DNA from: Pantoea vagans
GTDB taxonomy: Bacteria; Pseudomonadota; Gammaproteobacteria; Enterobacterales; Enterobacteriaceae
Reading direction: 5' to 3'
DNA length: 64,000 nucleotides
NCBI RefSeq assembly: GCF_004792415.1
Contig: NZ_CP038853.1
Location: 1,426,001 to 1,490,000, forward strand
Below, in pieces: positions 1 through 64,000 of this stretch (within the stretch, counting starts at the first letter, position 1; each line of letters begins with the position of its first letter). The notes beneath the pieces are model-generated. The model made no database searches. It saw only the letters and a program-made list of their open reading frames with translations, and was not told the DNA's origin. A program made the position numbers and the translations under genes.

Positions 1-316
1 GGCGATTTCGCAGGCCAACGGACGCACTAACGTGGAGTTCTACTGGAACATCGTGGCGAGCATTGTGGTTCTGGCGGTACTGGCGACCACCTTTATCTGG
101 CCAAACGTGCTCTACGTCGCACTGACGCTCTCTATCTCGCAGATCCTGATCTCGGCACTGGCGCATCCGTTCTTTATCAAGCCGGTGATTGGCATTCGGT
201 TTATCCCGTATGCCCGGCAGTGGGTGGCAGTATCGGTGGTATTTGTTGGCGTGATGCTGCTGGTAAATCATTTTAATCTGTTTGTGATGCCAGAGTGGTT
301 TGAAGGCTGGCTCTGA
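1..316 (+). CDS. Polysaccharide flippase, C-terminal part (Wzx/AmsL-like)
   Basis: Only the last 104 codons are present (reading phase starts at base 2); the gene enters from outside the window. The fragment is very hydrophobic, with about three membrane segments and short basic loops, as at the C-terminus of MATE/MOP-type polysaccharide flippases that move lipid-linked repeat units across the inner membrane. In Erwinia and Pantoea the last gene of the amylovoran/stewartan EPS cluster is such a transporter (AmsL/Wzx) and is followed by galF and galE, exactly as here. Membrane family is well supported; the EPS assignment rests on context. A strong terminator follows 17 bases after the stop. 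Confidence 0.7.
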   Translation, partial: AISQANGRTNVEFYWNIVASIVVLAVLATTFIWPNVLYVALTLSISQILISALAHPFFIKPVIGIRFIPYARQWVAVSVVFVGVMLLVNHFNLFVMPEWFEGWL

Positions 317-332
317 CTACAAAGCGTTATAT

Positions 333-362
333 AAACGGGCGGCCTCAGGGTCGCCCGTTTTC
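333..362 (+). terminator. Rho-independent terminator after the EPS cluster
   Basis: Perfect 9-bp stem (333-341 pairing with 352-360), GC-rich, followed by a short T run. It closes the transcription unit of the upstream flippase gene before galF. Confidence 0.8.
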
Positions 363-593
363 ATTTATGGCTGGTCTCAGCCATGCAGCGAATAGTGCGC
401 CGGATCACAGTGGCAATATTCGATTACTGATTGTCTTTGTTCAGTTTATGGTGTCGCTGGCAATGGGCAAAATGCCGAATTTCCAAGTTATGACAGAGAG
501 TTACTGTCCGCTTTTCAGATAAAGATTATACTTGCTCTTCCGGCCGATCCTGCATAATCGACCCACATCTTCATTTTATTAAACGGAATAAAT
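363..593 (+). promoter_or_regulatory. galF upstream region
   Basis: Non-coding stretch between the EPS terminator and galF. A TATACT hexamer at 527-532 is a plausible -10 box, but no convincing -35 hexamer lies at the right distance, so the promoter is tentative. A weak Shine-Dalgarno (CGGA) precedes the galF ATG. No other structure was seen. Confidence 0.35.
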
Positions 594-1496
594 ATGACCA
601 AGCTTAAAGCAGTAATCCCGGTTGCGGGCCTCGGTATGCATATGCTCCCTGCGACTAAAGCCATTCCGAAAGAGATGCTGCCTGTCGTCGACAAACCGAT
701 GATCCAGTACATCATTGACGAGTGTGTTGCCGCAGGTATTAAAGAGATTGTGCTGGTCACGCATGCATCAAAAAATGCCGTTGAAAACCACTTCGACACC
801 ACCTATGAGCTGGAAGCGCTGCTTGAAGCGCGCGTGAAGCGTCAGCTGCTGAGCGAAGTGCAGTCTATCTGCCCGCCAGGCGTAACCATCATGAACGTGC
901 GCCAGGCGCAGCCACTGGGCCTGGGTCACTCCATTCTCTGTGCCCGTCCGATGATCGGTGATAACCCGTTCGTGGTGGTGCTGCCGGACGTCCTGCTGGA
1001 TGACTCTACCGCTGACCACATGCGTTATAACCTCGCAGCGATGGTTGCCCGTTTTGAAGAGACCGGCCACAGCCAGGTCCTGGCGCAGCATATGCCAGCG
1101 TCCGATCTCTCTGAGTACTCTGTGATCACCACGGAAGAGCCGATCGATCACCCAGGCGACATCAGCACCATCACCGATTTCGTTGAGAAGCCTGAAGATA
1201 CAGCCGGACTGAGCTCTGACCTGGCTGCGGTAGGCCGCTATGTCCTTTCTGCTGATATCTGGGCAGAACTGGAGCGCACTGAGCCAGGCGCGTGGGGCCG
1301 TATCCAGCTGACCGATGCGATCGCCAGCCTGAGCAAGCACAAAACGGTTGATGTCTCTCTGCTGACTGGTCACAGTTTCGACTGCGGTCGTAAACTGGGT
1401 TACATGCAGGCGTTCGTCTCTTACGGACTGCGCAACAACGCGCAGGGTCGCGATTTCCGCGAAGCTATCCAGACGATTCTCGCAAAACAAAAGTAA
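594..1496 (+). CDS. galF: GalF, UTP-glucose-1-phosphate uridylyltransferase-like regulatory subunit
   Basis: A 300-residue nucleotidyltransferase of the GalU/GalF family, which makes or controls UDP-glucose for surface polysaccharides. The N-terminal loop reads [17 protein letters not shown]; the Met-His pair replaces the Thr-Arg found in catalytic GalU and is the usual GalF signature, so catalytic activity is probably low and the protein is thought to modulate GalU. The substrate-binding DKPMIQY and the FVEKP motif are present. It starts at ATG 594 and has the family length. It stands 42 bases before galE on the same strand, between the EPS and O-antigen clusters, a standard enterobacterial position. 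Confidence 0.95.
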
Positions 1497-1538
1497 TTAA
1501 ATCGCCGCGTCCTGCGCGGCAGATTGAAAGGAGCTCAC

Positions 1539-2552
1539 ATGGCAATTTTAGTAACGGGCGGAGCAGGCTATATCGGCTCCCATACGGTACTGGCGCTGTT
1601 GCAGCGCGGTGATGATGTTGTGGTTCTGGATAACCTCTGCAACGCCTCACGCGAAGCGATTAACCGCGTTGAGAAACTGGCGGGTAAAAAAGCGACCTTC
1701 GTTGAAGGCGATATCCGTGACCGTGCCTGTCTGCGTGACCTGTTCGCATCCAACAGCATTTCAGCGGTGATCCACTTTGCAGCGCTTAAAGCGGTGGGTG
1801 AGTCGACCCGCATGCCGCTGGAGTACTACGAGAACAACGTCGCAGGCACCGTGGTGCTGCTGGAAGAGATGCGTAATGCCGGCGTCTGGAACTTTATCTT
1901 CAGCTCATCAGCGACTGTCTATGGCGCAGATGCACCGGTTCCTTACGTTGAGACTACGCCAATCGGCGGCACCACCAGTCCGTACGGTACCTCAAAGCTG
2001 ATGACCGAATTCGTTATGCGCGACTTCGCCAAAGCAGAACCGAAGTTCAAAGCGATTGCCCTGCGTTACTTCAATCCGGTTGGCGCGCACGAGTCTGGCG
2101 AAATCGGTGAAGACCCGACCGGCATCCCGAACAACCTGCTGCCGTACATCGCGCAGGTCGCGATTGGCCGTCTGGAGAAGCTGGGCGTATTTGGCGGCGA
2201 CTACGATACGCCGGATGGCACCTGCCTGCGTGACTATATCCATGTGGTTGACCTGGCAGAAGGCCACCTGAAAGCGCTGGACCATCTGAACAAAGTTGAA
2301 GGTTACACTGCCTTTAACCTGGGCGGTGGTAAAGGCTTCTCCGTGCTGGAGATGATCAAAGCGTTTGAGAAGGCTTCCGGCAAGGCGATTCCGTTTGAAA
2401 TCAAGCCACGCCGCGATGGCGACCTGCCTGCGTTCTGGGCCGATGCGTCACTCGCAAACAGTACGCTCGACTGGCGCGTGACGCGCGGTATCGATGAGAT
2501 GATGCGCGATACGTGGAACTGGCAGAGCAAGAACCCGGATGGGTTTCGGTAG
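1539..2552 (+). CDS. galE: GalE, UDP-glucose 4-epimerase
   Basis: A 337-residue short-chain dehydrogenase/reductase that interconverts UDP-glucose and UDP-galactose, supplying UDP-galactose for EPS. The NAD-binding GGAGYIGSH lies at residues 7-15, and the catalytic Ser124, Tyr149 and Lys153 (in SPYGTSK) match the E. coli positions. ATG 1539 was chosen over an in-frame ATG at 1524 because it gives the canonical MAILVTGG start and is preceded by AAAGGAGC. It follows galF closely and is closed by a strong terminator, so the pair is likely one unit serving the upstream EPS cluster. Confidence 0.95.
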   Translation: MAILVTGGAGYIGSHTVLALLQRGDDVVVLDNLCNASREAINRVEKLAGKKATFVEGDIRDRACLRDLFASNSISAVIHFAALKAVGESTRMPLEYYENNVAGTVVLLEEMRNAGVWNFIFSSSATVYGADAPVPYVETTPIGGTTSPYGTSKLMTEFVMRDFAKAEPKFKAIALRYFNPVGAHESGEIGEDPTGIPNNLLPYIAQVAIGRLEKLGVFGGDYDTPDGTCLRDYIHVVDLAEGHLKALDHLNKVEGYTAFNLGGGKGFSVLEMIKAFEKASGKAIPFEIKPRRDGDLPAFWADASLANSTLDWRVTRGIDEMMRDTWNWQSKNPDGFR

Positions 2553-2570
2553 TTGAAAAAATATGCAAAT

Positions 2571-2596
2571 ACCCGGCTTCGGCCGGGTTTTTTTTT
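2571..2596 (+). terminator. Rho-independent terminator after galE
   Basis: 7-bp GC-rich stem (2571-2577 with 2582-2588), a TTCG tetraloop and a run of T residues directly after it. It separates galE from the O-antigen operon. Confidence 0.92.
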
Positions 2597-2986
2597 GCCT
2601 GTGTTAAGAGGAACTGCATATTTCTCCGCTTCACTTTTACCCATAAGCCAGCCAGAGACCGGTCAATAACGCAATACGGATTTATCCTGGCCTGAATTAC
2701 GTTCAGTTTTAATAAAAGCAGAACGCAAACCTACTCTGTGAAGAGATGCAAAGTGTGATTCTTCAATCGCTACTATGCTGTTTTGCCGGTTTTTATTTTT
2801 AACAAAGCCTCTCTGTGTCAATGTTTAGTCACTCTTAAGTTTTATCAGTGGCAATGAAAGATTAGGCATATTATTTTTGCCGCACAAAATGTACTATTTG
2901 CAGTTATCCCGGAACCCGTATGCGTTTGAATAAAATATAATCAGCGCATCGACAAGCTAACCTGTGATGGAGAGATTCCCATCACA
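2597..2986 (+). promoter_or_regulatory. O-antigen promoter region upstream of JUMPstart
   Basis: About 390 AT-rich bases with no credible gene. A perfect TATAAT at 2936-2941, about 45 bases before the JUMPstart element, is the best -10 candidate; no good -35 hexamer sits 16-18 bases before it. An O-antigen promoter is expected here because JUMPstart must lie in the transcribed leader. Confidence 0.5.
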
Positions 2987-3024
2987 CAGCGCATTGGTTG
3001 CTGCAAGCCAGGGGCGGTAGCGTG
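2987..3024 (+). promoter_or_regulatory. JUMPstart element with ops site (RfaH recruitment)
   Basis: The 38-base block starts CAGCGC and ends with GGCGGTAGCGTG at 3013-3024, the exact ops core. JUMPstart elements lie in the 5' leader of enterobacterial O-antigen, capsule and LPS-core operons. The ops pause lets RNA polymerase recruit RfaH, which suppresses termination through long operons. It is 75 bases before manC, so RfaH dependence is predicted at least for manC through the second glycosyltransferase gene. Confidence 0.9.
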
Positions 3025-3098
3025 GCTATTTATTCGTAATGAGTAAAATTTGACCCGCGTATATGCATAGCATGTTTAAATTTGTTAGAGGATATGGA

Positions 3099-4514
3099 AT
3101 GTTACTTCCCGTAATCATGGCCGGAGGAACCGGCAGCCGCTTATGGCCCCTTTCCCGCGAACTTTACCCTAAGCAGTTCATCTGTCTGCACGGTGAGCAC
3201 TCAATGCTGCAGGAGACGGTAAATCGTCTGGGCGGCATTGAGGCGCGCGCACCTATGGTAATTTGCAACGAAGAGCATCGCTTTCTGGTTGCCGAGCAGT
3301 TACGACAAATCAACAAGCTCTCTCATAACATTATTCTTGAACCCGTAGGCCGCAACACCGCTCCTGCTATAGCACTGGCTGCTCTGAACGCCGTAGAGCA
3401 GGGCGATGATCCGGTTCTGCTGGTGCTGGCTGCCGATCATGTAATTGAAGATCGTGCTGCGTTTCATCAGGCAATTAAAGTCGCTACCGCCTATGCGAAA
3501 CAGGGCAAACTGGTGACTTTCGGCATCGTACCAACCGGCCCGGAAACGGGATACGGCTATATTCAGCGTGGCGAAACGCTTCCGGGTGCAGAACACGGTC
3601 CTTATCAGGTTCAGCGCTTTGTCGAAAAACCAAATCAGAGCACCGCAGAGCAGTATCTGGAGTCCGGAGAATATTACTGGAACAGCGGCATGTTCATGTT
3701 CCGGGCTAAGCGTTATCTGCAGGAACTCGAAAAATTCCGTCCGGATATTCTGGAAGCCTGCCGTCGTGCCATGGCTAACGTCAAAGAAGGCAACGATTTC
3801 ATCAGTATTGATAAAGATGACTTTATCGCCTGCCCGGATGAATCAGTCGATTACGCGGTGATGGAACAGACCGATGCGGCTGTGGTTGTGCCTCTGGCAG
3901 CGGGATGGAGTGACGTTGGCTCATGGTCTGCGCTGTGGGAAGTAAACGATAAAGATGCACACGGGAACTCCCTGAAGGGTGACACCTTCCTGCACAACAC
4001 CAAAAACTGTTACATCAACAGCGAAGATCAACTGGTTGCCGCCATTGGTGTTGAAAACCTGGTGATCGTGAACACCAAAGATGCGGTGCTGGTCGCGCGC
4101 AAAGATCAGGTTCAGGATGTTAAGCGTGTGGTTGAGTTCCTGAAGAGCGAATGCCGCAGCGAATACCGCCGCCATCGTGAAACCTACTGGCCATGGGGAC
4201 GTTGTGATCTGGTGGTCAACACGGGTCGCTTCAACGTGAACCGTATTACGGTGAAGCCGGGCGAAGCCTTCCAGCTGCAGATGCACTATCACCGTACTGA
4301 ACACTGGGTGATCCTCTCAGGCACAGCACAGGTCACCATTCAGGATAAAACCCTGTTGCTGACAGAGAACCAGTCAACCTTTATTCCCATCGGTCATCCA
4401 CACACCTTAGAAAATCCGGGCAAAATTCCACTGGAACTGCTGGAGATTCAGTCGGGTTCTTACCTTGGCGATGACGACCTCATTTTGATTAAACAACAGT
4501 TTGCAAGTAAGTAA
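3099..4514 (+). CDS. manC: ManC, mannose-1-phosphate guanylyltransferase / mannose-6-phosphate isomerase
   Basis: A 471-residue type II phosphomannose isomerase/GDP-mannose pyrophosphorylase that makes GDP-mannose from mannose-1-phosphate and GTP. The N-terminal pyrophosphorylase signature [14 protein letters not shown] and FVEKP are present; the C-terminal cupin domain carries the metal-site pattern around [10 protein letters not shown] (near residues 390-405). ATG 3099 was chosen over 3063 because it gives the family start and has AGAGGA six bases upstream. First gene after JUMPstart; together with ManB, Gmd and Rmd it completes the route to GDP-D-rhamnose. Confidence 0.95.
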
Positions 4515-4528
4515 GGACAGACACGATC

Positions 4529-5911
4529 ATGGCAGCACTGACCTGTTTTAAAGCTTATGACATCCGTGGTGAATTAGGCACTGAACTGAACGAAGATATT
4601 GCCTACCGTATTGGCCGCGCCTATGGCGAATTTATCCGCCCGAAAACAATCGTGGTGGGCGGTGATGTCCGACTGACCAGCGAATCGTTAAAGCTGGCAC
4701 TGGCCAATGGACTGCGGGATGCAGGTACTGATGTTCTGGACATTGGTATGAGCGGAACAGAAGAGATCTACTTTGCCACGTTTCATTTAGGTATTGATGG
4801 CGGCATTGAAGTAACGGCCAGCCATAATCCGATGAACTACAACGGGATGAAACTGGTACGGGAAGGTGCCCGCCCGGTTAGCGGTGACACCGGTCTGCGC
4901 GACGTTCAGCGACTGGCAGAAGCCAATGATTTTGCTCCGGTTGAAGAGGGCAAACGCGGCAGTTATAAACAAATCTCTGTGCTGGATGCCTATGTCGATC
5001 ATTTGATGGGCTATATCGACCTGAATAATTTCACTAAGCCGATGAAGCTGGTGATCAACTCAGGTAACGGTGCTGCAGGTCATATCATCGATGAGATTGA
5101 AAAACGCTTTAAGCAGTCGAATGCGCCTGTGTCGTTTATCAAAGTGCATCATGAAGCAGACGGGAACTTCCCGAACGGTATCCCGAATCCGCTGCTTCCT
5201 GAGTGTCGTAAAGACACTTCTGACGCTGTGCGTGAGCACCAGGCGGATATGGGTATTGCCTTCGACGGAGATTTTGACCGCTGTTTCCTGTTTGATGAGA
5301 ATGCTGAGTTCATTGAAGGCTATTACATTGTCGGGCTGCTGGCCGAAGCGTTTCTGAAAAAAGAGGCTGGCGCGAAAATCATTCACGATCCGCGTCTGAC
5401 CTGGAACACCATTGATGTCGTGACCCGTGCAGGCGGTATTCCAGTCATGTCCAAAACCGGTCATGCCTTCATCAAAGAGCGCATGCGTGAAGAAGATGCG
5501 GTCTATGGTGGCGAGATGAGTGCGCACCACTACTTCCGTGACTTCGCTTACTGCGACAGCGGCATGATTCCGTGGCTACTGGTGGCAGAACTGCTGGCGG
5601 TGAAGGGTGAGACACTTTCCGGACTGGTATCGGAAAGAATGAAGGCGTTTCCATGCAGTGGTGAGATCAATTTTAAAGTTTCAGATTCGAAAGTGGTTAT
5701 CGCTGCGCTTAACGACAGATATTCATCTTCTTCAGTTGCTCAGGATAATACCGATGGCGTGAGTCTCGATTGTCAGAGCTGGAGATTCAACGTCAGAACC
5801 TCAAACACTGAACCTTTGCTGCGGCTTAACGTCGAAACCAAAGGTGACACTGAGGCCCTGAGCAAAATACTGAAGGAAATTGATTCGATTATTAAAGCAT
5901 CATCGATTTAG
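4529..5911 (+). CDS. manB: ManB, phosphomannomutase
   Basis: A 460-residue phosphohexomutase converting mannose-6-phosphate to mannose-1-phosphate for ManC. The active-site phosphoserine loop [13 protein letters not shown] (near residue 95), the metal-binding DGDFDRC and the sugar-specificity GGEMSAHH are all present, and a phosphate-binding RTSNTEP is near the C-terminus. It begins 14 bases after manC, in the same operon. The E. coli homologue is CpsG/ManB. Full length, no defects seen. Confidence 0.95.
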
Positions 5912-5923
5912 TTTAACACCTAG

Positions 5924-7000
<1,077 letters not shown>

Positions 7001-7001
7001 T

Positions 7002-7904
7002 ATGACTAATGGCAAAAAAGCATTGATCACAGGGATCAAGGGCTTTACCGGCCAATATATGGCAGCGGAATTATCCGCTGCCGGATATGACGTATTTGGT
7101 TTCGGTTCTTCCCCTGCCCAGAATAAGCCAAACTATTTACAGGTCGACCTCACTAATTCTGCAGCGGTAAAACACGCGGTAGAAGCTGCTTCACCTGACG
7201 TGGTTGTTCATCTTGCAGCAATAGCTTTTGTCGGACATGCTGATCCCAAAGCATTCTATGACGTTAATCTCTGCGGGACTCGTAATCTGTTACAAGTGCT
7301 ATCTGAATCTGCAAAACGTCCTGAAGCAGTCCTGATTGCCAGTAGTGCGAATGTTTATGGTAATAACACACCCGGTAAACTTCCGGAGTCAACGTTCGCC
7401 CGGCCCGCAAACGACTATGCAGTCAGTAAGCTGGCTATGGAATATATGGCCGGGCTGTTCTATGACAAATTACCTATCATCATTACGCGGCCATTTAATT
7501 ATACCGGCGTTGGGCAGGCAGATAATTTCCTTATCCCGAAAATTGTTAAACACTTCCGTGAGCGCCAACAAGTTATTGAGTTAGGAAACATAGATGTCTG
7601 GCGTGATTTTTCTGACGTTCGCGATGTGGTGAAAAACTATCGGGCATTATTACAGGCTCGTGCTTTTGGTAAGACTGTGAATGTTGCTTCAGGTCAAATG
7701 CATTCGTTACGTGAGGTTATAAACCTCTGTGAAGAGTTAACTAATCATGAGATCCGAATTAATGTTAATCCTCAATTCGTTCGGCCTAATGAAATAAAAG
7801 AGCTTTGTGGCGATATCAGTTTGCTGGAAAATTTAATTAGCAATAATTCCGCCAGAATCACTCTCAGAGAAACGCTCAAATGGATGCTACAGGCAAAAGA
7901 ATAA
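7002..7904 (+). CDS. rmd: Rmd, GDP-6-deoxy-D-lyxo-4-hexulose (GDP-4-dehydro-D-rhamnose) reductase
   Basis: A 300-residue short-chain dehydrogenase/reductase expected to reduce the 4-keto group of the Gmd product to give GDP-D-rhamnose. The N-terminal GIKGFTGQYMAAEL is the Rmd form of the Rossmann glycine motif; a serine-rich SSANVYG and the YAVSKLAME Tyr-Lys pair form the catalytic site, and TRPFNYTGVGQ follows. It begins one base after the gmd stop. A fucose synthase (GMER) would be longer and lacks this N-terminal pattern, so Rmd is the better call. Confidence 0.88.
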   Translation: MTNGKKALITGIKGFTGQYMAAELSAAGYDVFGFGSSPAQNKPNYLQVDLTNSAAVKHAVEAASPDVVVHLAAIAFVGHADPKAFYDVNLCGTRNLLQVLSESAKRPEAVLIASSANVYGNNTPGKLPESTFARPANDYAVSKLAMEYMAGLFYDKLPIIITRPFNYTGVGQADNFLIPKIVKHFRERQQVIELGNIDVWRDFSDVRDVVKNYRALLQARAFGKTVNVASGQMHSLREVINLCEELTNHEIRINVNPQFVRPNEIKELCGDISLLENLISNNSARITLRETLKWMLQAKE

Positions 7905-9043
7905 ACGTTGTTTTTTCAACGGACTGTATCAAATATCCACTGACCGGGATTGGCCGTTACGCGTTTGAACTTGCTAAGCAACTTCACGAAAGAGACGAGC
8001 TTCAGCTCACGTTTCTTCATGGTACTAAAGTTCGCGATTCACTGAACGTGGCTAGTGAGTCAACACAGTCTGTTCAGTCTTTTAAACGCAGATTACAAAA
8101 AAGCAAAGCCATAAGTGAAATTTACCGCCTGACCTTTCCAGTAATGAAAAGCGTTGCACTCAGAAACTTCAAAGATCATATTTTTCATAGTCCTAACTAT
8201 TATCTGCCACCTCGCGTCAAACATTGCGTAGCAACTTTTCATGACTTGTCTGTTTTTCACTGGCCGCAGTTTCATCCTGCAGGCCGGGTGCATCTTATGC
8301 AAAAAGAATTGAGGAATACGGTCTCGCGATCCGCGATGCTGATTACTGATTCGCACTATACCAAAAGAGAATTGATGCAATTTTTTGGTATTGAAAATGA
8401 AAAAATCACTGTTGCACCACTTGCATACAACGAGCAATTTCGGCCAAGACAAGAAACTGAAGTCAGCGCCGTTCTCGGCAAGTATCAGCTTAAATGGCGC
8501 AATTATTTTCTGTATACCGGTACGATTGAGCCAAGAAAAAATATCATCACGCTATTAAAGGCCTTCGACTCTCTGCCTTATAGCGATAAGCGTGCGTTTC
8601 CATTAGTCATTAGTGGTTACAAAGGCTGGGAGAACGAAGAGTTGTTCAGGCTCTTCAAAAAGGGTGAGGCTGAAGGCTGGTTAAAATATCTGGGTTTTGT
8701 GCCAGGCAAAGAGTTACCACATCTTTACAGTGCAGCGACCAGCTTCGTTTTCCCATCGATATATGAAGGTTTCGGTTTACCGGTTCTGGAAGCCATGGCT
8801 TCAGGAACTCCTGTCATCTGTTCTGATGCGACATCACTGCCTGAAGTAGGTGGGGATGCTCCTCTGATGCATTCTCCCGAGGATGTTGATACGTTGACTG
8901 CCCATCTCCGGTTAATGATTGAAGATGCTGAAGAAAAAAGCCGCATGACAGCTTTAGGGCTTGCTCGTGCCGGGCAATTTTCATGGTCCAGATGCGCGGA
9001 TAAAACCATTGAAGCCTACGAGCAGGTTGCTAAATTTATATGA
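7880..9043 (+). CDS. GT4 glycosyltransferase (WbpY/WbdB-like, putative D-rhamnosyltransferase)
   Basis: A 387-residue GT-B fold enzyme. The C-terminal half has the Glyco_transf_1 pattern: TGTIEPRKNI for donor binding and the EX7E motif in YEGFGLPVLEAMASG. The N-terminal KYPLTGIGRYAFEL is the acceptor-side glycine loop seen in family 4 enzymes of D-rhamnan and mannan clusters. It overlaps the end of rmd by 25 bases; no later start is plausible. GDP-D-rhamnose is the likely donor, inferred from the preceding genes. Linkage cannot be read from sequence. Confidence 0.82.
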   Translation: MDATGKRINVVFSTDCIKYPLTGIGRYAFELAKQLHERDELQLTFLHGTKVRDSLNVASESTQSVQSFKRRLQKSKAISEIYRLTFPVMKSVALRNFKDHIFHSPNYYLPPRVKHCVATFHDLSVFHWPQFHPAGRVHLMQKELRNTVSRSAMLITDSHYTKRELMQFFGIENEKITVAPLAYNEQFRPRQETEVSAVLGKYQLKWRNYFLYTGTIEPRKNIITLLKAFDSLPYSDKRAFPLVISGYKGWENEELFRLFKKGEAEGWLKYLGFVPGKELPHLYSAATSFVFPSIYEGFGLPVLEAMASGTPVICSDATSLPEVGGDAPLMHSPEDVDTLTAHLRLMIEDAEEKSRMTALGLARAGQFSWSRCADKTIEAYEQVAKFI

Positions 9044-10149
9044 TTAAGGTTCTTCACTGTTATAAAACATACTACCCAGATACATTTGGCGGCATTGAGC
9101 AGGTTATTTATCAACTGGCTGAAGGCGGGGTAAAGGAAGATATCCTGTCGAGAGTATTCACTCACAGCCCCGCTTTTAACGAGAAAGAGAGCCAGTTAGC
9201 TCATCATTCCGTCTATCGGGTCAAAACATTCCTCGAGCTGGCATCGACACCTTTTTCATATTCAGCAATCCGGGAATTCAGAGAACTGGCTGAAAGTGCT
9301 GATATCATTCACTACCATTTCCCTTATCCATTCATGGATTTCATGCATTTTGCTGCCGGTATAAACAAACCGTCGGTGGTGAGCTATCATTCTGATATTG
9401 TTAAACAGAAGTTGTTACTGAAACTCTATACGCCACTGATGAATCGTTTTCTCTCAAACGTGGATCGTATCGTAGCCGCCTCACCGAATTATGTCGAAAG
9501 TAGTCCGATTCTGCAGCAGTACAAAGACAAAGTTGAAGTAATTCCTTATGGTCTTGATAAAAAATTCTATCAAAATAACGATCCTGCCGTTCTTCAAAAA
9601 TGGCTGACAAGATTTCCGAATGGCTTCTTTCTTTTCATTGGCACATTTCGTTATTACAAAGGGCTGCATATATTAATTGAAGCGGCAAAAAATAGCCGTT
9701 ATCCCATCGTGGTGGTGGGCGCAGGTCCGATTGAAGCAGAACTGAAATCTCAGGCGCAGCAACTGGGTGTGGATAATATCCATTTTCTGGGAGCGCTGGA
9801 GGACACTGAAAAATCGGCGTTATTGCAATTATGTACTTGTCTCGTTTTCCCTTCTCATTTACGTTCAGAAGCTTTCGGTATCTCACTACTCGAGGGCGCG
9901 CTTTATTCAAAACCGCTTATCTCCAGCGAGATTGGAACCGGAACGACCTTTATCAATATTGATCGGGTCACGGGATTAGTCGTACCTCCATCAGATCCCG
10001 CAGCTTTACGAAAGGCGATGGATGAAATTTGGCAAAATCCCGAGCTGGCAAGGACCTATGGGGCCGCTGCGCTGGCGCGCTTTGAATCGCTTTTTACAGC
10101 TGACAAAATGATTCAAAGTTATACGAATCTATATAAGTCTTTGTTATAA
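9040..10149 (+). CDS. GT4 glycosyltransferase (WbdC/WbpZ-like)
   Basis: A 369-residue GT4 enzyme starting VLHCYKTYYPDTFGGIEQ, an N-terminus very like WbdC of E. coli O8/O9 and WbpZ of Pseudomonas, which add the first mannose or rhamnose residues to the undecaprenyl-PP-linked GlcNAc primer. The donor-site FIGTFRYYKGLHIL and the EX7E segment EAFGISLLEGAL are intact. It overlaps the previous gene by ATGA (9040-9043), so the two are translationally coupled. Predicted to build the adaptor between primer and repeat chain. Confidence 0.82.
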   Translation: MIKVLHCYKTYYPDTFGGIEQVIYQLAEGGVKEDILSRVFTHSPAFNEKESQLAHHSVYRVKTFLELASTPFSYSAIREFRELAESADIIHYHFPYPFMDFMHFAAGINKPSVVSYHSDIVKQKLLLKLYTPLMNRFLSNVDRIVAASPNYVESSPILQQYKDKVEVIPYGLDKKFYQNNDPAVLQKWLTRFPNGFFLFIGTFRYYKGLHILIEAAKNSRYPIVVVGAGPIEAELKSQAQQLGVDNIHFLGALEDTEKSALLQLCTCLVFPSHLRSEAFGISLLEGALYSKPLISSEIGTGTTFINIDRVTGLVVPPSDPAALRKAMDEIWQNPELARTYGAAALARFESLFTADKMIQSYTNLYKSLL

Positions 10150-10243
10150 ATATGATTTTTATAAAAAGATTTCATCTGTACGACCGCACCATTCATTACC
10201 TTTAATCTGCGATCCTGAGTTAACATACTGATCACTTATAAAG

Positions 10244-10263
10244 TGGTGTTACTGGTAACACCA
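10244..10263. promoter_or_regulatory. Palindromic GntR-like operator in front of gnd
   Basis: Perfect 9-bp inverted repeat with a 2-base centre; the core TGTTACTGGTAACA (10247-10260) differs by one base from the gluconate repressor GntR palindrome TGTTACCGGTAACA. It starts just after a TATAAA -10 candidate at 10237-10242, at about the transcription start, where a repressor would block gnd. That GntR acts here is inferred from site similarity and from gluconate metabolism feeding Gnd. Confidence 0.65.
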
Positions 10264-10289
10264 TGCGAGACCACAGACAGGAGTATGTA

Positions 10290-11699
10290 ATGTCCAAGCA
10301 ACAAATTGGTGTTGTAGGTATGGCAGTGATGGGCCGCAATCTGGCTCTTAACATTGAGAGCCGCGGTTACACTGTTTCAATCTTCAACCGTTCACGCGAA
10401 AAGACTGATGAAGTCATCGCCGAGAACCAGGGCAAGAAGCTTGCTCCTTTTTACACCGTTGAAGAGTTTGTAGAATCGCTGGAAAAACCACGTCGTATTC
10501 TGCTTATGGTTCAGGCGGGTGAAGCAACCGATAAAACTATCTCCTCGCTGACACCACATCTGGATAAAGGTGACATTCTGATCGATGGCGGTAACACCTT
10601 CTACAAAGACACCATCCGTCGTAACAAAGAGCTATCCGATCAGGGCTTCAACTTCATTGGTACCGGCGTTTCCGGCGGTGAAGAGGGGGCACTGAAAGGC
10701 CCATCCATCATGCCTGGCGGCCAGAAAGAAGCGTACGAGCTGGTTGCACCGATTCTGGATAAGATCGCAGCACGTGCCGAAGATGGTGAAGCCTGTGTGG
10801 CTTACATTGGCCCGAATGGCGCGGGTCACTATGTGAAGATGGTTCATAATGGCATTGAATATGGCGACATGCAGCTGATCGCAGAAGCCTATGCATTGCT
10901 GAAAGGCGCACTGGGTCTGAACAACGAAGAGCTGGCTGAAACCTTCACCGACTGGAACAATGGCGAGCTGAGCAGCTATCTGATCGACATCACCAAAGAT
11001 ATCTTCACCAAGAAAGATGAAGACGGTAAATACCTGGTTGATGTGATTCTGGATGAAGCAGCAAACAAAGGTACTGGTAAATGGACCAGCCAGAGTTCAC
11101 TGGACCTGGGTGAACCTCTGTCACTGATCACCGAGTCTGTCTTCGCCCGTTACCTCTCGTCACTGAAAACGCAGCGCGTAGCGGCCTCTAAAGTACTTAG
11201 CGGCCCACAGGCTAAAGCTTTCACTGGTGACAAAGCGGAGTTCATCGAGAAGGTTCGTCGCGCACTGTATCTGGGTAAAATCGTCTCTTATGCGCAGGGC
11301 TTCTCACAGTTGCGTGCTGCGTCAGAAGAGAACAACTGGGATCTGCACTACGGTGAAATCGCGAAGATCTTCCGTGCTGGCTGCATCATCCGCGCCCAGT
11401 TCCTGCAGAAAATCACAGATGCTTATGCAGCTGACGCAGGTATCGCTAACCTGCTGCTGGCTCCGTATTTCAAAGATATCGCTGATCAGTATCAGCAGGC
11501 GCTGCGTGATGTCGTTTCCTACGCGATTCAGAATGGTATTCCGACGCCTACTTTCTCTGCGGCGATTGCTTACTACGACAGCTACCGTTCAGAAGTGCTG
11601 CCTGCCAACTTGATTCAGGCGCAGCGTGACTACTTCGGTGCGCATACCTATAAGCGCATTGATAAAGACGGTATGTTCCACACCGAGTGGTTAGATTAA
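10290..11699 (+). CDS. gnd: Gnd, 6-phosphogluconate dehydrogenase (decarboxylating)
   Basis: A 469-residue cytosolic enzyme oxidising 6-phosphogluconate to ribulose-5-phosphate with NADP in the pentose phosphate pathway. [15 protein letters not shown] binds [13 protein letters not shown] and the catalytic Lys-Asn region [15 protein letters not shown] are intact. ATG 10290 is chosen because it yields the canonical MSKQQIG start after ACAGGAG; an in-frame ATG at 10263 lies inside the operator palindrome. Its GC content and codon use match the core genome, unlike the O-antigen genes on both sides. It splits the O-antigen locus into two operons. Confidence 0.97.
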
Positions 11700-11705
11700 A
11701 AAAAG

Positions 11706-11735
11706 AATGAGGCTTCTCGCGAAGCCTCATTATTC
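11706..11735 (+). terminator. Hairpin terminator after gnd
   Basis: Perfect 11-bp stem (11706-11716 with 11721-11731) with a TCGC loop, seven bases after the gnd stop. The T tract after it is short and broken, so termination strength is uncertain; an A run before it could act as a T run for the other strand. Confidence 0.75.
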
Positions 11736-11736
11736 T

Positions 11737-12155
11737 AGTCCAAACTGACCATATTAATTTAATAACCTAGCTTACGATTATTTTTAGCAATGCTTTTAAT
11801 AAGAAATCATGTAGTAGCAGATAGCTATAAAATAGCACGGCATATAAATAAATATTTAAATAAATTTTATTTAAAATAACTTTGATTTATGTTGTTTATT
11901 CGGTTATTTGCTTTGATTTTATGTAGAGTTATCAAATTAATTCATCATTCATCGTACTGCAGGTTGCGTTTAAGCAGTCGCTACAGTAAGTGTGGTTAAG
12001 TCATTTCATAGCTAATTATAAATATGTGGACGATATTATATAAGTGTTGTTTGTGCCATTATGCGCAGTGCTTTGCATAAAATAATTTACAGCTTTAACA
12101 CTGAGTTCACAGGAAATGAATTAATGAAAAATTTAACATTAAGAAAGGTGCGATA
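11737..12155 (+). promoter_or_regulatory. Non-coding AT-rich region upstream of wzm
   Basis: About 420 very AT-rich bases between gnd and wzm with no credible gene above 11 codons. It must hold the promoter of the wzm operon if gnd transcription stops at its terminator, but several TATAAT-like stretches make the choice ambiguous. No JUMPstart or ops sequence was found on either strand, unlike in front of manC. Confidence 0.45.
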
Positions 12156-12156
12156 G
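12124..12156 (+). CDS. Ten-codon ORF ending on the wzm start codon
   Basis: ATG 12124 opens a 10-residue frame (MKNLTLRKVR) in a different phase from wzm. Its TAG shares one base with the wzm GTG start (TAGTG at 12154-12158). AGGA lies nine bases before its ATG. It could be a coupling or leader peptide that delivers ribosomes to the GTG start of wzm, or it may be chance in AT-rich DNA. Confidence 0.25.
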   Translation: MKNLTLRKVR

Positions 12157-12947
12157 TGAATTTTATAAAGCTGATTTGGGAGTATCGCGGATTTATCATT
12201 GGTAATGTGAAAAGAGAATTTCAGTCGAAATATAGAAACTCTCTGCTGGGTGTGACGTGGAGTGTTTTAAATCCTCTGTCAATGATAATAGTCTATACAG
12301 TGATATTCTCTCAGGTTATGCGTGCTAAATTGCCGGGGGTTGATTCTCAATATGCTTATAGCATATATATCTGCTCCGGTATACTTACATGGGGTCTTTT
12401 TGCCGATATAATCCTAAGGTCGCAAAATGTTTTCCTTGATAATGCCAACCTGATAAAAAAACTCAATTTCCCTAAAATCTGTTTACCTGTAACTGTTATC
12501 GGTGGAGCTTTAGTTAACTTCTCAATTATTTTCTCCTTATTTACGATTTTTTTAATTATTAGCGGAGATTTTCCAGGGTTACCGTATTTGTCATTGTTTC
12601 CTGTACTTGTCATTATGATGATCCTGGCAATTGGCTTAGGCATTATTGTTGGTGTAATGAATGTGTTTTTCAGAGATGTAGGGCAATTTTTTGGGATTGT
12701 ACTCCAGTTCTGGTTCTGGTTAACGCCAATTATTTATCCTTCAACTATCCTTCCGGAAAGTTTGCGACCTATGATTAGCTATAATCCGATGGCGGGGGTA
12801 GTTGATGCTTGCCAAAAAATTCTCGTAAATGGAATTTATCCCAACTGGGTATCTCTGATATATCCGGCTTGCCTGGGTTTAATTTTATGTGTGGTTGGAT
12901 TGAACCTTTTCAGAAAACACATTGGTGAAATGGTGGATGAATTATAA
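12156..12947 (+). CDS. wzm: Wzm, O-antigen ABC transporter permease
   Basis: A 263-residue ABC-2 type inner-membrane permease with about six membrane segments; its N-terminal KREFQSKYRNSLLGVTW is typical of the amphipathic helix before TM1 in polysaccharide exporters. With Wzt it exports finished lipid-linked O chains across the inner membrane. GTG 12156 is the start, preceded by AAAGGTG. It overlaps wzt by one base. Its presence, with no wzy, wzx or wzz near, shows that this O antigen uses the ABC-transporter pathway. Confidence 0.92.
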   Translation: MNFIKLIWEYRGFIIGNVKREFQSKYRNSLLGVTWSVLNPLSMIIVYTVIFSQVMRAKLPGVDSQYAYSIYICSGILTWGLFADIILRSQNVFLDNANLIKKLNFPKICLPVTVIGGALVNFSIIFSLFTIFLIISGDFPGLPYLSLFPVLVIMMILAIGLGIIVGVMNVFFRDVGQFFGIVLQFWFWLTPIIYPSTILPESLRPMISYNPMAGVVDACQKILVNGIYPNWVSLIYPACLGLILCVVGLNLFRKHIGEMVDEL

Positions 12948-14227
12948 TGGGAAGTATCATTGTCAGTAATCTGAAAAAAGAATATAAAAGTTACACAAGT
13001 AAATGGGGCAGACTAAGAGACTGGTGGGGAATTACTAAAAATAAGAATTTTAAAGCAAAGCCTATCTTGCAGGATATTAATTTTACGATTTCTGAGGGGG
13101 AGTCCGTCGGAATTATTGGAGTTAATGGTGCAGGTAAAAGTACATTATTAAAATTAATTACAGGCACTACTCAACCGACTAGTGGTGAAATAAAGGTCAA
13201 CGGCCGTGTCGCCGCACTGCTGGAACTTGGGATTGGATTTCATCCTGATTTTACAGGTCGACAAAATGTGTACATGGCAGGTCAGCTGTTAGGTTACTCC
13301 TCCGTAGAGATCGATAGCCTGCTTCCCGGAATCGAAGCTTTTGCTGAAATTGGAGAATACATAGAGCAGCCCTTAAGAATGTATTCATCTGGTATGCAAG
13401 CTCGACTTGCATTTGCAGTAGCCACAGCAACTAAGCCAGATATATTAATTGTTGATGAAGCGTTGTCTGTAGGTGATGTGTATTTTCAGTCGAAATGTTA
13501 TTCAAGAATTGCTGAATACAAAAAGCAAGGAATGACATTATTGTTAGTTTCTCATGCTGTTATGGATATATCTAAGCAATGCGACAGGGCAATTTTTCTT
13601 AAATCTGGCCGTATATATTCAGATGGTCCTTCTCGTGAAGTTGTCAACATGTACATGGACGATCTTTTTGGTAAGAAAAAGGTCCAGAATAAAGAAGCAA
13701 AAGCGCCAAAGCTAAATCTTAGTGCTGAACATCTCTATCATACGAGGCCAGGTTATCTCAAAGAAGAGCATCGGTGGGGACAGGGTGGCGCTAAAATTAT
13801 AGATTTTCTTACTGTTTCTAGTGGCGTTGAATATCCCACTGTAATCAATACAAATGACAAGCTGGACATATACATTAAAGTTTTATTTGAAAAGGATTTC
13901 GAACACGTTACTCCTGGTATTTTAATTAAAAGCCTTGAGGGTGTTTTCATTTATGGCAGTAATTCCTATCTTTCTACAAAAGGTAAGGTTTTGCCAAGTG
14001 CTAAGGAAGGGAATGTAGCTGTATTTAAGTTTAGTTTTAATCTTTGCTTAAACGAAGGAAGCTATCTCTTATCTCTTGGTTTGTCAGCAGGAGATCCGAC
14101 ACAAACTACAGATCCTATTGATAGAAGATATGATTCAGTGCTGTTAAAAGTTACTAACCATTCCCATATGTGGGGGATGGTCGATATGCAGGCAGATTTC
14201 ATGCAGGTTGAGGAGTTTTTCGGATGA
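12947..14227 (+). CDS. wzt: Wzt, O-antigen ABC transporter ATPase with C-terminal carbohydrate-binding domain
   Basis: A 426-residue protein. The first 240 residues are an ABC ATPase: Walker A GVNGAGKST near residue 57, signature YSSGMQARLAF near 145, Walker B ILIVDEALS near 165, and a VSH H-loop. Residues about 280-420 form an extra beta-rich domain like Wzt_C, which in E. coli O9a binds the capped non-reducing end of the O chain and makes export depend on termination. That fits the WbdD-like cap enzyme encoded next. It shares one base with wzm and ATGA with the next gene. Confidence 0.92.
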   Translation: MGSIIVSNLKKEYKSYTSKWGRLRDWWGITKNKNFKAKPILQDINFTISEGESVGIIGVNGAGKSTLLKLITGTTQPTSGEIKVNGRVAALLELGIGFHPDFTGRQNVYMAGQLLGYSSVEIDSLLPGIEAFAEIGEYIEQPLRMYSSGMQARLAFAVATATKPDILIVDEALSVGDVYFQSKCYSRIAEYKKQGMTLLLVSHAVMDISKQCDRAIFLKSGRIYSDGPSREVVNMYMDDLFGKKKVQNKEAKAPKLNLSAEHLYHTRPGYLKEEHRWGQGGAKIIDFLTVSSGVEYPTVINTNDKLDIYIKVLFEKDFEHVTPGILIKSLEGVFIYGSNSYLSTKGKVLPSAKEGNVAVFKFSFNLCLNEGSYLLSLGLSAGDPTQTTDPIDRRYDSVLLKVTNHSHMWGMVDMQADFMQVEEFFG

Positions 14228-16434
14228 TTAATCAAGAGCAGTCAATTAAGAGCCTGGTTGAAAAATTACCAGAGGTTTACCAGCCAATTTTTAAGCATCC
14301 AGAATTTACAGCCCAGGCATCCCGAAGTTGTCTTGATAGATTAGAAAAGATTGCGTCTGTTTACGATTATATTTCTAAGGAAAAAGGACGACCTTTAAAG
14401 GTTCTGGATTTAGGATGCGCTCAGGGTTTTTTCAGTTTAAATCTTGCTGAGCGTGGAGCGATTGTTACTGCTGTAGATTATAGTCAGCCGAATGTTGATG
14501 TTTGCAATAAACTTGCTAGCGAAAATCAAAATTTTAAGGTCGATTTCTTGCTAGGTAGTATTGAAACAATAATTAATGAAAAAGTAAGCGAAGGTGAATT
14601 CGATCTTGTCCTTGGGCTCAGTGTTTTCCACCATTTAATATATGAGCATGGCGCTGATTATGTATTTGAACTTTTTCGAAATTTAGCTCAGAAAGTAGAA
14701 ACTGGTATATTCGAATTTGCTCTTAATACTGAGCCACTTTATTGGGCTGATTCACAACCTAAAGATCCAAGAGAACTAATTAGTTACTATTCATTCAGCC
14801 ATTATCTTTCAATGTATGGAACGCATCTTTCATCAGTAGAGCGTCCTCTGTTTTTTGCGAGTAATAAATACTGGCATATTGAGAATATGTATGGTGTTAT
14901 CGATTCTTACATGCAACGCTCACATCAGCTGGATAACTTTTATCACGGAAATAACAGACGATATTTCTTTTCAGAAGACAAAACCATAAAGATATTCCTG
15001 GACAATGAGTCCGATACTAATCATAAGGAACTCCTTAATGAATCTCTGTTTCTTGAAAAGAAGGTTGAAGGTTTCAGAGCAGCCGGGTTAATTTCATACG
15101 GAAGTTTCGAACATGAATCCTGGATGGTGAGAACAACAATACCCGGAAAGTTATTACTGGATATTCTTATCAATAATGAAAGTTATGATGATGAGAAAGT
15201 TATTTCTGGTGTACTTGAACAAGTATGTGTGCTGGAAAAAAATGGCTTGTACCATAATGATCTTAGACCATGGAATATCCTTATTGGAGATGATGGGTTA
15301 GTTTATCTTATAGATTATGGTTCTATCAGTCCGCAGGTTCTTGATGGAGATGATTTATATGGCCAATTACTTTCATTTTTCATTTTAATAAAAGAGATTG
15401 CTCAACATCGCATTCGAGAGCAGGGTAGCCAGAGGCCCCCATATATTTCTCCATATGATTTCCCCGAAAAGTATCAGAAGTGGTTGTCTCAGGTTTGGTC
15501 TCTGCCAAGCCAAAAATGGAACTTTGAGACTATTCAGTCGCTATTTAATGAAGTCTCTGAAGTTGATGTCGATATACCTTTTTCAGCAATGCTTGAAAGC
15601 CATCTTTCTACGACCGTAAATTATCTTAGCTGGCAGTTCTCTCAGTTGCAAAATAAATTTTCTTTAAACATGGATGAGATAAAGAATAATATGGATGAGT
15701 TAAGCAGGAAACTTGACGGGGATGATCGCCTCCAGATTAATGAAATCATAGATAGGATTGAATCGGATTCCCTGAGTCGTGAGAAACAATCAAAAGAATA
15801 TTTTAATGATTTCATTATTAAATTAGATGCTGTGATTAATGACCTTAAAACTGCTCAAGAAAACGATAAGCTAATTTTGAGTAATAAAATTGATCTCATT
15901 TTGCATAGACTTGAAAACTCGTCTATTTCTCAAAGTGCTAAGTATGAATCAACAAATGCCGATAAATTTTTAGCTAATTCTGAGCTTAATAAAGATCGTC
16001 TCGTTGCTGAACAACTACGTAATGAGCTTGATTTAGTGTATAGCTGTAATTCATGGAAAGTAACCTATCCATTAAGGATTGTATCTAAATCAGCACGATT
16101 GTTATTTAAGCCAAAAGCTGTAGCAGGTAGAATCAAAGCATTGTTCAAAAAAAAAAGTAATGCCTTAGTTCCTAAGATAAAGCTTTTTATAGAAAGTCGC
16201 CCGCATCTGAAGCAGCGGGCGATGCTATTTTTAAACAAAAATCCTGCATTAAAATATAAAATAAAAAAACGCATGCATGCTGTTAATGAAAACAATGTTT
16301 CAATCTCGCCTCTCAGTACAGTTGACGCGCCTGAAACAAACGCCGCACATTCAGAACAGAATCAGTCTTATACACCAAATAAATGTGGTGTGAATGAGAA
16401 ACAAAAGTCAGTTCTTGAGTCATGGCTCAATTAA
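14224..16434 (+). CDS. wbdD: WbdD-like O-antigen chain terminator: methyltransferase-kinase with coiled coil
   Basis: A 736-residue protein with the WbdD layout. Residues about 15-210 are a SAM methyltransferase (LDLGCAQGFFSLNLAERG near 58). Residues about 240-440 are a kinase (YHNDLRPWNILI near 343 for the catalytic Asp and Asn, then DYG in place of DFG). About 459-605 is a heptad-rich coiled coil, followed by the SCNSWKVTYPLR motif and basic C-terminal helices. In E. coli O9a WbdD phosphorylates and methylates the non-reducing end, and its coiled coil sets chain length. A terminal methyl phosphate is therefore predicted here. It overlaps wzt by four bases. Substrate specificity is inferred. 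Confidence 0.88.
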   Translation: MINQEQSIKSLVEKLPEVYQPIFKHPEFTAQASRSCLDRLEKIASVYDYISKEKGRPLKVLDLGCAQGFFSLNLAERGAIVTAVDYSQPNVDVCNKLASENQNFKVDFLLGSIETIINEKVSEGEFDLVLGLSVFHHLIYEHGADYVFELFRNLAQKVETGIFEFALNTEPLYWADSQPKDPRELISYYSFSHYLSMYGTHLSSVERPLFFASNKYWHIENMYGVIDSYMQRSHQLDNFYHGNNRRYFFSEDKTIKIFLDNESDTNHKELLNESLFLEKKVEGFRAAGLISYGSFEHESWMVRTTIPGKLLLDILINNESYDDEKVISGVLEQVCVLEKNGLYHNDLRPWNILIGDDGLVYLIDYGSISPQVLDGDDLYGQLLSFFILIKEIAQHRIREQGSQRPPYISPYDFPEKYQKWLSQVWSLPSQKWNFETIQSLFNEVSEVDVDIPFSAMLESHLSTTVNYLSWQFSQLQNKFSLNMDEIKNNMDELSRKLDGDDRLQINEIIDRIESDSLSREKQSKEYFNDFIIKLDAVINDLKTAQENDKLILSNKIDLILHRLENSSISQSAKYESTNADKFLANSELNKDRLVAEQLRNELDLVYSCNSWKVTYPLRIVSKSARLLFKPKAVAGRIKALFKKKSNALVPKIKLFIESRPHLKQRAMLFLNKNPALKYKIKKRMHAVNENNVSISPLSTVDAPETNAAHSEQNQSYTPNKCGVNEKQKSVLESWLN

Positions 16435-16447
16435 TGGATTATAAATA

Positions 16448-19400
16448 ATGAAAAAAATACTCGCTCTTAACTTTTTTCCTGCTTTCGTACCAGTATCCAA
16501 CGGCGGAGAATCAAAGCTTTATAACTTTTATAAAGTATTAAGCAAGTATCATCATATTACTTTGCTGACGTCCACACATCCTGATGTTAGTGAAGAAGTG
16601 ATTTATCATACTGCTACATTTGTTGAGCGCAGAATTCCTAAAGACAATTATTTCATGAATTGTTGGGCAGAATTATCGGAGCATCTGACTAAAGGTCATG
16701 GTGATCTTTCTGCTCCTGCTATTGCTGCAAGTGCTGCTTACCCAACATTAATGCATGCAGCCTATCTTCAGGAATATGAAACTGCAGATATTATTATCCA
16801 TGACTTTCCATTTACTGTCGATTTTGACATATTTATGGGGTTCGATGATAAACCGAGAGTTTATAATTCTCACAATTGTGAAACAGTTCTGTACAGCTCA
16901 TTGCATGCATCAGAAAAGTCAAAGCCTATTGTCGACATAGTCGCTAAAGCGGAGAAGAAATTACTAGAGCATGCAGATCTTATTTTGTACTGTGGAGACG
17001 GTGACTACGAATCTTTTAAAGAGTTAGCACCACATAAAGAATCTGTCATGTTTTATTCTCCAAACGGGATGATTGAGCAGGCAAAAGTACCATTACCTCA
17101 ATCTGAAAAAAAGAAACACTCAGCTGTTTTTGTAGGAAGTGCTCATTTACCTAATGTTTCTGCAGCATTGCATATAGCAGAAAATATTGCGCCTAAATGT
17201 CCACAGGTTACATTTGATATTATTGGTGGATGTCTCCCAGAAGGGAATTACGCTAGCAATGTTATACGACATGGTCGCGTAACTGATGCTGAAAAAGTGC
17301 GTTTGTTTTCTAATGCCAGCATAGCCTTAAACCCAATGCTATCTGGCAGTGGATCTAATATCAAAGCACTCGATTATTTTTCCTATGGGCTGCCTATCTT
17401 ATCAACATCTTTTGGTATGCGTGGTTTCAATACTCAGCCTGGAAAACATTATATTGAAAGTGATTTAAATAACTTTCCAGAAAGAATAAATGAAATTCTT
17501 AGCGAAAAATCCTTTAGCAATACATTAGATATTGGGGTTGAGGGGAAATCATATGCATCAACTCACTATACCTGGGAAGCAATAGTAAAAAAATTATTGC
17601 CACAACTTCATCTTCTGAATATGAAGAACCAAAATTTTGCATTGGTTTTAAATGATTACAATTCTTTTTCAGGCGTTGGAGGAGGAGCGACCCGAACCAG
17701 AGGCTTATATCAGGCAGTTAATGATATTGCCAATGTGGTCTTTTTGTGTTTTTCCGATGATGATAAAATTCACTCATATCAGTACGACCAGAAAACGCAT
17801 GTAATCAGCCTGCCAAAGACTGATGCACATTTGCAGGAAGTAAATAAATTAAATTCACAGTTTCATATCTCCTGTGATGATATTATTGCAAGCAATCATT
17901 GTACAAGTAATAATTTCCTTGTCTCTGTCTATAATATAATAAAAAAAGCAGCAAGGTACATTATTGTCGAGCATCCTTACATGACTCCATTACCAATCAA
18001 ATTTCATGATCGATTTGTTTATTCATCTCAGAACGATGAAACTAAACTAAAATCTGAACTGCATAAATGGAATCCTTGTAAAGATTATTTAGTTAACATG
18101 GTCACTATCGTCGAAAAAAATGCAGTTGAAAAAGCGGCTATGACTATTGCTGTTTCTGAAGACGATGCGTATAGCATGCTCGTTGGCAAACGTGCTTCGG
18201 GGCCGATGCTTGTCGTTCGTAATGGTTCGCAAGTGCCTGTGAGTATTAGTGAAAGCATTAACGAAGACGTAAAGAGCAAACTGGATGGTAAATCAGCTGT
18301 TTTTCTTGGCTCTGCTCATATGCCCAATGTGGATGCAGTTAATTTTTTACTGCAGCACGTTGTTCCCCTTTGTCCTGATGTCCAGTTCAACATTGTCGGC
18401 TCAGTCTGTAATGCTATTGCCATTAAGCCAGCCAAAAATGTGGTGCTGTGGGGCGTGGTTGACGAGGAAACTAAATGTGCGATCCTCAGTAATTCCCTCT
18501 TTGCGATTAACCCAGTTATCACAGGGAGTGGATCAAATATTAAACTTGCAGATTTCTTTGCTAATGGGTTATTTGTAGTCAGCACCGGTTTTGGCCTTCG
18601 TGGCTACCCAGACATTATCAAAAAGCATATCGCATTAGCTGAGACTGACAAGTTCTCCGACGTTATAAACAATCTCAGTGTTTCAGATTCTATTTTTTCT
18701 GAGAAAATGCGTCACGAAAGAAAGAACATTTTTTTGTCAGAACTTTCTATGGTCGGGATCGCCCGAAAATTTGTTGGCGCGTTAGAGAATCTTGAGAAGC
18801 CTAAACGTAAGGTTCTTTTCGTTACATATCGCTACACACATCCTGAGTTGGGCGGGGCGGAGTCGAACTTAAAACGTTTTCTTAAGGCATTAGGCGATAC
18901 TGACGAATTTGAAATTGACGTTGTAACAAGTGAAGTTAGTAAGATAAACAATAATGCAAGATTTATGGAAAACTATGAATTCGATTCTGCACTTGGCGCA
19001 CCCATTGAAATGTCGAATTTGAGATTTGCTCGTTTTCCTGTATTACAACAATTAGAAACCAGGACCAATAAAGCGCTGCACTCGGCATGGCGTATACAAC
19101 CCGCTTTTGAAAAAGCTGTTTTTCAAAAATCGAATATAAGCCTATATGATGGTCTTGCATGGGGTTGGTCTGATGTCGAAGGAGTTGCATCAGAAGCCTA
19201 TCGTTGGGGATACTCATCCTGCTGTATTTATGCTTCAAGTGCAGGGAATGTTCTGATTAAAGGATATGCCCCTGTAAAATCGATGCTAACTTTGCAGGCT
19301 GAATCTGGTGCAATTTATTCTTATAGTGAAGTGGAAGGAAGTTTCTCCCTTAACATTGCTGTTGAGAGCGGTGCTTTAGAAATCTTCACTTCATCACCTT

Positions 19401-20464
19401 TCACAAATAGTCATGACCCTCGTCCATTGGCTTTCATTCTTCATGAATTAAAAATTAACGACCAATTGATTGATATCACCCGTCCGGTGTTGGCAGACAA
19501 AAGTCGTATCCCAGCAGATGAAGTTTTTTCAACGCTATCTGAAGCGGCAGAGGAAACAAGATTTCCTCTTAATATCAATCTTACAGCCATGAGAGGTCCT
19601 CATTCACCATCAATGGAAGATTTTATATCCTCCAATGTTAGTAAATATGACCTGGTCGTTACACACAATATTGTTTTTAAACCTGCCGTGTTTGCATTAG
19701 AAATGGCGAAACAGAACAATGTTCCTTCGCTTCTGATTCCTCATGCTCATCTTGATGATGATTATTATCATTTTCCCGATTTGATGGAAGCAGCTCGCAA
19801 CGCTACGCAAGTTCTGACGGTCCCTAAAGCTGCCAGTGAGTTCTATACTTCCAGAGGCTGTAGCTCAACCTATCTGCCCGGCGGGGCAGATATACATGAA
19901 GAGTTTTCTGAGAGTGACAGCAACGCTTTCAGAGAGATTTACAAAGATAAGCGGAATTTTGTCCTTATACTGGGGCGTAAATCTGGTGCAAAAGGCTATC
20001 GTTCAGTTGTACAGGCGGTAGAAAAAATAAACCAGTCTGGCAAAAAAATTAACGTAGTTATGATTGGTCCTGACGACGATGGTATCGAACTTGATTCGCC
20101 ATTCGTTACCTATTTGGGAAGACAACCCCGGCAAGTTGTCAGGGGTGCGCTTCTGGAGTGTCTTGCGCTGGTAAATATGAGCACCAGCGAAAGCTTCGGT
20201 ATAGTTCTTCTTGAAGCGTGGTTGGCAAAAAAACCAGTTATCGCTAACAATCTTTGTGTTGCTTTCCATGATATGGCTGTGGACGGTGAGAATGCTTTAT
20301 TAGTGACGCCTGACGGGCTTCAGGAGGCTCTTGAACGTGTTACCGATGATGCCGAGTTATGTAAGCGCTTAGCTAATAATGGATACAGGACAGCACAGAA
20401 TTTCAGCTGGGAAACCGTGGAACAGCAATTTGTTGATTTCTGTCGCAAGACTGTCAAAAATTAG
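16448..20464 (+). CDS. Three-domain glycosyltransferase, putative D-rhamnan polymerase
   Basis: A 1338-residue protein with three GT-B units. Units A (about 1-390) and B (about 391-783) resemble each other: FVGSAHLPNV versus FLGSAHMPNV, and SGSGSNIKALDYFSYG versus TGSGSNIKLADFFANG. In both, the second acid of the EX7E motif appears as Asp and the first is absent. Unit C (about 784-1338) has an intact EX7E (ESFGIVLLEAWLA) and a beta-rich insert of about 110 residues (near 905-1010) in its N-terminal half. It occupies the position of the multidomain polymerase WbdA next to wbdD. Likely adds the D-rhamnose residues of the repeat. Linkages and donor are inferred. Confidence 0.8.
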   Translation: MKKILALNFFPAFVPVSNGGESKLYNFYKVLSKYHHITLLTSTHPDVSEEVIYHTATFVERRIPKDNYFMNCWAELSEHLTKGHGDLSAPAIAASAAYPTLMHAAYLQEYETADIIIHDFPFTVDFDIFMGFDDKPRVYNSHNCETVLYSSLHASEKSKPIVDIVAKAEKKLLEHADLILYCGDGDYESFKELAPHKESVMFYSPNGMIEQAKVPLPQSEKKKHSAVFVGSAHLPNVSAALHIAENIAPKCPQVTFDIIGGCLPEGNYASNVIRHGRVTDAEKVRLFSNASIALNPMLSGSGSNIKALDYFSYGLPILSTSFGMRGFNTQPGKHYIESDLNNFPERINEILSEKSFSNTLDIGVEGKSYASTHYTWEAIVKKLLPQLHLLNMKNQNFALVLNDYNSFSGVGGGATRTRGLYQAVNDIANVVFLCFSDDDKIHSYQYDQKTHVISLPKTDAHLQEVNKLNSQFHISCDDIIASNHCTSNNFLVSVYNIIKKAARYIIVEHPYMTPLPIKFHDRFVYSSQNDETKLKSELHKWNPCKDYLVNMVTIVEKNAVEKAAMTIAVSEDDAYSMLVGKRASGPMLVVRNGSQVPVSISESINEDVKSKLDGKSAVFLGSAHMPNVDAVNFLLQHVVPLCPDVQFNIVGSVCNAIAIKPAKNVVLWGVVDEETKCAILSNSLFAINPVITGSGSNIKLADFFANGLFVVSTGFGLRGYPDIIKKHIALAETDKFSDVINNLSVSDSIFSEKMRHERKNIFLSELSMVGIARKFVGALENLEKPKRKVLFVTYRYTHPELGGAESNLKRFLKALGDTDEFEIDVVTSEVSKINNNARFMENYEFDSALGAPIEMSNLRFARFPVLQQLETRTNKALHSAWRIQPAFEKAVFQKSNISLYDGLAWGWSDVEGVASEAYRWGYSSCCIYASSAGNVLIKGYAPVKSMLTLQAESGAIYSYSEVEGSFSLNIAVESGALEIFTSSPFTNSHDPRPLAFILHELKINDQLIDITRPVLADKSRIPADEVFSTLSEAAEETRFPLNINLTAMRGPHSPSMEDFISSNVSKYDLVVTHNIVFKPAVFALEMAKQNNVPSLLIPHAHLDDDYYHFPDLMEAARNATQVLTVPKAASEFYTSRGCSSTYLPGGADIHEEFSESDSNAFREIYKDKRNFVLILGRKSGAKGYRSVVQAVEKINQSGKKINVVMIGPDDDGIELDSPFVTYLGRQPRQVVRGALLECLALVNMSTSESFGIVLLEAWLAKKPVIANNLCVAFHDMAVDGENALLVTPDGLQEALERVTDDAELCKRLANNGYRTAQNFSWETVEQQFVDFCRKTVKN

Positions 20465-20722
20465 CCTTATCCATTTTTTATAATTTAACCCATATATTGG
20501 TTGCCAGGTTTTTTCAGCAGTATAACTATTTTGGTTAGACCTATACTGCAGTCAAGGGATGGAGTTTTATAATCTGTATGACATTTATTTTGATAGGGAT
20601 TTTTCGAAAATTTGCGTCATCACTGGTTAAATAAGATTCTCCTGCAACAATATGAATTTTATAATGTTTTATAATCGATGTTTTTGTTAAGTATGGTGTT
20701 GTAATTCTGGCATTTGTTGTTG
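20465..20722. other. Non-coding AT-rich tail of the O-antigen locus
   Basis: About 260 AT-rich bases between the polymerase gene and the bidirectional terminator. No gene, repeat or regulatory site could be recognised; only short shadow frames are present. Confidence 0.5.
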
Positions 20723-20753
20723 AAAAGGGCTTCCTCCGGGAAGCCCTTTTTTT
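20723..20753. terminator. Bidirectional terminator between the O-antigen operon and the deacylase gene
   Basis: Perfect 12-bp stem (20723-20734 with 20739-20750), TCCG loop, T run on the plus strand and A run at the left edge that reads as T on the minus strand. It serves both convergent units and touches the stop codon of the minus-strand gene. Confidence 0.92.
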
Positions 20754-22050
20754 ATCCCACCAGCAAATCCCCGCTCCGAATCTCCCGCTCTCCCGCCAGC
20801 CGCACAACCAGCATGCCTGCCGTCGCAAACCTTACCCAGTGTCTCGCATAGAGAATACCGCCATGCTCCGCCACCAGTGGGGTGATGTGGTCCGTAATCG
20901 GATCAATAATCTCAGCCACTACTTCTCCCGGGCGAATCTGCGCACCGAGCGGTTTGCGGTGCAGGATCAGCCCTGACACCGGCGAATGAATGTATTCACA
21001 ACCTGATAACGGCGTAGCGGGGTTTTTCAGGGCAGGGGAGGCCGTCGCCATTCCCTCGCTATGACGTTCTTTAATCACACCTGCTTCTCCCGGTGCTTCA
21101 GCCACGTCAGGCACGGTTAAGCCAATCGGCCCGTCATTGATCGCCACAACATCATCACCGCCCGCGTTGGCCGGAACCAGTTCATCACCACCAATAACGG
21201 GCGCAGCTACCTCTACTGAAATCGATGGCTCGCTGTAGCCGATATAGCCGCCTTCCTGCATCGCCGAAATAATCGCATCTGCATCTTTCTCCGCTTGTTC
21301 AGGCGACACATCACGGACACCACGCAACTCAAGCGTCACCGGCAATAAGCCGCGCGGCATCGGGTAATCCTTGCCGAACCGCTCTGCCAGCGTCAGCCAG
21401 GGTTCGCAGCAGGCTTCGTCAAATGGTTCACCACCGGAGATCTGCGCCAGCAGCTGTACTTCACTGCCTAACCAGCGCGCCAGCGGCTCAATGTCCGGCC
21501 AGGCATGAGGCGTGGTGTAGAGATGCGGTACAGCTTCCCAGTCACAGTGCAGGTCAATCATCAGATCCGCCTGACTGGCCATCCGCATCAGCGTATAGCG
21601 CTGCGCATCCAGCTCGGTCTTTGGCACGGTATCGCGATAATGACGATCAATCGCATCGCGAATAAGGTTCCTGTTCTGTGATTCACTCTGGGTCAGACTC
21701 TCAGCCAGCCCTGCAGCCAGAGTATTGCCCAGTGACGGAAAACGGCGATTGAAGTCCTGACCGGAGAGGGTATGAAAGCGGCCCAGATGGGTGCCGTGCC
21801 AGTGCTGTCCCAGTGCCAGCGGATTAGCTACCGGAACCAGGGTAAATGCAGCTTTAAGCTGTCCGGCGGACTCCAGCGCCTGCAGCCGCTGCTTTAAATA
21901 CCAGGCCACCGCCATACCGGGCAGTTCGTCGCCATGCAGCGCAGCCTGGATATAAACCTGACGTTCATTGTCCTCAGCAAAGTGAAAACTGATGATTTCA
22001 CGCTGGGTGCCTAAAGAGGCGCTTAACAGTGGATGATGTTGTTGATGCAT
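20752..22050 (-). CDS. Succinylglutamate desuccinylase/aspartoacylase-family zinc deacylase
   Basis: A 432-residue protein of the AstE/AspA branch of the M14 zinc carboxypeptidases. HGDE at residues 39-42 gives two zinc ligands, MIDLHCDWE gives the third (His), and TLELRG carries the likely catalytic Glu. A low-complexity, Gly/Ala/Pro-rich linker of about 65 residues separates the catalytic part from a C-terminal lipoyl-like beta domain (GAQIRPGEVVAEI). The family removes acyl groups from amino acids or small amides. An amino-acid binding protein gene lies just upstream on the same strand, suggesting uptake and deacylation of an N-acylated amino acid. Exact substrate unknown. Confidence 0.78.
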   Translation of the reverse strand: MHQQHHPLLSASLGTQREIISFHFAEDNERQVYIQAALHGDELPGMAVAWYLKQRLQALESAGQLKAAFTLVPVANPLALGQHWHGTHLGRFHTLSGQDFNRRFPSLGNTLAAGLAESLTQSESQNRNLIRDAIDRHYRDTVPKTELDAQRYTLMRMASQADLMIDLHCDWEAVPHLYTTPHAWPDIEPLARWLGSEVQLLAQISGGEPFDEACCEPWLTLAERFGKDYPMPRGLLPVTLELRGVRDVSPEQAEKDADAIISAMQEGGYIGYSEPSISVEVAAPVIGGDELVPANAGGDDVVAINDGPIGLTVPDVAEAPGEAGVIKERHSEGMATASPALKNPATPLSGCEYIHSPVSGLILHRKPLGAQIRPGEVVAEIIDPITDHITPLVAEHGGILYARHWVRFATAGMLVVRLAGEREIRSGDLLVG

Positions 22051-22156
22051 ACCGTGTTAATGTCCTTTAATCGGCAAAGGACGACAGCGCGCCGTCCCGA
22101 AAAAGTTAGAGTATAGTGCCGGATCGCGGTGAGGACGAAAAAGGGCGACCGCGAGG

Positions 22157-22948
22157 TTACTGCTGAATAGAGATATCCGTGGCGAAGTAGCGCTTCTGAA
22201 TCTGATCGAAGGTGCCATTCTTTTTGATTTCGGCAAAGGCGTTATCCAGCGCCGTTTTCAGTTCGGTATCGCCTTTGCGCAGGCCAATTGCCGTGCCGGG
22301 GCCGATAATCGGATCCTGAATAATCGGGCCAGCCAGTTCAAAATCTTTGCCCTGCGGATGCTTCAGGAAGCCAATCGCTGCCTGTGCCGCGTCGGTAAAG
22401 ACGGCATCCAGTCGGCCTGAAACCAGATCGCTTTCAACCTGTGCCTGATCGCCATAGGGCACCACGGTCACACCGTAGGGCTGCCATTTCGCCAGCGCAT
22501 AACGCTCCTGAACCGTTCCCTGTTCCACGCCGACCGTTTTCCCTTTCAGAGACTCGACGGTGGGCAGGATGCCGGCGCCTTTACGGGCAATCAACTGGGT
22601 GTGGGTGTCATACAGCGGCACGGTAAAATCGATCTGCTTCAGGCGCTCTTCGGTAATACCCATGTCAGACAGAATGGCGTCAAACTTACGCGCTTTCAGC
22701 GCCGGGATCATGCCGTCAAACTGGCTTTCAACCCAGACGCATTTCGCCTGCATCTGCGTGCAGAGCGCATTACCCAGATCGATATCAAAGCCGACCAGCT
22801 TGCCCTGTGGCGTTTTTGATTCAAACGGCGGATAGGTCGGATCGACCGCAAAACGCACCTGTTCAACTTTTGCCTGAGCGCTAAACGCGCAGCCTGCCAT
22901 AACCGCCACAGCCAGCGTCTGGCGCAGGCGTTGAGTAAAAATGTTCAT
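22157..22948 (-). CDS. Periplasmic amino-acid-binding protein of an ABC transporter (family 3)
   Basis: A 263-residue solute-binding protein. The start MNIFTQRLRQTLAVAV with cleavage after SAQA is a clear Sec signal peptide; the longer frame from 23014 adds a non-signal tail and was rejected. The mature part begins VRFAVDPTYPPFESK and contains GFDIDLGNAL, the family 3 signature of polar amino-acid binders such as HisJ, ArgT and ArtJ. No permease or ATPase gene is adjacent, so it is an orphan receptor or uses a transporter encoded elsewhere. It is 106 bases upstream of the deacylase gene and may share its transcript. Confidence 0.85.
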   Translation of the reverse strand: MNIFTQRLRQTLAVAVMAGCAFSAQAKVEQVRFAVDPTYPPFESKTPQGKLVGFDIDLGNALCTQMQAKCVWVESQFDGMIPALKARKFDAILSDMGITEERLKQIDFTVPLYDTHTQLIARKGAGILPTVESLKGKTVGVEQGTVQERYALAKWQPYGVTVVPYGDQAQVESDLVSGRLDAVFTDAAQAAIGFLKHPQGKDFELAGPIIQDPIIGPGTAIGLRKGDTELKTALDNAFAEIKKNGTFDQIQKRYFATDISIQQ

Positions 22949-23014
22949 GATTTTGCTCTTATTCTGTCGTGATGAGTGATTATGCAGAGTATCGCCGGGC
23001 TGCCGGGATGGCAA

Positions 23015-23491
23015 TTACTGCGTTATCTCAATCACGTCAGCTTTGCACAGCGCCCGGTAATCTTCGGTGTTCAGGATCACCGAGCACTCCAGCAGACCGG
23101 CGTTAAAGGCGATCTCCGGATAACGCTCAAACAGCGCGGGATCAACCACCAGTCTGAGGTCGGGATGAAAGCTGAACGGTGGGATAGCGCCAAACACGCA
23201 GCCGGTCAGCAGATCGGTCTCCGCCGGACTGGCGAGTGAGGCCCGGCGTCCACCGACCGCCGCGGCGACTTTGCCCAGGTCGGCCTGCCGATCGGCCGGT
23301 AACACCGCCAGGACATGCTGTTTAACGCCGTTGCCTTTCACATGACAGACCAGCGCTTTGGCGCCCTGGCCGATTTCGGTGCCGCGTATTGCCGCGACGG
23401 CTTCACATTTACCGGTCGCCTCATGTTGCATCAGGCGATAGCGCGCCTGATGCTGGTCGAGCAGGGCGATTAATTTTTCATGGGTTGTCAC
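23015..23491 (-). CDS. yeaK: YeaK-type aminoacyl-tRNA deacylase (YbaK/EbsC family)
   Basis: A 158-residue protein closely matching E. coli YeaK: HEATGKCEAVAAIRG, GQGAKALVCHVKGNG with the conserved Lys of the YbaK/ProX editing fold, and TGCVFGAIPPFSFHP. The family hydrolyses mischarged aminoacyl-tRNA in trans. The start is GTG 23491 with AGGAGAG six bases upstream, located inside the 3' end of hipB (14-base overlap). In E. coli yeaK is not linked to hip genes, so co-transcription with a HipA-type kinase is unusual. The amino-acid specificity cannot be read from sequence. Confidence 0.85.
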   Translation of the reverse strand: MTTHEKLIALLDQHQARYRLMQHEATGKCEAVAAIRGTEIGQGAKALVCHVKGNGVKQHVLAVLPADRQADLGKVAAAVGGRRASLASPAETDLLTGCVFGAIPPFSFHPDLRLVVDPALFERYPEIAFNAGLLECSVILNTEDYRALCKADVIEITQ

Positions 23492-23810
23492 GGTTCTCTC
23501 CTGCGGTCAGTTGCATCATCAGTGTCTGCAGCATATGCGATTGACGCGGCACGATGCCGGTTTTCAGACCCAGCGGCTTAAGCGCCCGGTTGAGGGTAGC
23601 CAGCGTGGTATTCTCCCTGTCCTGTTCGATATCTGACAGTGTCCGGCGGCTAATCCCTGCCAGCGCGGCATAACGTTCCTGAGAGAACCCCAGCACGTTT
23701 TTGCGAAGCTGCATCAGGAGCTCGCCCTGTGACAGTTTCTCTTCAAGAAACTGCTGAAGAAGATCCAGCAGCATCGCTTCACGTTCAAAAGGTGACAGCG
23801 TTTTTTTCAT
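23478..23810 (-). CDS. hipB: HipB-like XRE antitoxin/repressor
   Basis: A 110-residue protein with a helix-turn-helix at about residues 38-75 (LGFSQERYAALAGISRRTLS), the xenobiotic-response-element fold of HipB. In HipBA systems HipB neutralises the HipA kinase and represses the operon. It overlaps hipA by ATGA (23807-23810) and yeaK by 14 bases. It is encoded downstream of hipA, opposite to the classic hipB-hipA order, so antitoxin translation may depend on toxin translation. The palindromes upstream of hipA are its likely operators. Confidence 0.82.
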   Translation of the reverse strand: MKKTLSPFEREAMLLDLLQQFLEEKLSQGELLMQLRKNVLGFSQERYAALAGISRRTLSDIEQDRENTTLATLNRALKPLGLKTGIVPRQSHMLQTLMMQLTAGENRDNP

Positions 23811-25123
23811 AGTTGCCAGCCTTCAATACGCTGATCCAGATAATCGAATCCCATCGCTGGCATAGTCAGAATTGATGCCGGAACGCCTCGCTGCTGCAGG
23901 CGCTCTCTGAGTCCGGTTAGCTGGCGGGCCAGCGCGGCCAGTTCGGCCAGTAATCTGTCAGAGGGGATCAGATCATCTAAAGCCTCAGCAATCAGCTGCC
24001 ATTGATAATGTCCCCCCTCTTCAAACGGTGATCCCCATTGCGTCGTTCGTACCACGCCTTCGGGATCGGCTTTCATCGGGGCAAAATCATAGATGGGTGC
24101 AAGCCACATACCGGTGTTCTGTTTCAGGATTGCGCTGTTACGGCCATGATTATCAGAATTGCCAAACGCAATATTCAGCATGTCGCGTTTTACCCACTCA
24201 ATCACGAATCCCTCCTGCACAGCCCTTTCAGGATTAAGTCGTTTGAGTAGAGTGCGGATCACCTCGAAATGATTGAGATAGCTGCCCGGCGGTTTTTGAA
24301 GTATCGAATAGACAGACTCCAGGCCATACATCACTTTTTCGCCCTCAATGTAACTTACATCAAAGCGAGGCAACCATAAGGAAGGATAACGGCTACCTTC
24401 GCGCAACTTCATGTGCTCACAAGGAATTGTGTCGAATCCCATTGCCTCCAGTTCATGATAGTAGTGGTATTCGGCGCGAAGTATATCGCAGTCGATTGCA
24501 CTGCGTGTTCCGCGCGGATACTTGACCAGATAATGGGCATCCTGATTGTGTAAATCATCCTGCCAGGTATCTATCCATACCTCATCCTCCGGCGTACAGC
24601 GTAATAAGAGTTTTGGTGCCTCACCGCCGGCCCCGGTCGCTCCGCCGCTGGCTGCACCCATTTGCTGTGCGTACGCCAGAAAATCACTGTCACGTTCGAT
24701 GACCCATTCAGAGGGGAAGCGACGATCGCGCAGCTGACTCTGAGCGGGCAATGCGGGTACTGACTCTTTAATACGCAGATTTCCCACGGGCGCAATCGTG
24801 CCGGATTTCAGCAGCCAGTAGTCCTGTTCAGCCGCAGATTTTCCCTGTAACCCCAGTTGCTGAACCCAGTAACGTCGGCTGGCACCGGCAGGTATGATGT
24901 CATCAAGGAACGTAAACCACGGACGTGCGGCATAACTGCCAATAAGCATGACCGGATAATTCAGACTGCAGCTGGCGTAATCATTACGATCAAGATAATC
25001 AACAGCGTAGTCAAAGTCGTAAGCAAGTAAGGCGGCGCTTTCACGCCCCTGGAGGGGATGCTGAATATTGAGTTGAGCGGCATCATACCAGCGGCCTTTA
25101 ATAAATAGCTGGAGCGTAAGCAT
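23807..25123 (-). CDS. hipA: HipA-like serine/threonine kinase toxin
   Basis: A 438-residue HipA-fold kinase. Residues 1-120 match the N-terminal HipA domain; a Gly-rich nucleotide loop SGGATGAGGEAPK lies at 159-171, a candidate ATP-binding Lys at 201, catalytic FGNSDNHGRN at 320-329 and the metal-binding DFA at 346-348, so it should be active. Classic HipA phosphorylates glutamyl-tRNA synthetase and causes dormancy. ATG 25123 follows AGGTG. It is the first gene of a hipA-hipB-yeaK chain. The target here is unknown; a domesticated regulatory kinase is possible. Confidence 0.83.
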   Translation of the reverse strand: MLTLQLFIKGRWYDAAQLNIQHPLQGRESAALLAYDFDYAVDYLDRNDYASCSLNYPVMLIGSYAARPWFTFLDDIIPAGASRRYWVQQLGLQGKSAAEQDYWLLKSGTIAPVGNLRIKESVPALPAQSQLRDRRFPSEWVIERDSDFLAYAQQMGAASGGATGAGGEAPKLLLRCTPEDEVWIDTWQDDLHNQDAHYLVKYPRGTRSAIDCDILRAEYHYYHELEAMGFDTIPCEHMKLREGSRYPSLWLPRFDVSYIEGEKVMYGLESVYSILQKPPGSYLNHFEVIRTLLKRLNPERAVQEGFVIEWVKRDMLNIAFGNSDNHGRNSAILKQNTGMWLAPIYDFAPMKADPEGVVRTTQWGSPFEEGGHYQWQLIAEALDDLIPSDRLLAELAALARQLTGLRERLQQRGVPASILTMPAMGFDYLDQRIEGWQL

Positions 25124-25132
25124 GGCAACACC

Positions 25133-25156
25133 TGTTGAGCAATATTATGCTCAACA
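25133..25156. promoter_or_regulatory. Perfect palindrome at the hipA start, probable HipB operator
   Basis: TGTTGAGCA at 25133-25141 and TGCTCAACA at 25148-25156 are perfect inverted arms around a 6-base AT spacer, starting nine bases upstream of the hipA ATG. The TGAGCA/TGCTCA half-site occurs again twice further upstream (25189-25194 and 25218-25223), as expected for cooperative binding by a HipB-type repressor. Confidence 0.65.
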
Positions 25157-25187
25157 ATAACGTTTAATTTAATTTTTGAGAAGTATT

Positions 25188-25224
25188 CTGCTCAGAATCT
25201 GCATAAAAACGAAATTCTGAGCAG
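25188..25224. promoter_or_regulatory. Second inverted repeat between hisI and hipA
   Basis: CTGCTCAGAAT (25188-25198) and ATTCTGAGCAG (25214-25224) form a perfect 11-bp inverted repeat, 13 bases after the hisI stop. It shares the TGCTCA core with the hipA palindrome. It lacks a T tract on the minus strand, so it is not a good his terminator; it is more likely an upstream operator pair, or an mRNA-protecting hairpin. Confidence 0.5.
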
Positions 25225-25236
25225 GTTATTGCACAA

Positions 25237-25841
25237 TTACTTGTGGCGGGCGCGCAGGTTATTGATCACGGCGCTGAAGTCGAGATCCTGATCCTGCAAC
25301 AGCACTATCAGGTGATAGACCAGGTCTGATGCTTCATTGGTCAGCTCATCCCGATCGTTGACGGTCGCCGCCAGCGCGGTCTCAACGCCTTCTTCGCCCA
25401 CTTTCTGCGCGATGCGCTTGGTGCCGCTGGCATAGAGGCGTGCGGTATAAGAGCTTTCAGGGTCAGCTGATTTGCGTGACGCCAGCAGCTCTTCCAACTG
25501 ATAAAGGAAGGTCCACTCAGGCACAGCCGGCGAGAAGCAGCTGGTGGTGCCCAGATGGCAGGTCGGGCCAATCGGATTCGCCAGCACCAGCAGCGTGTCA
25601 TTGTCGCAGTCAGGCGTGATGCTCACTACCTGCAGAAAGTTGCCGGACGTTTCGCCTTTGGTCCACAAGCGGTTTTTGGTGCGGGAGAAAAAGGTGACAT
25701 TGCCTTCTGCCAGCGTTTTTTCCAGCGCCTCCGGGTTCATGTAGCCATGCATCAGCACTTCGCCTGAGACGTTGTGCTGAACGATGACCGGCATCATGCC
25801 CTCTGTTTTATCCCAGTCGAGAAGAGCCTGTTGTTGTTGAG

Positions 25842-25848
<7 letters not shown>
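25237..25848 (-). CDS. hisI: HisIE, phosphoribosyl-AMP cyclohydrolase / phosphoribosyl-ATP pyrophosphatase
   Basis: A 203-residue bifunctional enzyme for the second and third steps of histidine synthesis. The N-terminal cyclohydrolase half has [16 protein letters not shown] and the metal-binding cysteines in DCDNDTLL and [12 protein letters not shown]; the C-terminal pyrophosphatase half has the [10 protein letters not shown] helix. GTG 25848 is the start, overlapping hisF by seven bases. Last gene of the operon. No convincing terminator lies before hipA. Confidence 0.97.
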
Positions 25849-31368
<5,520 letters not shown>

Positions 31369-31371
31369 GGC

Positions 31372-32271
31372 TTACTCCATCATCTTCTCAATAGGCAGCA
31401 CCAGAATTGAACTGGCACCCAACGCTTTCAGTTTTTCCATGGTTTCCCAGAACAGGGTTTCGCTGCTGACCATGTGCATCGCCACGCGGCTGACATCGCC
31501 TGCCAGCGGCAGAACGGTCGGACGCTCAGCGCCAGGCAGCAGGCTGATTACTTCTTCCAGCCGCTCACTCGGCGCGTGCAGCATGATGTACTTCGATTCA
31601 CGCGCTTTAATCACGCCCTGAATACGGGTCATCATCTTGTCGATCAGCTCCTGCTTGGCGGCGGGCATCTCGCCGTCGCGCTGGATCAGGACGGCTTTTG
31701 AACGATAGATGACTTCCACTTCACGCAGGCCATTCGCTTCCAGCGTGGCACCGGTGGAGACCAGATCGCAGATGGCATCCGCCAGGCCGGCGCGGGTCGC
31801 TACTTCTACTGAACCGTTCAATAAACAGGTTTTGAAGCTGACGCCTTTCTTGTCGAGGTACTGTTTGAGCAGATGCGGATAAGAGGTGGCGATGCGGGAT
31901 TTATCGAGGCATTCCGGGCCGGTGTACTCGGCGTCTGTCGCCATTGCCAGTGAGAGACGGCAACCGCCGAAATCCAGGCGGCGCAGCGTAAAGTAGCGCG
32001 GGTCTTCACCCTGAGCGCGGCGTGAGAGTAACTCCTCTTCCAGCACGTTTTCACCGATGATGCCGAGATCGACCACACCATCCATGACCAGACCAGGGAT
32101 ATCGTCATCGCGCACACGCAGGATGTCGATCGGCATGTTCTCCGCAAACGCAATCAGGCGCTGTTGCTGAAGGTTGATTTTAACGCCGCAGCGCGCCAGC
32201 AGTTCGCGTGAATCATCACTTAAACGGCCAGATTTCTGCATAGCTATGCGTAAACGGGTGTTATCTAACAT
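31372..32271 (-). CDS. hisG: HisG, ATP phosphoribosyltransferase (long form)
   Basis: A 299-residue long-form HisG, the first and feedback-controlled enzyme of histidine synthesis, joining ATP and PRPP. The N-terminal [12 protein letters not shown], the PRPP-binding region [14 protein letters not shown] (near residues 175-190) and the C-terminal histidine-sensing domain are all present, so it does not need HisZ. First structural gene of the operon, 145 bases after the end of the hisL leader gene. Confidence 0.97.
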
Positions 32272-32321
32272 GGTTCCTGTCCTCTTAATCCTGTCCTGAA
32301 AGTGTGGTTGCGTCAGCCCAT

Positions 32322-32353
32322 AAAAAAACCCCCGGAAGACGATCTTCCGGGGG
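32322..32353 (-). terminator. his operon attenuator (terminator hairpin)
   Basis: On the minus strand an 11-bp perfect stem (32343-32353 with 32329-32339), a 3-base loop and seven T residues (A run at 32322-32328). It lies between hisL and hisG. When histidyl-tRNA is scarce, the ribosome stalls in hisL and the alternative antiterminator pairing should form. Confidence 0.95.
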
Positions 32354-32415
32354 TTCTCTTGCGTTCACACCACTGGAAGATCTTGAAAGTCTTCCAGCAC
32401 CAATCGCCTGAAAGA

Positions 32416-32463
32416 CTAGTCAGGATGATGGTGGTGATGATGGTTGAACTGAACGCGTGTCAT
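32416..32463 (-). CDS. hisL: HisL, his operon leader peptide
   Basis: A 15-codon frame (MTRVQFN, six consecutive His codons, then Pro-Asp) too short for usual ORF calling. The E. coli leader has seven His in a row. The mix of CAT and CAC codons makes ribosome progress depend on charged histidyl-tRNA. Its position before the attenuator hairpin and hisG is diagnostic. Confidence 0.96.
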   Translation of the reverse strand: MTRVQFNHHHHHHPD

Positions 32464-32642
32464 ATTAATCTCGTCGATGAATGAGTATTCATTTGTGGGG
32501 TTTAACCTAGCGAAGATGGGAGCACTTGGCAACACTTTTTTAAACAGCCGGTTCGGAAAGCGCTGAAACAGGTTGTTCTGGTTTGCAATACGGGGGCAAA
32601 CTACGGTGAAGTCAGGATTGATGTTTCACGTCAGGAGTCAAA

Positions 32643-33470
32643 ATGAAGAAGGTCGCGATTGTGGGACTGGGCTGGCTGGGTATGCCGCTGGCCACGGCGT
32701 TAACGGCGCGAGGCTGGCAGGTTACCGGCAGCAAAACCACGCCAGACGGTGTTGAAGCCGCACGCCGCTGCGGCATTGAGGCGTTCCAGCTGGAGCTGAC
32801 ACCGGAACTGCTGTGTGATGCTGCCGATATCGAGCCGCTCTTTAACGTCGATGCATTAATTGTCACGTTACCTGCCAGCCGTACTGCGGAAGGCGGCGAA
32901 GCTTATCTGCAGGCGGTGCAGAATGTGGTCGATACCGCGCTGGTGTATAAAGTGCCACGCATCATCTTTACCAGCTCAACGTCAGTCTATGGCGGCAGCT
33001 CTGGCATTAAACGGGAAAACAGCCCGCTGACCGCCGAAACGGTAGCCGGTAAAACGCTGGTTAAGCTGGAGAGCTGGCTGCACGATCTACCGGGAACCAG
33101 CGTGGATATTGTGCGTCTGTCCGGTCTGGTCGGGCCAAAGCGCCATCCGGGACGCTTCCTGGCCGGTAAGCAGGACGTGGCGAATGGCTCGCAGGGCGTG
33201 AATCTGGTGCATCTGGATGACGTGGTCGAGGCGATTACGCTGCTGCTGCAGTCGCCAAAAGGCGGCCGGGTGTACAACCTTAGTGCGCCGAAACATCCGA
33301 CGCGCGACACCTTCTATCCCGCAGTTACGCGCCAGCTTGGTCTGCAGCCGCCGCAGTTTGCGCCAGAGGCCGTCAAAGACAGCGGCAAGCTGATAGATGG
33401 ATCCCGTATCTGTAATGAACTCGGCTTCGAGTATCGCTATGACGATCCGGTGAAGATGCCGCTGGAGTGA
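32643..33470 (+). CDS. yeeZ: YeeZ, NAD(P)-binding SDR-family protein
   Basis: A 275-residue extended SDR/epimerase-like protein with the dinucleotide loop VAIVGLGWLGMPLA at residues 4-17 and a TSSTSVYG segment corresponding to the SDR active site. It is divergent from the his operon, as yeeZ is in E. coli. ATG 32643 follows CAGGAG at a good distance. The biochemical role of YeeZ is not established; a nucleotide-sugar epimerase or reductase activity is only inferred from fold. Confidence 0.9.
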   Translation: MKKVAIVGLGWLGMPLATALTARGWQVTGSKTTPDGVEAARRCGIEAFQLELTPELLCDAADIEPLFNVDALIVTLPASRTAEGGEAYLQAVQNVVDTALVYKVPRIIFTSSTSVYGGSSGIKRENSPLTAETVAGKTLVKLESWLHDLPGTSVDIVRLSGLVGPKRHPGRFLAGKQDVANGSQGVNLVHLDDVVEAITLLLQSPKGGRVYNLSAPKHPTRDTFYPAVTRQLGLQPPQFAPEAVKDSGKLIDGSRICNELGFEYRYDDPVKMPLE

Positions 33471-33635
33471 CAGGCGGCTGACGTTGGTGTGGGGGCAGGG
33501 TGCCCCCGCTGAAACACCTCTGTTTCGCTGCCTACATAGTTACAACATACTTATTTATCCTATTCTGCAGGACAGAATGTGCCCCTCAGAAAGACCTTTA
33601 TCCGGCTGGCCAGACGTAATGCCTGGCCCTTAGTC
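33471..33635. other. Hairpins between convergent yeeZ and puuB
   Basis: Two inverted repeats lie in this gap: a perfect 7-bp stem at 33491-33507 and GGCCAG/CTGGCC at about 33610-33630. Neither is followed by a T tract on either strand, so they are weak or Rho-assisted stop sites at best. Confidence 0.35.
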
Positions 33636-34913
33636 TTACACCCCCAGCCGATCCCTCAACGCATACCACACCGCGCCCATCGCTGTCAGCGGCACCTTAA
33701 AGCGTCGGCCACCCGGGAACGGCAGGTGAGGCAGGCGGGCAAATGCGTCAAACCGCTCGGCATCGCCGCGTAATACTTCGCTAATCAGCTTGCCGGAAAG
33801 ATGGGTACTGGTGACGCCATGACCGCTGTCGCCCTGCATAAAATAGACATTCTTCTCCATCCGGCCAAACTGCGGCATACGCGACAGTGTCAGCAGGAAA
33901 TTGCCGCTCCAGCTGAAGTCCAGCTTCACGTTCTGCAACTGCGGGAAAGTGCGGCGCAGCTTGGGCCGGATCAGCGCTTCAATGTCAGCCGGTTCCCGCG
34001 CGCCGTAGACCACACCGCCGCCATAGAGCAGCCGGTTATCGGCGGTCAGACGGAAGTAATCCAGCAGATAGTTACAGTCTTCCACACAGTAATTGTTCGG
34101 CATCAGCGACAGTGCCTGGTCGGGTGTCAGCGGCTCGGTTGCCACAATCTGTGATCCGCAGGGCATGCTTTTTCTGCTCAGGCGCGGCTCCAGTTGGGGT
34201 GACAGATAGGCGTTACCGGCGAAGATCACAAACGTCGCACTGACCTCGCCGTGAGCGGTTTTCACCCGGTTAGGTGCGCCATAAACCACATTTGTCGCTG
34301 CGGACTGCTCATAAATGCGTCCGCCGTGTCGCCGGATGGCTTCCGCTTCTCCCAGCGCCAGATTTAGCGGATGCAGATGGCCGCCGCGTCGATCCAGCAG
34401 CCCGCCGACATAACGTTCAGTAGCGACTTCGCGGCGAATAGCGCGTTCGTCCAGCAACTCCAGGTCATGATTACCGTACTGCTGCCATAGCGTTTTCTGC
34501 TTTTGCAGATGGGCCATCTGTCTCGCATTCAGCGCTGCAAAAATGCCGCCGGGCCGGTAGTCGCACTCAATCGCATACCGCTTAATGCGATCGCGGATAA
34601 TCTCAGCGCCTTCAAACATCATGCTGCCCAGCATGCGGGCACTCTCTTTGCCGTAGCGTTGTTCAATCACATCCACGTCGCGGCTGTAAGAGTTCACCAC
34701 CTGACCGCCGTTTCGCCCGCTGGCACCAAAGCCGACACGCGCCGCTTCCAGCACGACCACGTCGTAGCCCACCTCAGTCAGATGCAGCGCCGCTGAGAGA
34801 CCGGTAAAACCACCGCCAATGATGCAGACGTCGTACTGAATGCTCTCCTGTAAGATCGGCCAGGGCGCATGCGGATTGGCGGTCGCTGCGTAATAACTTT
34901 CCACATAATTCAT
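33636..34913 (-). CDS. puuB: PuuB, gamma-glutamylputrescine oxidoreductase
   Basis: A 425-residue FAD-dependent amine oxidase of the DAO family. DVCIIGGGFTGLSAALHL is the ADP-binding beta-alpha-beta motif and GFGASGRNGGQV the second flavin-binding loop; ARMLGSM and GDSGHGVTSTHLSG near the end match PuuB. It oxidises gamma-glutamylputrescine in the Puu pathway. The frame is open upstream to 35192, inside puuR, but ATG 34913 gives the family start MNYVESYY. It is the last gene of the puuD-puuR-puuB unit. Confidence 0.93.
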   Translation of the reverse strand: MNYVESYYAATANPHAPWPILQESIQYDVCIIGGGFTGLSAALHLTEVGYDVVVLEAARVGFGASGRNGGQVVNSYSRDVDVIEQRYGKESARMLGSMMFEGAEIIRDRIKRYAIECDYRPGGIFAALNARQMAHLQKQKTLWQQYGNHDLELLDERAIRREVATERYVGGLLDRRGGHLHPLNLALGEAEAIRRHGGRIYEQSAATNVVYGAPNRVKTAHGEVSATFVIFAGNAYLSPQLEPRLSRKSMPCGSQIVATEPLTPDQALSLMPNNYCVEDCNYLLDYFRLTADNRLLYGGGVVYGAREPADIEALIRPKLRRTFPQLQNVKLDFSWSGNFLLTLSRMPQFGRMEKNVYFMQGDSGHGVTSTHLSGKLISEVLRGDAERFDAFARLPHLPFPGGRRFKVPLTAMGAVWYALRDRLGV

Positions 34914-34932
34914 AACAACCTCCGGGAAGCGC

Positions 34933-35490
34933 CTAAAAGTTGGCTGGCGTGTGGGCACTGACAATGCGGCAGGGGATTTCAGCCCTATTGGTGAAGCTGT
35001 GCGGTAAGCCGGTATCAATGACATAGCTCTCTCCGGCGGAGAGATGAAACTGCTGACCGTTAATGACCAGCGTAATTTCACCTTCCAGCAGCGTGCCGGT
35101 CTCTTCGCCCGGATGACGCAGCTTCTCGCCGGTGCTGGCGCCGGGTTGATAGGTTTCCAGCAGCATGCCCAGCGTGCGCTGCGCACGGCCATTGTCGATG
35201 AGCTTCAGCGACACACCCTGGCTGCCAATTTCCAGCAGATCGCTGGCGCGGACAATCACCTTTGGCTCTGCGTGGGGTTTAGGTTCCGAAAAGAATTCCG
35301 ACAGCGACAGCCCATAGACTTTCAGCAGTTTCTGCAGGGTGCTGACCGCCGGGCTGACCTTATCCTGCTCTATGGTGCTGATGGCGCTGTGGGTCAGTCC
35401 GGCCAGTTCAGCAACGCGACGTTGCGACAATCCCATCGTCTGCCGAATCTGCGCCAGCCGTCGTCCCGGTGCCAGCGTGACATCACTCAT
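34933..35490 (-). CDS. puuR: PuuR, putrescine-responsive repressor
   Basis: A 185-residue XRE-cupin regulator. The helix-turn-helix at about residues 10-65 (GLSQRRVAELAGLTHSAIS) binds DNA, and the C-terminal cupin (GEETGTLLEGEITLVI) senses putrescine in E. coli PuuR, which represses puu genes until putrescine appears. It overlaps puuD by eight bases and precedes puuB by 19, so repressor and enzymes are co-expressed. The inverted repeats between puuD and puuA are its likely targets. Confidence 0.93.
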   Translation of the reverse strand: MSDVTLAPGRRLAQIRQTMGLSQRRVAELAGLTHSAISTIEQDKVSPAVSTLQKLLKVYGLSLSEFFSEPKPHAEPKVIVRASDLLEIGSQGVSLKLIDNGRAQRTLGMLLETYQPGASTGEKLRHPGEETGTLLEGEITLVINGQQFHLSAGESYVIDTGLPHSFTNRAEIPCRIVSAHTPANF

Positions 35491-36250
35491 CTGCTTTTCC
35501 CCTGTGATAGCGAATGGCGGCCTGAATAAAGCCGCTGAACAATGCCTGCGATCCCGCCGTACTTTCCGGCTGCCATTCGGGATGCCACTGCACCGCGAGG
35601 GCGAAGGGATGATGACGCAGACTCACCGCCTCAATCAGGCCATCCGGCGCGCGCGCCTCAACGCGCAGCTGCGGCCCCGGTTCACGTACGCCCTGATGAT
35701 GCAGAGAATTGACCGCAAGCGGCTTGCTGCTGTCCAGCAGCGTTGCCAGCAGGCCATCCGGTTCGATAGCGATTGGATGCGCTGTCGCATACTGCTGATC
35801 CAGTGGCAGCGTCTCATCTTCATGATGACGCTGAAATTCTGACTGCTCACTGAGATCCCGCCACAGCGCGCCACCGTTGGCCACCACCAGCTCCTGCAGT
35901 CCACGGCAGATACCAAACATCGGCATTTTATGGCTGGTGACCCAGGTGATTAACTGAAAGGCGAGACGGTCGCGGCCCGGATCGGCGTGCGGTTCTTCAC
36001 CGGCTTCGCCATAATGCCAGGGTTCGATATTGCTGGGACTGCCGGTGAACAGCAGACCATCCAGCACAGCCATAGCGTTTTCTGATAGATGAGGCGCATT
36101 AATAAGACTATGGGGCAGGGCGAGAGGCACGCCACCCGCCAGGACAATCGCATCAATATATTTGTTATGCACCGTCTGAGTCGCATGGCCGCCCAGATCT
36201 TTCTGGCACATCACTACGCCAATCAACGGTTTGTCAAAAATAATGCCCAT
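35483..36250 (-). CDS. puuD: PuuD, gamma-glutamyl-GABA hydrolase
   Basis: A 255-residue class I glutamine amidotransferase-type hydrolase that frees GABA and glutamate in the last Puu-specific step. The nucleophile Cys sits in MFGICRGLQELVV, the His-Glu pair in VQWHPEWQ, and GVVMCQKDLGGHATQT matches the family N-terminus. ATG 36250 is chosen for its GAGGA at good spacing; an in-frame ATG at 36268 adds six residues. Divergent from puuA across a 204-base regulatory region. Confidence 0.92.
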   Translation of the reverse strand: MGIIFDKPLIGVVMCQKDLGGHATQTVHNKYIDAIVLAGGVPLALPHSLINAPHLSENAMAVLDGLLFTGSPSNIEPWHYGEAGEEPHADPGRDRLAFQLITWVTSHKMPMFGICRGLQELVVANGGALWRDLSEQSEFQRHHEDETLPLDQQYATAHPIAIEPDGLLATLLDSSKPLAVNSLHHQGVREPGPQLRVEARAPDGLIEAVSLRHHPFALAVQWHPEWQPESTAGSQALFSGFIQAAIRYHRGKADE

Positions 36251-36306
36251 CTTACGTCCTCGCATCACTGGTCGAAATATCTACCGAAAGGGCACATCTG
36301 GCGGTT

Positions 36307-36379
36307 AAGTGTGCAATATTTTTTCAATCTAGCAATCTGCTGTTTGTTCTTCAAACAGATTTGTTACATTTGCACACTT
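36307..36379. promoter_or_regulatory. Nested inverted repeats in the puuD-puuA divergent promoter region
   Basis: Outer arms AAGTGTGCAA (36307-36316) and TTGCACACTT (36370-36379) are a perfect 10-bp inverted repeat; inside them CTGTTTG (36340-36346) and CAAACAG (36352-36358) form a second one with a 5-base centre. This symmetry suits a dimeric repressor controlling both directions, most simply PuuR. The E. coli PuuR consensus (AAAATATAATGAACA) is not evident, so the assignment is inferred. Confidence 0.55.
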
Positions 36380-36454
36380 TTTATGTTGGCGCTATGTTAG
36401 TGGTGTGGCTGTTATTTTGAGCATTACGCAAACCTAATAGGGGCGGGTGAGATC

Positions 36455-37870
36455 ATGACTAACCTGGTAGAAGTGGAAGACTTCACGCTTCACAGTGAAG
36501 AGAAACGAACCAGCGCGTTCCAGCTTGAGGTGAAAGCCTGGCTGGAGCGCCATCCTGAAACGCAGTATGTCGACATCCTGTTAAATGATTTAAATGGTGT
36601 GTTCCGCGGCAAGCGCATTCCGGTCTCTGCGCTGCCTAAGCTGGAAAAAGGATGTTATTTCCCCGCCTCAGTGTTTGCCATGGATATCCTCGGCAACACG
36701 GTGGAAGAAGCGGGACTCGGCCAGTCTCTTGGTGAACCCGATAATCTCTGCCTGCCCGTTAGCGGCACGTTAGTTCCCTCCGCCTCTGACCCTAAACACA
36801 TCGCGCAGCTGCTGTTAACCATGTGCAACCAAGATGGCACTCCCTTTGACGTTGAACCCCGAAATGTCCTCAACCGGCTGTGGCAACAGTTGCGCAACCG
36901 AGGTCTGTTTCCGGTGGTAGCGGTAGAGCTGGAGTTCTATCTGGTGGACAAGAAGCGCGATGCTGAAGGCTTTATCCAGCCGCCCTGTTCGCCTGGCAGC
37001 GATGAGCGCAATATGCAGAGCCAGGTCTACTCGGTCGATAATCTCGATCATTTCGCTGATGTCCTGCGCGATATTGACGATCTGGCCCGTCAGCAGGGCA
37101 TACCGGCTGATGGCGCGCTGGCGGAAGCCTCGCCCGGACAGTTTGAGATCAACCTGCATCATACCCGCGACGTGCTGCGTGCCTGCGATCATGCGGTGCA
37201 GCTGAAGCGCCTGATTCGTCAGGTCGCGGAAAATCACGGCATGACCGCCACCTTTATGGCGAAGCCTTACGAGGAGTACGCAGGCAGCGGGATGCATGTG
37301 CATATAAGCATGCTGGATGCCGCCGATCACAACGCCTTCGCCTGCGATGATGGCAGTGATTCACCGCTGATGAAGCGTGCGCTGGCGGGCATGATCGACC
37401 TGATGCCCGCGTCAATGGCGCTGCTGGCACCCAACGTGAATGCCTATCGCCGCTTTGTCCCTGAAGCCTATGTGCCGTTGCAGGCTTCGTGGGGGCATAA
37501 CAACCGGACCGTCGCGCTGCGCGTGCCGTGCGGAGATATCGACAACCATCGTATTGAGTATCGGGTGGCGGGCGCTGATGCCAATCCCTATCTGGTCGTC
37601 TCGGCTATCCTGGCCGGGATGCTGCATGGGCTGGATACGCAACTGCCATTGCCGAATCCGGTCACCGGCAACGGACACCATGCCGAAGGGCTGGCCCTGC
37701 CGATCCGGCAGAGCGATGCGCTGTATGAGTTTGACAGCAGCTATCCGCTGCAGAAGTTACTAGGCGAACGCTTTGCCAGCGTCTGGCACAGCTGCAAAAA
37801 CTATGAACTGATGCAGTTTGAACGACTGATTACGTCTACGGAAATAGACTGGATGCTGAAAAACGCCTGA
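36455..37870 (+). CDS. puuA: PuuA, gamma-glutamylputrescine synthetase
   Basis: A 471-residue glutamine synthetase-fold ligase that joins glutamate to putrescine with ATP. VELEFYLVDKKR holds metal-binding Glu residues, GQFEINLHH and GSGMHVHIS the ATP and metal sites, and RVPCGDIDNHRIEYRVAGADANPYL the C-terminal glutamate and phosphate pocket. It lacks the adenylylation loop tyrosine context of GlnA. It starts the plus-strand side of the puu divergon and is closed by a terminator. Confidence 0.94.
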   Translation: MTNLVEVEDFTLHSEEKRTSAFQLEVKAWLERHPETQYVDILLNDLNGVFRGKRIPVSALPKLEKGCYFPASVFAMDILGNTVEEAGLGQSLGEPDNLCLPVSGTLVPSASDPKHIAQLLLTMCNQDGTPFDVEPRNVLNRLWQQLRNRGLFPVVAVELEFYLVDKKRDAEGFIQPPCSPGSDERNMQSQVYSVDNLDHFADVLRDIDDLARQQGIPADGALAEASPGQFEINLHHTRDVLRACDHAVQLKRLIRQVAENHGMTATFMAKPYEEYAGSGMHVHISMLDAADHNAFACDDGSDSPLMKRALAGMIDLMPASMALLAPNVNAYRRFVPEAYVPLQASWGHNNRTVALRVPCGDIDNHRIEYRVAGADANPYLVVSAILAGMLHGLDTQLPLPNPVTGNGHHAEGLALPIRQSDALYEFDSSYPLQKLLGERFASVWHSCKNYELMQFERLITSTEIDWMLKNA

Positions 37871-37978
37871 TGGGCTTCTCAGCGTTACTTTGTCGCGCTT
37901 TTTTTTGCATAAGGTGCCCCAACGGCTTGTATTACTGCCACGGGTTAGGGCAGAATACGCGGCCTGCAAAATCAGATG

Positions 37979-38010
37979 ATAACCGACGCTTAACGCGCCG
38001 GTTATTTTTT
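37979..38010 (+). terminator. Rho-independent terminator after puuA
   Basis: 7-bp stem ATAACCG/CGGTTAT (37979-37985 with 37999-38005), a 13-base loop with further pairing, and seven T residues after it. It lies about 110 bases after puuA and separates it from the plaP leader. Confidence 0.8.
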
Positions 38011-38119
38011 TGCATCCAGTTTTAACAGAGCGTTTTTGCTGACTTAACCGAGGCCGGGCACGCACCCGGATAGATAAACACTGAAAACACGCGTAAGCGT
38101 GAGATTGAGGATTACAAAG
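38011..38119 (+). promoter_or_regulatory. Promoter and structured first half of the plaP leader
   Basis: Contains two small hairpins in succession: CCGGG/CCCGG (near 38054-38069) and CACGC/GCGTG with a GTAA tetraloop (near 38088-38101). A TTGCTG hexamer upstream could be a -35 box. The leader from here to plaP exceeds 150 bases, long for a transporter gene. Confidence 0.4.
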
Positions 38120-38284
38120 ATGGGGATGTTTTTCACTCTGCCAGCCAACGCTGGTACGCGTTTTCGTGATGACTACGGCGCCGCGTCAACCGCTAACCTT
38201 ACTCCCTGTCGCTTAATGCGCAGTTGCCCTGTGACCCAGCCCAGCCAGGTTGTCGCACATGGGGGACTGAAGCATGTCGCTTAA
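38120..38284 (+). CDS. Small leader ORF overlapping the plaP start
   Basis: A 54-residue frame ([12 protein letters not shown]...) with GAGG about nine bases before its ATG. Its TAA (38282-38284) lies inside plaP, whose ATG is at 38274, giving an 11-base overlap. No family was recognised; the frame has no membrane segment and is rich in small and polar residues. It may be a regulatory or coupling leader peptide for the putrescine importer, or a chance frame. Conservation among relatives would decide. Confidence 0.35.
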
Positions 38285-39632
38285 TACCTCCGCCGCACCG
38301 CAGCGTGCGCAACTCAAAAAGACGCTTACGTTACTTCCGGTCGTCATGATGGGCTTAGCCTACATGCAGCCTATGACCCTGTTCGATACCTTTGGAATCG
38401 TTTCCGGGCTGACCGATGGTCACGTCGCCACTGCTTATGCTTTCGCGCTGATTGCGATTCTGTTCACTGCCGTGAGTTACGGTAAGCTGGTACGCCGCTT
38501 CCCCTCTGCGGGCTCCGCTTATACCTACGCTCAGAAGGCGATCAGTCCGCACGTCGGCTTTATGGTCGGCTGGTCATCACTGCTGGACTACCTGTTCATG
38601 CCGATGATCAACATCCTGCTGGCTAAAAACTATTTCGAATCGCTGGTGCCGGGCATCCCGTCGTGGATCTTCGTGGTGTTGCTGGTCGGCTTTATGACGC
38701 TCTCAAACCTCAAGGGCATCAAAACCGTCGCCAACTTCAACAGTGTGATTGTGGTGCTGCAGGTGGTTGTCATGGTCGGGATCACCGGCATGGTGATCTA
38801 CGGTGTGGCGAGCGGCGTCGGCTCCGGTACGCTGGTGAGCAGCCGTCCGTTCTGGTCTGAGAATGCGCATGTGGTGCCGATGATTACCGGTGCAACCATA
38901 CTCTGCTTCTCGTTCCTGGGCTTTGATGGCATCAGTTCGCTGTCGGAAGAGACTAAAGATGCAGAACGTACTATTCCACGCGCGATTTTCCTGACGGCGC
39001 TGATTGGCGGTGTGATCTTTATCGCGGCATCTTACTTCCTGCAGCTCTACTTCCCGGACATCACCCGCTTCCAGCACCCGGACTCCTCACAGCCTGAAAT
39101 TATGCTGTTCGTGGCCGGTAAAGCGCTGCAGGTCGGCATCCTGATCTTCTCGGTGGTCACGGTACTGGCATCCGGTATGGCGGCGCACGCTGGCGTATCG
39201 CGTCTGATGTATGTGATGGGCCGTGATGGCGTGTTCCCGGAGCGTTTCTTCGGTTATGTCCATCCAAAATGGCGTACCCCGTCGCTCAACGTGCTGCTGG
39301 TCGGTGCGATTGCGCTGATGGCGATTAACTTTGACCTGGTGACGGCTACCGCGCTGATTAACTTTGGTGCGCTGGTGGCGTTTACCTTCGTTAACCTGTC
39401 GGTAATCGCGCAGTTCTGGGTCCGTGAGAAGCGTAACCGCACGCTGAAAGATCACGTTCAGTATCTGCTGCTGCCGCTGCTGGGTGCACTGACTGTCGGT
39501 GCGCTGTGGGTAAACCTGGAAGCGAGTTCTATGGAGCTGGGCCTGATCTGGGCCGCCATCGGAATTATCTACCTGGCATTCGTGACCCGCAGCTTCCGTA
39601 ATCCGGTGCCGCAGTTCAGCGAAGAAGTTTAA
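38274..39632 (+). CDS. plaP: PlaP (YeeF), low-affinity putrescine importer
   Basis: A 452-residue APC-superfamily permease with about 12 membrane segments, nearly colinear with E. coli YeeF/Pla[54 protein letters not shown]. PlaP imports putrescine by proton symport. Its position near the puu genes and yeeZ agrees with both function and E. coli gene order, where yeeF is near yeeZ and sbcB. ATG 38274 lies within the end of the leader ORF, so its translation may be coupled. Confidence 0.93.
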
Positions 39633-39645
39633 TTGCGCTAACGTT

Positions 39646-39675
39646 GCCGCCTTCCGGCTTTATCGGGAAGGCGGC
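39646..39675. terminator. Hairpin between convergent plaP and ygbI
   Basis: Perfect 10-bp GC-rich stem (39646-39655 with 39666-39675) with a 10-base loop, centred between two convergent genes. No clear T tract follows on either strand, so it is a probable but weak shared terminator. Confidence 0.5.
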
Positions 39676-39681
39676 GACAGC

Positions 39682-40443
39682 TTAACCGGCCAGCACCAGT
39701 TCCCAGTTGCCCGCACTCAACAGTTCCCGCCCCGCATCACTCAGTTTGTTGTCCGTCACCACCTGATCAAATCTCTCCAGCGGTAACGCCAGAAACGTCG
39801 CTATTCTGTTGTACTTCGAACTGTCACTCAGTAAAACCCGTTTGCTGCTCACATCACACACTGCCTGCTTCACCATCACTTTATCTTCATCCGGTGTAAA
39901 CAAGCCGCGTGGCCCCCAGCAGGAGGCGGAGATAAAGGCGATATCAATGGCCAGATTGCGCAGGCTGCGTGCTGCCGACTCGCCGACGCAGGAGCGGTTC
40001 TCCCGGCATACGGTGCCGCCCGTGTGGATGACCCGGCACTGACTCGCCTCCATCAGCAGATTCGCCACCATGAAATCATTGGTCACCACCAGTAAATCAT
40101 CACGATCCACCACTTCCTGTGCCAGCGCTAACGTCGTAGTCCCGGCATCCAGATAGATGCAGCTATTACGGGGGATGTGACGGGCAGCGGTGCGGCCAAT
40201 GGCGCGCTTCTCATCGTTGTAGAGGGTGCTTTTCGTCAGATGGGACGGTTCAGCTGCCAGTCGATCGGCGGAGCGCACGCCGCCGGAAACCGACAGCACG
40301 GCGCCTTGTTCTTCCAGTTTCTGTACATCCCGGCGTATCGTCATGTGCGATACGCCCAGCCGCTCAGTTAACTCTGCAATGCTCACTACGCCCCGATCGG
40401 CCACCAGTGCCAGAATCTGTTGATGACGTTCAACCGGAATCAT
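39682..40443 (-). CDS. ygbI: YgbI-like DeoR-family repressor of threonate catabolism
   Basis: A 253-residue DeoR-type regulator. The N-terminal winged helix (RHQQILALVADRGVV, then ELTERLGVSHMTIRRDVQKLE) is the family DNA-binding signature; the C-terminal sensor has DAGTTTLALA and SSKYNR typical for a phosphosugar effector. It is divergent from ltnD, as ygbI is from ygbJ in E. coli, so it most likely represses the threonate operon until a pathway phosphate intermediate accumulates. Confidence 0.85.
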   Translation of the reverse strand: MIPVERHQQILALVADRGVVSIAELTERLGVSHMTIRRDVQKLEEQGAVLSVSGGVRSADRLAAEPSHLTKSTLYNDEKRAIGRTAARHIPRNSCIYLDAGTTTLALAQEVVDRDDLLVVTNDFMVANLLMEASQCRVIHTGGTVCRENRSCVGESAARSLRNLAIDIAFISASCWGPRGLFTPDEDKVMVKQAVCDVSSKRVLLSDSSKYNRIATFLALPLERFDQVVTDNKLSDAGRELLSAGNWELVLAG

Positions 40444-40710
40444 ATCTGCTCCCTGATAATTACCATTTTTTCACATTATAAATTATCTGCCGGTCAACCA
40501 GAACAAAAAATAACAGCTGATACAGGGCGGGCAGCTGCACTCACCGGGCTAACGCAAGGTGAGGCCGGTAAAACAGGCAGTGTTAAAAATTGTTCCTGTT
40601 CACACGGGTGATGTTTTTTTGTGAGGAGTGACACATTTTTACCGACAGGAAGCTGGCAGGATTAACAGTAACAAACAAATAATCACTTAATTTAACAGTG
40701 GAGGCGTAAC
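40444..40710. promoter_or_regulatory. ygbI-ltnD divergent promoter region
   Basis: 267 bases with several related motifs: CAGTGTTAAA near 40578 and TTTAACAGTG near 40690 form a 9-of-10 inverted pair, with a further TTAACAGTAAC between. Such spaced half-sites suit a DeoR-type tetramer. A strong GGAGGCG precedes the GTG start of ltnD. Promoter hexamers could not be fixed. Confidence 0.4.
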
Positions 40711-41616
40711 GTGCCAGCTGAAAACATCTGCGTTATCGGATTAGGTTCCATGGGTATGGGGGCGGCGAAGTCCTGTCTGCGTGCTGGTCTCAACACCTGG
40801 GGCGTCGATTTGAATCCTGCTGCCCTGGAGAGCTTACGTCAGGCCGGCGCACGTGATGCGCAGTCATCCGCCTCAGCCTTTGCAGATCAGCTTGATGCCG
40901 TTTTGCTACTCGTGGTCAATGCAAAGCAGGTTAACGCCATTCTGTTCGGTGAAGATGGCCTGGCCGCAAAACTGCGTCCGGGCACGGTGGTGATGGTCTC
41001 ATCCACACTCTCAGCGCAGGATGCGCAGCAGATTGAACAGCGGCTGGCTGAACATCAGTTGCTGATGCTGGATGCCCCGGTGTCGGGCGGCGCGGCCAAA
41101 GCGGCCAGCGGTGAAATGACGGTGATGGCATCCGGCAGTGATGCGGTCTTTGCACAGCTGCAGCTGGTGCTGGATGCGGTGGCTGCCAAAGTCTATCGCG
41201 TGGGCAATGAAATTGGCCTCGGGTCAACCGTCAAAATTATTCATCAGCTGCTGGCGGGCGTTCACATCGCGGTCGGCGCAGAAGCCATGGCGCTGGCGGC
41301 GCGAGCCGGTATTCCGCTGGAAACCATGTATGAAGTGGTCACCAATGCCGCGGGTAACTCCTGGATGTTCGAGAACCGTATGAAGCATGTGGTAGACGGT
41401 GACTACAGCCCGAAATCGGCTGTCGATATCTTCGTGAAAGATCTCAACCTGGTGGCCGATACCGCAAAATCGCTCCACTTCCCGCTGCCGCTGGCTTCAA
41501 CCGCCCTCAACATGTTTACCGAAGCCAGCAACGCCGGTTATGGCCGTGAAGATGACAGTGCGGTCATCAAAATCTTCAGCGGCATCACGCTGCCGCAGGC
41601 AGGGGAGAACAGCTGA
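40711..41616 (+). CDS. ltnD: LtnD, L-threonate dehydrogenase
   Basis: A 301-residue beta-hydroxyacid dehydrogenase that oxidises L-threonate at C2 with NAD. VIGLGSMGMGAAKSCL binds NAD, DAPVSGGAAKAASGEMTVM is the substrate-binding signature, and the catalytic Lys is in TVKIIHQLLAG. The start is GTG 40711 after GGAGGCG. Matches E. coli YgbJ. The stop overlaps the otnK ATG by one base, first gene of the operon. Confidence 0.9.
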   Translation: MPAENICVIGLGSMGMGAAKSCLRAGLNTWGVDLNPAALESLRQAGARDAQSSASAFADQLDAVLLLVVNAKQVNAILFGEDGLAAKLRPGTVVMVSSTLSAQDAQQIEQRLAEHQLLMLDAPVSGGAAKAASGEMTVMASGSDAVFAQLQLVLDAVAAKVYRVGNEIGLGSTVKIIHQLLAGVHIAVGAEAMALAARAGIPLETMYEVVTNAAGNSWMFENRMKHVVDGDYSPKSAVDIFVKDLNLVADTAKSLHFPLPLASTALNMFTEASNAGYGREDDSAVIKIFSGITLPQAGENS

Positions 41617-42878
41617 TGCGTCTTGGCGTAATAGCGGATGATTTTACCGGCGCAACGGATATCGCCAGTTTTCTGGTGCAGAACGGCCTGACAACCATTC
41701 AGTTCAACGGCATCCCCGCCAGCGAAGAGAGGACCGGGGCGCAGGCGATTGTGGTAAGCCTCAAGAGCCGTTCCTGTCCGGCAGATCAGGCGGTTGCGCA
41801 GTCGCTGGCCGCGCTGGCGTGGCTGCAGAAGCAGGGCTGTGAACGCTTCTACTTCAAATATTGTTCCACGTTCGACAGCACCGCGCAGGGCAATATCGGT
41901 CCGGTGACCGATGCGCTGCTGAATGCACTGGGTGAGACGCAGACGGTCATCTGTCCGGCGCTGCCGGTGAACGGGCGCACCGTCTATCAGGGCTATCTGT
42001 TTGTCGGCGATCAGCTGCTGTCCGATTCCGGCATGCGGCATCATCCGGTCACGCCGATGCAGGATAGCAACCTGCTGCGTCTGATGACGGCACAGGCAAC
42101 CGGCAAAGCCGGGCTGATCGCGGCGGCACAGGTCGATCAGGGCGCAGCGTCAGTGCGTCAGGCGCTGGACCAGCTGGCGGAGCAGGGCATTAATTACGTC
42201 GTCACTGACACCCTGCATCAGGCGCATCTGTTGACGCTGGGTGAAGCACTCAGTGACAGGCGGCTGGTGACCGGCGGTTCCGGGCTGGCCATCGGTCTGG
42301 CGCGGCAGTGGGCGACGGCTGAGACAGATTCAGAGGCGGAAAAGGCAGGCCGTCCGCGCGGCGATCGCGCCGTGGTGCTGTCCGGATCCTGTTCGCAGAT
42401 GACCAATCGTCAGGTTGCCGCGTACCGCCAGCTGGCACCGGCCTGCGAAGTAGAGATTGAGCATTGTCTGGAAGATGCAGAAGGGTATGCCCGGCAGCTG
42501 TGCGACTGGGTGGAAGCTAACAGTCATCAGACGCTGGCCCCGCTGCTGTTTGCCACCGCGGACGCGCAGCAACTGCAGGTGATTCAGCAGCGCTATGGCG
42601 CGCAGCGCAGCAGCGAAGCCGTTGAGCAGCTGTTCGCCGCCGTCACCCGCGAGCTGAAAGGGCGCGGCTGGCAGCGCTTTATCGTGGCCGGAGGAGAAAC
42701 CTCCGGTGTAGTCGCGCAGAGTTTGGGCGTAACCGCCTTTCACATCGGCCCGACCATTTCGCCCGGCGTGCCCTGGGTGCGCGACATCCATCAGCCGCTC
42801 TCGCTGGCACTGAAATCGGGCAATTTTGGCGACGAAGATTTCTTCCGCCGCGCGCAAACGGAGTTTACCTATGTCTGA
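41616..42878 (+). CDS. otnK: OtnK, 3-oxo-tetronate kinase
   Basis: A 420-residue four-carbon acid sugar kinase (DUF1537 family; YgbK). IADDFTGATDIASFL is the N-terminal signature, and the C-terminal nucleotide-binding half carries VAGGETSGVVAQSLG and the GPTISPGVPW loop. It phosphorylates the 3-oxo-tetronate made from threonate. Tightly coupled on both sides (overlaps of one and eight bases). Confidence 0.92.
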   Translation: MRLGVIADDFTGATDIASFLVQNGLTTIQFNGIPASEERTGAQAIVVSLKSRSCPADQAVAQSLAALAWLQKQGCERFYFKYCSTFDSTAQGNIGPVTDALLNALGETQTVICPALPVNGRTVYQGYLFVGDQLLSDSGMRHHPVTPMQDSNLLRLMTAQATGKAGLIAAAQVDQGAASVRQALDQLAEQGINYVVTDTLHQAHLLTLGEALSDRRLVTGGSGLAIGLARQWATAETDSEAEKAGRPRGDRAVVLSGSCSQMTNRQVAAYRQLAPACEVEIEHCLEDAEGYARQLCDWVEANSHQTLAPLLFATADAQQLQVIQQRYGAQRSSEAVEQLFAAVTRELKGRGWQRFIVAGGETSGVVAQSLGVTAFHIGPTISPGVPWVRDIHQPLSLALKSGNFGDEDFFRRAQTEFTYV

Positions 42879-43515
42879 ATCTTTCCTTTTAGCGGAACAG
42901 CAGGCGCGTGACGAAATGGTCCGTCTCGGCGCCTCGTTCTTTCAGCGCGGCTATGCCACCGGCTCTGCGGGCAACCTCTCCATGTTGCTGGCGGATGGCA
43001 ATCTGCTGGCGACCCCTACCGGTTCCTGCCTGGGAGAGTTGCAGGCTGAGCGGCTGTCGAAAGTGACGCCTGAGGGGGAATGGCTCTCCGGCGATAAACC
43101 CTCCAAAGAGATTGCGTTTCACCGCGCGCTCTACCTGAATAATCCCGACTGCCGCGCAGTGGTGCATCTGCATAGCCACTACCTGACGGCGCTCTCCTGT
43201 TTACAGGGGCTGGATACGGACAATTGCATCCGTCCGTTTACCCCCTATGTGGTCATGCGCGTCGGTGATGTGCCGGTCGTGCCTTACTACAAGCCGGGCG
43301 ATGGGCGTCTGGCCGAAGATCTGGCGGCGCTGGCGCCGCGTTACCGCGCCTTTTTGCTGGCGAATCACGGCCCGGTGGTGGTGGGAAAATCCTTACAGGA
43401 AGCGGCGGACAACACGGAAGAGCTGGAAGAGACCGCCCGTCTGATCTTTACCCTGGGCGACCGCCCGATTCGTTATCTCAGCGATGCCGAAGTGTCAGAA
43501 CTCAGGAGCCGATAA
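42871..43515 (+). CDS. otnC: OtnC, 3-oxo-tetronate 4-phosphate decarboxylase
   Basis: A 214-residue class II aldolase fold enzyme (YgbL). Zinc-binding VVHLHSHY and a C-terminal [10 protein letters not shown] histidine are present, with GNLSM for phosphate binding. It decarboxylates the OtnK product to dihydroxyacetone phosphate. ATG 42871 is chosen because it gives the family start and sits in the otnK stop region; the frame open from 42826 lies inside otnK. Confidence 0.9.
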
Positions 43516-44300
43516 TGCCGAAGTTTGCTGCTAACCTTTCGACGCAGTTTAATGAATATCCCTTTGCCGAACGCTTCGCTGCAGCGGCGAAAGCCGGTTT
43601 CAAGGCGGTCGAATTTCTGTTTCCTTATGACTATCCCGCCACGCAGATAAAACAGTGGCTCGATGATAACCAGCTGCAACTGGTGCTGTTCAATACCGCG
43701 CCGGGCAATGTCGCAGCGGGTGAGTGGGGCGTCTCCGCCATCCCCGGACGGGAAGCGGAAGCAAAGGCAGATATCGACCGCGCCCTGAGCTATGCGCTGG
43801 CGCTGAACTGCCCGCAGGTTCACATCATGGCGGCGACGGTGCCGCCCGATGCCGATCGTCAGCGCTATGTTGAGACCTTTATCAGTAACATGCGCTATGC
43901 GGCTGAGTGCTTTGCACCGCACGGCATCAGCCTGCTGATCGAAGCACTTAACCCGATTACCAAACCCAATTATCTCTACGCCAGTCAGTATCAGACGCTG
44001 GAGATGGCTGAGCAGATTGATCGACCCAACGTGTTCACTCAGCTCGACCTGTTTCACGCACAGCGGGTGGACGGCAACCTCAGCCATCTGATTCGCCACT
44101 ATGCGGGACGGTATCGTCACGTACAGATTGCGTCGGCACCGGATCGTCATGAGCCGGATGAGGGGGAAGTTAATTATCCGTACCTCTTCTCGCTGCTGGA
44201 TGAGGTTGGCTATTCTGGCTGGGTCGGCTGCGAATATATCCCGCGAGGCAGTACGACCGAGGGTCTTGGCTGGTTTGCACCCTGGGCGCAAAAAAACTGA
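43515..44300 (+). CDS. otnI: OtnI, 2-oxo-tetronate isomerase
   Basis: A 261-residue xylose-isomerase-like TIM barrel (YgbM, Hyi family). [24 protein letters not shown] with a metal-binding Glu, [10 protein letters not shown] and the C-terminal GCEYIPRG are typical. It interconverts 2-oxo- and 3-oxo-tetronate, so that the LtnD product can enter OtnK. It shares one base with otnC. Last enzyme gene before the importer. Confidence 0.9.
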
Positions 44301-44316
44301 TTTAACGGGCTGAAAA

Positions 44317-44336
44317 ACCGGTGTTAAAGCACCGGT
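44317..44336 (+). other. Hairpin between otnI and the importer gene
   Basis: Perfect 7-bp stem ACCGGTG/CACCGGT (44317-44323 with 44330-44336) with a 6-base loop and no T tract. It may stabilise the enzyme mRNA or lower expression of the downstream transporter; the 124-base gap is otherwise featureless. Confidence 0.45.
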
Positions 44337-44424
44337 CGGGAGCGGCTTGCCCTTTTTCTGACTCTGCACCTGCTATTTCTGTACGCCTGAAACCCAAAAA
44401 ATATAACAATTTCTGAGGTTTACT

Positions 44425-45780
44425 ATGTCCACCGCACTGCTGTTAGCCATAGCGACCGCCAGCATCGTGATCCTGCTGCTGCTGGTCATCAAAGCCAAAG
44501 TTCATCCGTTTGTCGCCCTGCTGATTGTCAGCCTGCTGGTGGCGATTGCGACCGGCATTCCGGCCGAGAAAATCATGGAGACGATTATCACCGGGATGGG
44601 CGGCCTGCTCGGTCACATCACCATCATCATCGTGCTGGGTGCCATGCTTGGGGCGATTATTGAAGCCTCCGGCGGGGCTGAATCCCTGGCGCAACGTTTC
44701 AGTAAAACGCTGGGGCTGAAGCGAACCGTTGCTGCATTGACCATGGCGGCTTTTATCCTGGGCATTCCGGTCTTTTTCGAAGTGGGCTTTATCATCGTCA
44801 TTCCGTTGATTTATGGCTTCACTAAGGTGGCGCGGGTCTCACCACTGAAGTTTGGCCTGCCGATGGCGGGCGTGATGCTGACGGTGCACGTGGCGCTGCC
44901 AACCCATCCGGGTGCGGCGGCGGCGGCCGGGATCCTGCACACCGATATGGGCTGGCTGATGATGCTGGGTATCGCGATTTCCGTGCCGGTCGGGATCATT
45001 GGCTACTACGTAGCGAAAATGATGAACCGTCGCCATTACCATCTGTCTGTTGAGGTGCTGGAGCAGTTGCAGATGGCGAAGCCAGAGGGACAGGAAAAGA
45101 AAAATGAACCGGCCCCGCCTGGCGCGCTGACTATCAGCGGTCTGATTGTGGTCCCGATTGTATTGATCGTGCTGGGAACGCTGTCCCACACCCTGCTGGT
45201 GGAAGGCAGTCTGCTGCGTAACGTCATGACCGTGATCGGCACGCCGCCGATTGCCCTGCTGATTGCCTTGGGGCTGGCGGCCTGGCTGCTGGGCGTGCGG
45301 CGTGGCTGGAGCAAAGATAAGCTGGAAGATCTCACCGGGCGGGCCATTCCCACCTCTGCCAGCGTGATTCTGGTGGCCGGTGCGGGTGGGGCATTTGGCA
45401 AAGTGCTGGTGGAGTCAGGGGTCGGGAAAGCGCTGGCGGTCACGCTGGAAACGCTGCATCTGCCGCTGGTGCCGGCTGCCTTTATCCTGTCGCTGGCGCT
45501 GCGCGCCTCACAGGGGTCCGCCACGGTAGCCATCCTGACCACCAGCGGTCTGCTGACACAGGCGGTGACCGGCGTGACGGATATGCAAAGGGTGCTGGTG
45601 ACGCTGGCAGCCTGTTTCGGCGGGCTGGGGTTGTCACATGTCAATGATGCGGGATTCTGGGTAGTGACGCGCTATCTGGGGCTTTCCGTGGCGGACGGTT
45701 TACGCACCTGGACGGTGCTGACGACGATAATGGGGTTAAGCGGTTTTGTGCTGACCTGGCTGGCGTGGACGGTGCTCTGA
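44425..45780 (+). CDS. ygbN: YgbN-like GntP-family importer (probable L-threonate transporter)
   Basis: A 451-residue GntP-family permease with about 12-14 membrane segments, including VKAKVHPFVALL-type (KAKVHPFVALLIVSLL) and GIPVFFEVGFIIVIPL motifs and the conserved HVALPTHPGAAAAAG. GntP proteins carry gluconate and related sugar acids; YgbN is the paralogue of the threonate cluster. Co-directional and last in the operon, so threonate is the likely substrate, inferred from context. Confidence 0.88.
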   Translation: MSTALLLAIATASIVILLLLVIKAKVHPFVALLIVSLLVAIATGIPAEKIMETIITGMGGLLGHITIIIVLGAMLGAIIEASGGAESLAQRFSKTLGLKRTVAALTMAAFILGIPVFFEVGFIIVIPLIYGFTKVARVSPLKFGLPMAGVMLTVHVALPTHPGAAAAAGILHTDMGWLMMLGIAISVPVGIIGYYVAKMMNRRHYHLSVEVLEQLQMAKPEGQEKKNEPAPPGALTISGLIVVPIVLIVLGTLSHTLLVEGSLLRNVMTVIGTPPIALLIALGLAAWLLGVRRGWSKDKLEDLTGRAIPTSASVILVAGAGGAFGKVLVESGVGKALAVTLETLHLPLVPAAFILSLALRASQGSATVAILTTSGLLTQAVTGVTDMQRVLVTLAACFGGLGLSHVNDAGFWVVTRYLGLSVADGLRTWTVLTTIMGLSGFVLTWLAWTVL

Positions 45781-45794
45781 TTCAGCAAGACAGT

Positions 45795-45822
45795 AAAGCC
45801 TGACCCTGCAGGGTCAGGCTTT
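45795..45822. terminator. Bidirectional terminator between ygbN and sbcB
   Basis: Perfect 12-bp stem (45795-45806 with 45811-45822), TGCA loop, AAA at the left edge and TTT at the right edge. It closes both convergent genes; sbcB ends ten bases further on. Confidence 0.88.
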
Positions 45823-45831
45823 GTCATTGGT

Positions 45832-47259
45832 TCAGGAGACCAGTTCCTGCGCATAAAGATAGAGCGCTTTGAGCTGCCCAACCTTTTCTGCATCCGCTTC
45901 ATGCAGATTCGCCAGTCCCTCCAGCTCCTGCATAAACGCCTGTACCCGATCACCATTCAGTACTTCACGGCGATGCTGCAACCAGCGCTGCTGCTCGGCA
46001 TCATCCAGCGTGCCGGGGAAGTTACGCGCCCGGTAGCGGAACAGCAGTTTCGCCACTCGCGCACTCTCAAAGCTCAGGTCCAGCGCAGGCAGATTGGCGG
46101 GCGCGGTCTGGCGGATAATATTCATTCCGGCACGGTCGGCATCACTGAAAAACCCATCATAGAGCTGCGTGTCCACGTCGTCTGACGGCGTAAACGGCTC
46201 GGCTTCGGCAAACAGCGTGACCAGTTTTTCCCGCACGTCAGGCTGCTGACGCAGCAGCGCCAGATTCGCCAGGCAGTGCTGACGATCAATGCCCAGCCGG
46301 GCCGCATCTTCCGGACGCAGCGTACTGGCAGGTGCCAGCACAGGACACTTGTTGATATGCACCAGTTTAACCGGCACCGCAGGCAGATCGCCCAGGTCGT
46401 TTTTCGGCGTGTAAAGACGCTCACGCAGTGTATCGGCATCCAGTTGCAGCAGCGGCGACATATCGCCCGCCAGATCCACCACGATCAGCGCATTGCGGTT
46501 ATCAGGATGCCAGGCAAGCGGTACGATCCAGCTGGTGTTGCCGCGCGCCGCGCCGAACATGCCGGAGACATGGACCAGCGGTTTCATCTGCGGGATGTCG
46601 ATCAGGTTCATCAGCTTGTTTTTGTTGCGGTGGGTAAACAAAAACTCAAACAGTTTCGGCTGCTTCTCTTTTACCAGCTTCGCCATCGCCAGCGTGGCGT
46701 AAACATCGGACATCGCATCGTGCGCATTTTCATGGGCCACGCCGTTGGCTTTGGTCAGATGCTCCAGCCGGAAGCTGGGGAAGCCTTCTTCATTTTCCGG
46801 CCAGTTGATCCCGTCAGGCCGCAGCGCATAGCAGGCACGCATCACGTCGAGCAGGTCCCAGCGTGAGTTGCCGTTTTGCCAGGCCCAGCCGTAAGGGTCG
46901 TAAAAGTTGCGATAGAAGATATTACGCGTCACTTCATCATCGAAACGCACGTTGTTGTAGCCCACCACGCAGGTTTGTTCGGTAGTGAACAGCTTATGAA
47001 TGCGTTCGGCAAACTCAGCTTCGATTACGCCCCGGCTCATCGCTATCTGCGGGGTAATGCCGGTAATCATCACCGCTTCGGGCTGTGGCAGATAGTCATC
47101 AGGCGGACGGCAGTAGAACACTTCTGGCTCGCCAACAGGATTGAACTCACTGTCGGTGCGCAGGCCGGCAAACTGGGCGGGCCGGTCACGAGAGGGGCTG
47201 GTGCCGAAGGTCTCATAATCATGGAAGAGAAAAGTAGGCTGTACGCGGTCGTTATTCAA
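45832..47259 (-). CDS. sbcB: SbcB, exodeoxyribonuclease I
   Basis: A 475-residue 3'-5' exonuclease acting on single-stranded DNA in recombination and repair. The DEDDh nuclease residues are in FLFHDYETFG, GYNNVRFDDEV, and NAHDAMSDVYA; the SH3-like and C-terminal domains (VHINKCPVLAP, FRYRARNFPGTL) complete the clamp. The start is an unusual TTG at 47259; it is preceded by a four-codon frame (ATG AAA TTT GAA TAA) ending over it. No later start keeps the first nuclease motif. Confidence 0.95.
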   Translation of the reverse strand: MNNDRVQPTFLFHDYETFGTSPSRDRPAQFAGLRTDSEFNPVGEPEVFYCRPPDDYLPQPEAVMITGITPQIAMSRGVIEAEFAERIHKLFTTEQTCVVGYNNVRFDDEVTRNIFYRNFYDPYGWAWQNGNSRWDLLDVMRACYALRPDGINWPENEEGFPSFRLEHLTKANGVAHENAHDAMSDVYATLAMAKLVKEKQPKLFEFLFTHRNKNKLMNLIDIPQMKPLVHVSGMFGAARGNTSWIVPLAWHPDNRNALIVVDLAGDMSPLLQLDADTLRERLYTPKNDLGDLPAVPVKLVHINKCPVLAPASTLRPEDAARLGIDRQHCLANLALLRQQPDVREKLVTLFAEAEPFTPSDDVDTQLYDGFFSDADRAGMNIIRQTAPANLPALDLSFESARVAKLLFRYRARNFPGTLDDAEQQRWLQHRREVLNGDRVQAFMQELEGLANLHEADAEKVGQLKALYLYAQELVS

Positions 47260-47927
47260 ATTTCATATCCGTTCATTGCGTTCACTGACTTTATGAACAG
47301 AAAGCCTGCAGCTTTCTGTTCGCTCTGAATTTCTCTGCGCGCAGCAGGATGAGTTTTGATCGTTGTGTCTGAGTCGTTGAGCAGGGCAGATTATAGTGCT
47401 CCGGAGCAACATCTGACCTGACACATGGTAAACCATGTTCTGCCTCGTCTCCAAAGCATCCTGTCACACGTGCTCCTGCAGCAAGCATCCTGCCAGAGCG
47501 GAATCGTACTTTCATAGTTTATTGACTTGACCTTTTATGGTCTTAATAATCATAAAGTGGTGATTATTTTCACTAATAACAATCAGTTAAGTTCTTTGAG
47601 TTTCAGGTGGAACATTTCATCTGTTTAATAAACACAACCAGTCGGAAGCTTATCCAGCCAGATTATCTTTAAGATTATGTGAGAGGGTTCTCAAAGCTTA
47701 TAAGAGATAATAATGTCCGGGCAGGGATGCAGGCTTATTTATAAAGAATGGTGCTTTAATATTACTGAGTGCCGTAAGTTAATCTCATTATTATTTTCAT
47801 TCAGTTGAAATCAGTTTCTGCCTCCTCTGTTCCGGATTTTTAAATAGCCTATTGGCCGGTTCCATATGGAAATTTACAGTGAGGGGTTATACTATGCTGA
47901 GGCACTTAATGAAAAAGGAGTTTTAGT
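47260..47927. other. Long intergenic region between sbcB and hcp
   Basis: 668 bases without a convincing gene. It contains a perfect 11-bp inverted repeat with a 5-base loop at 47295-47321, a perfect palindrome ACATGGTAAACCATGT at 47423-47438, and a possible sigma70 promoter (TTGACT 47522-47527, TAATAA 47544-47549, 16-base gap) pointing towards hcp. The second half is AT-rich. A short frame of 63 codons on the minus strand has no recognisable features. Confidence 0.5.
47894..47926 (+). CDS. Ten-codon ORF immediately before hcp
   Basis: ATG 47894 is preceded by GAGGGG at seven bases and encodes MLRHLMKKEF. Its TAG ends one base before the hcp ATG, and the hcp ribosome site AAAGGAG lies inside it. 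A coupling leader peptide is possible, but the frame is short enough to be chance. Confidence 0.3.
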   Translation: MLRHLMKKEF

Positions 47928-48413
47928 ATGCCAATTCCGGCTTATTTGTGGCTCAAAGATGATGGCGGGGCCGACATCAAGGGCTCAGTCGATGTTAAGG
48001 ATAGAGAGGGCAGTATAGAAATAATTGGCTTCAGTCATGGTCTCAATATCCCTGTGGACAGTACCAATGGTAAAATAACCGGCACGCGTTCCCATTCTCC
48101 CATGTTGCTTGAAAAAGAGTTCGACTCATCGAGTCCTTATCTTTATAAAGCAGTTGCCCGAGGGCAGACCCTGAAAAGCGCTGAAATTCGCTGGTACCGC
48201 ATAAACCATGCGGGACAGGAAGAGTGCTATTTTGTGATGACAGCAGAAAACGTCAAGGTTACTGGCGTGAATCCGGCAATGCCGAATACTAAACGGCAAA
48301 GTAATGACGCTATCAATCATCTGGAAAGCGTCTCTTTTCTCTATGATAAAATCACATGGCGATATGTGGACGGCAATGTTCAGTTCACCGATGACTGGAA
48401 TGTCAGAAGCTGA
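47928..48413 (+). CDS. hcp: Hcp-family type VI secretion tube protein (orphan)
   Basis: A 161-residue Hcp1-family protein: MPIPAYLWLKDDGGADIKGS at the N-terminus and the YLYKAVARGQTL and ENVKVTGVNP segments are typical. Hcp hexamers form the inner tube of the type VI secretion system and chaperone small effectors. No other T6SS core gene is near, so it is an orphan Hcp, convergent with a Tlde1-like effector and its putative immunity gene. AAAGGAG precedes ATG 47928. Expression is expected to depend on a main T6SS cluster elsewhere. Confidence 0.92.
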   Translation: MPIPAYLWLKDDGGADIKGSVDVKDREGSIEIIGFSHGLNIPVDSTNGKITGTRSHSPMLLEKEFDSSSPYLYKAVARGQTLKSAEIRWYRINHAGQEECYFVMTAENVKVTGVNPAMPNTKRQSNDAINHLESVSFLYDKITWRYVDGNVQFTDDWNVRS

Positions 48414-48419
48414 AGCTTG

Positions 48420-48443
48420 AGGCGGATCAACTCCGCCTTTTCT
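48420..48443. terminator. Terminator between hcp and the immunity gene
   Basis: 7-bp stem AGGCGGA/TCCGCCT (48420-48426 with 48432-48438), 5-base loop and a T-rich tail on the plus strand. It lies in the 13-base gap between two convergent genes and overlaps the end of the minus-strand one. Confidence 0.8.
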
Positions 48444-48699
48444 TCCAGAGGAAAGTTATCAATTCAGTTGTAGTAATGTAAAATATTATCGTGCCGAAAA
48501 TTGTTATAAAGAAATTAATATAAAAGTAAACATCATCTGTTTCTTCAGGAAAAGCATGCCCATTGAAATGCTCTGCTATTTTTGACGCCAAATTCACGGG
48601 GATTATGGCGTAATAGTATGGATGATATAAATGGCTGGCAACCATAAGCAAAATACAAAAATAAAATATCTTTAGCGCTTTCAACGTTATCTTAGCCAT
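48427..48699 (-). CDS. Small membrane protein, putative Tldi1-like immunity protein
   Basis: A 90-residue protein with two strong hydrophobic segments, at about residues 9-25 and 60-80 (INFFITIFGTIIFYITTTE), and a basic C-terminus (WKKRRS). No family was recognised. It starts eight bases before the end of the Tlde1-like effector gene, the usual place for a cognate immunity gene; a membrane-anchored protein exposing a periplasmic loop would fit protection against a periplasmic cell-wall enzyme. Function is inferred from context only. Confidence 0.6.
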   Translation of the reverse strand: MAKITLKALKIFYFCILLMVASHLYHPYYYAIIPVNLASKIAEHFNGHAFPEETDDVYFYINFFITIFGTIIFYITTTELITFLWKKRRS

Positions 48700-49198
48700 T
48701 TGTGGTCACCCTGATAGTGCCATACGCCATCATGTTCTTCATGCAGATTACAGGGGTTTTTGTAGTTCTTAATAAAGCGTTACGCAGCAGACTATAGTCA
48801 GTATTATGCGCCAGAGTAATGCACCCTTCAGACAGCTGACCCGGATGAAGCCGAAATCCGCCACGACGTATCCCATCAATCCACAGACTATCTTTCACAT
48901 TGCCCCAGTTGTCAGGAAATAACGCAAACCATTCGCTATGAGAAAAAACCGCACCTTTAAAAGTACGATTAAATGTATCACCCACTACTGCTCTGACCTG
49001 ATTGAATGCACTTCCCTCAGGACGATCAACAATCCAGTACAATCCCTCTGGCACAGGTCCCTGAGTTGGGATAGCCCCGCAGATAGCATGATTACGGCAG
49101 GCCCCATTACCTGAGAACGCCAGAAAAGTACCCAGGCCGGGAAAAGTCAGTGGTGAATAATCAGCATCATTGAGTTCAAACTTTCCATGCAAAGCCAT
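48692..49198 (-). CDS. tlde1: Tlde1-like T6SS effector, L,D-transpeptidase-type (DUF2778)
   Basis: A 168-residue protein. The C-terminal half has the L,D-transpeptidase catalytic pattern HPGQLSEGCITL with His118, Ser123, Gly125 and Cys126; the N-terminal MALHGKFELND and PEGLYWIVDRP match Tlde1 (DUF2778) effectors, which cleave or exchange peptidoglycan stem peptides in the periplasm of rival bacteria. No Sec signal is present, as expected for an effector delivered through Hcp. It is flanked by a putative immunity gene and an orphan hcp. Toxicity is inferred. Confidence 0.82.
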   Translation of the reverse strand: MALHGKFELNDADYSPLTFPGLGTFLAFSGNGACRNHAICGAIPTQGPVPEGLYWIVDRPEGSAFNQVRAVVGDTFNRTFKGAVFSHSEWFALFPDNWGNVKDSLWIDGIRRGGFRLHPGQLSEGCITLAHNTDYSLLRNALLRTTKTPVICMKNMMAYGTIRVTTNG

Positions 49199-49502
49199 AT
49201 TGCCTCTTCCTTAAGCCCGGCTGATAAATCAACAAATCGCCTGTCATTCCATGAACAACTGCCCGCAAAATCGGGTCAATTAGCCACACATAAAATAAGG
49301 CCATACGCGCATTTTGTAAACAATCAGATGAGTGCCGTTCTCGATTCGGCATAACAACGTTTAACGGGGTCTCTGAATATCTCCCGCAGTTCATACTTTT
49401 TTTCAATTTATTCAAACCTTCACAACGCTTTTGCCGTAAAACGTGCGGCTGTTTCCGTTTCGTTTTAGAAATTTTCTCTCCCGTGCAATTAAGGATGAAG
49501 TG
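49199..49502. other. Divergent intergenic region between tlde1 and dacD
   Basis: About 300 bases that must hold the tlde1 and dacD promoters. A 79-codon minus-strand frame (49176-49415) overlaps the tlde1 start but shows no family resemblance. No clear operator was found. AAGGA precedes the dacD start. Confidence 0.4.
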
Positions 49503-50666
49503 TTGAAAAGGCGTCTGTTGTTCACCGTTACCGCTACTGTTTTTTGGGCCTCGCTGGCGCAGGCTGATGCGATTCCCTTTCCTGTGACGCCCCCGGCGAT
49601 TGATGCGGCTTCCTGGGTATTGATGGATGCCACTACCGGGCAGGTGCTGACCGCGGGCAATCCCGATGAACGCCGCAATCCTGCCAGCCTGACCAAACTG
49701 ATGACCGGCTACGTAGTCGACCGCGCTATCGACCAGAAGAAAATCAGCCGTGACGACATGGTCACGGTCGGCAAAGATGCCTGGGCGGCGGGAAATCCGG
49801 TGTTCAAAGGTTCCTCACTGATGTTCCTGAAGCCAGGCGATAAGCTGAGTGTCCGCGATCTAAGTCGTGGCGTGATTATCGATTCCGGCAATGACGCCTG
49901 TGTTGCACTGGCGGATTACGTGGCCGGCAGCGAAGCGAACTTCGTCGGCATGATGAATCATTATGTTGAGAAGCTCGGCCTGCAGAATACCCACTTCGAA
50001 ACCGTTCATGGTCTGGATGCGCCGGGTCAGTACTCAAGCGCGCTGGATATGGCGAAGCTGTCACGCGCGATTATCGATGGTGAGCCTGACTTTTATGCCA
50101 TGTACAGTGAGAAAACCCTGAGCTGGAACGGCATTACCCAGAACAACCGTAATGGCCTGCTGTGGGATAACAACCTCCACGTTGATGGGCTGAAAACCGG
50201 TCACACGGAAACCGCGGGCTTTAACATCATCGCGTCAAATGTGGTGGGTAAACATCGCCTGATCGCCGTCGTGATGGGCGGGAAAAGCCCGAAAGGCCGC
50301 GAAGAGCAGGCGCGTAAACTGCTGGTCTGGGGCCAGAACACCTTTGATACCGTTCAGCTGTTCCATGCCGGTAAGAAGATTGGCAGCGAAAACGTCTGGT
50401 ACGGCAATCCGCATCAGGTAGAGGTGGGAACGGCAGAAGATGTCTATCTGTCATTGCCGCGCAGTGAAGTGCAGAACGTGAAGGCGAAGTACGTCATCGA
50501 TCGCAAAGATCTGGAAGCGCCGCTGAAAGCCAATGAAGTGATTGGTGAAATTCAGGTGATGGATAAAGATCAGCAGATTGCTCACTATCCGCTGGTGGCG
50601 CTGAGTGCGGTTGAACCTGCCGGTGTGATTACCCGCCTGACGGACTATCTTAAACAGAAATTCTGA
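49503..50666 (+). CDS. dacD: DacD, D-alanyl-D-alanine carboxypeptidase (PBP6b)
   Basis: A 387-residue low-molecular-weight penicillin-binding protein with a signal peptide (KRRLLFTVTATVFW, cleavage near AQA). Catalytic motifs are SLTK (nucleophile Ser), SGN and KTGH, in the usual order; the C-terminal beta domain and amphipathic helix (ITRLTDYLKQKF) anchor it to the membrane. It trims pentapeptide side chains. The start is TTG 49503 by alignment with the E. coli KRRL start (AAGGA eight bases upstream); GTG 49500 is the alternative. The frame open from 49443 adds an unlikely extension. Confidence 0.93.
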   Translation: MKRRLLFTVTATVFWASLAQADAIPFPVTPPAIDAASWVLMDATTGQVLTAGNPDERRNPASLTKLMTGYVVDRAIDQKKISRDDMVTVGKDAWAAGNPVFKGSSLMFLKPGDKLSVRDLSRGVIIDSGNDACVALADYVAGSEANFVGMMNHYVEKLGLQNTHFETVHGLDAPGQYSSALDMAKLSRAIIDGEPDFYAMYSEKTLSWNGITQNNRNGLLWDNNLHVDGLKTGHTETAGFNIIASNVVGKHRLIAVVMGGKSPKGREEQARKLLVWGQNTFDTVQLFHAGKKIGSENVWYGNPHQVEVGTAEDVYLSLPRSEVQNVKAKYVIDRKDLEAPLKANEVIGEIQVMDKDQQIAHYPLVALSAVEPAGVITRLTDYLKQKF

Positions 50667-50686
50667 TTAACCGCCGGGCAGTACAG

Positions 50687-50718
50687 AAACGGGCAGCCTG
50701 CGGGCTGCCCGTTTTCAC
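50687..50718 (+). terminator. Rho-independent terminator after dacD
   Basis: Perfect 12-bp stem (50687-50698 with 50703-50714), TGCG loop, TTTT at its end. Located 20 bases after the stop. Confidence 0.9.
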
Positions 50719-50925
50719 ATTTACACCCTGAGCCTGTTACTGATTCCTGAGAAAGGTTAAAAAGCCGTATTCAGTTGTTCATGACTTCCGGTCAGGTATG
50801 TGAGTCGGATGTTGATAATTGTAAGCGAACGTCAAAACTGTTTTGAAATATCCGGCCCGTGCTAAGCCCGAGCCGCGTTCAGGGTTAAGATAGCCACATC
50901 ATGTTCCCGTAACCGGAAAGTCACT

Positions 50926-51984
50926 TTGCGTCCTGACAAGCCCATCTCGAAACTGGAGTTCTGGTTTTATCGCCATTACCGATCCGTCCACGGCGTGCGT
51001 ATTGCCATCGCCTTTTTACTCTGCTTTATCTTTGTCCGGGCGACCGGTATTCCGGAAGGCACCTGGCCGCTGATTACGCTGGTGGTGGTAATGGGACCGA
51101 TTTCCACCTGGGGAAATGTCTTTCCGCGCGCCCTGCAGCGCATCTGCGGCACGGTGGCGGGGTCGATTTCCGGTCTGATTGCCCTGAAGCTGGAGCTGAT
51201 CTCCATGCCGGTGATGCTGGCCTGGTGCGGCATCATCATGGTAATCAGCGGCTACCTGACGCTGGGCAAGCATCCCTACATGGCGCTGCTGATCGGGATT
51301 ACGCTGAGCGTGGTGGTGGGCGCGCCAACCGGCGACTTCACCGTGGCGCTGTGGCGCGGCGGAGATGTGATTCTGGGATCGCTGATGGCGCTGCTGTTTA
51401 CCGCGATCTGGGCGCAGCGCGCCTATACACACTGGCGCATTCAGCTCTCCGACACGCTGGCGGGCATGGCAAAAATCTATCACGCTGGTTTCTCGCCCAA
51501 CCTGGTTGAAAAGCCACGCCTCAACAAGCCGCTGGGCAAATTGCTGACCAGCGTGATCAAAATGCGGGCGCTGCTGGAGCCGTCGAGCAAAGAGACCCGC
51601 ATCCCGAAGTCGGTGCTTGAAGCGATTCAGACCATAAACCGTAATATGGTTTACACCATTGAGATGCAGATTAATGCCTGGTGGGCCTCGCGTGAGAGTC
51701 ACCTGATAATGCTTAACGCGCCTGCTCTCCGCCGTACACAGCAGATGACAGAGAACACGCTACGGGCGCTCTCGGTCATGGCGATTGAGGGTGAAACAGA
51801 AGAGGTGATAGCCAACAGCCATGAGCTGACCGAAATCAGTGGCGAACTGCGCAGACTGATCGCCGAAGCGGGCAGCGACGGGCTGGAAGAGACGCCAATC
51901 TACGGCTATGTCTGGCTGACGCTGGAACTGGCGAAACAGCTGGAGCGCATGACCGATCTGATGCGGATGGCGCTGCGCAAATAA
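50926..51984 (+). CDS. yeeA: YeeA, FUSC-family inner-membrane protein
   Basis: A 352-residue membrane protein with about five to six N-terminal segments (to about residue 165) and a soluble helical C-terminus, like E. coli YeeA of the FUSC/aromatic-acid exporter family. Motifs TWPLITLVVVMGPISTWGN and ALWRGGDVILGSLMALL are colinear with YeeA. TTG 50926 aligns with the E. coli start and follows GGAAAG. The transported compound is not known. About 260 bases of featureless promoter region precede it. Confidence 0.9.
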   Translation: MRPDKPISKLEFWFYRHYRSVHGVRIAIAFLLCFIFVRATGIPEGTWPLITLVVVMGPISTWGNVFPRALQRICGTVAGSISGLIALKLELISMPVMLAWCGIIMVISGYLTLGKHPYMALLIGITLSVVVGAPTGDFTVALWRGGDVILGSLMALLFTAIWAQRAYTHWRIQLSDTLAGMAKIYHAGFSPNLVEKPRLNKPLGKLLTSVIKMRALLEPSSKETRIPKSVLEAIQTINRNMVYTIEMQINAWWASRESHLIMLNAPALRRTQQMTENTLRALSVMAIEGETEEVIANSHELTEISGELRRLIAEAGSDGLEETPIYGYVWLTLELAKQLERMTDLMRMALRK

Positions 51985-52144
51985 TCACCTCAGACAATGA
52001 CTTAATGTGAAACCGGGTTTCTTTGCGCTAAGATAAGAGCCAGTCTGAATTTAGCTGTGAAAATTGCTTACCTGGCGGGCTAGCCGCTAAGCTGATCGTT
52101 TTGACTCTCTCCCTGCGTCAGCAGGCTTAAAGAAAGGTGCCATC

Positions 52145-52471
52145 ATGGAAAATGCCAAGCAGTCATTTCAGGACGTACTGGAGTTCGTGCGTATGTTCCG
52201 CCGCAAAAACAAACTGCAGCGTGAAATTGTCGACAACGAGAAGAAAATCCGCGATAACCAGAAGCGCGTTCTGCTGCTCGACAACCTGAGCGAATATATC
52301 AAACCCGGCATGAGCGTTGAGGCTATTCAGGAAATCATCGCCAGCATGCGTGTGGATTATGAAGACCGCGTGGATGAGTACATCATCAAAAACGCCGACC
52401 TGTCGAAAGAGCGTCGCGAGCTGTCGAAAAAAATCAAAGCGATGGGCGTGGGCGAACACCCGAAAGCATAA
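52145..52471 (+). CDS. yeeX: YeeX, conserved DUF496 protein
   Basis: A 108-residue, highly charged and helical cytosolic protein of the DUF496 family, nearly identical in layout to E. coli Yee[20 protein letters not shown] and [16 protein letters not shown]. Function is not established; the two long heptad-like helices suggest coiled-coil self-association. AAAGGTG precedes ATG 52145. Order dacD-yeeA-yeeX resembles E. coli. Confidence 0.93.
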
Positions 52472-52505
52472 GAACAGAGCGCTTATGCGTTTTGCGTTCC
52501 ATGCG

Positions 52506-52538
52506 AACCCGCATTCACTTCGGTGGTGCGGGTTTTTT
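52506..52538 (+). terminator. Rho-independent terminator after yeeX
   Basis: 8-bp stem AACCCGCA/TGCGGGTT (52506-52513 with 52527-52534) with extra CAC/GTG pairing inside around TTCG, followed by six T residues. It lies between convergent yeeX and lacI. Confidence 0.88.
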
Positions 52539-52559
52539 ATTGCCTGTCTCAGCGCAGAA

Positions 52560-53621
52560 TTATTTACCTGCCAGCCTGCGGGCAATCTCCTGTAGCTGAC
52601 GGGAGAGCGCCACGACATCGACCCGCTCATCCGCGGGCGGGGCGGTGGTCTCACGGATCACCAGCGTGGTTTCCAGCGCGTTGTCTGGTGCTTCTTCACC
52701 CTGAAGCCGCGCCAGCATCCGCTCAACACTCTGCGCGCCAAGATAGTGTAAATCCTGCCGCACCGTGGTCAGCGGCGGCTGATACCACGCGCTCTCGGCG
52801 GTATCGTCATAACCAATCACGGAGATCTCGCCAGGAATGGCGACGCCATATTGATGCAGCGCGCGCATTGCACCCAGCGCCATCTGATCGTTGGCCACCA
52901 GCAGCGCCTGCGGCAGGTCATCGGGCAATTGTGTCAGCAGCGCCTGATAACCCGACTGCGCGCTCCAGTCACCGCGCAGCGCGCAATGCGGCGTTAGCTG
53001 ATGATCGGCCAGCGCCTGACGCCATGCGTTTTCGCGCTGACGGGCTGACACCGAGCGCAGCGGCCCGCTTAACAGGCCAATCTGACGATGCCCCAGCGCA
53101 ACCAGATGTTCAACGGCGGCACGTGCGCCGGACTCATTGGGATACTGACACTGCGCCACCGACGCCTGCGGTTCGACATCCAGAAACAGCACCGGCTTGC
53201 CGCCGCACAGCAGCTGGATCTGCTGCGCTTCATCGGCATCCAGCGGCAGGTTAATCAGCAGCCCATCAACCCGCTGAGCCAGCAGTTCATTCACGATGGC
53301 GGCCGCATCGTGGCCGCTGTCCATCGCAATCACCAGATGATAACCCGCCCGTGCAGCACGCTGCTGAATCGACGAGGCGATCTGCGCCGGTGCCATCAGG
53401 GCCAGGTCGCTGGTCGCGAGACCTAACGTGCGCGTCGCCTTGCCCGCCAGCTGCTGCGCCACCCGGTTGGGCACATAATTGAGCTGCTGCATCGCCGCCT
53501 CAACCCTTTCCCGCGTGCGGGCTGACACCTGTTCAGAACGATTTAAAACACGTGAAACGGTTTGATATGAGACGCCGGCCAGTTGAGCGACATCATCAAG
53601 GGTCACGGAGCGGGAAGTCAT
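52560..53621 (-). CDS. lacI: LacI-type repressor, very similar to the lac repressor
   Basis: A 353-residue LacI/GalR protein. The DNA-binding headpiece VTLDDVAQLAGVSYQTVSRV has the same recognition residues (Tyr-Gln-Thr) as E. coli LacI, followed by NYVPNRVAQQLAGK as hinge helix. The core has LVANDQMALGAMRA and VIGYDDTAES, and the C-terminus (LSRQLQEIARRLAGK) has a Leu heptad as in the LacI tetramer helix. No lacZ or lacY is near, so its regulon is elsewhere or lost. ATG 53621 was chosen by alignment; the frame to 53702 is an extension. Confidence 0.85.
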   Translation of the reverse strand: MTSRSVTLDDVAQLAGVSYQTVSRVLNRSEQVSARTRERVEAAMQQLNYVPNRVAQQLAGKATRTLGLATSDLALMAPAQIASSIQQRAARAGYHLVIAMDSGHDAAAIVNELLAQRVDGLLINLPLDADEAQQIQLLCGGKPVLFLDVEPQASVAQCQYPNESGARAAVEHLVALGHRQIGLLSGPLRSVSARQRENAWRQALADHQLTPHCALRGDWSAQSGYQALLTQLPDDLPQALLVANDQMALGAMRALHQYGVAIPGEISVIGYDDTAESAWYQPPLTTVRQDLHYLGAQSVERMLARLQGEEAPDNALETTLVIRETTAPPADERVDVVALSRQLQEIARRLAGK

Positions 53622-53749
53622 TGAACTCTCCAGTAGATGAAGCGACGAGTGTAACAAATTTTCATGCTGTGCTGCTGCTGCCAGCCACACGTTCACCGCC
53701 ACGCCAGCGGGAAACGTGGCGGCAGCCGACCCGCGAACGCTGCCGGTTG
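53622..53749. promoter_or_regulatory. Gap between the PanE-like gene and lacI
   Basis: Holds an 8-bp GC-rich inverted repeat (53696-53703 with 53715-53722) without a T tract, perhaps a weak terminator for the upstream minus-strand gene, and the likely lacI promoter. No operator-like palindrome resembling lacO was seen. Confidence 0.35.
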
Positions 53750-54664
53750 TTAACGCTGCTGCAGATAGACCTGCAGGTTTACAACCACCACATTCAGCAG
53801 CGGCGTGGCAAGCCCGTTTCGTTTCGCCCGCAGCAGCAGGTCGCCGATGATCTGATCGGCTTCAATATCATAACCCTGGGTGAGATCGCGGTACATTGAG
53901 GAGGTCATCGGGGTCGCGGGATTGTTTAACAGTTCAAAAATGCGGGCCGTCACCGCCGGGCGCGGCTGATAGCCTTCGGCAGTAATGACGGACAGAATCT
54001 CCGTAAAGATCCCCTGAAGCAGCGCTTCGCCGCCGCGCGCGGTGAGGATCTGCCGGGTATCGCCGCGTGCCAGGCAGCAGACTGCGCCGAGGGTGCTGAG
54101 CAGCAGCCACTTTTCCCACAGCTCATCCATAATGTTATCGCTGAACAGGGTATCAACCTGACAGTCGCGCAGCGCAGCATCAACCCGCTGCAGCCGTTCA
54201 TCATTGCTGCCGTCCAGCGCGCCGTATAAGAGCTGGTGCAGCGGCGTCATCTGGATGACTTCGCCCTGTTCACCCAGCGTGGCGTTGATTTTGCACAGGC
54301 CACCAATCACCTTATCTTCGCCGAAACGCTGTTGCAGCGTTGCGATATGCCGCATTCCGTTGAGAATCGGCATGATCAGCGTGTCCGGGCCGACGGCCGG
54401 CGAAATGTCCTCCATCACCTGATCAAGGGCAAAGCTTTTCACCGTCACAATAATCAGATCAAAGTGACCCGTCAGGGTGCTGGCCTGCGTCAGTTGCGGC
54501 TGTAACTTTTCGGTGCCCTGCGGCGTCTGCAACACCAGCCCATTGTTTTGCAGCTGCTGATAACGGCGTTCACGCACCAGAAAAGTCACGTCCTGACCCG
54601 CCTGAGCCAGTCGTGCACCAAAGTATCCACCGGTCGCGCCGGCGCCTGCCATCAGAATCCGCAT
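53750..54664 (-). CDS. PanE/ApbA-family ketopantoate reductase-like oxidoreductase
   Basis: A 304-residue NADP-dependent 2-dehydropantoate 2-reductase-family protein. MRILMAGAGATGGYFGARLAQAG is the Rossmann start (GAGATGGYFG), TVKSFALDQ carries the conserved Lys, and the C-terminal domain has SSMYRDLTQG with conserved Ser and Asp. Its distance from pantothenate genes and divergence from canonical PanE suggest a paralogue reducing a related 2-oxo acid. Likely a single-gene unit; 180 featureless bases lie upstream. Confidence 0.82.
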   Translation of the reverse strand: MRILMAGAGATGGYFGARLAQAGQDVTFLVRERRYQQLQNNGLVLQTPQGTEKLQPQLTQASTLTGHFDLIIVTVKSFALDQVMEDISPAVGPDTLIMPILNGMRHIATLQQRFGEDKVIGGLCKINATLGEQGEVIQMTPLHQLLYGALDGSNDERLQRVDAALRDCQVDTLFSDNIMDELWEKWLLLSTLGAVCCLARGDTRQILTARGGEALLQGIFTEILSVITAEGYQPRPAVTARIFELLNNPATPMTSSMYRDLTQGYDIEADQIIGDLLLRAKRNGLATPLLNVVVVNLQVYLQQR

Positions 54665-54844
54665 TCCACTCTCCCTTTGCTGAAAGCCTTTACCTTAGAA
54701 CGCCGTGAGTGCACTTACCAGCGTTAGCCTCCGGCGCAGCGTATCGGGGTGCGTGAAAAAACAGGCAGGGAAAGCGTGAGCAGTGAGGCGGGGATGCAGA
54801 AAAATCAGATTTTCCCGGTCAGAAGGGCGAATCAGCGTGCGGCG

Positions 54845-55618
54845 TTAAAGCCGGGTAACGCCCAGCGCGGCGGCCTGCTGTTCCCACGCCAGCACGTCCT
54901 GATAGTCGTCTCGCTGCACCGGGCTGAATCCACTGATGAGATTGTCGTCGCAGACGCCGCGCCAGGCGGGATCGCTTACCAGCTGATGCAGCGCCGTGCG
55001 TAATGTCGCCAGCCGGGCCGCTGACGTTGAGGCGGCCGTAATCAGCGGCAATCCGGGTGCGGCGGGCGTCTCACCGATGATATGCAGGCCGCGCAGTTCA
55101 TCCGGCGCATAGCGCGCCAGCAGCGCCCAGCTCACACAGTCGATAGCGGCGATATCTGCCTGCGAATCACGCAGCGCTGCCAGCGACTGACGGTGTCCGC
55201 CGCTCAGCAGCAGCTGTGAAAAGGTCACGCCCTGACGCGCCGCCACAAACCGCAGCGCGTTATAGCCGGATTGTGAGTCCGGGCTGTTAGCCACGGCCCG
55301 CTGACCGTTGAAATCGGCCAGCGTCGCCTGTTTATCCCGCGCCACCAGCCAGCTGCGATAATCGCGCCCGCTGCAGCCCGCAGCCAGATAGTGAAAGGTG
55401 CCGACCAGCTGAACCGCCGGTAACTGGCTGACCAGCGGATAGCCGCAGGTCTGACTCAGCAGCAACCGGTCATCCCGCCAGTGGACCAGCAGATCGTCAG
55501 GCCAGACCGGCTGCGCGTAGGTGTTGTGCTGCGCCAGCAGCGTAACCACAGCCTGCATCAATGCCCGCGTGGCAGGCGGATGGAGGGCATACATGGGCAA
55601 AGCGAGCAGATTATTCAT
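54845..55618 (-). CDS. PhnD-like periplasmic-binding-fold protein without signal peptide
   Basis: A 257-residue protein of the phosphate/phosphonate-binding type (PhnD fold): CGYPLV, RAVANSPDSQSGYNALR and DSQADIAAIDCVSWALL match the hinge and ligand-loop regions of that family. It begins MNNLLALPMYALHP and has no Sec signal, so it is probably cytosolic. Its start overlaps the end of the desaturase gene by eight bases, so both are one unit. The ligand is unknown. The frame open to 55771 lies inside the desaturase gene. Confidence 0.7.
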   Translation of the reverse strand: MNNLLALPMYALHPPATRALMQAVVTLLAQHNTYAQPVWPDDLLVHWRDDRLLLSQTCGYPLVSQLPAVQLVGTFHYLAAGCSGRDYRSWLVARDKQATLADFNGQRAVANSPDSQSGYNALRFVAARQGVTFSQLLLSGGHRQSLAALRDSQADIAAIDCVSWALLARYAPDELRGLHIIGETPAAPGLPLITAASTSAARLATLRTALHQLVSDPAWRGVCDDNLISGFSPVQRDDYQDVLAWEQQAAALGVTRL

Positions 55619-56573
55619 GGGTTTTCTCCCCTGAGCGGCCCGGATGGGCATTGACGCTAACCGGTCTGGCCCAGAACTGACGCAGCCAGACCTGATAGCC
55701 CGCCACCCGAAAACCGTGGTTGCGCTGATAGTATTGCTCGCGGTCGCGAAGATAGAGCGGGCGCAGGCCATACCAGGGAACGCCAGGCAGATCGTGATGC
55801 ACTGAATGGTAGTTCAGATTCAGGAACAGTATGCGCCAGGGCCAGGCCGCTTCATTATTCACCGAACGTGCCAGCGGGTCGTCCGCCGCACGATGCTCAT
55901 AAAAGGATCGTATCTTGGTCAGTGCCAGCGCCGGATAACTTACCGCCAGCAGATACCACAGCGGCGAAAACCCGAGCTCCGCCATCCAGTAAAACAGCAG
56001 AGCCAGCAGCGCGCCATGCAGCAGCCACATGCCCGTCGCAGAGCGATCGCCACGGCGCAACGTCGGCCACATCCCGCCAAGGGTCGACGCGATATCCAGT
56101 AGCGGGCCAAGCAGCAACCGTCCCGGAAACGTGTTGCGCAGATGAATCAGCCGCTGCTGCCAGCGCGGCAACTGCGCCCAGCGTGCAGCGGAAAAATAGT
56201 AGGTTTCCGGGTCTTCGTCCGGCTCGGTCAGGGTGTGATTGCGATGATGGGCCAGATGAGAGTCACGATAGAGCCCATAGGGATACCAGACCGCCAGCGG
56301 CAGGGTGCCGAACAGCTGATTCACCCGCGGCCAGCGCGTGGGATGACCGTGGATCAGCTCATGCTGCAGTGACATATACCAGGTGGTGAAAACGATCAGC
56401 AGCAGGGTAGCGGGCATCTGTCCCAGCGTCTGCCAGTTCAGCATCACCGAGAACCAGCCACCGTAAATCACGGCCATCAGCAGCCAGGTTGGCAGTTCGC
56501 TGCGCCAGAGCCAGCTGCGCGCGCGCTGTTTCAGCCAGGCGCGCTGCTGTAAAGAGAGATAACCGTTGTGCAT
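55611..56573 (-). CDS. Membrane fatty acid desaturase-family protein
   Basis: A 320-residue di-iron membrane desaturase/hydroxylase. The three histidine boxes are present: HELIHGH (near 92), HLAHHRNH (near 127) and HSVHHD (near 263), separated by hydrophobic segments as in the PF00487 fold. It would desaturate or hydroxylate a lipid acyl chain or a similar substrate; which one cannot be read. Translationally coupled with a PhnD-like gene. Divergent from the LLM oxidoreductase gene. Confidence 0.83.
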   Translation of the reverse strand: MHNGYLSLQQRAWLKQRARSWLWRSELPTWLLMAVIYGGWFSVMLNWQTLGQMPATLLLIVFTTWYMSLQHELIHGHPTRWPRVNQLFGTLPLAVWYPYGLYRDSHLAHHRNHTLTEPDEDPETYYFSAARWAQLPRWQQRLIHLRNTFPGRLLLGPLLDIASTLGGMWPTLRRGDRSATGMWLLHGALLALLFYWMAELGFSPLWYLLAVSYPALALTKIRSFYEHRAADDPLARSVNNEAAWPWRILFLNLNYHSVHHDLPGVPWYGLRPLYLRDREQYYQRNHGFRVAGYQVWLRQFWARPVSVNAHPGRSGEKTHE

Positions 56574-56781
56574 CGTTCACCTGACAGCAGAAGCGGGAGT
56601 CTGGAGAGTGAAAGAAAGCGCGGACAAAGACAAAGTGGATAATCTGCTTAGCTATGTCGAAATTCCTGAATATGGCGCTTAAAGATATTGACTATCAGTG
56701 GCGGCGCGGAGGGCGTAACCTTTCCCTATCAAAAATCGACTCATGCCCACAGGCGTTTATCGCCTGTCAGGAGAAATACAG
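56574..56781. promoter_or_regulatory. Divergent promoter region, desaturase and LLM oxidoreductase
   Basis: About 208 bases between divergent genes. AGGAG precedes the plus-strand ATG. No clear operator or promoter hexamer pair could be fixed. Confidence 0.35.
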
Positions 56782-57804
56782 ATGAAAAATATCGGCTTCT
56801 TATCCTTTGGTCACTGGACGCCTTCGTCGCAGTCCGCCACCCGCACCGCGCAGGATGTGTTACTGCAATCGATCGACTTAGCGGTCGCCGCCGAAGAGCT
56901 GGGCGCAGATGGTGCTTATTTCCGTGTCCACCATTTTGCCCGCCAGCTCAGTTCGCCGTTTCCGCTGCTGGCTGCCGTGGCAGCACGCACCAAAACGATT
57001 GAGATCGGCACCGGTGTCATCGACATGCGCTACGAAAACCCGCTCTACATGGTGGAAGACGCCAGCGCGGCAGACCTCATCTCCAACGGTCGTCTGCAAC
57101 TGGGTCTGAGCCGCGGTTCCCCTGAGCAGGTTATCGATGGCTGGCGCTACTTTGGCTTTGAACCGAAAGCGGGTGAAAGCGATGCGGATATGGGCCGTCG
57201 CCACACCGAAGAGTTTCTGGACGTGCTGCGCGGCGAAGGCTTTGCTAAGCCGAATCCACAGCCGATGTTTCCGAATCCGCCAGGTCTGCTGCGCCCTGAG
57301 CCGCTTTCGGAAGGGCTGCGTGACCGTATCTGGTGGGGATCCGGCTCCAACGCCACCGCAGAATGGGCGGCGAAAATGGGCATGAATCTGCAAAGTTCAA
57401 CCCTGAAAGATGATGAGACCGGCGAGCCGTTCCACATTCAGCAGGCGAAACAGATCCGCGCCTACCGCGAGGCCTGGAAAGCGGCGGGGCATCAGCATGC
57501 GCCACGCGTTTCCGTCAGTCGCAGCATCTTTGCGCTGGTAAATGATATGGACCGCGCCTACTTTGGCCGCAGCGGTAACGATCAGGATTCCGTTGGCTTC
57601 CTGGATGAGAAAACCCGCGCCATCTTTGGCCGCAGCTATGCCGCAGAGCCAGAAGTACTGATTAAGCAGCTGGCGCAGGATGAGGCGATTGCCGAAGCGG
57701 ACACGCTGCTGCTGACCGTGCCTAATCAGCTTGGTGTCGCCTACAACGCCCATGTGATTGAGGCGATTCTGAAGTACGTCGCCCCGGAACTCGGCTGGCG
57801 TTAA
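56782..57804 (+). CDS. LLM-class flavin-dependent oxidoreductase
   Basis: A 340-residue bacterial luciferase-like TIM-barrel protein. IGFLSFGHWTP at the N-terminus, GADGAYFRVHHFARQ, TIEIGTGVIDMRYENP and LGLSRGSPEQV are family motifs binding FMN. Such enzymes oxidise varied substrates with reduced flavin; the closest named group is YhbW/MsnO-like oxidoreductases. ATG 56782 with AGGAG upstream is preferred to the earlier in-frame ATG 56743. Single gene with its own terminator. Confidence 0.85.
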   Translation: MKNIGFLSFGHWTPSSQSATRTAQDVLLQSIDLAVAAEELGADGAYFRVHHFARQLSSPFPLLAAVAARTKTIEIGTGVIDMRYENPLYMVEDASAADLISNGRLQLGLSRGSPEQVIDGWRYFGFEPKAGESDADMGRRHTEEFLDVLRGEGFAKPNPQPMFPNPPGLLRPEPLSEGLRDRIWWGSGSNATAEWAAKMGMNLQSSTLKDDETGEPFHIQQAKQIRAYREAWKAAGHQHAPRVSVSRSIFALVNDMDRAYFGRSGNDQDSVGFLDEKTRAIFGRSYAAEPEVLIKQLAQDEAIAEADTLLLTVPNQLGVAYNAHVIEAILKYVAPELGWR

Positions 57805-57814
57805 ATCTGAAGTC

Positions 57815-57850
57815 GAGCGCCCGCGTAAGCCGGGCGCTCTGTTGTTTCTT
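57815..57850 (+). terminator. Rho-independent terminator after the LLM oxidoreductase gene
   Basis: Perfect 9-bp stem GAGCGCCCG/CGGGCGCTC (57815-57823 with 57831-57839), 7-base loop, T-rich tail. Confidence 0.85.
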
Positions 57851-58153
57851 TCATAAAGCGGTGTTACCTGCCATTCACCTCTGCAATCGTTAACGCTTTT
57901 TAATCATTTTCTCTTCTCGTATTTCTGCCGTTTCTGCTTCGCACCTCTTTCGTCCATCCCTGCAACTACACCGGTTTAGCCAGCGAATGCGGCCATAGCA
58001 GGTCTGGCCGCTGCTCAGCCAGCCATGAATAAGACGGTTGTGTAACCGGTTGTGCCGGAATAGTCTGATTAGCATCGATGCCGCTTCGTTGATGATTCCG
58101 GGTAGTAACATCCGTTGCGCCATTGCTGGAAGCTGTTGAAACAAACCTTATTC
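57851..58153. other. Intergenic stretch before the katG regulatory site
   Basis: About 300 bases with no convincing gene. A minus-strand frame of 84 codons (57890-58144) is basic and rich in Arg/Cys with no motif, and is judged spurious. A short direct repeat CGGTTGTG occurs near 58030-58050. Nothing else was recognised. Confidence 0.4.
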
Positions 58154-58190
58154 AAAGGGATAAGCTATCAATCTTATAGGATGAGACAGG
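58154..58190 (+). promoter_or_regulatory. OxyR-type binding site upstream of katG
   Basis: Four tetrads at 11-base steps: AAAG (58154-58157), CTAT (58165-58168), ATAG (58176-58179), CAGG (58187-58190). The OxyR consensus is ATAG-N7-CTAT-N7-ATAG-N7-CTAT; the two central tetrads are perfect and the first has three of four matches. It ends beside the -35 position of a TATAGA -10 box at 58212-58217, the usual activator placement. Confidence 0.75.
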
Positions 58191-58216
58191 TGTGAGTTCC
58201 TGAAAATCCTCTATAG

Positions 58217-60469
<2,253 letters not shown>

Positions 60470-60509
60470 TTGCTGTTGACGTTATTAAAGCTGTAATTCG
60501 CTAATACTC

Positions 60510-60560
60510 AACTGCACCCTAAAAGTCGGAGATCCGACTGATTAAGGTGCAGTTTTTTTT
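60510..60560 (+). terminator. Branched palindromic terminator after katG
   Basis: Outer 9-bp arms AACTGCACC/GGTGCAGTT (60510-60518 with 60546-60554) enclose an inner AGTCGG/CCGACT hairpin, followed by seven or more T residues. It works as a terminator by form. The nested symmetry also resembles abutted terminal inverted repeats of an IS3-type element; that is speculative. Confidence 0.75.
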
Positions 60561-60764
60561 GCCAGATTTCTTCTGATTACTGGCCCTGTCTTCTGCGTAT
60601 GGAAGCCACGCCGCAACTTTTTCATCGGATTTAGCCCAATCCTTTGCCTCCCCGGAAACGTTTTTTATTCTCATCCTGATGAAGACAGTTGATCCCCGTG
60701 CAGGTCCGGTTCAGGAGAATAAGAGAATGGAACTGATTAATAATTGCTCGCCATTGTCCGCCGG
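60561..60764. other. Gap between the katG terminator and the chpS operator
   Basis: About 200 bases. The chpS frame is open here from 60679, but the extension lacks ribosome sites and family similarity. No other feature was seen. Confidence 0.4.
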
Positions 60765-60784
60765 TGTTATATTAAAATATAACA
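60765..60784. promoter_or_regulatory. Perfect palindrome at the chpS ribosome site, probable autoregulatory operator
   Basis: TGTTATATT and AATATAACA (60765-60773 and 60776-60784) form a perfect 9-bp inverted repeat with an AA centre. It overlaps TATATT/TATAAC -10-like sequence and is followed at once by AGGAGG and the chpS ATG. MazE-type antitoxins autoregulate by binding such sites. Confidence 0.7.
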
Positions 60785-60798
60785 TCAGGAGGTGTTTT

Positions 60799-61056
60799 AT
60801 GTTTATCACGCGTCTTAAAAAGGTTGGCGGATCGGTCATGCTGGCGGTTCCTCCCGCCGTTCTGAAAACCCTGGCATTGTCGACAAACAGCGAAGTCGGT
60901 ATGACTATCGATAATGGTTATCTGATCGTTAAGCCCCAGAATCGCCCGCGATATTCACTCGAGGAACTGCTGGCGCAATGCGATCCACACGCTCAAATGA
61001 GCACAGAGGATCGGGAATGGATTAATGCGCCTGCAGCAGGTAAGGAGAACCTCTAA
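60799..61056 (+). CDS. chpS: ChpS-like MazE/AbrB-fold antitoxin
   Basis: An 85-residue protein with an N-terminal swapped-hairpin AbrB/MazE DNA-binding domain (ITRLKKVGGSVMLAVPPAVLKTL) and a C-terminal RYSLEELLAQCD segment nearly identical to E. coli ChpS, which wraps the ChpB toxin. ATG 60799 with AGGAGG eight bases upstream is chosen; the longer frame from 60679 runs through the operator. Followed directly by chpB. Confidence 0.88.
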   Translation: MFITRLKKVGGSVMLAVPPAVLKTLALSTNSEVGMTIDNGYLIVKPQNRPRYSLEELLAQCDPHAQMSTEDREWINAPAAGKENL

Positions 61057-61389
61057 ATGGAGAGAGGGGAAATCTGGCTGGTGACACTCGATCCCACCGC
61101 AGGTCATGAACAAAGTGGAAAACGTCCGGTACTGATCGTTTCTCCGGCCTCGTTTAACGCGTTCACCCGATTACCGATTGTGGTGCCGGTCACCAGCGGC
61201 GGAAATTTTGCCCGCTCAGCAGGTTTTGTGGTTTCACTGGATGAGGCGGGTTGCAGGACAAAGGGCGTCATTCGCTGCGATCAGCCGAGGACGCTCGATA
61301 TGGAAGCCCGCGAAGGCAGGCGGCTTGAACAACTACCTGACGCTATCGTGAATGAAGTGCTGGCACGTCTTGAAGCCATTCTGAACTGA
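61057..61389 (+). CDS. chpB: ChpB-like MazF/PemK endoribonuclease toxin
   Basis: A 110-residue PemK/MazF toxin. The N-terminal ERGEIWLVTLDPTAGHEQSGKRP contains the conserved GxI and Gly-His-Glu-Gln loop, and PVTSGGNFARSAGF is the ChpB-specific core with the catalytic Thr-Ser. Such toxins cleave mRNA at short motifs. Its ATG directly abuts the chpS stop, giving a classic antitoxin-first unit. Confidence 0.88.
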   Translation: MERGEIWLVTLDPTAGHEQSGKRPVLIVSPASFNAFTRLPIVVPVTSGGNFARSAGFVVSLDEAGCRTKGVIRCDQPRTLDMEAREGRRLEQLPDAIVNEVLARLEAILN

Positions 61390-61404
61390 ACAGATGATTT
61401 GGCT

Positions 61405-61437
61405 AAAAAACCCGCTCCGGTTTCCCTGAGCGGGTTT
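61405..61437. terminator. Bidirectional terminator between chpB and the peptide transporter genes
   Basis: Perfect 10-bp stem (61408-61417 with 61428-61437) with a 10-base loop. The A run at 61405-61410 is a T run on the minus strand, so it mainly ends the transporter operon; on the plus strand it closes chpSB weakly. Confidence 0.75.
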
Positions 61438-61494
61438 ACGAATCTGGCTCATCTGACCGGGCACGTCTTTGCCAGTAACTGACTACTCATCACG

Positions 61495-62565
61495 CTAAGC
61501 CTGAATGATATTTCTGTCAGGACCGCCCTGATGACCACCAGTAGTTGCGGGTTTCACAAATCTGGTTGCACTGTCTGATGTAACTCCCTCTCTGTTTTGC
61601 TGGATCAAATGACACGCCACATGATGCCCGGGCGACACTTCACGTAATTCCGGTACTGCCTCGCGGCACTGCGTTTCCGCCTGCGGGCAGCGTGACGAGA
61701 AGCGGCAGCCGGATGGCGGGTGCGACGGATCCGGAATCTCCCCCTTAATCACCGCGATGGGTTCATGTTGTGGGTCGAGCGTCGGTACGGCGGCCAGTAG
61801 CGCCTGCGTGTAGGGATGCAGCGGCTGACTGAAAAGGGCGTCGCGGCTGGCGGTCTCCACCAGTTGCCCGAGATACATTACCGCCACGTCATCACAAAGA
61901 TGTTCCACCACGCCGAGGTCATGCGAAATAAACAGGAAGGTGACGCCGAGGTCATCGCGCAGATCGGAAAACAGGTTGATGATCTGCGCCTGAATGGAGA
62001 CATCCAGCGCTGAAATGGGCTCATCGGCGACAATAAAGTCCGGATTGAGAATCAGTGCCCGGGCAATGCCAATGCGCTGGCGTTGTCCCCCCGAGAATTC
62101 GTGCGGGAAACGCGGGTAATGTTGCGGAGCCAGCCCGCAAATCTTCATTACCGCGATTACCCTGTCGTACAACTCCGCTCGGGTGCAGAGTTTATGCGCC
62201 AGTAGCGCCTCACCAATGGCATCGCCGATACGCATACGCGGATTGAGAGAGCTGTAGGGGTCCTGAAACACCAGCTGGATTCTGGGGCGCAGCGCCTGCA
62301 TTTCCCGCGCCGTCAGCGTCGACAGGTCCTGTCCCCGATACTTAATCGTGCCAGCGGTTTTATCATATAAGCCCAGCAGAGTGCGGCCTACGGTGGTTTT
62401 GCCGCTGCCGGATTCGCCCACCAGACCGAAAATGGTGCCCGGACGGATGCGAAAGCTGACACCGTCAACGGCACGAAGCTGACCGGTTTCCTGACCAAAC
62501 AGGCCATCGCGTATCGGGAAGTGCTTCTTCAGCGCGTCCACTTCAATGATGTATTCAGAACTCAT
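61495..62565 (-). CDS. Peptide ABC transporter ATPase (OppF/DppF-like)
   Basis: A 356-residue ABC ATPase with Walker [11 protein letters not shown]-loop [14 protein letters not shown], signature [14 protein letters not shown], Walker [13 protein letters not shown] and the C-terminal oligopeptide/dipeptide extension with four cysteines ([15 protein letters not shown]), a probable iron-sulfur or metal site of this subfamily. The extreme C-terminus is longer than usual by about 20 residues and low in complexity. Last gene of a permease-OppD-OppF unit; overlaps the previous gene by ATGA. Confidence 0.9.
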
Positions 62566-63542
62566 GCGAAAGATTCCACTTTTTCACGGTGAAAACAGGC
62601 GGCCTGCCGCGTTGTACCCACCAGCGGCGGTATGCCTGCCCGGCAGATTTCGCTGGCGCGTTCGCAGCGGTCAAAAAAAGCGCAGAATGCGGGCAGCGCG
62701 GCAAGGTCTGGCACCTGACCGGGGATGGAGTAGAGCCGACGTCGCCGCTCGCCGGGAACCGGTCGGGACGCGATCAACCCCTGGGTATAGGGATGCAGCG
62801 GATTACGCAGTACCTCTGCGGTGGGGCCGTATTCAACAACCCGCCCGGCATACATCACGACTACCTGCTCCGCCATCCGGGCAATGACGCCCAGATCGTG
62901 GGTGATCAGCATCAGCGCCATCTGGCTGGCACGGGCCTGATCGCGCAGCAGACGCAGAATCTGAGCCTGAACGGTGACGTCCAGCGCCGTGGTTGGCTCG
63001 TCGGCAATCAGCAGTTTCGGCTGGCAGCTGAGTGCCATCGCAATCATGATGCGTTGCAGCATGCCGCCGGAAAGCTGGTGCGGGTAGCTGGTCATCAGAC
63101 TCTCCGCGCGCGCCAGTCCGACCTGGCTAATCAGCGCGATCGCCTGCTGCCAGGCAGCTTTAGGTGATTCTCCCCGATGGCGAATCAATGGCTCACACAG
63201 CTGCTCGCCAATGGTCAGCACCGGATTCAGGGCGCTCATCGGTTCCTGAAAAATCATCGCCAGCTGGTTGCCTCGCAGGTCGGCCATCCTGGCGGGATTG
63301 AGTGTCAGCAGATCCTGCCCCTGGAAGCGGATGGCTCCGCCTTCAATACGCGCGGCCTGCGGCGGCAACAGTCCCATCAACGACATGGCGGTAACACTTT
63401 TGCCACAGCCGGATTCGCCGACAATACCCAGGGTCTGTCCGGCATGAATAGTAAAGGAGACCTCCTGCACGGCCTGTACACGCCCCTGTTCGGCGGCAAA
63501 GGAGACGGATAACTGTTCGAAGGTGATCAGTGGCTGGCTCAT
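62562..63542 (-). CDS. Peptide ABC transporter ATPase (OppD/DppD-like)
   Basis: A 326-residue ABC ATPase partner: Walker [13 protein letters not shown]-loop [13 protein letters not shown], signature [14 protein letters not shown], Walker [13 protein letters not shown], and a C-terminal oligopeptide extension with cysteines ([15 protein letters not shown]). The two different ATPases form a heterodimer energising peptide, or possibly nickel, uptake. Overlaps the permease and OppF-like genes by ATGA each, so all three are coupled. Confidence 0.9.
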
Positions 63543-64000
63543 TTCTGGCTCCGTTTCATGCGGGGATCGAGCGCATCACGCAAGCCGTCGCCCAGTACGT
63601 TAATGGCAACCACGGTGATAAAGATGGCGATGCCCGGTGGCATCCACAGCCACGGGCGACGCTGGAAGTCGATCAGGCTATTGGCGGCATCCATCATATT
63701 GCCCCAGGAGGGGGTCGGCGGGACGACGCCAAGACCGAGATAGCTCAGCGCCGACTCGCTCAGAATGGCGTTCGCCACAGCCATCGTCGCCATGACCACC
63801 AGAATCGGGATGGTATTGGGCAGCAGATGACCAAACAGGCGGCGACGTGATGACAGGCCCAATACCTGCGTTGCCAGCATAAAATCACGCTCGCGCAGCG
63901 AAAGGATTTGCCCGCGCACCAGCCGCGCCAGTTTAGGCCACTCCAGCAGGCTCAGCATGATGACCACCATATAGATGCGCGCATCCGCAGAGAAATCGAG
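63539..64000 (-). CDS. Peptide ABC transporter permease (OppC/DppC-like), partial
   Basis: The C-terminal 153 residues of a permease; the frame stays open to the window edge, so the true start lies beyond 64000. The ABC permease coupling signature is visible in ATQVLGLSSRRRLFGHLLPN, followed by SESALSYLGLGVVPPTPSWGNMM, typical of OppC/DppC. It forms the membrane pore with a second permease expected upstream. Substrate unknown. Confidence 0.88.
   Translation of the reverse strand, partial: LDFSADARIYMVVIMLSLLEWPKLARLVRGQILSLRERDFMLATQVLGLSSRRRLFGHLLPNTIPILVVMATMAVANAILSESALSYLGLGVVPPTPSWGNMMDAANSLIDFQRRPWLWMPPGIAIFITVVAINVLGDGLRDALDPRMKRSQK

Follow-up and report, generated by a model that had tools for sequence, protein, structure and literature searches.

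A reversed hipAB module with a phased operator array at the hisI-yeaK site of Pantoea

Introduction

Reversed hipAB modules, in which the kinase gene precedes the gene of its HTH partner, have been described. The relevant passages of PMC8262856 place reversed subclades within HipA clades VI and VII, add a reversed HipE family as clade IX, and tabulate no characterised member for clades VI, VII or IX. Modules of the reversed subclades are bicistronic, with hipA first and an HTH hipB second, and HipE is a deep branch with the order hipEB (PMC8262856, same passages). The hipBA systems of E. coli and Shewanella combine a protein of the HipA fold with an HTH protein, HipB. The E. coli hipBA operon has several operators, and their sequence differs from that of the operators presented below. 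HipBST is a system of three genes with a HipA-like kinase, whose small component, HipS, corresponds to the N-terminal part of the kinase. A HipA-like kinase need not act on an aminoacyl-tRNA synthetase; RpmE and CsrA are given as the targets of YjjJ/HipH in PMC9948734. The trans-editing enzyme YeaK is a Ser- and Thr-tRNA deacylase according to passages of PMC11286415, and ProXP-ST1, which is YeaK, acts on Ser-tRNAAla in vitro according to passages of PMC7603204.

Herein, a hipA-hipB-yeaK locus was analysed within a 64,000-nucleotide stretch of Pantoea vagans DNA (contig NZ_CP038853.1, positions 1,426,001 to 1,490,000), which is called the window. The locus is likened to the reversed hipAB subclades of clades VI and VII by its gene order, and it differs from them by the operator array described here and by a resident yeaK downstream; HipE was considered as an alternative kind. 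The original prediction, made from the sequence of the window, proposed a three-part module acting on aminoacyl-tRNA supply or quality. The locus is best explained, with a probability of about 0.82, as an ordinary autorepressed reversed HipAB module at a fixed hisI-yeaK site, upstream of a resident yeaK that is probably co-transcribed with the module and not required by it. A link between HipA and YeaK or YbaK was searched for in the literature; among the matches listed, HipA and YeaK occurred together only in two human-health papers that appeared irrelevant by title. The main text of PMC6581861 mentions neither 'Pantoea' nor 'hipAB'.

Results

Layout of the locus

The coordinates of the genes, operators and candidate promoter are collected in Table 1. 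On the minus strand, hipA and hipB overlap by 4 bases and hipB and yeaK by 14 bases, as had been predicted. The upper coordinate of the original prediction, 25156, takes in 33 leader bases, which include the proximal operator O2. The ABC transporter gene on the right, whose family name was given by eye, was found within the 4.5 kb examined in most but not all loci of the genus. The closest named relative is Candidatus Pantoea varia, with an identity of 97% in hisI, 94% in yeaK and 91% in hipA. Elsewhere in the window, positions 16448-20464 hold one open frame of 1338 aa that by eye resembles several glycosyltransferase-like units in tandem.

Table 1 Features of the hisI-hipA-hipB-yeaK site, in positions of the window.
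Feature	Coordinates	Strand	Description
hisI(E)	25848..25237	-	Left neighbour and constant anchor of the site, in 61/61 genus genomes; name presumed by eye from his gene order
O0	25217..25236		Distal operator directly beside the hisI stop codon; 41-bp phase to O1; 2 mismatches
O1	25176..25195		Middle operator; 41-bp phase to O2; 2 mismatches
Candidate hipA promoter	25154..25182	-	-35 TTCTCA at 25177-25182, in O1; 17-nt spacer; -10 TATTGT at 25154-25159, touching O2
O2	25135..25154		Proximal operator TTGAGCA-N6-TGCTCAA, perfect; 0-1 mismatch in 17/17 hipA-positive genus loci
hipA	25123..23807	-	HipA-family Ser/Thr kinase, putative toxin; ATG, 438 aa
hipB	23810..23478	-	XRE/HTH protein, putative antitoxin and putative autorepressor; ATG, 110 aa
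yeaK	23491..23015	-	Predicted INS-superfamily trans-editing deacylase, YeaK/ProXp-ST1 orthologue; GTG, 158 aa
Amino-acid ABC transporter binding-protein gene	22157..22948	-	Right neighbour; start assigned to first internal ATG

Identity of HipA, HipB and YeaK

The three gene products had been assigned as a HipA-family kinase, its likely antitoxin and a trans-editing aminoacyl-tRNA deacylase, and these assignments were supported by Pfam, motifs, fold and the match to E. coli YeaK. HipA matched HipA_C (PF07804) with E 2e-20 and 73.6 bits, above the Pfam cut-off of 30.5, and matched Couple_hipA with a score below the cut-off. An alignment of 30 sequences showed that the Gly-rich loop G160-K171 (about residues 160-171), D324, N329 and D346 are invariant and that the motifs NSDNHGRN and DFAPM are conserved. 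We take the roles of these positions (Gly-rich loop, catalytic Asp and Asn, Mg-binding Asp) to be those of HipA. HipB matched HTH_3 (PF01381) with E 6e-8 and TIGR03070 couple_hipB below its cut-off.

When solved structures were searched by sequence, either with the single HipA sequence or with the 30-sequence profile, no match was obtained; the fold search succeeded where the sequence search had failed. An AlphaFold2 model of HipA built from the 30 sequences had a pLDDT of 87.7, with low confidence in the Gly-rich loop, part of which fell below pLDDT 50. When this model was submitted to Foldseek, hits 1-19 were all HipA or HipBA entries (4pu5, 3dnt, 3tpt and others), aligned over about the whole length with TMq 0.60-0.69 and 12-17% identity, and the best were the Shewanella and E. 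coli HipA. The model thus predicts a HipA-fold protein with the N-terminal subdomain. The window module differs from the hipBA systems of these two species in this low identity in the structural alignments and in gene order. Membership of HipBST was considered and rejected: the 438-aa kinase keeps its N-terminal region, and the third gene encodes a tRNA_edit enzyme, whereas HipS corresponds to a part of the kinase.

YeaK matched tRNA_edit (PF04073) with E 5e-27. Of 5426 E. coli genomes, 5227 contain a match to the DNA of the window yeaK at 60-80% identity, and in the five listed the match is the annotated yeaK, with about 71% DNA identity over 77% of the query. At the protein level, YeaK is 66% identical over residues 2-156 to the YeaK of one E. 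coli genome. By this likeness, the third gene is an orthologue of E. coli YeaK/ProXp-ST1. In one E. coli record, yeaK is flanked by dgcJ and yoaI and the annotation shows no hipA in the vicinity, whereas the Pantoea yeaK adjoins hisI. The window genome (G000) also holds three further INS-family matches (C1:11766-12212, C1:3023857-3024174 and C1:3457361-3457744), one of which is 46% identical to YeaK.

Gene order and neighbours of hipAB relatives

The original prediction regarded the toxin-first order as unusual. The order is, on the contrary, the published order of reversed hipAB (passages of PMC8262856), and it was shared by all 56 hipA relatives retrieved from GTDB genomes by means of six short peptide patterns taken from the window HipA. 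In 56/56 the hipB gene comes after hipA, mostly immediately, and hipA is fragmented in a few (L126, L129, L130). At the enterobacterial and Psychromonas loci L119, L122, L124 and L230-L237, hipB starts about 150-200 bp after hipA with no overlap, an interval that could accommodate a small gene or a spacer.

The place of yeaK in these relatives is different. It follows hipAB in 10 of the 56, one of which is truncated at a contig end. All ten belong to Pantoea or [Erwinia] mediterraneensis, and in none of the 46 remaining loci was yeaK found beside hipAB. These 46 represent the closest HipA group only, mostly Halomonas and relatives, and in three of them less than 4 kb of sequence follows hipA (L097 1.7 kb, L098 2.0 kb, L121 0.46 kb). 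Similarly, a family-wide sample of 246 genomes contained a HipA relative in eight genera besides that of the window, and no yeaK was found within the flank of about 1.5 kb at their nine loci. The window HipA is up to 63% identical to HipA of the mostly halomonad type, compared with 49-58% to HipA of the other sampled genera of the family. This greater likeness, together with the operator sites shared with those loci (see below), hints at a horizontal arrival of the Pantoea hipAB.

Census of the site in the genus

The census covered 61 genomes of the genus, in which hipA, yeaK and hisI were sought, and one genome with two loci brought the number of loci to 62. Intact hipAB between hisI and yeaK was found in 17/62. 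All 17 have an open hipB of 110-111 aa and again show overlaps of 4 and 14 bases, so that the hipA-hipB-yeaK arrangement is neither due to chance nor a property of a single strain. Wreckage of hipA and/or hipB occupies the same place in nine loci (G041, G049, G043, G045, G047, G067, G003, G019 and G055). In 29 loci, hisI and yeaK are separated by 57-211 bp with no trace of a hipAB gene; the gap of 222 bp in G069 is counted from an internal hit. yeaK is unbroken in 26 of these 29 and broken in three (G069, G050, G059), and it is missing or a stub (G014) in seven of the 62.

Four of the nine wrecks combine a broken hipA with an open hipB, namely G041, G003 and G019, in which the 14-base overlap is kept, and G045, in which the end is altered. 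In the other five, hipB is also broken or was not found. The reverse, an intact hipA with a broken hipB, was found in 0/17 loci. The occurrence of the one state and never of the other fits a toxin that requires its antitoxin. The loci L173 (G041), L193 (G003) and L209 (G019) can be described as orphan antitoxins that retain the 14-base overlap to yeaK.

These counts bear on the three-part module, in which YeaK would modulate the toxicity of HipA or clear tRNA mischarged when the kinase starves a synthetase. The identical 14-base overlap at all 17 hipAB-positive loci speaks for such a module, as does the intact yeaK at every one of them (one cut by a contig end), compared with 35 of the 45 other loci, yeaK being lost or broken in ten (Fisher p 0.05). 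However, uniform overlaps fit a single junction inherited by descent, which accounts for their constancy, and by themselves they are silent on function. The link of yeaK loss to hipAB loss was rejected, as it did not survive kinship correction, after which 0-2 informative pairs were left; a weak dependence of yeaK retention on hipAB may still exist. The three-part module is further opposed by the yeaK-free hipAB loci of the other genera, by the 29 loci of the genus in which yeaK adjoins hisI with no hipAB, by divergences suggesting that hipAB recombines without yeaK (see below), and by the three further INS-family matches in the genome. A functional module of three parts is therefore highly improbable, and this central claim of the original prediction was not supported. 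An ordinary HipAB pair placed upstream of a resident yeaK is preferred, and the transcription of the three genes as one unit, which had also been proposed, is supported as probable.

Gain, loss and recombination of hipAB

In a rapidly built tree of hisI and the end of hisF (hisF'-hisI), the intact state of hipAB requires at least 12 changes, and intact or wrecked versus neither requires 17; these counts do not distinguish gain from loss. Genomes G060 (L211, with hipAB) and G061 (L216, without) are near-identical at hisI, which makes the pair well suited to locating the event.

Genomes G076 and G011 differ at 4-fold sites by 0.23 in hipA and 0.20 in hipB, compared with 0.47 in hisI and 0.58 in yeaK. 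In the hipA tree G076 groups with G011/G074 (97/93), whereas in the hisF'-hisI tree it groups with G000 (100/100). The AU test of G000 and G076 as one hipA clade gave a modest p of 0.039, for a clade that was named after the distances had been seen, and a single clade of G000, G076, G011 and G074 is not rejected by hisF'-hisI (p-AU 0.43). From these sequence comparisons, we infer that recombination has carried hipAB from lineage to lineage, one boundary of the exchanged segment falling between hipB and yeaK.

The patchy distribution, with its repeated changes of the intact state, would also suit an island for abortive infection of phages, in place of a persistence module, that is acquired and lost where recombination is frequent. 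Relatives of below 60% identity occur on 122 plasmid records, and HipA has a weak PADLOC match to PDC-M03A (E 2e-4). This match, however, covers 39 residues around a generic kinase motif. An anti-phage role is a possibility, although an unlikely one.

The operator array and the candidate promoter

Three phased inverted repeats precede hipA. The proximal one, O2, is the sole perfect copy of TTGAGCA-N6-TGCTCAA in the 4.79 Mb genome, in which 28 sites occur at up to 2 mismatches, compared with 5 for a backward control pattern. At a threshold of 3 mismatches, the 17 intact loci of the genus carry O2 in 17/17, O1 in 17/17 and O0 in 15/17, with a constant phase of 41 bp.

Outside Pantoea, the sites were counted at 43 of the 46 loci, L123, L127 and L130 having been dropped as their match does not start at the hipA start. 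Upstream of hipA, 90 sites were found at 40 of the 43 loci, against a mean of 0.56 and a maximum of 3 in 200 shuffles, which deal out base pairs and are not exact dinucleotide shuffles. Control stretches taken 1.2-1.4 kb upstream contained 0 sites in 41. The three loci with no site, L111, L122 (Rahnella) and L124 (Rouxiella), were kept in the count. Neighbouring sites are spaced by 41 bp (33 pairs), 42 bp (10), 82 bp (5), 40 bp (1) or 83 bp (1), so that 43 of 50 spacings are of 41-42 bp. In the eight further genera of the family, no site was found in seven and a single site in the eighth. The operator array marks only a sub-group of hipAB modules.

The repeats could instead form a hairpin at the end of the his transcript and have no relation to HipB. 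The right half of O0 does pair with the left half of O1 in a long hairpin, and variants of this hairpin are present in several hipAB-less genomes. O2, however, lies outside the hairpin, and no terminator was scored by the generic sigma-70 promoter and terminator scans of 22900-25900. Moreover, like sites with mostly the same spacing precede hipA in other genera, and at the non-Pantoea loci examined no hisI match was found within the flank. As no hisI was found there, it is the hipAB module, rather than the his operon, that the array accompanies. A his-operon hairpin as the whole origin of the repeats is most unlikely, and operators of HipB are the preferred explanation.

Intact hipA and wreckage are both lacking at 36 loci, of which 13 carry two sites 39-43 bp apart, 5 carry one and 18 carry none. 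The sites may partly be kept as a hairpin. Of the 13 two-site loci, 11 by a count made by eye have the hexamer TTCTCA in the right half of O1, which is outside the hairpin, and this makes a past hipAB the simpler reading of the footprint.

The layout of the candidate hipA promoter between O1 and O2 is found at all 17 hipA-positive loci of the genus, and its -10 element starts with TA in 16 of the 17. The generic scans scored no promoter in 22900-25900, the candidate hipA promoter included. As these scans overlook it, the promoter is one that we infer. Read-through from the his operon into hipAB is possible.

These features bear on a stronger form of the preferred explanation, in which yeaK would be expressed mainly from the HipB-repressed promoter and tRNA editing would rise upon derepression. 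It is favoured by the start of yeaK inside hipB, by the candidate promoter, which is placed between O1 and O2, and by the lack of any scored promoter in 22900-25900. The scan, however, misses the candidate hipA promoter too, so that internal promoters may have escaped it. We regard this stronger form as tentative, a reading that could well be true but on which we would not rely.

Discussion

The proposed working of the module follows from its layout and from what is known of the family. HipB, probably as a HipAB complex, would bind the three phased operators that flank and overlap the hipA promoter, and the operon would be repressed. HipB would also keep the HipA kinase inactive. When the HipB level drops, HipA would be freed to phosphorylate some target, and growth would slow. 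As the start of yeaK lies inside the end of hipB, yeaK would be carried on the module transcript in hipAB-positive strains, under the HipB-controlled promoter. The toxicity of HipA, its neutralisation by HipB, the autorepression, the co-transcription and the absence of a genetic interaction with yeaK are all what family knowledge and gene layout would predict. A further step would be that yeaK became the third gene of an autorepressed operon when the module settled upstream of it, that derepression of the toxin would increase the clearance of Ser- and Thr-mischarged tRNA as well, and that hipAB-less strains rewired yeaK, some of them through a leftover operator or promoter. Such a scenario is doubtful.

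Against the passages of the literature considered here, two results appear to be new: the array of operators that precedes this group of reversed hipAB genes, and a single site at which stages of natural decay are preserved. For a HipA group in which sequence searches reach no solved structure, the 41-bp array offers a regulatory signature open to testing. The locus is a clear example of how gene overlap can mislead on function: the toxin-antitoxin pair is variably present at one chromosomal site, and its downstream neighbour merely resembles a partner. The site provides a natural series (intact, toxin-dead with antitoxin open, wreckage, operator footprint and clean) for the study of toxin-antitoxin decay.
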